Source of the DNA: Planctomycetia bacterium | GTDB taxonomy: Bacteria > Planctomycetota > Planctomycetia > Pirellulales > PALSA-1355 | DNA length: 36,190 bases | Direction: 5' to 3' | NCBI GenBank assembly: GCA_016200205.1 | Contig: JACQFF010000059.1 | Location: 1-36,190, forward strand | Part shown: piece after piece, positions 1 to 36,190 of the stretch | Layout of the letters: each line of letters begins with the position of its first letter | How positions within the stretch are numbered: the first letter of the stretch is position 1 | The notes under the pieces: model-generated | Databases searched by the model: none | Told to the model about the DNA's origin: nothing | The model's input: only the letters and a program-made list of their open reading frames with translations | Program-made: the position numbers and the translations under genes

Positions 1-510
1 CCCGCCTTGGCCCCTGCTGCAAATGCTAGCGTGCCGGAAAAAATCGACCCGCTGGAACGCGAGTTATTTGAGATCTTGCTGCATTTTCCGGAAATGTTCG
101 AGCAAATTGGGCAGGTGATCGAGCCTGCGCAATTGAGTTCCGCGGCGTGCCGGCAGGTGCTTGCGGAGTGCCTCCGATTGTGGTCGCAAGGGATTCTTCC
201 CGAGTTCGAACGACTGTTATTGGAGATTGACGATCCAGTGGTTAAAAACTTGCTAGTCGAGCTGGACGAAGGCGCGCGTGCGAAAGCGGGCAGCGAGTCG
301 GAAGTTCGACTGCGAGACGTGTTGGCCGGCTTCGAGCGCCGGCAACGAGAACAGCGGACGCGAAGCCGCACCGCGGCGTTGAAACAGGGGCAATTGCCCA
401 AGGAGGAGGAGCTGGCCGTGTTGCTGGAGCTCGAACAGCAACAACGTGCTCGGCAGCAGGAACAAGACGAACGAACCCGAACCGGTATTTCCGAGCCCAC
501 GGATGGGTAG
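1..510 (+). CDS. dnaG: DNA primase DnaG, C-terminal part (truncated by window start)
   Basis: The reading frame is open from base 1, so the ORF-track start (a TTG at 7) is an internal codon and the real gene begins upstream. The visible 169 or so residues look like the helical C-terminal DnaB-binding region of bacterial primase. A motif of the type DPLERELFEILLHFPE opens a helical domain, and a polar Gln/Glu/Arg-rich tail (LELEQQQRARQQEQDERTR) ends it. The zinc-binding and TOPRIM catalytic domains would lie outside the window. The identification rests mainly on this weakly conserved domain plus the position directly before rpoD, the classic dnaG-rpoD arrangement of the macromolecular synthesis operon. 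DnaG makes the RNA primers for replication at the fork. The gap to rpoD is 113 nt. Confidence 0.8.
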   Translation, partial: PALAPAANASVPEKIDPLERELFEILLHFPEMFEQIGQVIEPAQLSSAACRQVLAECLRLWSQGILPEFERLLLEIDDPVVKNLLVELDEGARAKAGSESEVRLRDVLAGFERRQREQRTRSRTAALKQGQLPKEEELAVLLELEQQQRARQQEQDERTRTGISEPTDG

Positions 511-623
511 GATGCCGGAATCGGTTGATCGGCACCTGGCACGGAGCATGAAGCTCAGTTTCAGCGTGGCGATCCTTCGAAGTCAAGAGCGGGGCACCCG
601 CAGTGCCCGGGAGGATCTGACAG

Positions 624-2294
624 GTGGACCATTCAAACAAGGATTTGGACGAACTGGTCGCCAAGGGCAAGACCCAAGGATATCTGACCTACGATCAGGT
701 CAACGATTACTTGCCCGACGAAGCGGTTAACCCGGAAAAGCTCGACAGCCTTCTCATTGCGTTAGACGAACTGGGGATCGAGTTAGTCAACGAAGCTCCC
801 CCGCCGGATCCAAGCCACTGCGGCGGTGGCGCGGCGGCTCTCGACGGCCGTGCCGGGGAAGAGCTGGAAGTCGACGGGATCATTTCGGCTCTGCCCGCCA
901 AGGAATTGCCGAAGCTCAGCGATGATCCGGTGCGCATGTACCTGACGCAAATGGCGGAGATTCCGCTGTTGACCCGAGCTCAGGAAATTGCGCTGGCCAA
1001 GAAGATCGAAGTCACGCGGAAGCGCTTCCGCCGTACGGTTCTGGGCTGTGACTATACGATGCAGGCCACGATCCGCACCTTGGGTGAGGTGCATCGCGGC
1101 GCCTTGCCCTTCGATCGAACGATCAAAGTTTCGCTCACCGAGCGGCTCACCAAAGAGCAGATCATGGCGCGCATGCCGCACAATCTGCGGACGCTCGAGC
1201 ATCTGCTGGCGCAGAACCGCGAAGATTTTCGCAAACTGATCAGCAAGCGCACGAGTGCGGCCGAAGCGGCCACCGCTCGCAAGCGATTCTGCTGGCGGAG
1301 ACGCAAAAACCTCACCCTGGTCGAAGAACTCAGTTTACGTACGCGGCGCGTGCAGCCGATGGTACGCCAGTTGCGGGAGATGTCGCGCCGCATGGATTGC
1401 CTGCGGGCCCGATTGGCCGACATCAAGCACGATCAATCGGCCCAAGACGAACGGGCGAACCTGCGCAAGGAACTGCGAGAGCTGATGCTCGTGACGCTGG
1501 AAAGCCCGGCCAGCTTGCGCAAACGCTGCGCACTGATCGAGCGACAGTATTACGACTATGAGCTGGTCAAGCGGCAGCTCTCGAGCGGCAACTTGAGGCT
1601 CGTGGTCTCGATCGCCAAGAAATACCGCAATCGCGGGCTGAGCTTCTTGGACCTGATCCAGGAGGGCAACACGGGCCTGATGCGGGCGGTCGATAAGTTC
1701 GAGTATCGCCGCGGCTACAAGTTCTCGACGTACGCCACGTGGTGGATTCGCCAGGCGATCACGCGGGCCATCGCCGATCAGGCCCGCACGATCCGGATCC
1801 CGGTGCACATGATCGACGTGTTGTCTCGCTTGCGTAATATTTCCAAGAAGCTCTTGCAAGAGTTGGGTCGAGAACCGACAACAGAAGAAACGGCCCGCGC
1901 CGCCGAGATCAGCGTGGAAGAAACACGCCGGGTGTTGAACATAGGGCGGCATCCGGTTAGTTTGGATCGGCCGGTAGGCGAGAGCGAAGATTGCAGTTTC
2001 GGCGAATTTTTGGAGGACGAAGGGACCCAAAGCCCTTTGACCACGGCCACCCATGCGATGCTTAAGGACAAAATCGAGGGTTTGCTCAAGACCCTCACGT
2101 ATCGCGAGCGGGAAATCATCCGCTTGCGCTATGGGCTGGGCGACGGCTACACCTACACTTTGGAAGAAGTGGGCCGGATCTTCAAGGTTACGCGCGAACG
2201 CGTGCGGCAGATCGAAGCCAAGGCGGTGCGCAAATTGCAGCACCCGGTCCGCAGCCAGCAACTCTCAGGCTTCCTGGGGGGAGTCGCTGGTTGA
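624..2294 (+). CDS. rpoD: Primary RNA polymerase sigma factor (sigma-70 / RpoD)
   Basis: Housekeeping sigma factor, 556 aa, that directs core RNA polymerase to vegetative promoters. The start is GTG 624, preceded by GGGAGG about 10 nt upstream. Residues about 5-55 form region 1.1 (helical, acidic). Region 1.2 is [18 protein letters not shown] long basic, helical non-conserved region follows, with the stretch [14 protein letters not shown]. Regions 2.1-2.4 contain [36 protein letters not shown] and [19 protein letters not shown]. Region 3 follows ([12 protein letters not shown]). Region 4.2 carries the -35-binding helix-turn-helix [20 protein letters not shown]. Presence of region 1.1 and a full region 4 argues for a primary rather than alternative sigma. 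It follows dnaG and ends at a strong terminator. Confidence 0.97.
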
Positions 2295-2312
2295 GATCCA
2301 CGAGCGAGCGAT

Positions 2313-2345
2313 AAGCCGCTGGCCGCCGGGCCAGCGGCTTTTTTT
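2313..2345 (+). terminator. Intrinsic terminator after rpoD
   Basis: A perfect 10-bp stem AAGCCGCTGG / CCAGCGGCTT with an 8-nt loop, followed directly by a run of T (seven counting the last two stem bases), begins 18 nt after the rpoD stop. This is a textbook rho-independent terminator closing the dnaG-rpoD unit. Confidence 0.93.
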
Positions 2346-2356
2346 AATGAGCGGCA

Positions 2357-2365
2357 TGATACAAT
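2357..2365 (+). promoter_or_regulatory. Candidate extended -10 promoter for the zinc-ribbon gene
   Basis: TGATACAAT matches an extended -10 (TG-N-TACAAT, five of six to TATAAT). It lies just after the rpoD terminator and about 138 nt upstream of the next gene. No good -35 is visible at the usual spacing (a T-rich stretch from the terminator lies there), which fits an extended -10 type promoter. Seen by eye only. Confidence 0.35.
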
Positions 2366-2502
2366 AGGCACCTACAGATTGACAGGCTCTAACAAAACCG
2401 ACGAGGACCGGCTCAATTTTGCCGCAGTCCACGGAGCAAAACGCGACTCGCCCCTTCCGCGAGGAGTTTTGTTGGAGTACCTCAGAGAGCGAGAGACGTT
2501 CC

Positions 2503-3228
2503 ATGGCTGTTACCGCCAGCGCCCTGCGCGAGCTTCACAGAATTCATCGGCAATTGACGGATCTGCGCGAGCGAAAAGAACGAGGGCCCAAGCAAATCCG
2601 GGCCCGCGAGGCCAACTTGGCGCGCCTGGCCGACGAACTGACAAAACTTCAGGCCGATCATAAGGCTGCCCGCGTCCGCAGCGATCAGAAGCAACTGCTG
2701 CTCAAAAGTGGCGAGGACAAAGTCGAGAGTTTGAAAGTCAAACTGAACGCAGCCGCCAGCAATCGCGAGTATCAGGTACTCAAAGACCAGATCGCCGCCG
2801 ATCAAATGGCCGGCAGCGTGTTGGCCGACGAAATCTTGGAGGCGATGGAAAAGATCGACGAGTTGGCGGCACAGATTGCCGAACAGCAAAAGAAGATCGC
2901 GGTGTCCAAAGAGGAATTGGCCAAAGCCCAGCAGTCCGTCCTCGAGCAGGCCGAGTTGCTTGAAACCGACCTGAAGCGGCTGGAGGCCCAACTGCGTGAA
3001 GCCGAGGCGGCGCTGCCGACCGACTTTCGCGAGAACTACCAACGCGTCGTCAATTCCAAACAGGATGACGCGATGGCCGAAGTGCAGGGAGACTTTTGCG
3101 GCGGCTGCTATCAACAACTCACCCCCAACAGCATGGCCGAATTGAGCATGTCGGTGGCGATCTTCTGCCGCAACTGCGGGCGACTGATCTATCTGCCCGA
3201 AGATCGGACCCCCTCGCAAAACCGCTAA
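2503..3228 (+). CDS. Coiled-coil zinc-ribbon protein (C4-type, DUF164-like family)
   Basis: A 241-aa protein starting at ATG 2503. The longer ORF-track start at 2419 adds a low-complexity leader unlike the family. Residues about 5-185 are heptad-rich, Lys/Glu/Ala/Leu coiled coil (for example LERL-type repeats and [24 protein letters not shown]). The C-terminus carries a four-cysteine zinc ribbon, FCGGCYQQL ... [10 protein letters not shown], with two CxxC knuckles about 22 residues apart. This is the architecture of the bacterial C4-type zinc-ribbon, putative nucleic-acid-binding family often annotated 'zinc ribbon domain-containing protein'. The exact role is unknown; a function on RNA or nucleotide metabolism is an inference from the family. 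It stands alone between two terminators. Confidence 0.85.
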
Positions 3229-3234
3229 TCATGG

Positions 3235-3263
3235 TTTACAGATAAGCTTTTATGGGGCACAAT
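3235..3263 (+). promoter_or_regulatory. Candidate sigma-70 promoter of greA
   Basis: TTTACA (five of six to the -35 consensus), then exactly 17 nt, then CACAAT (four of six to the -10). The predicted transcription start is near 3270, which would place the following hairpin (3272-3303) at the very 5' end of the greA mRNA. Confidence 0.45.
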
Positions 3264-3271
3264 ATGCCGTT

Positions 3272-3303
3272 GCGGTCTCCTCACGGCGGAGGCCGCGTTT
3301 TTT
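3272..3303 (+). terminator. Terminator-like hairpin in the greA leader
   Basis: GCGGTCTCC pairs with GGAGGCCGC (9 bp, one G-T wobble) around a 7-nt loop, followed by G and six T. It lies 44 nt after the zinc-ribbon gene stop and 26 nt before the greA ATG. It can act as the terminator of the upstream gene, as a leader attenuator for greA, or both. Confidence 0.75.
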
Positions 3304-3328
3304 GCGCACTCGATTGAGATGGTTGAAC

Positions 3329-3808
3329 ATGTCCGAAACCATTCCGATGACCCGTACCGGGTACGACAAGATCAAAGCCGAATTGGACCACCTCGAAGGG
3401 GTCGAAATGCCGGCCATGGCCTCGCTCGTCGCGGCCGCGCGCAACCAGGGCGACCTGGCCGAAAACGCCGAATACCACGGCGCGCGCGAATCGCAGGGCC
3501 TGCTGCAAGCGAAAATCAACCTGCTGCGCGACAAGCTCTCCCGCGCCTTGCTGATCGACACCTCGAAGCTGCCCAAAGACGAAGTGGTGTTTGGAGCCAC
3601 CGTGGTCGTGAAGGATCTCGATTTTGGCGACGAGGAGATCTTCATCTTGGTCGGCGCCGGCGAGGAGGACTACGATGCCGGCAAGATCCTGGTCACCAGT
3701 CCGCTCGCTCAAGGCCTGATGGGCAAGAAAGTCGGCGACAAAACCGAGATTCCCGTGCCCAAGGGCACGATGAGTTTCGAGATCATCGAGATTCGCTTCG
3801 AGGAATAA
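3329..3808 (+). CDS. greA: Transcription elongation factor GreA
   Basis: A 159-aa protein, the usual GreA length. It enters the secondary channel of RNA polymerase and stimulates cleavage of backtracked transcripts. ATG 3329 is chosen over the ORF-track TTG at 3302 because [19 protein letters not shown] is the typical GreA N-terminus. The coiled-coil tip has the conserved acidic motif in [20 protein letters not shown], whose Asp/Glu pair coordinates the catalytic magnesium in the polymerase. The C-terminal FKBP-like domain ends with [21 protein letters not shown], also diagnostic. The gene is monocistronic, convergent with the DUF167 gene, and preceded by a promoter and a terminator-like hairpin in its leader. 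Confidence 0.97.
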
Positions 3809-3943
3809 GCGTGCATTGACGCGCCATGCCGGCCGTGCTGCTGCGCTTGTTCGCCGTCCATGGGGCCATCGACGCTCGGGCGATCGTGCGAGTCGCCGCG
3901 ATGGGCGCGGCCATCGCCCGTCGCCGGACGTTACCACGGTCGA

Positions 3944-4261
3944 TTAACTCTCGGGGTCACCTGATTCGGCAAGTGCTCGTTGCAGGCGCGCAGTCAGGTC
4001 GGCCTTAGCGACGTCGCGCACCAGAATTCGCTTGTTTGGTGATGTCTCGCCGCCGAGCAATTCGAATTGGCTCTTGCGCAGCGAAAGTTCATCGCTCAAG
4101 ACGGCGATAATCGCCTTATTGGCTTTGCCCTTTTCGGGCGCTTGCGTCACGGAGACTTGCAGGCTGCCGGCCTGCTCGCCGCGGATGCAGTTGCGGCGAG
4201 CCCCGGCATGGGCCCGGACCGGCAGAATCGTTCCCTGCGGATGGCTCTCCAGCGCGATCAT
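3944..4261 (-). CDS. DUF167 (YggU-like) family protein
   Basis: A 105-aa protein starting at ATG 4261; the ORF-track version extends 74 residues into yggS in another frame. Core motifs of the DUF167/UPF0235 family are visible: LPVRAHAGARRN near the N-terminus, then VSVTQAPEKGKANKAIIAVLSDEL and the ending with GGETSPNKRILV. The molecular role of the family is not established. The ATG overlaps the yggS stop codon as ATGA, so the two are very likely translationally coupled. A yggS-DUF167 pairing (often with yggT) is common across bacteria and supports the call. Confidence 0.88.
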   Translation of the reverse strand: MIALESHPQGTILPVRAHAGARRNCIRGEQAGSLQVSVTQAPEKGKANKAIIAVLSDELSLRKSQFELLGGETSPNKRILVRDVAKADLTARLQRALAESGDPES

Positions 4262-4965
4262 AGCGGGACTCCTTCGAACAGCGCCGAGCCGACCCGCACT
4301 ATCGTGGCGCCCTCGTCGATCGCCACTTCGAAATCGCCGCTCATCCCCATCGAAAGTTCGGATAATGAAACGTCCGCCGGGCAGATTGCCGCCAAGCGGT
4401 CGCGCAACCGGCGCAACTGCGCGAAATCGCGCCGGGCCGCCGCCGCGCCGCCCGTGAGACTGGCCATGCCCATTAGGCCGCAAATCTTCACGTGGGAGAA
4501 TTTCTCTGCCTTCTCCAAAAGCGGCTTGAGCTCGCCGGGGGGCAGCCCTGTTTTGGTAATTTCGCCCGAGATATTGACTTCCAAGAGCACAGCCGGGCGA
4601 AGGCCAAGCTCGGCGGCATCGTCGTTGAGGGCCGACAACAGCCGGCGGCTATCGATCGATTGAACCAGATGCACCAGCGGCAGCGTGCGGCGGATTTTGT
4701 TGCGCTGCAAATGGCCGATCAAATGCCAACGGACCGCCGGATCGGCAAGTTCCGCCGCTTTCGACCACAACTCTTGCGGTCGGCTTTCGCCCAGCTCGGT
4801 GCAGCCGGCCTTGACCAGCGCGGCTGCGATTTCCGCGGGCACATACTTGGTGACGGCCAGCAGCGTGATGGCACCAGGTTCTCGGCCGCTCTTGCGGGCG
4901 GCGTCCGCGATCCGCCCACGGACTCGGGCCAGGTTTTCCGCGATTCGTCCGCCGAGGTCGGTCAT
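4258..4965 (-). CDS. YggS family pyridoxal phosphate-binding protein (PLP homeostasis protein)
   Basis: A 235-aa TIM-barrel protein of the alanine-racemase N-terminal fold that binds PLP and helps vitamin B6 and amino-acid homeostasis. ATG 4965 (MTDLGGRIAENLARVRGRI) is preferred to the ORF-track start, which reads back into the upstream gene. Key motifs: ITLLAVTKYVPAEIAAAL, with the PLP-binding lysine in VTK; LGESRPQELWSKA (family form GENRVQE); WHLIGHLQRNKIR; and the C-terminal LSMGMSGDFEVAIDEGATIVRVGSALFE, which contributes phosphate binding. It starts 4 nt after the stop of the 644-aa gene and overlaps the next gene by ATGA, so all three probably form one transcript. Confidence 0.95.
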   Translation of the reverse strand: MTDLGGRIAENLARVRGRIADAARKSGREPGAITLLAVTKYVPAEIAAALVKAGCTELGESRPQELWSKAAELADPAVRWHLIGHLQRNKIRRTLPLVHLVQSIDSRRLLSALNDDAAELGLRPAVLLEVNISGEITKTGLPPGELKPLLEKAEKFSHVKICGLMGMASLTGGAAAARRDFAQLRRLRDRLAAICPADVSLSELSMGMSGDFEVAIDEGATIVRVGSALFEGVPL

Positions 4966-4969
4966 GAGG

Positions 4970-6904
4970 TCATTCGATCTCCAACAGTGTCTTGACATGG
5001 CCGTCGGTTTGGAAATGGCCGACGAGAAACTCGGTCATCAGGTTTTTTCCGAGCACGGTTCGGATGTCGGGAGTAGCAAGCGAACGATAGACGAGCCACT
5101 GCGATTTGCCGACCTGGGCCCGGTATCCCACGGCGACGTCAGACGGCGTAATCTCGCGTTGTTGTGCCACCGTCAATTGACGCCAGGTGACCTCTTTATT
5201 CAGACGGCTGGCGTCGAGGTCGATGAACAGTGGAGCGAATAGGCACTGGCCTTCGGCCCCTTGCGTCAGTTCCAGCCCATCGTGGCTCGCTTGCAGATTA
5301 CCACGCGAAGCGCCCGTCCGCCATTCGTTCAAGGCCAGCGGCAGCACGCGAGCGCGGGGTCGGGGGCCGACCAAGAGCGAGCCCTCGCGTGTTTCACGTT
5401 CGGGGTCGAAACTCGAATGACCACTCGATGGCAACGTGCCGCGATATTCAATCGTGCCCTGCTGAATCCCCAAAACGGCGTCGGCCAGGAAAACAAACCG
5501 ATCGTTGCGGCCCAACAGCATGTGCCGTTGGACCGTGACTTCTTCGGAAAGCCGCATTTCGAGTTCGAGATAGTCGACCTCGTCGTCAGAAACCCAGCAA
5601 GTTTGTTCCCAGTTTGCCACTCGTTCGAGTGGCCGGCCGTTGAAGCGGACGTCGAGTTTCCAGATGCCCGACCAAAGACACCGACTGTCGACGCTCAATT
5701 CGGTAGCGACCCGCTGTCCGCCATACGACACGGTCAGTCGCGGCGCTTTTCGACTCCAGTCCGGCCGCAGCATGGCAAGGCCCGCCCATTCGTCTTGGAA
5801 CGCCGGAGAGGGGAGCGTTTTGCCGCGAATTTTACGCAAGGCCTGGCGGCCGTTTTCGACCAGTCGAAAAACTCGCTCCGTGGCGCGATCGTCCGCGAAG
5901 CTCAATGCCGTCTTGAGCAGATTCGAATCCCACGGTTTCGAGTCCGCACGCGAGAATACTTGTTGGCCATTGGTCCGCGAGAGCCGCAAAGCGTGCTCGA
6001 CGAGCCCGGCATACTGCCGCTGGGTCTCTCGGTCGCACCATCCCTGACTCAACTCGTGGCCGATCGCTTGCGAGCGCGTCCAACAAGCCAGCAAGGGCCG
6101 TAGCAAGTGCAAGTGCCGGCCATGCGGCAATCCTTCACCGTCGAGCAATTCGTCGATCGATCGCGAGATCGTCCGCCGGCCCTCGTCGGCCAATTCCTGG
6201 CAGGTCTCGATTTCCGGAAACGAATAGGCCAGCGCGAGCGGCAGCTCGCCGCCAAGCAATTGCATGGCGAGCACATCGTCTGCGGTTGGTCCTTCATTAC
6301 TGGCGATCGAAATCAGCCGATTCACGAGCTGCCACCATGGCCGCGAGGGCAAATGGGCCGTCAACCGCGGAAGAGCGCCGCACCAGGCGAGGCACTCAAG
6401 CCCCAGCGCGGCCGATGCCGGCGTAGACGCCACGCGAGCGAGCCGGCACGCGACGTCGTTCTCGAGCGCTGTCACTTTCCGCCGCGCCGATTCGTCGAGC
6501 TTGCGCAGGGTCTCAATGAGTTCGAGCGTCTGGTCTAGCGGTACGGCAGACCCCGCTTCTCGGGTGCTACGAGCGGCTTGTCCTCCCGCGCTTCCCGCGC
6601 TGATGGTCGAGCCTTCAGTGGCACCCAAACCCAAAACCCCAGAAGGATGCAACACTTCCTCCAAGCCTTCCGGAAGGGCCCAAGTCAGCGCCGAGCGTTT
6701 GCCAGGCAACAGCGAACCGACGGGGCAAAACTTTCGCTTGGCAAGATGCCTGCACCAGGCCGCCCAGTTCTGCTCGTCGGCTGGCGACTCGTAGGATTGG
6801 CGGACCTGACGCGGCGCTCGCTTGTGCCAAGGCCCCGCCGGGCCCACTACGACGGAATTACGGTTTTTTCCAGTTCGTTTCTCTTCGCTCGTGAGGATGG
6901 CCAT
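4970..6904 (-). CDS. Conserved hypothetical protein (644 aa)
   Basis: Not recognised as a named family. It begins at ATG 6904 with a basic N-terminus and no signal peptide. Residues about 105-330 are mostly helical (TLELIETLRKLDESARRKV, LAYSFPEIETCQELADEGRR). Residues about 370-640 look beta-rich (LTVSYGGQRVATELSVDSRCLW, VDYLELEMRLSEEVTVQRHM, FVFLADAVLGIQQGTIEYRG). The helical front and beta-sandwich rear, with the phrase MLLGRNDRFVFLADAVL, are vaguely like heparinase II/III-type or other two-domain polysaccharide-related proteins, but no catalytic motif could be confirmed, so no function is claimed. It is first in a tight unit with yggS (4-nt gap) and the DUF167 gene. The long antisense ORFs over it are shadows. 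Confidence 0.75.
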   Translation of the reverse strand: MAILTSEEKRTGKNRNSVVVGPAGPWHKRAPRQVRQSYESPADEQNWAAWCRHLAKRKFCPVGSLLPGKRSALTWALPEGLEEVLHPSGVLGLGATEGSTISAGSAGGQAARSTREAGSAVPLDQTLELIETLRKLDESARRKVTALENDVACRLARVASTPASAALGLECLAWCGALPRLTAHLPSRPWWQLVNRLISIASNEGPTADDVLAMQLLGGELPLALAYSFPEIETCQELADEGRRTISRSIDELLDGEGLPHGRHLHLLRPLLACWTRSQAIGHELSQGWCDRETQRQYAGLVEHALRLSRTNGQQVFSRADSKPWDSNLLKTALSFADDRATERVFRLVENGRQALRKIRGKTLPSPAFQDEWAGLAMLRPDWSRKAPRLTVSYGGQRVATELSVDSRCLWSGIWKLDVRFNGRPLERVANWEQTCWVSDDEVDYLELEMRLSEEVTVQRHMLLGRNDRFVFLADAVLGIQQGTIEYRGTLPSSGHSSFDPERETREGSLLVGPRPRARVLPLALNEWRTGASRGNLQASHDGLELTQGAEGQCLFAPLFIDLDASRLNKEVTWRQLTVAQQREITPSDVAVGYRAQVGKSQWLVYRSLATPDIRTVLGKNLMTEFLVGHFQTDGHVKTLLEIE

Positions 6905-7381
6905 TATTCAATCGGCTCGCGGATTTTTGAGCCCACGACATGAAAACGATCGTGGGCGACGAACTTGCGAGCGGTCGATTCCTTGGTTGCACAAAAAATG
7001 GATAAGCGGGTATCTTAACAATCGGAGGCCAGTTCATCTTGTCCCTTTGACAAGATTTTCGGGGCCATTCAGTGTTTCGCGCCAGGAACTACTAACCAGA
7101 AGCCCAAGCGAGGGAGAATCGGTCGCAAGTTCGCGGATCGTTCTGGCTTGCCAGGATGATGCAACTGCTAGTACGATGTTTGGGTGGCATCGACAACCCG
7201 TTGTCGGTGTCGTGAAACAACACGAGGGCTCTGCGGGACCGTTGCCGGTGCTGATAAGCCCTCTTGTTCCTGCGGAACCCAGACAACAAGTGGACTGGGC
7301 CGCCCAGTTATCGTATCGCTTGCACTTGCCTAATGTTGTTGCGCTTCGGGTTAGTGCCGCGACGAAAGGTGAGCTCATATT
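6905..7381. other. Intergenic region, divergent
   Basis: About 477 nt between the divergently transcribed 644-aa gene and the YdjY gene. An 8-bp stem GCCCACGA / TCGTGGGC (6931-6957) lies in the leader of the minus-strand gene. A TTGACA hexamer occurs at 7047 without a convincing -10. ORFs crossing here show no recognisable protein. The DNA looks less GC-rich than its neighbours, as expected for a regulatory stretch. Confidence 0.5.
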
Positions 7382-8128
7382 ATGCCAGGACTGCGATCTC
7401 GAGGTTTTTCTATCGCGATCGGCTTTTTCGTCCTCGGGGCTGGGACGCTGTCCGCGCGGTCTGCCGAGCCGGCCGCGGAAACGGGCCTTACGAGCGTGAA
7501 ACCTGCCTCAAAACCCTTGGCGAAGGATCCGCCGGGCATGAAGCGGCTGATGCCTGGCTACGACGTCTGGATCGATCCCAAAAACAACCGAGTCGTCCTG
7601 GACGGCACCGTTTGCCTGCGAGAAGGCCAGTTGGAGATGTTCGCCTGCACCAAGGGGACCAAAGAACACGAGTCGATCGTGTCGGCCGACACCAAGGCTT
7701 ATGCCGTCCACGCGGCCCTGCTGGCCGTGGGTGCCCAGGCCGGCACGCCCGTGGAGTTTCAGCCCAGCTACAAGCCCGCCACGGGCACCCAAATCGAAAT
7801 CACCGTCGTGTGGACCGACAAAGCCGGCACGGTGCATCGCGACCGAGGCCAGGACTGGGTTCGCAACGTCAAGACGGGCAAGCCCATGGAATTTCCTTGG
7901 GTCTTCGCCGGCAGCGGATTTTTCGAAGATGAATCGACCCACGAAAAGCACTACATGGCCGAATCAGGCGATTTCATTTGCGTCTCGAACTTTCCCACCG
8001 CCATGCTCGATCTGCCAGTCGCAAGCAGCCAATCCAACGACGAGCTTCTATATCAGGCCTTTACCGACCACATCCCCCCGCTGGGCACAAGAGTGCGGCT
8101 GGTGCTGACGCCGAAGGTGACGAAATGA
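7382..8128 (+). CDS. Secreted YdjY domain-containing protein
   Basis: A 248-aa protein starting at ATG 7382, with AAAGGTGAG about 10 nt upstream as ribosome binding site. Residues 1-28 form a signal peptide: basic MPGLRSRG, hydrophobic FSIAIGFFVLGAGTL, then SARSA. The mature part contains DVWIDPKNNRVVLDGTVCLREGQLEMFACTK, then KEHESIVSADTKAYAVHAALLAVGAQAGTPVEF, then the C-terminal FICVSNFPTAMLDLPVASS. This is the pattern of the YdjY-domain family, abundant in planctomycetes and of unknown biochemical function. It is probably periplasmic. The following gene is also a small secreted protein but has its own ribosome binding site and a 94-nt gap. Confidence 0.85.
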   Translation: MPGLRSRGFSIAIGFFVLGAGTLSARSAEPAAETGLTSVKPASKPLAKDPPGMKRLMPGYDVWIDPKNNRVVLDGTVCLREGQLEMFACTKGTKEHESIVSADTKAYAVHAALLAVGAQAGTPVEFQPSYKPATGTQIEITVVWTDKAGTVHRDRGQDWVRNVKTGKPMEFPWVFAGSGFFEDESTHEKHYMAESGDFICVSNFPTAMLDLPVASSQSNDELLYQAFTDHIPPLGTRVRLVLTPKVTK

Positions 8129-8222
8129 CGCCCGCGCGTTAAATTGACTGTTGCGCTTGACCGACGCGGTTTTCTTCAACCGTCAATCGCCTCGCCAAAG
8201 GGCGCGAACGGAGGACGCTGCG

Positions 8223-8720
8223 ATGAAACGGACATTCCTGGCGCTCGGCGGCCTGTTGCTCGTATCAGTGCTCGCTACCACGATGCAAGCCAGTACGAGT
8301 GTTCCGAAACGGCCGCACTCGTTGACTGATTACAAACAGCCAGCCGGGCAGCACGGAGAGTCGACAAACCCACATCTGGAGTATTTGCACAACCAATACC
8401 GCCGGCTCGCAACCGCCGGCTGCCATCCGAGCCGTGCCGCCGTCCTGGCGAAGACTCTGGGTGATTCAGGCGCTAACAGCGCCAATCGGCCGGAGGTCCG
8501 AAAACAACTCGCCGGGCTGGTAAAGCATCTATCGCCGGTCGAGCGCAAAGAGTTGCAGCGATTCTGGCTTATCGAAGCCAATTACCAGAAATACCAGCAG
8601 CAGCGTGCCAAGAAGCTCCCCGCCATGGGCGGCACCGACAGACCACGCGACCCGTGGCTGGACAAGCTTGCCCATCAGCACGACGAGCGCCAACAGGCAA
8701 CCAGCAAAAGCGATCGATAA
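8223..8720 (+). CDS. Small secreted hypothetical protein
   Basis: A 165-aa protein of no recognised family. ATG 8223 is chosen because GGAGG lies about 8 nt upstream and the sequence then begins with a clean signal peptide, MKRTFLALGGLLLVSVLATTMQA. The ORF-track start at 8151 would hide that signal. The mature part is polar, basic and probably helical, with RRLATAGCHPSRAAVLAKTL, KQLAGLVKHLSPVERKELQRF and a Lys/Gln-rich tail. A single cysteine is present. The helical segment LSPVERKELQRFWLIEANYQKY suggests a small periplasmic helical protein. Function unknown. Confidence 0.7.
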   Translation: MKRTFLALGGLLLVSVLATTMQASTSVPKRPHSLTDYKQPAGQHGESTNPHLEYLHNQYRRLATAGCHPSRAAVLAKTLGDSGANSANRPEVRKQLAGLVKHLSPVERKELQRFWLIEANYQKYQQQRAKKLPAMGGTDRPRDPWLDKLAHQHDERQQATSKSDR

Positions 8721-8975
8721 CCACGTTGATTCGTTTGCTGCCGCGTGTTCTCAACCGTTGTCGAGTTTTCATTGTTGGGTCGCGCAGGGGCATTACCACT
8801 GTTGCGTCTGGTGGCACGCAGGCGCACATGTGCGTCTGGGCCACCCGCGCATCGCAGAAACCGGCAAAAAACCGCGCGAAGTGGTGCTCAAAGACGTTGG
8901 CGATTATGTGGCAAGTCTGATCGCGGCGTTGGCGTAGCGCGGGCGCCACATCTTTTGACCGACTCACGGGTCATA

Positions 8976-9238
8976 TGGGCCAAAGGCCCAAGCTGCATCA
9001 GCCAGGGGCATCGCCCCTGGCATCGTGCGCTCTACGAACATTTCAAGCCCCAACGGGGCGATCTGACCCATCAACACAAAGCGCGTTCAAGCGATACGTA
9101 CTGTTCACCTTACGGAGCGACCGGGGGTCGCCGTCCCCGCGAGGAGACAGATCGCCCCGGTGGGGCTTGCGAGGGGCTCGCGCTGGATCGTTCCGAGGGG
9201 CGTTGCCCCTGGCTGTCACAGGTTGGGCCTTTGGCCCA
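8976..9238. repeat. REPIN-like inverted pair of hairpin repeats
   Basis: Two arms of about 90 nt (8976-9065 and 9148-9238) are imperfect inverted copies of each other around an 82-nt spacer. Each arm is a chain of short-loop hairpins: TGGGCC-AAA-GGCCCA at the outer end, a CCAGGGGC / GCCCCTGG type stem next, and GCCCC / GGGGC with a 3-nt loop near GATCTG at the inner end. The structure resembles the inverted REP doublets (REPINs) mobilised by RAYT transposases of the IS200/IS605 type. No transposase is present in the window. ORFs called across this block (8745-9386, 8975-9310) are products of the repeat. Confidence 0.75.
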
Positions 9239-9330
9239 CAACAAACCGCGTATTTCCTCCGACGCGGGATTCGGCGGGAGCAAGGATCAACGACCCGACG
9301 CGCGGCTTGAGCGCTATCATGCGCGCTCTT

Positions 9331-9346
9331 TCAGGCTAAAGCCTGA
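9331..9346. repeat. Short palindromic hairpin TCAGGC-TAAA-GCCTGA
   Basis: A perfect 6-bp stem with a 4-nt loop, 2 nt downstream of the DUF1501 stop codon on the minus strand. It has no T tract in that direction, so it is more likely a small repeat or mRNA 3' stabiliser than an intrinsic terminator. Confidence 0.4.
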
Positions 9347-9348
9347 CC

Positions 9349-11286
9349 CTACACGGTCACATTGTCGTCCCGCGGGCGAGGATTGAACGCGAGCTCGACG
9401 TCGTCGATCCGGATGAAAGCCTGCGGTGGAACGCCGTCCAATGGCAATTCCAAAATGCCGGGCGTGACTTTTTCCACAATCACGGCCACGCCGATGCCAC
9501 GGCTGGTTTCCATCGCGCCGGCGTCCTGGCTGCGGAGAGTGGCCGCGACCTGAAAGCGGTCGTACTTCGGCTGTCCGGCTTCGCACCAGGCGGGCTGAAA
9601 ATCGAACGTGGCAAATTGCCGATGCTGGCGATGATCTTTTTTCAGATCGAGGAATCCGAAAATCGCCAGCCGGCAAACGAAATGTTTTAGAAACACTTCG
9701 CGGTAGAAGTCGCTCGATTGCGAGGCGCCGCAGGCGTGGATGGAGAAAGTGAATCGGCCGGCGCGCGGGTTGCGAACCTCTTGTGTGAGCATGGCCCGGG
9801 CGCCTTGTGGGATTCGCAGAGCGCCGGCTATCGGATGACTCGATTTCAAATCGGCCCCCTCACCCTGCCCTCTCCCGCGAGGGGAGAGGGTTCCTGGAAC
9901 GACGCCGAATCCCAACGCGGCGTGACGCTCGCCGTTGCGCGAGTTGATTGAGTCTTTGACGAGCATCACGCCCAGTTCGCCCGGCTGTTCGGACGTCAGA
10001 ATCGGCGATGCCTGCCACGTCTTGGCGCGGGTTTCGGTGCCGTGCGGCTCCAGCGGCGTCGCGCTTTCGAAATCGGTATCGTGCACCTGCCGATCGTCGT
10101 ACGGGGCAACCAGAGCGACGTTGCCCTCGGGTTGGACCCGCTCGGCGGTGGCCGGCCTGGTGCCCAGCAATTTCCACAGCGGCTCGCCTTTGCTCACCTG
10201 CAGCGGGCGGCCCGTGCGATCGCGGAACATCGCGTCGTGACCGATGCCAAGCAGATGGAAAATCGTCGCCGTCAGCTCCGGCGGCTGCACCCGGTTGGAG
10301 GCCGGATAGCCGCCCGTTTTGTCGCTCGAGCCATAAACCTGGCCGCCAGCGATGCCCGCTCCGGCCAGAACAAAGCTGAACACCGGGCCCCAGTGATCGC
10401 GGCCGCCAAACTTGTTGATTTTCGGCGTCCGGCCAAATTCGGCCACGGCAACGACCAAGGTTTCCTGCAATAGCCCGCGCTGGTCGAGGTCCTCGATCAA
10501 TGCGGTAAACCCGACGTCGAACATCGGGCAGAGTACGTCCTGCAGCCGGTTGGCGTTTTGAGCATGAGTGTCCCATAGCGGGTTGTCGACGGCCGTGTCG
10601 CCCGGATCGCGCGGCCAGCCCACGTGCACCAGCCGCACGCCGGCTTCAATCAATCGCCGCGCCAGCAACACGCACTGGCCCCAGCGGTGGGCGCCGAGGA
10701 AACCGGCCGTCTGGCCGGCGGGGCGCACATTGTCGTTCAACCGCATGATGTCGGGAATCCAGACGGTGCTCAGCGCCGGCACGCGCGTGCTGGGCTTGAG
10801 CATCTTGACCACCGAGCCGAAATAGGGCCAATCGCTGGGCTTGATCTCGCGCGCGCTGCCGGCCTCGTACTTGTTGCCGGTGAGCACCCAATAGCCGCTG
10901 GTGTCGTGCGTGTTGTCGTCGGTCGACATCGAGCGGACCACGGCCAGCTTGTCGGCAATGGCGGCCGTGCGGGGCAAGAGTTCACAGACTTGGATGCCCG
11001 GCACGTTGGTGGAAATGGGCTTGAACGGCCCGCGGATTTCCAGCGGGGCGTCAGGTTTGGGATCGAAGGTCTCGTGCTGCGGCGGTCCGCCTTGCAACCA
11101 CAAGTAGATGACATTCTTGGCCCGGCCGAATGTCGGATCACTCGATGCGGCGGTCGCCCCGCGAGACTGGGCCGCCAGCAGGGTGGGCAGCGACAGCCCC
11201 AGCAGATTCAAGCCGCCGATCTTCATCAGCTCGCGCCGCGAGATTCGATCGCACAGCGTGTACGGCCGGTCGTCGAGCGAGAACAT
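9349..11286 (-). CDS. DUF1501 domain-containing protein with Tat-like leader
   Basis: A 645-aa protein of the alkaline-phosphatase/sulfatase-like DUF1501 family typical of planctomycetes. ATG 11286 is preferred to GTG 11292 because AGGAG lies 10 nt upstream of it. The leader SRRELMKIGGLNLLGLSLPTLLA has a twin-arginine motif followed by a hydrophobic stretch, suggesting Tat export. Family motifs: NVIYLWLQGGPPQHETFDPKPDAP, AVVRSMSTDDNTHDTSGYWVLTG, VAVAEFGRTPKINKFGGRDHW, and PPELTATIFHLLGI. DUF1501 genes often pair with a DUF1549/DUF1553 cytochrome-type gene, which is absent here. The C-terminal roughly 230 residues go beyond the usual length. They contain a repeat-derived segment TLSPRGRGQGEGAD (codons about 464-480), then a beta-rich tail ending in FIRIDDVELAFNPRP. 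Confidence 0.93.
   Translation of the reverse strand: MFSLDDRPYTLCDRISRRELMKIGGLNLLGLSLPTLLAAQSRGATAASSDPTFGRAKNVIYLWLQGGPPQHETFDPKPDAPLEIRGPFKPISTNVPGIQVCELLPRTAAIADKLAVVRSMSTDDNTHDTSGYWVLTGNKYEAGSAREIKPSDWPYFGSVVKMLKPSTRVPALSTVWIPDIMRLNDNVRPAGQTAGFLGAHRWGQCVLLARRLIEAGVRLVHVGWPRDPGDTAVDNPLWDTHAQNANRLQDVLCPMFDVGFTALIEDLDQRGLLQETLVVAVAEFGRTPKINKFGGRDHWGPVFSFVLAGAGIAGGQVYGSSDKTGGYPASNRVQPPELTATIFHLLGIGHDAMFRDRTGRPLQVSKGEPLWKLLGTRPATAERVQPEGNVALVAPYDDRQVHDTDFESATPLEPHGTETRAKTWQASPILTSEQPGELGVMLVKDSINSRNGERHAALGFGVVPGTLSPRGRGQGEGADLKSSHPIAGALRIPQGARAMLTQEVRNPRAGRFTFSIHACGASQSSDFYREVFLKHFVCRLAIFGFLDLKKDHRQHRQFATFDFQPAWCEAGQPKYDRFQVAATLRSQDAGAMETSRGIGVAVIVEKVTPGILELPLDGVPPQAFIRIDDVELAFNPRPRDDNVTV
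9857..9890. repeat. CCCTCACCC/CCCTCTCCC hairpin repeat inside the DUF1501 gene
   Basis: CCCTCACCC, then CCCTCTCCC paired with GGGAGAGGG around a short loop. The same unit occurs twice in inverted order at 25557-25642. Here it lies in frame within the DUF1501 coding sequence and is translated as Arg/Gly/Glu-rich residues. Confidence 0.8.
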
Positions 11287-11323
11287 GGACACAGGACTCC
11301 TGGGGCGGATTGCCGTTGAGCTT

Positions 11324-11329
11324 AGTATA
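11324..11329 (-). promoter_or_regulatory. Candidate -10 element of the DUF1501 gene
   Basis: TATACT on the minus strand (five of six) lies 37 nt upstream of ATG 11286, giving a leader of about 30 nt. The -35 at 17-nt spacing (TAAACG) is weak. Confidence 0.35.
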
Positions 11330-11541
11330 GCGAAAAAGGCTCAAGGCGTTTAGGCTCCAGAATGCCTCGCTACCGCCGCTAGGCTCCGTCCTCCAACCAC
11401 TTTTCCGGGTGAGAAAACAGGGGGCTGCCCAAGATCGCCTAAACTTGACCGGGCACAAAAAGCCGACTTAAACTTGGGGTGAGAGGGGCTTTTGTCGCGT
11501 TTTCACCGCGCGGCTCACCGGAATAGTGGAGGTTGTGGTCC

Positions 11542-12078
11542 ATGACTGCCGATCGTCCCCAGCTTCCCCTGCGGGACTTTTTTGCCGGGGTAGCGGAATA
11601 CGCTTTCGAAACTCGCCTGGGCATCGCCGATCCGCCGCTGGTCGATTACATCGCCGGCTTGCTGACCCGCTTCATCCGCTCGGATTCGCTCTTCGCCGTG
11701 CGAGACCTGGCGGGCCACCGCTTGGAGGAAGTCGGCGAGATGCTCGTCGAAGGGGGAGCCCGCGTTGGCGACGCCCGTCGCGAGGTGCATCGCCACATCG
11801 GCGACTTCACCTTCTTCTGGACAGGTGTCTATCCCGAAGCGCTGCGCCGCGCCAAGAGCAAAGTCGGCCACGACCGATTCGTCGACTACTGCACCCAAGG
11901 CAAGCGCGCCTATTACATCGCCAGCACGATCCCCAGCGAAAGCGAAGACGTCCGAAGCGAAGTGCTCGAAAGGCTCAGCCAGGAATTCGAGCTGTGCGCT
12001 TTCGGCCTCAACGAAGCCCGTAAGGAATGGGAACGCCGCGACCCTGGCGGAAGCTGGCAACTGGTCGTGTTCAATTAG
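11542..12078 (+). CDS. Conserved hypothetical cytoplasmic protein (178 aa)
   Basis: Not recognised as a named family. ATG 11542 is chosen because GGAGG sits 9 nt upstream; the ORF-track TTG at 11533 overlaps that site. There is no signal peptide or membrane segment. The sequence is helical, with charged stretches such as PPLVDYIAGLLTRFIRSDSL, EEVGEMLVEGGARVGDARRE and VHRHIGDFTFFWTGVYPEAL, followed by GKRAYYIASTIP and RLSQEFELCAFGLNEARKEW. The regular codon use and good ribosome site support a real gene. It lies convergent with the ABC ATPase gene (56 nt between the stops), and neighbours do not suggest a function. Confidence 0.75.
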   Translation: MTADRPQLPLRDFFAGVAEYAFETRLGIADPPLVDYIAGLLTRFIRSDSLFAVRDLAGHRLEEVGEMLVEGGARVGDARREVHRHIGDFTFFWTGVYPEALRRAKSKVGHDRFVDYCTQGKRAYYIASTIPSESEDVRSEVLERLSQEFELCAFGLNEARKEWERRDPGGSWQLVVFN

Positions 12079-12134
12079 CCGCCAAGCCGCAAGCGGCCGC
12101 GAACCTCCGCTGGTGGCTTAGAGCCGCACCCGCT

Positions 12135-13061
12135 TCAGATCACCAGCCCCTTGGTCACCAGCATGAAGACGTCTTCCAGCGTGGGATCTTTCTCGTGGAA
12201 GGAACGCATGCGGGCGCCGGATTGCATGAGTTGCGCCATCAGCGTGGCTACCTGGTCGTCGTTGGCGGCCATTTCAACCGTTACCTGGTGATCTTCGATC
12301 TGCACGTCGCGGGTTTGCGGGCAACTGCGAATAATCGACAAGCCGACGTCCATGCCCTCGACAAACTTGATTTCCACCATCCGGTTGCCGCGAATCCGCC
12401 GATAGACTTCATCGATCGGCCCGTGCATCAAGAGTTGGCCGCGCTCGATGATGCCGATCGACGTGCAGCAGTCGGCCAACTCGGTGAGGATGTGGCTGGA
12501 GATCAAGATGGTCTTGCCCATCCGGCGCAGCTCTTTGAGCAGGGCTTTGACTTCCAGCCGGGCGCGCGGATCCAAGCCGCTGGAGGGCTCGTCCAGAATC
12601 AGCACCGGTGGATCGTGCACCAGTGTTTTCGCCAGGCACAGCCGCTGTTTCATGCCGCGCGACAGCCCATTGACGAAATCGTCTCGCTTGTGCATCAGGT
12701 CGAGCAGTTCGAGCACGTCGCCGATGACCGCTTTGCGCTTCGCGCGCGGAATCTGGTAGGCTACCGCGAAAAAATCCAAAAACTCCCAAACCTTCATGCC
12801 GTCGTAGACGCCGAAGTTGTCGGGCATGTAGCCGACGCTCTTGCGGACGGCCAGGGGATCTTTCGTGACGCTATGGCCGTTGACGATGCCCTCGCCGCGC
12901 GTGGCTTTGAGAAGCGTGGCCAGGAAGCGGATCGTCGTGCTCTTGCCGGCGCCGTTGGGCCCGATGAAGCCGAACATCTCGCCGGCCTCGATCTTCAGGT
13001 TCAGCGATTCGACGGCCGTGAAATCGCCGTAATTCTTGGAGAAATCAACAAGCTCAATCAT
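12135..13061 (-). CDS. ABC transporter ATP-binding protein
   Basis: A 308-aa nucleotide-binding subunit. Walker A is GPNGAGKST (about residues 34-42), the Q-loop region is VGYMPDNFGVYDGM, the ABC signature is LSRGMKQRL (about 134-142), Walker B is VLILDEPSSGLDP (about 154-166), and the switch histidine is in ISSHILTEL. The C-terminal roughly 100 residues form the extra domain seen in CcmA/GldA-type exporters of the ABC-2 class. ATG 13061 lies 5 nt after the stop of the 827-aa gene, so the two are one operon. No permease gene is in the window, so the membrane partner is either the 827-aa protein (only two visible membrane segments) or encoded elsewhere. Substrate unknown. Confidence 0.95.
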   Translation of the reverse strand: MIELVDFSKNYGDFTAVESLNLKIEAGEMFGFIGPNGAGKSTTIRFLATLLKATRGEGIVNGHSVTKDPLAVRKSVGYMPDNFGVYDGMKVWEFLDFFAVAYQIPRAKRKAVIGDVLELLDLMHKRDDFVNGLSRGMKQRLCLAKTLVHDPPVLILDEPSSGLDPRARLEVKALLKELRRMGKTILISSHILTELADCCTSIGIIERGQLLMHGPIDEVYRRIRGNRMVEIKFVEGMDVGLSIIRSCPQTRDVQIEDHQVTVEMAANDDQVATLMAQLMQSGARMRSFHEKDPTLEDVFMLVTKGLVI

Positions 13062-13066
13062 GGTGA

Positions 13067-15550
13067 TTATTTAAATGGATCCGCTGTTTCCAAACTGAAC
13101 ACGTCCTCCGTCGGTCTGGGCTCGGCAGGCAAGTTCATATCGGGTTTGGGTGGGTACGCGCCGAGTTGCAGGTGGGCCACAACCAACATCGCCTTGCGCA
13201 CCTGGGCGGCGGCAGGCTCGACGCGGACGCCCGCCATGGATTGATTACGCCAGCCTACGAGTCGAACATCGCCGGGCTCGAGCCCTTGATGCTTCTCCGC
13301 GACGTCCAACAAAAGTCGGAGACTAAGCGCGCCTTCGGGCCGCGCCTGCCGGGTCAGTGGCGACAACTCGCGGGCGGCAACGAGTTTTTCGCGATTCTCC
13401 GCATGTGGCGTAAAACGGACGACCACCTTGTCGCCCGGCGCCAAATCGCCGATCCAACACGATTCGTCGATCCCTTGGCCACCGGCGGGCCGGCGCAGCA
13501 AGGTCACGCCGAACAGCTTGAGCGCGGTATGGTTTTCAACGCTCGGAGATTCGCCCGGCGTATTTTGCCAGATCAAATTGCCGCCCAAAGAGACCATCTG
13601 CTCGCTGTGCACCAGGCCGGTGGAATTCGACGAGACGAGATAGTCGTCCAGGTGGCTATCGCCGAAATTGCGCAAAGTGACGGTTCCGCTGGATTGCCCC
13701 TGCAATCGCCCAACATCCGCGGCAAAGGGCTGAGCCAGGGCCGCGGGATCGTCGAAATGCACGCTGTAACTGGTCGAGAGCGAACTGTATAGCGCCGTGT
13801 AGCGAGTGAGATGGCCGCGCGAAAACCCGGCGTGCATTTCGAGGACGGCGATTTCAGTTTCCGAGCGTGCAAACCCGATATCCAACTGCGCCAGCCAGAT
13901 CACGGCCAGCCCCCAGCCGATCGCCACGACGGGCACCGCGAGCCAGGCCCACTCCACGCGCCCCAGCACGCGGAACACGAGCCAGTTCACCGGAACGATG
14001 AGCAAAAGATAAATGCCTATCATCCACAGCACGAACTCGCGTTTGGGCACCGAGATTCCGGCCGCGTCGCGCAGAGCTTTGCGGGCGGTCGAGGAGACCA
14101 TATTGAAATCATCCCAAGCGGCCACGCCCGAATTGCGTTTGCGCCCATCGGCGAGCGCGCCTTCCTGCACGCCGCTACTTGCATCTTCGGCCGGATCCAC
14201 TGCCGGCTCCGTCGCGGGGTCGCAAACGTGCACGCTATCCGGCGAAAGGTGAGCGTCGCGCGTGAAAATCCTCACGTTGGACACAACGGCCGGATCCGTC
14301 GCGCGATGGGCCGGCTGCAAGGTAGCCTTCATGAATTCGAAATTCTGATCCGATTTGTAGATTCGCGGCGGGCGGCGCAGCAAACAAGCGTTGAAGAAAC
14401 TGTCGAAACTTCGCCATTGGACGAGCTCGCGCTCGCTGAGCCGAAATGCCGTCACGACCACCCGGCCGCGTCCCACCCGACGCTCGGCCACAAGCTCGCC
14501 GGTGCCGGGCAGAAACTCGGCCTGGGGGTGCTTCGCCAGCTTGATGCCCGACCAGGGCTGCACCGCCGTTACGCCGCGCCGATCGCCGGCTTCACGAATG
14601 GTCCAGTTGCGATTCAAGTCGGCCAGTGAATGCTCATCAAAACTCGTCGTCTCGGCGGCCGTCGCCGGCAGGCAGGGCTCCAAAAAGCTGCCCCGCAACG
14701 CGTCGAGTGTCTGCGGTCCGCTGATGATCAAGCCCCCACCCCAATGCAACCACTCCAACATGGCTTGCTGCTGTTCGGGCAAAAGGACCGACGGCAGCAC
14801 GTCATCCCACACGATAAAGGCTATCGTCGTCCAGCAAAGCGATCGCGTGGGCAGCATCAGCGGGGGACTGGGTCGGGGCATGACGACGCGATAGTAAAAT
14901 GCGTCTTCGCCCAGCAGATTGAACGTTTCTCCCGGCGGCTGGATGCAATCGAGCACCTTCAGGTAACGATACCGGCTGGGATCTCGGGCCAGCACGAACA
15001 TGTAGAATTGGTAGTCCGGCATGTGCGGCAGCACTTCCATTTCGCGCCACTCTTCGCTGCCATGCTGCCGATTGCGCAACTGATTCAAGACAAAAGTCGT
15101 GGTGCGGCCGCGCGGCGCGAAGAAAATCGTTTCCAGCGTCTTCTTCTGTCCTTTCGGCAGCGCAGCCGACCGCGACGTGAGCAGGCGGAAAGGGCAGTTC
15201 TCCAAGTCGACCGGATTCGATTGCCCATCGACGGCCGAGGAGTTCAAATCGCCGCTGAAATCAAAATTGTTGGCCTTCGTTTCGACCAACACTCCCGTCC
15301 AATGACCGGGCTTCACCCGGCGAGCGATCGTTTGCGCGTCCTTGTCGCCCGGCTCGATGAAGACCTTCAGATGATCGAAGGGGGGCTTCGGCTTTTCTTT
15401 TTTCTTGAGCTTCTCGAGTTGCCCCTTGGCGTCAGCCGCGGTTTTGCCGCTGCACCCATTGGAAAAAACCAGCGCCCACGGCAGTAAGATGCTCAGGCAG
15501 GTAGCGGCCAGCCGCGTGCCTGTCCCGATTCCGTGCCGACAACAATGCAT
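13067..15550 (-). CDS. Large membrane-anchored protein linked to an ABC ATPase
   Basis: An 827-aa protein of no named family. The N-terminus has a hydrophobic export segment ending in a possible lipobox (FSNGCSG, cysteine about residue 33). Residues about 225-400 look like a glutamine-amidotransferase-like fold of the kind found in GldG-type partners (VVWDDVLPSVLLPEQQQAMLEWLHWGGGLIISGP). Two adjacent transmembrane helices follow at about 520-570 (VLWMIGIYLLLIVPVNWLVF and VPVVAIGWGLAVIWLAQL). A beta-rich C-terminal domain then runs to the end. A secreted N-terminal domain, two helices and another domain, with an ABC ATPase translated 5 nt downstream, suggests an envelope complex. The function is inferred only from context. 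The many antisense ORFs are shadows. Confidence 0.75.
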   Translation of the reverse strand: MHCCRHGIGTGTRLAATCLSILLPWALVFSNGCSGKTAADAKGQLEKLKKKEKPKPPFDHLKVFIEPGDKDAQTIARRVKPGHWTGVLVETKANNFDFSGDLNSSAVDGQSNPVDLENCPFRLLTSRSAALPKGQKKTLETIFFAPRGRTTTFVLNQLRNRQHGSEEWREMEVLPHMPDYQFYMFVLARDPSRYRYLKVLDCIQPPGETFNLLGEDAFYYRVVMPRPSPPLMLPTRSLCWTTIAFIVWDDVLPSVLLPEQQQAMLEWLHWGGGLIISGPQTLDALRGSFLEPCLPATAAETTSFDEHSLADLNRNWTIREAGDRRGVTAVQPWSGIKLAKHPQAEFLPGTGELVAERRVGRGRVVVTAFRLSERELVQWRSFDSFFNACLLRRPPRIYKSDQNFEFMKATLQPAHRATDPAVVSNVRIFTRDAHLSPDSVHVCDPATEPAVDPAEDASSGVQEGALADGRKRNSGVAAWDDFNMVSSTARKALRDAAGISVPKREFVLWMIGIYLLLIVPVNWLVFRVLGRVEWAWLAVPVVAIGWGLAVIWLAQLDIGFARSETEIAVLEMHAGFSRGHLTRYTALYSSLSTSYSVHFDDPAALAQPFAADVGRLQGQSSGTVTLRNFGDSHLDDYLVSSNSTGLVHSEQMVSLGGNLIWQNTPGESPSVENHTALKLFGVTLLRRPAGGQGIDESCWIGDLAPGDKVVVRFTPHAENREKLVAARELSPLTRQARPEGALSLRLLLDVAEKHQGLEPGDVRLVGWRNQSMAGVRVEPAAAQVRKAMLVVAHLQLGAYPPKPDMNLPAEPRPTEDVFSLETADPFK

Positions 15551-15663
15551 TTCAGTGGCCCCACTTGTTCACTGTCCCGCAATCCTGAGTGTAAGTCTTC
15601 CAATTGTCCCTGGGTAGTCTGACACTCCTGCGTGAGCCCCAACGCAAGCCCGGTGGGAACGGT

Positions 15664-15697
15664 CCCCATTTTTCGCGGTCTTCGGAGCAAAATGGGG
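15664..15697. repeat. Hairpin CCCCATTTT / AAAATGGGG
   Basis: A perfect 9-bp stem with a 16-nt loop in the gap between the mobA-like gene and the 827-aa gene. The sequence GGTCCCCATTTT resembles REP-type palindromes frequent in planctomycete intergenic DNA. It could also act as a weak transcript end for the minus-strand mobA-like gene. Confidence 0.4.
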
Positions 15698-15734
15698 CGG
15701 GCCCCTTCTCCCGAAGCAGATTTGAGACGGTTTC

Positions 15735-16364
15735 TTATTTGGCGTCTCGGTCATATTTGGCTCGCAATCGCCGATAATCATCGGGCGTATCCAAATCCTC
15801 GACCACCGCATCGTCGCCAACGTGGAGATACGCGACCGGATGACGCGCCACGAGCGTGTTGATCGCCTCGTCGGCCGCCAGATGGGCCACTTCGGCGGCC
15901 AGTGGCCAGGCAAACAACACAGGATGGCCGTTGCGGTCGTCGGCGCGTGGAACCCAGATTCGCGCCGGCTCGCCGGCTCGCACCTGGTCCCATTCGTACG
16001 CACCGATCAAACGATCGATGGTTCGGGCCAGAATTCCTGGCATATCGGCCGGCGCCAGCAGCCATGCATCATGAGCGTCGGGGTGAAACTCTCGTTCGAT
16101 GCGCTCCAATCCCAGCCGAACTGAAACTTTCATTTCGCTCGGTGCAATGTCGGGTTGCACCACCAACGCACCGCACTCGCGGCTCAACTCGGCCAGGCGT
16201 TGGTCGTCCGGATGCAGGACGATCACCGTCTCGGCGACCCGGCTCGAACGCCACTCCTCCAGCACGTACTCGATGAGAGTTTTCCGGCCCCACGGCAACA
16301 GGAGCTTGGGCTGGCCCATGCGCTGGCTGTGGCCGGCGGCAGGAATAACGGCATAGGTTTGCAT
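15735..16364 (-). CDS. MobA/MocA-like nucleotidyltransferase (molybdenum cofactor maturation)
   Basis: A 209-aa NTP-transferase-fold protein starting at ATG 16364 (MQTYAVIPAAGHSQRMGQPK). The N-terminal signature AAGHSQRMGQPKLLLPWG is the pyrophosphorylase loop typical of the MobA/MocA family, including the lysine after the glycine. LLAPADMPGI carries the metal-binding aspartate, and NGHPVLFA is the conserved NGHP motif. This set fits MocA, which attaches CMP to molybdopterin for the xanthine-dehydrogenase family, rather than MobA proper. The upstream neighbour in the same direction is xdhC, which strongly supports a role in maturing a molybdenum hydroxylase. A MITE-like element separates the two genes. 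No hydroxylase gene is present in this window. Confidence 0.88.
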   Translation of the reverse strand: MQTYAVIPAAGHSQRMGQPKLLLPWGRKTLIEYVLEEWRSSRVAETVIVLHPDDQRLAELSRECGALVVQPDIAPSEMKVSVRLGLERIEREFHPDAHDAWLLAPADMPGILARTIDRLIGAYEWDQVRAGEPARIWVPRADDRNGHPVLFAWPLAAEVAHLAADEAINTLVARHPVAYLHVGDDAVVEDLDTPDDYRRLRAKYDRDAK

Positions 16365-16402
16365 ACAGGCGCGCCGCAATTCGCTGAGGAGACATCACTC
16401 TT

Positions 16403-16540
16403 TAAGAACGCGTCTTCAAAACGTTCCGAACGTTGGAATTTGGGAGGGCGAAGCTCCCGCTGAGCCGATTTTGCACCGGAAGGTAGAGGCTCGGCAGGAG
16501 CCTCGCCCTCCCGGTCGCGTAATTTGAAGACACGTTCTAA
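16403..16540. mobile_element. MITE-like element, copy 1, between xdhC and the mobA-like gene
   Basis: The element body 16406-16537 (132 bp) is flanked by a 3-bp direct duplication TAA (16403-16405 and 16538-16540). Terminal inverted repeats GAACGCGTCTTCAAA and the complement of TTTGAAGACACGTTC match at 14 of 15 positions. The inside is almost fully self-complementary (GGGAGGGCGAAGCTCC against GGAGCCTCGCCCTCCC), so the whole element folds into a long hairpin. It has no ORF. A second copy lies at 31110-31240 with about four differences. Such size, symmetry and target duplication identify a miniature inverted-repeat transposable element; the source transposase is not in the window. Confidence 0.85.
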
Positions 16541-16563
16541 GACATAAGGCCGTGCATGCGCGG

Positions 16564-17658
16564 CTAGTCAGGATCGGTCGCCAGGCTAGGCCGCGGGCGC
16601 GTGGCGTCTGGAGTGGTGCCCAGATTCCGATGTGCCACGAGCTCGGCCGTGATGCTGACGGCGATTTCCATGACCGTTTGCGAACCGATGTCGAGTCCCA
16701 CGGGAGCGTACACTCGATCGAGCGCCTCGGGCGAGATTCCTTCGGCCAGCAGGTCGTCGAAGATCAGTTTGATTTTGCGTTTGCTGCCGATCATGCCCAC
16801 GTAGCGGCCCCCTCGGTCGGCCAAGTGAAAAAGGGCTTCTTCGTCGTGGTTATGTCCGCGGGTCACAATCAGACAATACGTGTTGGGCGTGATCTCCAAG
16901 TTAGGCAGCACTTCGGTCATTGATCCCGCGATCCGCCGTTGGGCGCGGGGAAAGCGGGCTTCAGTCACGTACTCTTGCCGATCGTCGATGACCCAGACGT
17001 CGAAATCGAGCTCGGCGGCGAGATTGCCCACCGCCTGGCCAACATGCCCCCCGCCGACGATGATCAATCGCGAGCGCGGCAGCATCGGCAGATAAGCCAC
17101 GCCACGTCGTGCACTGGGCCGCGGCCGATCGGACAGCGGCTGCAAGCCATCGCGAATCGCGCGCGGCGCCAGGCCCTCTTCCAACGGTCCGCGGATGTGA
17201 TCCATGAGTCGCCCGTCGGCGTCGAACAAATAACTGGCCGTTTCCGGCAAGCCGCTGGCTTCGGCGTCGAATACGATCGCTTCGGTTCCGCCGGCTCCCT
17301 GGCTGCCCATTTCGCGCAACTTCAAAAAATAGTCGCGAGCGGCCGTACGCGACATCGAATCGATCAGCACTTGCATTCGACCGCCGCAAATCAGGCCGTC
17401 GTCCCAACCATAGTCATCATCAAGCTGAAAGCGGACCACCGAAGCATCGTCCTTGGCCAAGACCGCCAGGGCTTGCCGCTTCACCTCGGCCTCGACGCAG
17501 CCGCCTCCCAAAGTGCCTGACTGGGAGCCATCGTCGAAAACGAGCATCGCCGCGCCCGGCTTTTGGGGCGTAGACCCCCGCGTTTCGACCAGCCGACAAC
17601 AGGCGACGCGGCGGCCGCTTTGGACGGCGGATATCAATCGATCGAGAAGTTCACGCAT
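16564..17658 (-). CDS. XdhC family protein (molybdenum hydroxylase maturation)
   Basis: A 364-aa protein of the XdhC/CoxI family, which binds the molybdenum cofactor and helps insert or sulfurate it in xanthine-dehydrogenase-type enzymes. The start is ATG 17658 (MRELLDRLISAVQSGRRVA); the ORF track extends it 182 residues into unrelated DNA. The N-terminal domain has RLVETRGSTPQKPGAAMLV, SQSGTLGGGCVEAEV and DGLICGGRMQV, with the conserved cysteines. The C-terminal Rossmann domain begins with RLIIVGGGHVGQAVGNLAAEL, followed by VIDDRQEYVTEARFP and CLIVTRGHNHDEEAL. It ends with VYAPVGLDIGSQTVMEIAVS, also diagnostic. It is upstream of, and codirectional with, the MobA-like gene. Confidence 0.95.
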   Translation of the reverse strand: MRELLDRLISAVQSGRRVACCRLVETRGSTPQKPGAAMLVFDDGSQSGTLGGGCVEAEVKRQALAVLAKDDASVVRFQLDDDYGWDDGLICGGRMQVLIDSMSRTAARDYFLKLREMGSQGAGGTEAIVFDAEASGLPETASYLFDADGRLMDHIRGPLEEGLAPRAIRDGLQPLSDRPRPSARRGVAYLPMLPRSRLIIVGGGHVGQAVGNLAAELDFDVWVIDDRQEYVTEARFPRAQRRIAGSMTEVLPNLEITPNTYCLIVTRGHNHDEEALFHLADRGGRYVGMIGSKRKIKLIFDDLLAEGISPEALDRVYAPVGLDIGSQTVMEIAVSITAELVAHRNLGTTPDATRPRPSLATDPD

Positions 17659-17843
17659 ACTTGCTAGCTTATCTGGCACCGCGATCTGCGACAACAGAGG
17701 GCGCGCTCGAGGCTCAGCAATGTCGATCAATCCCATATCGCAGTGCGATATACGCCTCAAAAAATCGTTCCTTCTCAACCCTTTTGGCAAGCGATAGTAT
17801 GTTGGTTTGATGGCGGTAGTGCACTGGGGGTTGTCCAGGAAAC

Positions 17844-18800
17844 ATGAGCAAGCTCGAATCCTCGCCTGTGCGGTTGCGTCCCGAGCCTCTGCCCGACAAT
17901 TTGCGCAGCGTGCAGCCCGGCGGCGGGTTTTGCTACCGAGCTGAATTGGCGTGGGGGGTCTGGCGGCGGTGGTATTTGCGCCATTTTCGGCCCGGCTACG
18001 TCCGAACGATGGCCGCGCGTCGGACGGGCCAATCGACCGGTGCTCCGCACGATATCCTGGATCCCCGCGATCTGAAGTACTGCCGCAACCAGTGCGACTG
18101 CGATTGGGCCGGAGAGCTGGACCCGTTTCGTTGGCGAGAGAAGCTGCCGTTTGCCCGCTGGGGTTTGGCCGAATTGCAGTTGATGGGCTATCCCTTGCTG
18201 GCACTGACGATCAGCGGGGCATGGTTCGCCTGGTACCTGGCCATGGTCCCGGGCGTCGTGTTGGGATCGCTTGTCTATTTTTTCCGCGACCCGCGGCGGC
18301 ACGTGCCCGAGGGAGCCGGACTGTTGGTCTCACCCGCCGACGGGACGGTGGCCGAGATCTCAGCGCTTGCGCATGACGATTTTATCGGCGGTCCCGCTGT
18401 GCGGATCGGGATTTTTTTGTCCATTTTCAACGTCCATATCAATCGGGCACCCGCCGAATCGCGGGTGATCCGTTTGCGTTACTCACCCGGCGCGTTCCTC
18501 AATGCTCTGAATCCCGAGAGTACGATTCGCAACGAGAACTTGTGGATTGGGCTGGAAGAGGAGAGTTCGCCCCATCGACGGCTCGTGGTTCGGCAGATTG
18601 CCGGGCTGATTGCCAGACGGATCGTGTGCGACCTGCGCAGCGGCGAGGTAGTCGCACGCGGACACAAATTCGGTATGATCAAGCTAGGCTCGCGCACCGA
18701 ACTGATCTTTCCGGCTGAAACCGGGCTGCAGGTCCTGGCCAAAATCGGCGATAAAGTCCAAGGCGGCTGCACGGTTTTGGCCCGCTACGAAAGCACATGA
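17844..18800 (+). CDS. psd: Phosphatidylserine decarboxylase with N-terminal extension
   Basis: A 318-aa protein that converts phosphatidylserine to phosphatidylethanolamine through a self-made pyruvoyl group. ATG 17844 has AGGAAAC just upstream. The catalytic part starts near residue 100: a membrane segment (LLALTISGAWFAWYLAMVPGVVLGSLVYFF), then PADGTVAEI, FLSIFNVHINRAPAESRV and GHKFGMIKLGSRTEL. The Gly282-Ser283 pair is the predicted self-cleavage site that forms the alpha and beta chains. The first 95 or so residues are extra for the short (archaeal-type) class and carry a cysteine group YCRNQCDCDW at about residues 79-88. pssA follows after 24 nt, so the pair makes phosphatidylethanolamine in two steps from CDP-diacylglycerol and serine. 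Confidence 0.93.
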   Translation: MSKLESSPVRLRPEPLPDNLRSVQPGGGFCYRAELAWGVWRRWYLRHFRPGYVRTMAARRTGQSTGAPHDILDPRDLKYCRNQCDCDWAGELDPFRWREKLPFARWGLAELQLMGYPLLALTISGAWFAWYLAMVPGVVLGSLVYFFRDPRRHVPEGAGLLVSPADGTVAEISALAHDDFIGGPAVRIGIFLSIFNVHINRAPAESRVIRLRYSPGAFLNALNPESTIRNENLWIGLEEESSPHRRLVVRQIAGLIARRIVCDLRSGEVVARGHKFGMIKLGSRTELIFPAETGLQVLAKIGDKVQGGCTVLARYEST

Positions 18801-18824
18801 GGCTGCCACGAGCAGCATCGAACG

Positions 18825-19694
18825 ATGAATCGAATTCGCACGGTTGCTGTCTTTCCCACGGTTTTCACGCTGGGGAATTTGATTTGCGGCTTCTTTGCCA
18901 TCGTCGTCGCCGCCCGGGTGGAGCGGCCGACTTCGTTGGACATTCCGCGCGCGGTCGATATCGCCTTTCAGCATCCCACCGGGCTGATGAGACAGTTGGA
19001 CCCGACCGACGATACGCACAACATCATGCTCAGCGGCTGGCTGATTTTTTTGGCCATGGTTTTCGATGCCTTGGACGGACACGTGGCCCGGCTGGCGCGC
19101 ACCACGAGCGATTTTGGTGCGCAGTTGGACAGTCTGTGCGATATCGTGTCGTTCGGCGTTGCGCCGGGCTTTCTGCTGGTCAAAATGTGTCCGACGTTTA
19201 CCTATTCGCACAATAAAGTATGGGTCATTGCCGCCGCGTTTGCGGCTTGCGCGGCGCTACGGCTGGCGCGATTCAACGTCGAGATGGCCGAGGACGATGA
19301 CCACTTGCACTTTAGCGGGCTCCCCTCGCCGGCGGCCGCGGCTTCGATCGCGGGGTTCGCCATTTTGTTCTATGAGCTGCGGCGCGGTGGAAATCAACTG
19401 ATGTATGCGGCCGAAATCGACAAAGTCGTGCAGAACGCGCTGCCGTTCTTCGCGGTGCTCGTGGCGCTGTTGATGGTGTCGCGGATTCCTTACCCGCATG
19501 TGGTCAATCAATTGCTCAGCGGTCAGCGCAGCTTCGGCCACGTCGTGGCCCTGGTATTCGCGGTGGCGGCGATTATGTCGATCCACGGCTATTCGGTGCC
19601 GATTATCGGCTGCGTTTTCGTGCTCGCTCCGCCGGTGAAGTACCTCTGGCAACGCCTCTACGCGCGGCGCGAAACTCAAGACCCGATCTTCTGA
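18825..19694 (+). CDS. pssA: CDP-diacylglycerol--serine O-phosphatidyltransferase
   Basis: A 289-aa integral membrane enzyme that makes phosphatidylserine from CDP-diacylglycerol and L-serine. The CDP-alcohol phosphatidyltransferase signature is complete: DALDGHVARLARTTSDFGAQLDSLCD, i.e. D-G-x2-A-R-x(8)-G-x3-D-x3-D. The N-terminus VAVFPTVFTLGNLICGFFAIV is the typical first membrane helix of PssA. Several further helices are visible (WVIAAAFAACAALRLARFNV, FFAVLVALLMV, HVVALVFAVAAIMSIHGYSVPI). The product feeds directly into Psd encoded 24 nt upstream. The next gene, ribE, begins 15 nt after the stop, so the genes appear co-transcribed. Confidence 0.96.
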   Translation: MNRIRTVAVFPTVFTLGNLICGFFAIVVAARVERPTSLDIPRAVDIAFQHPTGLMRQLDPTDDTHNIMLSGWLIFLAMVFDALDGHVARLARTTSDFGAQLDSLCDIVSFGVAPGFLLVKMCPTFTYSHNKVWVIAAAFAACAALRLARFNVEMAEDDDHLHFSGLPSPAAAASIAGFAILFYELRRGGNQLMYAAEIDKVVQNALPFFAVLVALLMVSRIPYPHVVNQLLSGQRSFGHVVALVFAVAAIMSIHGYSVPIIGCVFVLAPPVKYLWQRLYARRETQDPIF

Positions 19695-19709
19695 TTTGCC
19701 GAGGCGCCC

Positions 19710-20303
19710 ATGTTCACCGGCCTAGTCCAACATCTGGCGAGCGTCCGCGAAGTCCACTCGCGGCCGCCCGGAAAACGGCTCGTGGTCCTCTCGCCTCAAA
19801 TTGCCCGTGACGCGGCGCTGGGCGATAGCATCGCTATCAACGGTTGCTGCCTGACCGTAGTAGCCCGCGAACAAGATTTCTTGAGCTTCGATGCCGGCCC
19901 CGAGACTCTGGCCCGGACGAACCTCGGAGCGCTGTCTGCCGGCAGCCTGGTCAATTTAGAGCCTTCGCTGCGCGTCGGCGATCGCCTGGGCGGGCATTTT
20001 GTCACTGGCCATGTGGAAGGTGTTGGCACCCTTATGGAGCGAATAGACGATCGCGACTGGTCCACGCTCTGGTTTGGTTTTCCGGCCATTTTGGGCCGCT
20101 GTATGGTCGAAAAAGGTTCGGTTGCCGTCGATGGGGTCAGCTTGACTTTGGTCGATGTCGATGCGGAACGCTTCAGCGTGGCGCTGATTCCCCATACGCT
20201 CGAAGCTACCACGCTGGGCCGACTCGGCGTCGGCGGGCGCGTCAATTTGGAAACGGATTTGCTGGCCAAATACGCTCAAAAGCAAGGTATCGAACTTTGC
20301 TGA
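19710..20303 (+). CDS. ribE: Riboflavin synthase, alpha subunit
   Basis: A 197-aa protein, the family's usual size, that dismutates two molecules of 6,7-dimethyl-8-ribityllumazine to riboflavin. The two internally repeated lumazine-binding barrels are visible. The first begins MFTGLVQHLASV and contains LGDSIAINGCCLTVV and FDAGPETLARTNLG. It is joined by RVGDRLGGHFVTGHVEGVG to the second, with KGSVAVDGVSLTLVDVD and ALIPHTLEATTLG. NLETDLLAKYAQK near the end is the conserved C-terminal helix motif. No FMN riboswitch is evident upstream, consistent with the gene being inside the psd-pssA-ribE run, not in a regulated rib operon. Confidence 0.96.
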   Translation: MFTGLVQHLASVREVHSRPPGKRLVVLSPQIARDAALGDSIAINGCCLTVVAREQDFLSFDAGPETLARTNLGALSAGSLVNLEPSLRVGDRLGGHFVTGHVEGVGTLMERIDDRDWSTLWFGFPAILGRCMVEKGSVAVDGVSLTLVDVDAERFSVALIPHTLEATTLGRLGVGGRVNLETDLLAKYAQKQGIELC

Positions 20304-20386
20304 ATGCCCGTTGCGGCCAATCACTTCCGAAATGATCTGACTGCTGGCCCGAATTCCCGCTCAACAAAAAAACCGCCAGACTCCCG

Positions 20387-21310
20387 ATGCCAACGCCTGT
20401 CAGTAGCAATCAGACCATCTCCTACCTGTCGCGGCGCTTCGCCGAAGCCGGCATTCGATTGAACACTCGGCACGGTCAGAATTTTTTGATCGATCTGAAT
20501 TTGATGCGATTGATCGTCGAGCGAGCCGAGCTACTGCCCAGCGACGTCGTGCTGGAAGTCGGCACCGGCACCGGCGCGCTAACGGCATTGATGGCGCCGC
20601 GAGTCGCGGCCGTGGTGACGGTCGAACTCGATTCGCACCTTTATCGACTCGCCAGTGAGGAATTGTTCAGCTTTTCGAACGTGGTCATGCTAGCGCAGGA
20701 CGCGCTGAAAAACAAGAGCACGTTCGATTCTCGGCTGATCGCCGCGCTCCAACAGCAACTGGCCGCCGGACCGCATCGGCATTTGAAGCTCGTGGCCAAT
20801 TTGCCTTACAGTGTCGCCACGCCGGTGATTGCGAACCTGCTCTCCGCGGCGATGCTGCCCGAATCAATGACAGTGACGATCCAGAAGGAAGTCGCCGACC
20901 GGATCACGGCCGCACCGGGCACCAGGGATTACGGCTCGCTGAGCGTGTGGATCCAGAGCCAGTGCCGAGTGGAGCTCGTGCGCAACCTGCCTCCCACGGT
21001 CTTCTGGCCCCGGCCAAAAGTGGCCTCGGCCATCATTCACGTCGAAGTCGACGAGCAGCTACGGGGCCGGATCCCGGACCCAGCGTTTTTTCATGATTTC
21101 GTGCGGTCGCTGTTCTTCCATCGCCGTAAGTTCTTACGCAGCGTGCTGCAAAACGCTCTGAAAGGCCGGCTGGAAAAACCCGCCATCGACGAGATCCTGA
21201 TCCAAACCGGCTTGAGTCCGGAAAGTCGAGCCGAGCAGCTCGATGTCACGGCCATTTTGGGCCTCGCCGAGGCCGTCAGGGCTCGCTTGAGCCAAAAGCC
21301 CGACGATTAA
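20387..21310 (+). CDS. rsmA: 16S rRNA (adenine(1518)-N6/adenine(1519)-N6)-dimethyltransferase
   Basis: A 307-aa KsgA-type methyltransferase that dimethylates two adjacent adenines in helix 45 of 16S rRNA with S-adenosylmethionine during small-subunit assembly. N-terminal motif X/I: NTRHGQNFLIDLNLMRLIVE, then DVVLEVGTGTGALTALM (SAM-binding glycine-rich loop). The acidic motif II is VVTVELDSHLY. The catalytic motif IV is NLPYSVATPVI. The C-terminal helical domain includes VFWPRPKVASAIIHVE and FFHRRKFLRSVLQNAL, typical of the family. ATG 20387 gives the expected N-terminus. The gap to ribE is 83 nt without a terminator, so it is probably part of the same run or has its own weak promoter. Confidence 0.97.
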   Translation: MPTPVSSNQTISYLSRRFAEAGIRLNTRHGQNFLIDLNLMRLIVERAELLPSDVVLEVGTGTGALTALMAPRVAAVVTVELDSHLYRLASEELFSFSNVVMLAQDALKNKSTFDSRLIAALQQQLAAGPHRHLKLVANLPYSVATPVIANLLSAAMLPESMTVTIQKEVADRITAAPGTRDYGSLSVWIQSQCRVELVRNLPPTVFWPRPKVASAIIHVEVDEQLRGRIPDPAFFHDFVRSLFFHRRKFLRSVLQNALKGRLEKPAIDEILIQTGLSPESRAEQLDVTAILGLAEAVRARLSQKPDD

Positions 21311-21331
21311 CAAGAAATCGCCGGCGGGTTG

Positions 21332-21360
21332 TTCAAAAGACACCCGCGATTGACTATGAT
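21332..21360 (+). promoter_or_regulatory. Candidate promoter of the 74-aa gene
   Basis: TTCAAA, 17 nt, TATGAT (four and five matches to the -35 and -10). The predicted start near 21367 supports ATG 21398 over the upstream TTG and ATG codons as the start of the small gene. Confidence 0.4.
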
Positions 21361-21397
21361 AGCAGCGATCAAAAACGATGCCACCGACTGGGGTAGC

Positions 21398-21622
21398 ATG
21401 AAACAGTTTGTCGAAATCCCTGGCGCGTTGCTGCTGAAATTAGCCAATTCCCAAGAGCTTCCGGATCTCCGCGCCGCGGGTGTCACCGAACAGAGCGAAA
21501 TCCGCATCAACCAGCACGGAGACATCGAGATGCTTCAGGCTGGCGATTGGGCCATCATTGGCGGTCTGCTTGGCGATTACAAAAACCGAATCAAAAGGCT
21601 CACCGGCCTCGACTGGTCATGA
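21398..21622 (+). CDS. Small conserved-looking hypothetical protein (74 aa)
   Basis: No recognised family. The start at ATG 21398 (MKQFVEIPGALLLKLANSQEL) is preferred because a promoter-like sequence overlaps the upstream alternatives at 21329 and 21356. The protein is acidic and compact: LPDLRAAGVTEQSEIRINQHGDIEMLQAGDWAIIGGLLGDYKNRIKRLTG. It has no signal peptide or membrane segment. The alternating hydrophobic pattern looks like a small folded domain rather than noise. It follows rsmA after 87 nt on the same strand. Confidence 0.55.
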   Translation: MKQFVEIPGALLLKLANSQELPDLRAAGVTEQSEIRINQHGDIEMLQAGDWAIIGGLLGDYKNRIKRLTGLDWS

Positions 21623-22080
21623 GCGGTTTAGCTTCGCTAGCCCATTTCTTCACGGGCAATGCCCGGGGGAGGCTGTGGTTTATTCAAGTAGTCGGGCCTG
21701 GGTGGCGGGGTTTCCTGTCAAATATTCGCACCATTTATTCAGTTAACCAAGGGATACTCGGCGGTAGTTTGGGCAAGATACAATCAATGGAAAGAAATTT
21801 TGCGCGTGGCGTTGTTTTAACCGGGGAAGCAAAACTGGTATTTTTTTGAGGACTGATAAGTTGGGCCGTGTTAACTTGGCGCAAGTTTGCTGAGCGTGCG
21901 CTGGGGACACGTGGCAGCGATAGTTTGGGAGTTGGTTCTAACCCGCTTGAAGAACCTACTTGGCTCTCCAAAGACGGTATCCTGCCTAACGGTTGCGCGA
22001 ACCGATTGAAATAGATAGAAACCCGTGCGCAGTCACCCACCCCAACACCCTCCTTTTCTCTGGTGAGAGTTAGGATAGCC
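21623..22080. other. Intergenic region before the fused lipid synthase gene
   Basis: About 458 nt without a convincing gene, with lower GC than its flanks. A weak stem ACCGG / CTGGT followed by seven T (21820-21847) could terminate transcription from the small gene. GATACAAT at 21777-21784 is -10-like but lacks a -35. These signals are suggestive only. Confidence 0.4.
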
Positions 22081-25000
22081 GTGCATCTCGATCATTTGCC
22101 CGGATCGTTTTTTGGTCCTTCCAACCTCGTCGACCTGCTGCGGCACCGTGCGTCGCACCAGGCGCATGATCGGGCGTTTACGTATTTAGTCGATGGCGAG
22201 ACCGACGAACTCCATTGGACGTACCAAGAGCTCGACCGTCAGGCCCGGGCTGTGGCCGGGCGGCTACAAGGCATGGGACTGGAGGGCCAACGGGCGCTGT
22301 TGCTCTACCCCGCCGGACTGGATTTTATCGCCGCGTTTTTCGGTTGTTTGTATGCGGGGGTAGTAGCCGTGCCGGCCTATCCGCCGCGGCGAAATCGTTC
22401 GCTGTCGCGGATTGAAGCGATCGCCGACGACGCCCAAGCAAGAATTGCGCTGACCACGTTTCAGGTGCTCGAGCGCGTGCAACCGGTCCTCGATCAGACA
22501 CCGGACCTCAAGAAAATCGCCTGGCTGGCGACCGACCAATTGCCCGAGGGAATTGAAGACCAATGGCAGCTTCCGGAAGTCCACGGCGATACGCTGGCGT
22601 TTTTGCAATACACGTCCGGTTCGACCGGCATGCCCAAGGGCGTCGTGCTGACGCACGCCAATCTGATCCACAACTCGGCGTCGATCGCCTATGCCTTCGA
22701 ACATACGCGCAGCGGCAGCGGCGTGTTTTGGCTTCCCAGCTATCACGACATGGGACTCATCGGCGGCATTCTGCAGCCGCTCTACATCGGGCAAGCCAAC
22801 GTGCTGCTTTCGCCGATGTCGTTCTTGCAGAAGCCTTACCGCTGGCTGAAGGCGATTTCGCACTACCGCGGCACCATCAGCGGCGGTCCGAACTTCGCCT
22901 ACGATCTGTGCGTGCGAAAAATCACACCGGAACAGCGTCAAACGCTCGATTTGAGCCGCTGGTGCCTGGCGTTCAACGGCGCCGAGCCGGTGCGGGCCGA
23001 AACGCTCGATCAATTCGCCAAAATGTTCGAGCCGTGCGGCTTCCGCCCGGAAGCATTCTACCCCTGTTACGGCATGGCCGAAGCGACGCTGATCGTCTCG
23101 GGCGGCTTCAAAGCGGCGTTGCCCGTGGTCCGCACCTTCGACGCGGAAGCCCTGGAAAACAACCAGGTGCTCGATGCCCTGGCCGACGAGGAAGGGGCAC
23201 GCGAACTGGTCGGCAGCGGCGGCAATTTGCTCGACCAACGGATCGTGATTGCCCATCCCGAAAACTTGACCAGCTTGCCCGCCGACCAGGTGGGGGAAAT
23301 CTGGGTTTCCGGTCCCAGCGTGGCGCAAGGCTATTGGAATCGCCCCGAAGAAACCCAACGCACTTTTCGGGCTTTTTTGAAAGACACCGGCGAAGGGCCC
23401 TTTCTCCGGACCGGCGACTTGGGTTTCATGCAAGACGGCGAGCTGTTCATCACTGGACGCTTGAAAGACCTGATCATCATTCGTGGGTTGAATCACTACC
23501 CACAGGATATCGAGTTGACCGTCGGCCAGAGCCATCCCCGATTGCGGCCGGGCAACGGAGCCGCGCTGGCCGTTGAGATCGATGGGATCGAGCGGCTGGT
23601 TGTGGTGCAGGAGATCGAACGCCGCCAGCAACGGGAGCTGGAGGGCGTATTCGAAGCGATCCGCCGCAACGTTTCGGCCGAGCATGAACTGCCGGTCGAG
23701 GCCATCGCATTGATCAAAGCCGGCAGTATTGCGAAAACATCCAGCGGCAAAATCCAGCGCCATGCCTGCCGGACGGCCTTTCTCGAGGGCTCGCTGGAAA
23801 TAGTCGGCCAGTGGCGCGCCTGGGCTGCCGCCACGGACGCGGCTCCGCCGAAGCAATCTCGCGACGCCGCGGACCGCGACCAGACCAAAACCGATCTCGA
23901 GCGACCCGCTCGGTCGCGACAGGTTTCGGCTCCGCATCCTGCGACCAACGGCGCGGCCGAGACCCAACGCGGTCCCAGCACCACGCTGAGCACTGCCGAA
24001 ATCGTGCTCGAACACGTGCGGCGAGTGGCCAAGGAGCGTGCGCTGGGGATCACGCTCGATAGCTCGATCGTCGAGCTGGGGCTCGATTCGCTGGAGCGCA
24101 TGGAAATCATCGCATCGCTGGAAGAGACCTACGGCGGACGGTTTCCCGAAGACGTGCTGCCGCAGATCGAAACCTGCCGCGAAGTCGCCTCCGCGGTCGA
24201 AGCCTATTTGGGTCCCACTCCGCGGATCCGCGGCGATCAGCCGGTCATTCACGAAATTCCTCCTGAAAACTATCGCTTCGAATGTTTCCCCGAGGTGCTG
24301 AGACTGCGGCAGACGATGGGCGAAATCGATGCTGCCGGATTGATGAACCCCTATTTCAAAGTCCACGAGAACGTGATTAAGGACACCACGAAGATCAATG
24401 GACGGAAATTGGTCAGCTTCTCCAGCTACAACTACGTCGGGATGTCGGGTGACCCACGGGTGGCGGCCGCCGCAAAGCAGGCCATCGATCGCTTTGGCAC
24501 GAGCGTTTCCGCCAGCCGATTGGTGTCGGGCGAAAAGACCATCCATCGCGAGCTGGAGCAGGCCCTCGCCAAGTTCGTCGGCGCCGAAGCGGCCATTGTC
24601 TATGTCAGCGGCCACGGCACGAATGAAACCACCTTGGGCCACCTGTTTGGACCCGGCGACTTGATCTTGCACGACGCGCTCGCCCACAACAGCATCGTAC
24701 AAGGCGCCATTCTTTCGGGTGCCCGCCGTAGGCCCTTTCCGCACAACGATTGGGAAGCGCTCGACAAGCTGCTCTCGGAGTTGCGGCCCACGTATCGGCG
24801 GGTCGTGATCGCGATTGAAGGCGTCTACAGCATGGACGGTGACATTGCCAATGTGCCCCGCTTCGTGGAAGTGAAGAAGCGGCATCGGGCATTCTTGTAC
24901 ATCGACGAGGCCCATTCGATCGGCGTGCTGGGCGCGCATGGGCGAGGTGTCGGCGAGCACTTCGGCATCCCTTCGCGCGACGTCGACATTTGGATGGGCA

Positions 25001-25536
25001 CGATAAGCAAGGCCCTTGGCAGTTGCGGGGGATATATCGCGGGCACGCAGACCTTAGTCGAGTACCTCAAGTACACGGCGCCGGGGTTTGTCTTTTCCGG
25101 CGGGATAAGTGCGGCCAATGCCGCCGCGGCATTGGCTTCGCTCAAGTTGCTCGAGGCCGAGCCCGAGCGGCTGACCCGCTTGCACCAACGTTCGGAACTG
25201 TTTCTGAATCTGGCTCGCCAGCGCGGTTTGGACACCGGCATCAGCCAGGGCTCGCCGGTTATCCCCGTGATCATCGGCAACTCGATGGATTGCTTGCGGC
25301 TCTCGCAAGCGTTGTTCGAGCGAGGCATCAACGTGCAGCCGATTTTGCATCCGGCGGTCGAAGAAAAGGCCGCCCGACTGCGATTCTTCATAACCTCGGA
25401 TCATACCGAACAGCAAATGCGCGACACGGTGGATGCGGTGACTGAAGAACTGGAAAAAATCGATCTGAAGTACCTCAGTCCGCCGACTCACAGCAACGGC
25501 CATCCCGCTTCGGCGTCCGCGGTCCGCGCACACTGA
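22081..25536 (+). CDS. Fused fatty acyl-AMP ligase / acyl carrier protein / alpha-oxoamine synthase
   Basis: An 1151-aa three-module enzyme. GTG 22081 is preferred to GTG 22063 because AGGA lies 5 nt upstream. Module 1 (about 10-580) is a fatty acyl-AMP ligase: LQYTSGSTGMPKGV (P-loop), CYGMAEATLIVSGG, TGRLKDLIIIRGLNHYPQDIE (both characteristic of FAALs) and the catalytic lysine in KTSSGKIQRH (about 557). Module 2 (about 640-715) is an acyl carrier protein with phosphopantetheine serine in LGLDSLERMEI (about Ser670). Module 3 (about 755-1130) is a PLP-dependent alpha-oxoamine synthase: SSYNYVGMSGDPRV, HDALAHNSIVQGAI, YIDEAHSIGVLGAHGRG, with the PLP lysine in GTISKALGSCGGYIAG (about 977). Predicted action: a fatty acid is adenylated, loaded on the ACP and condensed with an amino acid with loss of CO2. 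Serine as substrate would give 3-ketosphinganine. AONS or KBL-like activity cannot be excluded. A convergent SDR gene follows. Confidence 0.93.
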   Translation: MHLDHLPGSFFGPSNLVDLLRHRASHQAHDRAFTYLVDGETDELHWTYQELDRQARAVAGRLQGMGLEGQRALLLYPAGLDFIAAFFGCLYAGVVAVPAYPPRRNRSLSRIEAIADDAQARIALTTFQVLERVQPVLDQTPDLKKIAWLATDQLPEGIEDQWQLPEVHGDTLAFLQYTSGSTGMPKGVVLTHANLIHNSASIAYAFEHTRSGSGVFWLPSYHDMGLIGGILQPLYIGQANVLLSPMSFLQKPYRWLKAISHYRGTISGGPNFAYDLCVRKITPEQRQTLDLSRWCLAFNGAEPVRAETLDQFAKMFEPCGFRPEAFYPCYGMAEATLIVSGGFKAALPVVRTFDAEALENNQVLDALADEEGARELVGSGGNLLDQRIVIAHPENLTSLPADQVGEIWVSGPSVAQGYWNRPEETQRTFRAFLKDTGEGPFLRTGDLGFMQDGELFITGRLKDLIIIRGLNHYPQDIELTVGQSHPRLRPGNGAALAVEIDGIERLVVVQEIERRQQRELEGVFEAIRRNVSAEHELPVEAIALIKAGSIAKTSSGKIQRHACRTAFLEGSLEIVGQWRAWAAATDAAPPKQSRDAADRDQTKTDLERPARSRQVSAPHPATNGAAETQRGPSTTLSTAEIVLEHVRRVAKERALGITLDSSIVELGLDSLERMEIIASLEETYGGRFPEDVLPQIETCREVASAVEAYLGPTPRIRGDQPVIHEIPPENYRFECFPEVLRLRQTMGEIDAAGLMNPYFKVHENVIKDTTKINGRKLVSFSSYNYVGMSGDPRVAAAAKQAIDRFGTSVSASRLVSGEKTIHRELEQALAKFVGAEAAIVYVSGHGTNETTLGHLFGPGDLILHDALAHNSIVQGAILSGARRRPFPHNDWEALDKLLSELRPTYRRVVIAIEGVYSMDGDIANVPRFVEVKKRHRAFLYIDEAHSIGVLGAHGRGVGEHFGIPSRDVDIWMGTISKALGSCGGYIAGTQTLVEYLKYTAPGFVFSGGISAANAAAALASLKLLEAEPERLTRLHQRSELFLNLARQRGLDTGISQGSPVIPVIIGNSMDCLRLSQALFERGINVQPILHPAVEEKAARLRFFITSDHTEQQMRDTVDAVTEELEKIDLKYLSPPTHSNGHPASASAVRAH

Positions 25537-25556
25537 GCCGCTGTTTCAAAGCGTCT

Positions 25557-25642
25557 CCCTCTCCCTTTGGGAGAGGGTTGGGGTGAGGGCGAATCCGCAG
25601 AAGACAAGGACCCTCACCCTGCCCTCTCCCACGGGGAGAGGG
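25557..25642. repeat. Inverted doublet of the CCCTCTCCC hairpin repeat
   Basis: Two mirror-image units. The left is CCCTCTCCC-TTT-GGGAGAGGG followed by GGGTGAGGG. The right is CCCTCACCC followed by CCCTCTCCC-ACG-GGGAGAGGG. Each has a 9-bp stem and a 3-nt loop. The doublet fills the gap between the convergent synthase and SDR genes and may serve as a two-way transcript end. A single unit occurs inside the DUF1501 gene (9857-9890). Confidence 0.8.
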
Positions 25643-25711
25643 ATCAGAAACAACGTCTAATCGCGGCGCGGATGATCTGATCGGTTCGCACGCGCCGCAA
25701 ATGGCCGGCCC

Positions 25712-26686
25712 TCACACGTAGCCGTTCTGGCGGAACCAGTTCCAGGCATCGGTCGCGCTTTCGCGCAGCGGACGCGGACGATAGCCTAATTCGGCTGTCG
25801 CCCGCGCACTCGAGAAGTTTCGCTTTTGCCCCGAGATCGCCGTGGCGGCCGAGTTAACGTCGGGCTCGTAACCCGTCAGTTTGGTCCACAAGTCGCCGCA
25901 ATATCCGGCCGCCGTCCGCAGTAGCCGTCCCACGGGGATCATGGGCGGAGTGCCGCCGGTAACATCGGCAAAAATGCGCCAAGCCTGGAAATAGGTCAGC
26001 ACCTCGCCACCGAGAATATAGCGCCGTCCCGGTTTCCCAATTCGGACGGCCGAGAGAATGCCCGACACCACGTCCCGCACGTCGCAATAGGTGTTCAGCC
26101 CGGTGGGAGCACCCAAGCCCCATCCCCTGGCCACCTGCAGCAACATCCGCCCCGACGATGGCTTCAAATCATAGGGGCCGACCATGAATCCTGGGTTCAC
26201 GATCCGTGCATCCAGGCCGTGGGCCACGAAATCCAAAATCACCTGCTCGGCCTCGCGCTTGGTGACCACGTAGGGACAGCGGACTCCGCCCACCGGCTCA
26301 GTTCCTTCATCGCCGGCCTGTTCGAGCGTCGCGCAGCCAAGTGCATCCAGGCTGGAGACGTGCACCAACTTGGCGCCTTCGGCGTGGGCGGCGGCGGCAA
26401 TGTTGCGGGTGCCCTCAACGTTGACCGCGCGCGCCATGGCTAGACCGCTCCAACCGATGTGGACGTGGGCCGCGGCGTGCACGATACAACCGGACCCTCG
26501 GATCGCTCGGGTCACGGCCTCGCGGTCGCGGACGTCGCCGCGAGCGACTTCGACGTCCAATCCGGCGAGCGGTCGCGGATCGGCCGCCTCGCGCGCAAGC
26601 ACGCGGACCGCGCTGCCGTTTTCCAACAGTCGACGCACGGCGTTGTTACCGACTAGCCCCGTTGCGCCCGTAACCAACGTGATCAT
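25712..26686 (-). CDS. Extended SDR (NAD(P)-dependent epimerase/dehydratase or ketoreductase)
   Basis: A 324-aa Rossmann-fold enzyme from ATG 26686 (MITLVTGATGLVGNNAVRRLL); the ORF-track start adds 115 unrelated residues. TGATGLVGNN is the TGxxGxxG dinucleotide loop. VSSLDALG and PYVVTKREAEQVI supply the catalytic Ser and the YxxxK pair. VNPGFMVGPYDLKPSSG follows, as in HpnA-like and 3-beta-hydroxysteroid-dehydrogenase-like proteins. The gene is convergent with the fused acyl-AMP ligase/ACP/oxoamine synthase. In bacterial sphingolipid synthesis the ketosphinganine reductase CerR is an enzyme of this annotation class, so reduction of the 3-keto product is a plausible role. Hopanoid-type or sugar epimerase function is the alternative. 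Confidence 0.88.
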   Translation of the reverse strand: MITLVTGATGLVGNNAVRRLLENGSAVRVLAREAADPRPLAGLDVEVARGDVRDREAVTRAIRGSGCIVHAAAHVHIGWSGLAMARAVNVEGTRNIAAAAHAEGAKLVHVSSLDALGCATLEQAGDEGTEPVGGVRCPYVVTKREAEQVILDFVAHGLDARIVNPGFMVGPYDLKPSSGRMLLQVARGWGLGAPTGLNTYCDVRDVVSGILSAVRIGKPGRRYILGGEVLTYFQAWRIFADVTGGTPPMIPVGRLLRTAAGYCGDLWTKLTGYEPDVNSAATAISGQKRNFSSARATAELGYRPRPLRESATDAWNWFRQNGYV

Positions 26687-26772
26687 GACGCCCCCAAAAT
26701 CTTGTCCGGGCGTGACGGAAAGTGTCCCGTTTAGCCGGATTCGCCCCGCTCCTGCCGTTAAGATGCCAGAGC

Positions 26773-26801
26773 TAGGCAGCGGCAGCAATCCAAAATATAA
26801 T
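26773..26801 (+). promoter_or_regulatory. Candidate promoter of the 58-aa gene
   Basis: TAGGCA (four of six), 17 nt, and a perfect TATAAT at 26796-26801. The predicted start near 26808 gives a leader of about 44 nt to GTG 26852. Confidence 0.5.
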
Positions 26802-26851
26802 GGGAGGACCCGAGTTGCTTTCCTCCGTTTCAATCGCCAAGAGGTTTGAGC

Positions 26852-27028
26852 GTGTTGACCGAACAAGAAGTCGTACGAACCTGGGCACGCCTGTTTAAGG
26901 GCGAGGTGACCGGCGAGAACATCGCCAAAGCCGAAGCGCTCTTGGACGAATTGCGTCCCGAAAGCCCACTGCGTCATCGCTTGGGCAACGAATTGGATGA
27001 GCTGCGCCTGCTCAGTATCCACGACTAG
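26852..27028 (+). CDS. Small conserved hypothetical protein (58 aa)
   Basis: GTG 26852 is chosen because AGAGG lies about 8 nt upstream and a perfect TATAAT promoter precedes it. The sequence MLTEQEVVRTWARLFKGEV, then AKAEALLDELRPESPLRHRL and ELDELRLLSIHD, is acidic and helical, with no signal peptide. The regular heptad-like spacing of leucines suggests a helical hairpin. It is not a recognised family; from its pattern and gene signals it is likely real. The SDR gene is on the opposite strand, divergent. Confidence 0.65.
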   Translation: MLTEQEVVRTWARLFKGEVTGENIAKAEALLDELRPESPLRHRLGNELDELRLLSIHD

Positions 27029-27236
27029 CACGTGGAAAGTCGTGCCGGCCGAGCGCGGTTAATCTGGCGCCATTGCGGCCGGGAACGCACGGCCCGTGGA
27101 TCGATCCGGCGGACAAAGGGCTTCGCTCGTCGTGCCCATTGGTGCGACTCCGCGAATGGCGCATGGGTGTTGCGTTCGCATAGTGCGCCTCGCGCGGCTC
27201 GATTGCGCGTTCCGCACCGCTTCTTTCCGTTTTGGC

Positions 27237-28454
27237 TTAGCGGTTGATTTCCACGCCGAAGTTCACGCCGTTGGAATAGAAGATCTGGTGATTGGCACCG
27301 TTCAGGATGCTGATCAAGTTCGGGCCGCTATAGTCGATGCGGTCACTGGCTCGCGTAATGTTGCCCACGACCAGTCCGGTGTAGCCGAGCTTCAGGCCCA
27401 CGTTGCTTGTAACTTGAAAAACGGTCTGGAGTCGGAATTCTCCCACGGGCGAAAATGTCGTTGCGAATTGGTGCGTATTGGTTCCTATTCCATTAAATAT
27501 GATGGGTGTGGTAGTTGCGGCCGCGGTTTGGTTGGCCACCGCTTGATCGCCTAGGTTTGTTTTCAGGTGCACGTTCTGGAAGTTCGCGCCCGCGAGGAAC
27601 CGGGCTTCAAAGGAGGTGATCCAGCGTTCTCGCTGGCGCTCCCAACGGCCGCCGATTTGCGGTCCAACGATGTTATTCATGGCACGTATACTCCAGATGC
27701 TGCTGTCGAGAAGATTTTGGGGCCAATTGACCGTCGTCGTTTGAGACCCGATCGGGGGCCCGAAGTCCTCGGTGATCGTGAATGAATTAACGATGTTACC
27801 ATTTCCTGTCCCCTGAACGAGGAACGTATCGTTGATCTGCAGCCATCGGGCGCCATATAACAGCTCGAAGAAACCACCATTATGCAAGCGAGGGGCGCGA
27901 TAGAACCGCATCAACTCCAGGCCGTTGAGCACCAGCACATTTTTCATCGTAAGATCTGAAAAGGCGGGGGGAACCTCGCCCAGATCGATGGGTATTATGC
28001 CGATGGGAAAGAATCCACGTGCATGCAAAAGGGCATTGGGATCATCCAATAGAAACAGGGGATTTTTGACCGCACGAAATTGCCCCTGGCTTACGTGATC
28101 CAAGACGCTCGCCTGCCAACCATAATTATCGGTGTCGATGTAACCCACTTCCCACCGGTTGCCCCACGCGCCGGTCGCTCCAATGAAACCGGTGTCGACG
28201 GTTTGCCCATTTATATGCGCGCCTAAAATGAAGTCGCCAACCGTCGGCTCCATAGCCGTAGTACTCCCGACACGTGCTAAGTTCGGCTTCGACAGCGACC
28301 AGAACAGCCGCTCGTAGCTAAAGAAATAGCCGACGTGCGGCCGCGGGCCATTGCCGTAGCCGCTGGTTTCCGCCGGCCCAAACAATCGTAGGCTCGGTTC
28401 GAAATTCACCGGGTAATGGGCGCGAACTCGGATTGGCGTTCGAGAATGGTGCAC
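27237..28454 (-). CDS. BBP7-like outer membrane beta-barrel protein, main part (frameshifted 5' end)
   Basis: About 400 aa of alternating aromatic/polar strands typical of the planctomycete BBP7-type outer-membrane barrel family. Supporting stretches include GYFFSYERLFWSLSKP near the start, FFELLYGARWLQINDTF in the middle, and VGLKLGYTGLVVGNITRASD near the end. The C-terminus IFYSNGVNFGVEINR is a beta strand ending in a polar residue. The ORF-track start (GTG 28454) gives no signal peptide. The signal peptide lies upstream in another frame (see the next entry), so the intact gene would run to about 28590. The protein would sit in the outer membrane; function unknown. The sequence shows no stop in the main frame, so the frameshift may be an assembly error. 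Confidence 0.8.
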   Translation of the reverse strand: MHHSRTPIRVRAHYPVNFEPSLRLFGPAETSGYGNGPRPHVGYFFSYERLFWSLSKPNLARVGSTTAMEPTVGDFILGAHINGQTVDTGFIGATGAWGNRWEVGYIDTDNYGWQASVLDHVSQGQFRAVKNPLFLLDDPNALLHARGFFPIGIIPIDLGEVPPAFSDLTMKNVLVLNGLELMRFYRAPRLHNGGFFELLYGARWLQINDTFLVQGTGNGNIVNSFTITEDFGPPIGSQTTTVNWPQNLLDSSIWSIRAMNNIVGPQIGGRWERQRERWITSFEARFLAGANFQNVHLKTNLGDQAVANQTAAATTTPIIFNGIGTNTHQFATTFSPVGEFRLQTVFQVTSNVGLKLGYTGLVVGNITRASDRIDYSGPNLISILNGANHQIFYSNGVNFGVEINR

Positions 28455-28590
28455 TGCCGTTCTCGTAGGAGGGAGTTGGCGTCGGATAATCCAGATTCGA
28501 ATTCGCCGGAGGCTGAGCCAAGGCCTGTCCGGTCCACAAGACCAGGGCTCCCCACGCTAGCAGCCAAATTGCCGTGCGTTTAATCAACAT
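28318..28590 (-). pseudogene. Out-of-frame signal-peptide segment of the BBP7-like gene
   Basis: ATG 28590 starts a clean signal peptide, MLIKRTAIWLLAWGALVLWTGQALA, with cleavage after ALA, then QPPANSNLDYPTPTPSYENG and SRPLPGEFRTEP. Around 28380-28410 the reading must move by one base to join the barrel frame (SLRLFGPAETSGYGNG). Read as one protein it is a normal exported barrel. As sequenced, the frame stops at 28318. A single-base indel in this segment explains it. Confidence 0.65.
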
Positions 28591-29113
28591 GTTTCGCGTC
28601 CACCTTGGCTCGCACAAAATAGACCCTGCGCAGGCCGTCCACCACGGAGAGCCCGCGCATTGGGTGTGACGGTAGTATCGGCCGTGCCTGTAGCGTGAAT
28701 TAAGTAAGAAAGGCAAGGTGTTCCGAAAAAACCGATTATCCGACCTCGCCGCCACGAAGTTGGGGGAAATGGGATAAATCCGCAGGCTCAATGGGGTAGA
28801 AGTTGCAACCTGGTCCCGTTTATGGCCCGCCACTGAACGCAAAAAGTGCGCCTCGCTTCCAGGGCCGCCCAGCCCAAAACCATTCGATCGGACCGCTTTG
28901 CGGTTCAACGATCGAGACTTCGGGATCGGGGCGCTCCCCTGGCAGACGAGGCTCGAACCGCCGCTTCCACGTGCCAACGGTTCGCTACAGCAGTATTTGC
29001 GCAGTATTCGAGCAGCTCGGCCCGGCCCGTTTGTCGGGGCCGATGCCGGCGCGTATACTTTCGCTGATGCCGTCGCCCCCTCTGGTCATTATTCTTTGAT
29101 TGGGATGTGTGCC
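28591..29113. other. Intergenic region, divergent
   Basis: About 520 nt between the BBP7-like gene and the TraB/GumN-like gene. Apart from the promoter at 29031-29059 nothing specific is seen. Overlapping ORFs reach in from both sides but lack recognisable protein. Confidence 0.45.
29031..29059 (+). promoter_or_regulatory. Candidate sigma-70 promoter of the TraB/GumN-like gene
   Basis: TTGTCG (four of six), exactly 17 nt, TATACT (five of six). The predicted start near 29066 leaves a leader of about 48 nt to ATG 29114. Confidence 0.5.
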
Positions 29114-30121
29114 ATGACTCAACGCGCTTGGACCAGCGTTTTTTGGCTGTGCTGCATACTACTAGCCTGGGTGGCCCTCTCGCCGATTCTTGCGGCCGAT
29201 CCTCCCGCCGCGGCCGAAGCTCGGAAATATGTGCGGGTTGAGCGCGACAAGTCGGGTGAGCCGCTAGCATTGCAAACGGCCGTCGTGCGTTTTGCTTCGA
29301 CCGAAGCGGCCCAGAGCGATCGGTTCGTGGACCTGATCGGCGCGGTGCATGTGGGCGAGAAGGCCTACTATGAGGGTTTGAATAAGGCTTTCGAGAACTA
29401 CGACGTGGTGCTCTACGAGTTGGTAGCCCCCGAGGGCACGCGCGTTCCCAAGGGAGCCAAACCCGGCAACCATCCGGTTGCAATGCTGCAGAACGGGTTC
29501 AAAGACATGCTGGGGCTCGAGCATCAATTGCAATACATCGACTACACCAAGAGTAACCTGATGCACGCCGACATGTCGCCCGACGATTTCTCGAAGTCGA
29601 TGGCCGACCGCAATGAAAGCTTCATGTCGATGTACTTCCGCATGATGGGGGCGGCACTGGCCCAACAATCGAAACTGCAAAACCAGGGCAAATCGTCCGA
29701 GTTCGACATCCTCATGGCCCTGTTCGACAAGGATCGTGCCCGGGCCCTGAAGCGGTTGATGGCCGACCAGTTCGAGAATCTTGAGGGCGTGATGAGCGCG
29801 CTGGACGGCCCGCAAGGCTCGACCATCGTTACCGAGCGCAACAAAGTCGCGCTAAAGAAATTAGCCGAGCAAATCGCGGACGGGAAGAAAAAGATCGCGA
29901 TTTTCTACGGTGCGGCGCACTTGCCCGACATGGAAAGACGCCTGGTCGCGGAATTTCACCTCCAGCGCGCTACCGAGAACTGGTTCACGGCCTGGAGGCT
30001 GGACAAGCCAGCGGCGGCGCCAATCAAGCCGGAGGTCAACAAACCGCGTGCCCAAGTCAGCCCTCGACGCAATCGCCCCGCGCAGCCCAACTTGTTGACC
30101 CGCGTTTTCGCAGGGCATTAA
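29114..30121 (+). CDS. Secreted TraB/GumN-like family protein
   Basis: A 335-aa protein from ATG 29114, chosen because it begins a clean signal peptide: MTQRAWTSVFWLCCILLAWVALSPILAA. The mature part has DLIGAVHVGEKAYYEGLNKA and DVVLYELVAPEGTRVPKG, then near the C-terminal side IAIFYGAAHLPDMERRL. The two GxxH motifs, with a Glu in the YEL segment, are the pattern of the TraB/PrgY/GumN/Tiki superfamily, whose members include metal-dependent membrane proteases. The protein is probably periplasmic or membrane-associated. The C-terminal basic, proline-rich tail (KPRAQVSPRRNRPAQPN) is unusual and low complexity. Confidence 0.8.
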   Translation: MTQRAWTSVFWLCCILLAWVALSPILAADPPAAAEARKYVRVERDKSGEPLALQTAVVRFASTEAAQSDRFVDLIGAVHVGEKAYYEGLNKAFENYDVVLYELVAPEGTRVPKGAKPGNHPVAMLQNGFKDMLGLEHQLQYIDYTKSNLMHADMSPDDFSKSMADRNESFMSMYFRMMGAALAQQSKLQNQGKSSEFDILMALFDKDRARALKRLMADQFENLEGVMSALDGPQGSTIVTERNKVALKKLAEQIADGKKKIAIFYGAAHLPDMERRLVAEFHLQRATENWFTAWRLDKPAAAPIKPEVNKPRAQVSPRRNRPAQPNLLTRVFAGH

Positions 30122-30303
30122 GCCCAAAGTCGCCAAGCTATGCGGCTGGCCGTCGACAGTCCCGTCGCCGGGACCAGCGGGCGATCAGTTCTAGTCGTAT
30201 TGCTTTACACACCGCAGCTGATTCTCCATACTAGGTGGCCCAAGAAGGGAGCCGCTGTTGCGATCCAACGGCTTGCATCGCCGGAGAGTTGCGGGGGTGT
30301 GGA

Positions 30304-31110
30304 ATGGCCGGCCTTAGCGTGAATGAGATGACGACCTATCGCTGGTCGTTCGAGGAAGATGTCACCCGCTACCGCGACGCCGGCATCGAGGCCATCGGGG
30401 TCTGGCGGCAGAAGCTCACCGATTTTGGTGAAGACCGTGCCCTCGGCCTGCTGGCGCAAAGCGGCCTGAAAGTTTCCAACCTGTTGTGGGCCGGCGGGTT
30501 CACCGGCAGCGATGGCCACTCGTACCAAGAAGGACTGGCGGACGCCCGCGAAGCCCTGCATCTGGCAGCCGCCCTCAAAACGAGCCATCTGATCGTCTAC
30601 AGCGGGGCCCGCAACGGTCACACGCAGAATCATGTCCGGCGACTTTTCAAAGGCGCGCTGGGCGAATTACTGCCGCTAGCCGAGCAACTCCAGATCTTCT
30701 TGGACGTCGAGCCCATGCACGCCGGCTGTGCCGAGGAGTGGACTTTCTTGACAAGTCTCGACGAAGCGCTATCGCTCGTCGACAGCGTGGGGAGCCCCTT
30801 TCTGAAGCTCGCTTTCGACACCTATCATTTCGGGCACGATCCGCGCATCGTCGAACAGATCGGCATCCTCGCGCCGCACATCGGCATCGTACACCTGGCC
30901 GACGGCAAGGGCCCGCCCGATCGCGAACAAAACCGGCATTGCTTGGGCGAAGGAGACGTGCCTTTGCCCGGTATCGTCAAAGCGCTCAAACAAGCCGGCT
31001 ACGACGGCTACTACGACGTCGAACTGATCGGCGAGGAAATCGAACGCTGCAATTATCGGCAGTTGCTCCGGCGATCCAAGCGGGTATTCGAGCAGTGGCT
31101 GGTCGCTTAG
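30304..31110 (+). CDS. Sugar phosphate isomerase/epimerase-like TIM barrel protein
   Basis: A 268-aa protein of the AP-endonuclease-2/xylose-isomerase-like TIM barrel class. The start is ATG 30304 (MAGLSVNEMTTYRWSFEEDV); the track's GTG 30235 is an alternative. Barrel signatures include the strand/helix unit YRDAGIEAIGVWRQKLTDFG and VSNLLWAGGF. Putative metal ligands are seen in FLDVEPMH (Glu, His), LAFDTYHFGHDP (Asp, His), IVHLADGKGPP (His) and ELIGEE (Glu). GDVPLPGIVKALKQAGYDGYYDVE is the typical C-terminal block. Substrate unknown. The stop codon TAG (31108-31110) is partly supplied by a MITE-like insertion: its TA comes from the target duplication and its G from the element. Confidence 0.88.
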   Translation: MAGLSVNEMTTYRWSFEEDVTRYRDAGIEAIGVWRQKLTDFGEDRALGLLAQSGLKVSNLLWAGGFTGSDGHSYQEGLADAREALHLAAALKTSHLIVYSGARNGHTQNHVRRLFKGALGELLPLAEQLQIFLDVEPMHAGCAEEWTFLTSLDEALSLVDSVGSPFLKLAFDTYHFGHDPRIVEQIGILAPHIGIVHLADGKGPPDREQNRHCLGEGDVPLPGIVKALKQAGYDGYYDVELIGEEIERCNYRQLLRRSKRVFEQWLVA

Positions 31111-31243
31111 AACGCGTCTTCAAAACGTTCCGAACGTTGGAATTTGGGAGGGCGAAGCTCTCGCTGAGCCGATTTTGCACCGGAAGTAGCGGCTCGGCAG
31201 GAGCCTCGCCCTCCCGGTCGCGTAATTCGAAGACACGTTCTTA
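31107..31243. mobile_element. MITE-like element, copy 2, at the isomerase stop codon
   Basis: The element body 31110-31240 (131 bp) is flanked by a 3-bp duplication TTA (31107-31109 and 31241-31243). It matches copy 1 at 16406-16537 in the same orientation with only about four changes (one 1-base indel). The terminal repeats GAACGCGTCTTC and GAAGACACGTTC and the internal complementarity are as in copy 1. No coding capacity. TTA is the reverse complement of the TAA duplicated at copy 1, so the target preference is the same three bases on either strand. Confidence 0.85.
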
Positions 31244-31320
31244 GGGGCGCTTTGTCGAATCGCAATTTCGCGCGCCGCTGACGGCGACGGCAAACCACCC
31301 CGCGAAACAAGCGTGCGTTC

Positions 31321-32718
31321 TTAAAACACGCGGTTCAGTCCGTTGAGCGCCGCCACGCGATAGGCTTCGGCCATCGTGGGATAGTTGAAGGTGGTGTTGG
31401 TGAAGTACCGCAACGTGTTGTGCGGCGCGGGTTGCGACATGATCGCCTGGCCGATGTGGATGATTTCGGCAGCACTGTGGCCAAAACAGTGAATCCCCAA
31501 CAGCGCCAGGCTTTCGCGATGGAACAATAGCTTCAGCATGCCCACCGCCTGACCGGCGATTTGCGCGCGGGCCAGACTGCGGAACATGGCTTTGCCCACT
31601 TCATAGGGAATTTTCTCCTCCGTCAACTGCCGCTCGGTCTTTCCGATCGAAGAGATTTCGGGACTGGTGTAAATGCCCGTCGGAATATCTTGAACGAGAC
31701 GGTGATTTGGGTCGCCGCAAAAGTGGCTGGCGGCAAAGCGGCCTTGATCGTACGAAGCGCTGGCCAGCGACGGATAGCCGACGACATCGCCCACGGCATA
31801 GATGTGCGGCTGAGTCGTTTGATAGTGCTCGTTGACTTCGATTTGTCCGCGATGATTGGGCACGATTCCGACCGTGTCCAGCCCCAGGTCTTCGGTAGTT
31901 CCCGTGCGGCCGTTGGCCCATAGCAGGATATCGGATTTGATTTTCTTGCCGCTGCGCAGGTGCAAGACGACGCCGCCGTCGGTGGCTTCCACGCGCTCGT
32001 ACTCTTCATTGTGCAGAATGCGCACGCCATTTTCAGAAAGATGATAACTCAGCGCGTCGATGATCTCGTCGTCCAAAAAGGCCAGCAGCTTGTCGCGCGT
32101 ATTGACCAGCGTAACCCGGACCTGCATATTGCGCCACATCGAAGCGTATTCGCAGCCGACCACGCCCGCCCCATAGACCGCAATGCTTCCGGGAGTGCGA
32201 TCGAGCGAGAGCAGCGTATCGCTATCGAAAATGCGCGGGTGCGTGAAGTCGACGTCTTTGGGGCGGAAGGGGCGCGAGCCGGTGGCGATCACGAATCCAT
32301 CGGCGGTCAGTTGCCTCTTGGCATGGTCCGCGTAATCGACTTCGATCGTGTGCGCGTCGATAAAGCGGGCGTTTCCGGGCACTAGCGCCACCTCGTTGCG
32401 ATCGTAAAAGCTTTCGCGCAGTTGAACCTGCTTATCGATCACCGCATTGGCCGTGGCCAGCAGTTCGGGAAATGAGAATTTCGCTTGCACGTCCATGCGT
32501 TTGTAGATCGGGCTCTGGTTGCACAAGCTCATATGGTAAATCGCTTGCCGCAGGGCCTTGCTGGGAATCGTGGCCCAATGCGTGCAGCCGCCGCCGACTT
32601 GAGCGAAGCGTTCCACCGCGGCCACCGATTTGCCCCCTTTTGACGCGCTCATCGCCGCGCCCTCGCCCCCTGGCCCGGTGCCGATCACCACAAAATCAAA
32701 ATGCTGCGTCTCGACCAT
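31321..32718 (-). CDS. sthA: Soluble (Si-specific) NAD(P)+ transhydrogenase
   Basis: A 465-aa FAD-dependent pyridine nucleotide-disulfide oxidoreductase family member that exchanges hydride between NADPH and NAD+. The start is ATG 32718 ([20 protein letters not shown]). [10 protein letters not shown] is the FAD-binding loop. [16 protein letters not shown] is the SthA active-site region, in which one of the two cysteines of the usual lipoamide-dehydrogenase disulfide is replaced; this distinguishes it from a reductase. [17 protein letters not shown] is the NAD(P)-binding loop and [23 protein letters not shown] the second FAD motif. The C-terminal dimer interface [18 protein letters not shown] and [21 protein letters not shown] match SthA/UdhA. 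It is monocistronic and faces the isomerase gene. Confidence 0.96.
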
Positions 32719-32807
32719 CGCAAATAGACTCCTTGATCTGGTTGCGGCAGTTTATCGGTCCGCCCGGTTCGACGTCTGTCGCCAACTCCCCGATTTTCAT
32801 TGCGGGG

Positions 32808-34271
32808 CTATTTCGCGGCCGTGCTGCCGGGGATCAACTCCAAACACACCAACCGATCGGCTCCACGCACGTAGAGCAGGCCGTGCGAGAGAATCGGCGC
32901 GGCCCAGGCAGGCGGTTTCAACAGCCGCGGCGAACGGAACCCGAATGGATTGGGCTGCGACGCTTTTTCGGCCAAAACCACCTCCGCCACCGGGTCGTAC
33001 TTCTTCGGATTGGCGCGCAGCAACCGCAACGTTCCGTCTTCGCTCAAACACACAAAATGCCCGTCAACATACAACAGCGATGAGCGTGTCAGGTCCGGCT
33101 GGCTCCACATGACGTTGCCCGTGGCCAGCTCAATGCAGCGCAGCTCGGCGTTTTCGGTGTGACGGCCGCTCGAGGCGTATAAATAGCCCTCGTGATGGAC
33201 CGGAGTGTTCCAATGCGTTTGCATCGCTTTGTCCCGCCGCCGCTTTTCGTCGGACCACTCGACCTGGGCTTCACCCGGCTTGACGCGCAACAGCGCACTG
33301 CCGGGACCGTACGTCTCGGAAATAAACACCCGCTCGCCGACCACGACCGGATTGCTGGCGTTGACGCTTTCCAAAATCGGCGCCCGCCACGGGAAATGGA
33401 AATCGAGTTTTCCGCTGACAGGGTCAAAGCCGACCAGGCCTCCGCGGGCAAACACAAAACACCACCGCCGTGGGCCAATCGTTGACAACACCGGACTGGC
33501 ATAGCCGGCCAGCTCATCGGTGAGTTTGTACCGCACTTCGCCCGTCTTTTTGTCGAATGCCACGATCCCCGAGCCGTTGCCCACGACTTGATCGAGCCGG
33601 CCCGGCGGCACGCTCTTGCTTTCTGGGGGGCTGCCGCCGACTTGCACGATCAGCAGATCGCCCTCGATGGCCGGGGTGCTGCCGACGCCAAAGAAATTCT
33701 GAATCACGCCGAATTGCGCTGGCGTGTCGACCTTCCACAACAACTGTCCATCGGCGACGCTCAGGCAGTGCAGCATTCCCTCAGCGCCAAAAATATACAC
33801 GCGCTCGGGGTCAGCCACCGGCGAGCAACGTGGGCCATTGTCGTAACCATAAAGATCCTGAAAACCGCTTGTGTATTCGAACGTCCACAGCAGCTTGCCC
33901 GTTTTGCTCTCCAAGCATCGCAATCGCGCCTGATCTCCGTGTCGATCGAATTGAAATAGCCGGTCGGAGCGGATGACCGGCATGCCGTACCCGGTGCCCA
34001 ACGAGAGTTGCCAAACCAGCGGCGGCCCCCCTTCGGGCCATTTCGTCAAAATGCCGCGTTCGCTCGACTTGCTATCGCCCGTAGGGCCCAGGAAGCTCGG
34101 CCAATCACTGCCGTGTTGCCCGGTGGCCCGCGGCGTCTTCGAATTCTTGGCCGGTTGCTCCGCACAAGCCACAGCCAGCGTGAGCGAGAACAAACCTAGC
34201 GCGGGCATCAACCAACGCCGAGTGGCCCCGAGGCCAGCGGGCGACTGGGCCGGCCATGAATACAACGTCAT
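32808..34271 (-). CDS. Secreted PQQ-like beta-propeller repeat protein
   Basis: About 487 aa (508 if GTG/ATG 34334 is used). Starts at 34334, 34271 and 34208 are all in frame. 34271 is preferred because a minus-strand TATAGT at 34343-34348 is too close to 34334 for a leader. The N-terminal segment RRWLMPALGLFSLTLAVACAE is a hydrophobic export signal, possibly a lipoprotein cleavage site at the cysteine. The mature part has repeated propeller blades: RLRCLESKTGKLLWTFEY, MLHCLSVADGQLLWKVDTP, GIVAFDKKTGEVRYKLTDE and LRCIELATGNVMWSQPDL. These are the tryptophan-docking-like repeats of the PQQ-like family, with no evidence for bound PQQ. Such proteins are very common in planctomycetes; the role is unknown. 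Confidence 0.88.
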   Translation of the reverse strand: MTLYSWPAQSPAGLGATRRWLMPALGLFSLTLAVACAEQPAKNSKTPRATGQHGSDWPSFLGPTGDSKSSERGILTKWPEGGPPLVWQLSLGTGYGMPVIRSDRLFQFDRHGDQARLRCLESKTGKLLWTFEYTSGFQDLYGYDNGPRCSPVADPERVYIFGAEGMLHCLSVADGQLLWKVDTPAQFGVIQNFFGVGSTPAIEGDLLIVQVGGSPPESKSVPPGRLDQVVGNGSGIVAFDKKTGEVRYKLTDELAGYASPVLSTIGPRRWCFVFARGGLVGFDPVSGKLDFHFPWRAPILESVNASNPVVVGERVFISETYGPGSALLRVKPGEAQVEWSDEKRRRDKAMQTHWNTPVHHEGYLYASSGRHTENAELRCIELATGNVMWSQPDLTRSSLLYVDGHFVCLSEDGTLRLLRANPKKYDPVAEVVLAEKASQPNPFGFRSPRLLKPPAWAAPILSHGLLYVRGADRLVCLELIPGSTAAK

Positions 34272-34342
34272 CGCCACGGCGAACCCACGCATTCCACTGC
34301 TCCCAAACCAGCCAACCGATCTGCCCAACCCCATGCGTGACC

Positions 34343-34350
34343 ACTATACT
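34343..34350. promoter_or_regulatory. Overlapping divergent -10-like sites
   Basis: ACTATACT reads as TATACT forwards (toward arfB, 54 nt downstream) and as TATAGT on the other strand (toward the propeller gene). The -35 matches are weak on both sides, so this is a suggestion only. Confidence 0.3.
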
Positions 34351-34403
34351 TGATGCCGCCCCGGCAAGTCACGTGCAGCGCATCCACAGTTTCGGTTCAA
34401 CTC

Positions 34404-34823
34404 ATGCTGGTTGTCAATTCGCGCATTCGCGTCCCGATATCGGAATTCCATTTTTCCTTCGCTCGAAGTTCAGGCCCTGGCGGCCAGAACGTGAACAAGG
34501 TCAACAGCAAGGCGATGCTGCGCTGGAGGGTTTTGGAAACTGGCTCGCTGCCCGCCGATGTGCGAGATCGTTTTTTGACCCGCTACGGCAAGCGGGTCAC
34601 GAGCGACGGCGACTTGATCGTCAGCAGCCAGCGATTTCGCGACCAGGGCCGCAACGTTTCCGACTGCCTGGAAAAGCTGCGCGAGATGTTGACCGCGATC
34701 GCCGCGACGCCGAAGCGGCGCAGGCCCACCAAACCCTCGCGCGCCGCGGTGGCCCGCCGGATCGAAACCAAGCAAAAGCGCTCGCGCCAAAAGAGAATGC
34801 GGCGTTCCGTCGGCGAGGACTGA
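34404..34823 (+). CDS. arfB: Alternative ribosome-rescue factor ArfB (peptidyl-tRNA hydrolase)
   Basis: A 139-aa release-factor-like protein that hydrolyses peptidyl-tRNA on ribosomes stalled without a stop codon. ATG 34404 (MLVVNSRIRVPISEFHFSFA) is preferred to the longer track start. The catalytic GGQ motif is intact in SSGPGGQNVNKVNSKAMLRW, where the motif sits as in ArfB (YaeJ) and not as in the longer RF1/RF2. The C-terminal tail RRIETKQKRSRQKRMRRS is strongly basic, as in ArfB, whose tail enters the empty mRNA channel. It is divergent from the propeller gene. Confidence 0.95.
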   Translation: MLVVNSRIRVPISEFHFSFARSSGPGGQNVNKVNSKAMLRWRVLETGSLPADVRDRFLTRYGKRVTSDGDLIVSSQRFRDQGRNVSDCLEKLREMLTAIAATPKRRRPTKPSRAAVARRIETKQKRSRQKRMRRSVGED

Positions 34824-35740
34824 GTATGTCCACGTCGCGGTGTCCAGTCGCCTCTCATCGCGCTTTGACGAACTTACGTGCGATACGCTGCCAGCACCGC
34901 GTCGGCCAGCGACGTGGAAATCGTTCCGGCAAGAAGCCGCGATGGAATCGATCGAGTTGCAGCCGCTCTTGAATCCTCCTCCGGACGTGATCGACGTTGA
35001 TTCAACGGCAATTGCTGGTTGAGTCGATCGACCCACCGATGGGCAGCGCCCTCAGTCAGAAATGATTGGGGGCTCTTTTGGAGTGGGTTTTTTTGACAAC
35101 AAAATACTTGGGGTGCGAATGTGAAGGCGAAGGGGTGATATCGCATAGACCGGCCGCGAACAAATGACGTTGGTGAGCGAATCGTTCCCATCGAGGCGAG
35201 GTGCTCCGAGTAAGGTAGTTGGACGAGCCGGCGCTGCGGTCCGAAGAAGCTAACTTGTCACGAGTTCTCAGTGTTTTGAAAGGCGACATGAGTTTTTCAG
35301 ATGTCGTTGGCCGAAGACTACGCGACCGCAGACCTTGCGGCGAGAAATGCCGTCAAACCAACGTTTGCTGGGACCAGATCTACACAGACGATCCGAGCCC
35401 CCGCGAAGCCAAACAGCGTCAACCGATGTCTGGTTGCTGCTCCAAACGCTGGCGGCAAGAAATCGGATCGCCTAGTGGCAACTGACGGTTGCAAAGACGA
35501 GAATAGAGCGAGACGGTTGGTCGCCGCTCCGCCGTCAATCTCTGCCTCTACGCGCAAGCCGACCGGATCACAATCAACGAGTAGGGCCGATGGGACAGTT
35601 CGGGACGATGCCGAAGAAACCGACAGCGCGGTTGAATGACAACTCGATAAACGGCGGATTCGTCGCACGAGCGCTGAGTAGCCGAAATTCGTGAAGTTGA
35701 ACGAAGTTATACCGAGGTCGCATCATGATCGGAGATTTCG
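34824..35740. other. Long intergenic stretch, apparently non-coding
   Basis: About 917 nt between arfB and the GTPase gene. Several short ORFs on both strands (for example 35301-35639, 112 aa, Ala/Thr-rich) have no recognisable family, signal or ribosome site, and I regard them as noise. A TTGACA at 35092 lacks a good -10. The GC content looks lower than in the surrounding genes, which may mark a recombined or decayed region. Confidence 0.5.
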
Positions 35741-36190
35741 GTGTTTGAATCGTTCTGGAAGCTACTCACAAAGTACGTCCTCTCGCCGAAAGCCGAGTCG
35801 GCTCACGTCGAAGAACTGGTGCGGCGCGCAAAGTCCAAGCTGCCGCCACCCGTGATCTGGCTGCTTGGCAAAACGCAGGCTGGCAAGACTTCCATCATTC
35901 GCGCGCTCACGGGCAGCACTCAGGCTGAAATCGGTAACGGCTTTCGGCCCTGTACTCGCACGGCAAGGCTGTACTCATTTCCCAGCGAAGACGATTGCCT
36001 CTTACGTTTCCTGGACACGCGCGGGCTCGGCGAATCGAATTACGATCCCGCCGACGATATAGTCTATTGCCAAGAGCAAGCGCACATCTTGATGGTAGTC
36101 GCGCGGGCAATGGACCACGCGCAAAATCGCGTGCACGACGCTCTTTCGATGATCCGTCGAGCAAAGCCCAACTGGCCGGTCATCGTCGCA
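35741..36190 (+). CDS. GTPase, N-terminal part (truncated by window end)
   Basis: Missing from the ORF track because it has no stop before the window end. GTG 35741 has GGAGATTTCG just upstream. About 150 residues are visible. A helical N-terminus (MFESFWKLLTKYVLSPKAES) precedes a G domain: G1 P-loop LLGKTQAGKTSII (about residues 44-56), a threonine-containing switch I region RPCTRTARLY, and G3 FLDTRGLGE. The G4 motif lies beyond the end. The layout matches the Era/50S-ribosome-binding-like GTPase family with a short N-terminal helix, often followed by a membrane-associated C-terminal domain. The exact family cannot be decided from this part. Confidence 0.85.
   Translation, partial: MFESFWKLLTKYVLSPKAESAHVEELVRRAKSKLPPPVIWLLGKTQAGKTSIIRALTGSTQAEIGNGFRPCTRTARLYSFPSEDDCLLRFLDTRGLGESNYDPADDIVYCQEQAHILMVVARAMDHAQNRVHDALSMIRRAKPNWPVIVA

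Follow-up and report, generated by a model that had tools for sequence, protein, structure and literature searches.

Internal deletion gives rise to many bacterial MITEs, and the source of their interiors is as a rule either not known or ascribed to deletion. The described families RUP, NEMIS, ERIC and Nezha are non-coding elements of 70–300 bp with terminal repeats of 15–30 bp, which are located near genes and form a strong hairpin (PMC3733652). Members of the IS1031 group of insertion sequences (ISs) have in common that they contain one ORF and insert at a site of 3 nt (PMC2516522). Classical REPs carry a GTAG or CGTC tag (PMC3733652). In REPINs, two inverted REP-like units and a loop make up a hairpin dispersed between genes, and such inverted pairs on both sides of a Y1 transposase gene characterise a REP-associated transposase (PMC3116915). 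The TIRtrons, or TIRYT, described by Di Nocera et al. (2013; PMC3733652) combine terminal repeats with REP biology and have a gene for a Y1 transposase between these repeats.

The element considered here is located in a planctomycete DNA stretch of 36,190 nucleotides, hereafter the window, which belongs to a draft genome of 4.96 Mb in 328 contigs. It is very probably a chimera, a MITE of about 30 copies in which IS1031-like ends of the IS5 family, moved in trans, surround a REP-doublet cargo. As a mobile unit it is ordinary, and it is close to certain that the block is a copy of a non-autonomous MITE of IS5 type. The family is new but its kind is known, and it is the recurrent cargo that is unusual.

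Copies, target duplications and empty sites

Copy 1 occupies positions 16406–16537 (132 bp). It begins with the terminal inverted repeat GAACGCGTCTTCAAA (16406–16420, plus strand) and ends with the repeat GAACGTGTCTTCAAA (16523–16537, minus strand), the two differing by one mismatch in 15 when inverted, and the trinucleotide TAA is found on both sides (16403–16405 and 16538–16540). Copy 2 (31110–31240, plus strand, 131 bp) has the same orientation, with its REP-like arms at 31146–31170 and 31191–31215, and is flanked by TTA (31107–31109 and 31241–31243). The copies differ by three substitutions and one indel (97% identity). The DNA fold of the element has an energy of −41.7 kcal/mol versus a mean of −21.3 for shuffled sequences (z −6.9, reached by none of 200 shuffles), and the RNA fold gives a z-score of −8.9 against shuffles. 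The inverted ends, self-complementarity, flanks and second copy listed in the preliminary description were all found to be correct.

The genome-wide search revealed about 30 copies of the element in the host genome, which are 77–99% identical. The family consensus is 131 bp long and has no coding capacity; copy 1 falls into a subgroup of four copies with one extra G. Twenty complete young copies are 0–4 positions off the consensus, with a mean of 2.7 pairwise differences in 131 bp (2%), which supports the recent activity first suggested by the two window copies. Approximately nine older copies show 77–89% identity to the window copy and are 14–32 positions off the consensus. A copy internally shortened to 76 bp (G000:C286; L167:207–282), which has kept its ends and lost most of its interior, is located in contig 286 between two perfect TTA trinucleotides.

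Identical 3-bp flanks were found in 23 of the 29 complete copies (18 of 20 among the young ones) and are nearly always TAA or TTA. When flank partners were shuffled, a mean of 9.7 and a maximum of 19 of the 29 copies matched in 20,000 trials versus the 23 observed, and the same test moved 3–15 bp outward gave 0–1 matches. The reconstructed target is CTWAG or TTWAG (YTWAG) in 21 of 29 cases. The listing of flanks across the genome confirms the TWA target and the initial interpretation of the block as a non-autonomous MITE with a 3-bp duplication: the element is shorter than 300 bp, non-coding and multi-copy, has terminal inverted repeats and a duplication of constant length, and is missing from an orthologous site, as described below.

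The left inner spacer (16421–16441, plus strand) contains the palindrome AACGTTCCGAACGTT (ACGTTC-C-GAACGT), which was previously read as a nested or duplicated end. In the alignment of 30 copies it is perfect in nearly all members of the young subfamily and in a single older copy (c23); seven of the eight older copies c22–c29 read roughly ATGCTTCGAACGAT at this place. The reading as a nested IS end was rejected, since the perfect palindrome is absent from most older copies. Judging from the alignment, it looks like a late improvement of a weak palindrome and is best seen as a trait derived in the young subfamily.

The copies are mostly intergenic. Copy 1 is situated between a gene of a MobA-like NTP transferase (15735–16379, minus strand) and a gene of the XdhC/CoxI family (16564–18204, minus strand). 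Copy 2 is inserted exactly at the stop codon of a gene encoding a xylose isomerase-like TIM-barrel protein (30235–31110, plus strand, assigned by a Pfam match); the left TTA overlaps this codon. The insertion leaves the TAG stop intact, with the initial base of the copy serving as the third base of the codon. At least five copies (numbers 5, 6, 19, 20 and 25 of the genome-wide set, one of them being copy 2 of the window) coincide precisely with the stop codon that closes a long adjacent open frame, these frames being mechanical, uncurated ORFs except for the gene next to copy 2. Some insertions occur right at gene ends because the CTWAG target overlaps the stop codons TAA and TAG, and the target duplication could preserve the stop codon when the element enters a gene end.

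The window is syntenic with contigs of three related genomes (G001, G002 and G003). In G002 and G003 the intergenic stretch that corresponds to the site of copy 2 is shorter and lacks the element, and the gene end in G002 reads GCTAAGTG / ...GTGTGCTAAGTGCG / ...GTGTGCTAAGTGCGCC, with an unoccupied CTAAG at the place of copy 2. Copy 1 is also absent in the relatives, where the divergence between the genes is too great to place the junction to the base. In G001, a member of the same genus, about 1.4 kb of extra sequence is present at the position orthologous to copy 2 (L232, G001:C273:4950–6600), which indicates that this gene end is variable.

These comparisons bear on the possibility, raised at the outset, that the block is a functional site (an RNA hairpin, a terminator or a protein-binding site) kept by selection and not mobile. 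The very stable hairpin and the mostly intergenic positions agree with such a role, but the element has no match in Rfam, the terminator scan found in it no terminator-like site with a T tract, the copies are dispersed with target duplications, and the orthologous positions of relatives are empty. The duplications and empty sites in the main refute this explanation, and its probability is close to negligible.

Two other repeats were noticed in the window. A large nested inverted repeat at 8976–9238, with 50-nt arms 84% complementary and an inner pair at 9044–9169, is a different palindromic element. A direct repeat CCCTCACCCTGCCCTCTCCC... (9857–9886 and 25611–25640, 90% identical) is possibly another dispersed palindrome.

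Terminal repeats and the mobilising enzyme

The search with the element in related genomes yielded short matches to its right end in two order-level relatives, G056 and G009, which turned out to be the ends of full-length ISs. An IS with matching ends and a 3-bp duplication is what the preliminary description had proposed to look for. The ISs with MITE-like ends (GAACGYGTYTTNAAA) are 890 bp long in G056 and 894 bp long in G009, where four copies are present. Their ends read GAACGTGTCTTCAAA and GAACGTGTTTTRAAA (GAACGTGTYTTNAAA), and most copies have TWA on both sides. Each contains a single ORF for a DDE-type transposase of about 265 aa; the G056 product reaches 235 bits against the NF033580 profile ('IS5 family transposase'), for which the cut-off is 110, and contains DUF4096 and DDE_Tnp_1 domains. 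Other relatives of this transposase, whose named genomes range from Pirellulales to cyanobacteria and actinobacteria, in many cases have TWA or TGA duplications inside CTNAG, as counted where the ends could be found automatically. The ends of the window element are judged to belong to the IS1031-like subgroup of the IS5 family, the single ORF and the 3-bp TWA duplication being the only features used for this assignment.

The preliminary description stated that the window contains no transposase and that the mobilising enzyme is unknown. The type of enzyme can now be named from the relatives as an IS5 family transposase (NF033580), and the first part of the statement can be extended to the host assembly. 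A 263-aa IS5 transposase query found no match in the 328-contig draft, and the NF033580 profile gave only four weak matches there (best 1.4e-8). No full-length IS with the exact ends was found in the assembly, where every exact terminal repeat sits in a MITE copy. The DNA pattern of the right end had no match in 84,980 named genomes, a set from which records near the window's genome may be excluded. Since multi-copy ISs are often missing from short-read drafts, these negative results do not prove that the host lacks the enzyme: it may have escaped assembly, and otherwise the MITE family is stranded.

As judged from the shared ends and duplications, the element appears to be mobilised in trans by an IS5-family enzyme that is lost or unassembled in the host. 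Supplied in trans, a DDE transposase of IS5 type would cut at GAACG...CGTTC, and the element would enter CTWAG with duplication of the central three bases (TWA). This offers a concrete IS5-type partner for tests, together with the rule that the target is CTWAG and in some cases lies at a stop codon.

Two further genomes, G014 (L050:1420–1517, 98 bp) and G030 (L042:726–886, 161 bp), contain MITE-like elements that have terminal repeats akin to those of the window element and no REP core. The NF033580 profile has no match in either genome.

The REP-like interior

The interior of copy 1 (16442–16512) consists of two inverted 25-bp arms GGGAGGGCGARGCTCCYGCYGAGCC, namely arm 1 GGGAGGGCGAAGCTCCCGCTGAGCC (16442–16466, plus strand) and arm 2 GGGAGGGCGAGGCTCCTGCCGAGCC (16488–16512, minus strand), around a loop (16467–16487). 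Both arms are found outside the element in other genomes. The core occurs without the terminal repeats of the window element in G037, G041, G220, G086 and elsewhere, and the host itself has a few stand-alone cores (L164, L165 and the decayed L166). The exact arm pattern was found in 26 of 297 sampled genomes of the order, and the reversed control pattern gave zero matches. A comparison of G220 with G261 made for an empty site of a stand-alone doublet met with flanks that are not conserved. Exact matches to the arm were also noted in 15 stretches of IMG/VR viral contigs (L394–L408), which may reflect either carriage by phages or contaminating host DNA.

The core is an inverted REP doublet that forms a hairpin and has many dispersed copies, as in REPINs; the consensus GGGAGGGCGARGCTCCYGCYGAGCC carries neither a GTAG nor a CGTC tag at the REP end. 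The genome G061 holds 88 exact arms, and at L390 (G061:C477, positions 1253–1350 and 2041–2138) a gene of a Y1/HUH transposase is located between two near-identical repeats of about 230 bp. Each repeat holds an inverted pair of the REP arm, oriented tail-to-tail relative to that of the MITE. For REPs of this class, the G061 transposase is a candidate source enzyme. The core adjoins a Y1-transposase locus in one of approximately 60 screened loci, that of G061, and adjacency to a RAYT as a general rule was rejected on this count.

Among the 43 distinct doublets from all loci collected, 23 combine an arm of AT type (GAAGCTCC..GCTGAGCC) with one of GC type, many of them being copies of the window element. 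In such doublets one strand has G-U pairs where the other has A-C mismatches, which hints that the hairpin of one strand matters.

Another possibility is that the whole unit is a REPIN moved by an enzyme of the Y1/RAYT type, the 15-bp ends being only an extension of the hairpin. In favour of this are the nature of the core, its position beside the Y1 transposase in G061 and the six matches of the Y1_Tnp profile in the host. However, Y1 transposition (IS200/IS605) is not known to give a 3-bp target duplication, and 23 of 29 copies have one; besides, the fixed 15-bp ends are shared with the DDE ISs, and none of the host Y1 loci examined has an adjoining core. A transposition of the whole unit by a Y1 enzyme is highly improbable.

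The element could also have been derived by internal deletion from one autonomous element of IS5 type, with the core as leftover IS sequence that is palindromic by chance. Internal deletion is, as mentioned, a common source of bacterial MITEs, and the ends match IS5-type ISs. On this reading, one would expect an autonomous IS that carries the GGGAGGGCGARGCTCC palindrome next to its terminal repeats. Past the first 15–20 bp the 890–894-bp ISs bear no likeness to the core. This explanation is further weakened by the stand-alone cores of other genomes and by the MITEs with related ends and no REP core in G014 and G030, and it seems improbable.

We infer a REP-type element as the source of the core, and its acquisition by capture is likely. 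The cargo of the chimeric MITE would be a REP doublet and not a shrunken transposase gene, that is, a palindrome spreading separately in related planctomycetes, and it would make nearly the whole element one long hairpin.

The same core was found in MITE families with other ends. The genome G162 contains more than 20 full or partial core-bearing copies (L316–L345), of which the complete ones are 130 bp long and have the ends GAGGGTGTCCGGGAATT; perfect flanks, TTTC and GTAT, in two of five copies suggest a 4-bp target duplication. In G024, about 15 core-bearing copies of about 120 bp (L346–L363) have the ends GGCTTTGTCTCAA and, in most cases, TA flanks. The G024 and window elements share some sequence between end and core, AAAACG...TTCCGAACGT, and may descend from one ancestor with diverged ends. 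The existence of window-like ends without the core (G014 and G030) and of the core with other ends (G162 and G024) indicates that ends and core assort. It might be suggested, as a tentative and rather doubtful generalisation, that the REP doublet is a modular cargo that has repeatedly entered unrelated DDE-type MITEs with at least three end types (GAACGYGTCTTCAAA, GAGGGTGTCCGGGAATT and GGCTTTGTCTCAA), so that two independent enzyme systems spread it, namely its own Y1/HUH route and the IS transposases on which it hitch-hikes, or that its hairpin gives MITEs an advantage.

The interior of the window MITE can be traced to a repeat that is dispersed on its own, and three MITE families that differ in their ends have this interior in common. 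If the acquisitions were independent, MITEs would draw recurrently on REP-type palindromes as raw material, and parts would be exchanged between two classes of small repeats that are treated apart, namely MITEs mobilised by DDE enzymes and REPs mobilised by Y1 enzymes.

Comparison with known systems

A literature search with partial coverage found no planctomycete MITEs with REP cores. The window element resembles RUP, NEMIS, ERIC and Nezha in its size, terminal repeats, lack of coding capacity, location near genes and strong hairpin, but differs from them in its ends, target and host, and an independently dispersed REP-doublet interior was not found described in the account of these families (PMC3733652). 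With the IS1031-like group of the IS5 family it shares ends beginning with G(A/G), the 3-bp TWA duplication and the existence of same-ended single-ORF DDE ISs, and it is distinguished from this group by the lack of a transposase and by the REP-type interior. Like REPINs (PMC3116915), it contains two inverted REP-like units that form a hairpin with their loop, are dispersed between genes and, in G061, are found near a Y1 transposase. Unlike in REPINs, the core is enclosed here in DDE-type terminal repeats with target duplications, the GTAG tag is absent, and the link to a RAYT is seen in one genome only. The TIRtrons (PMC3733652) also join terminal repeats with REP biology, but in the window element it is DDE-type terminal repeats that flank a REP doublet, in the place where TIRtrons have the Y1 transposase gene.
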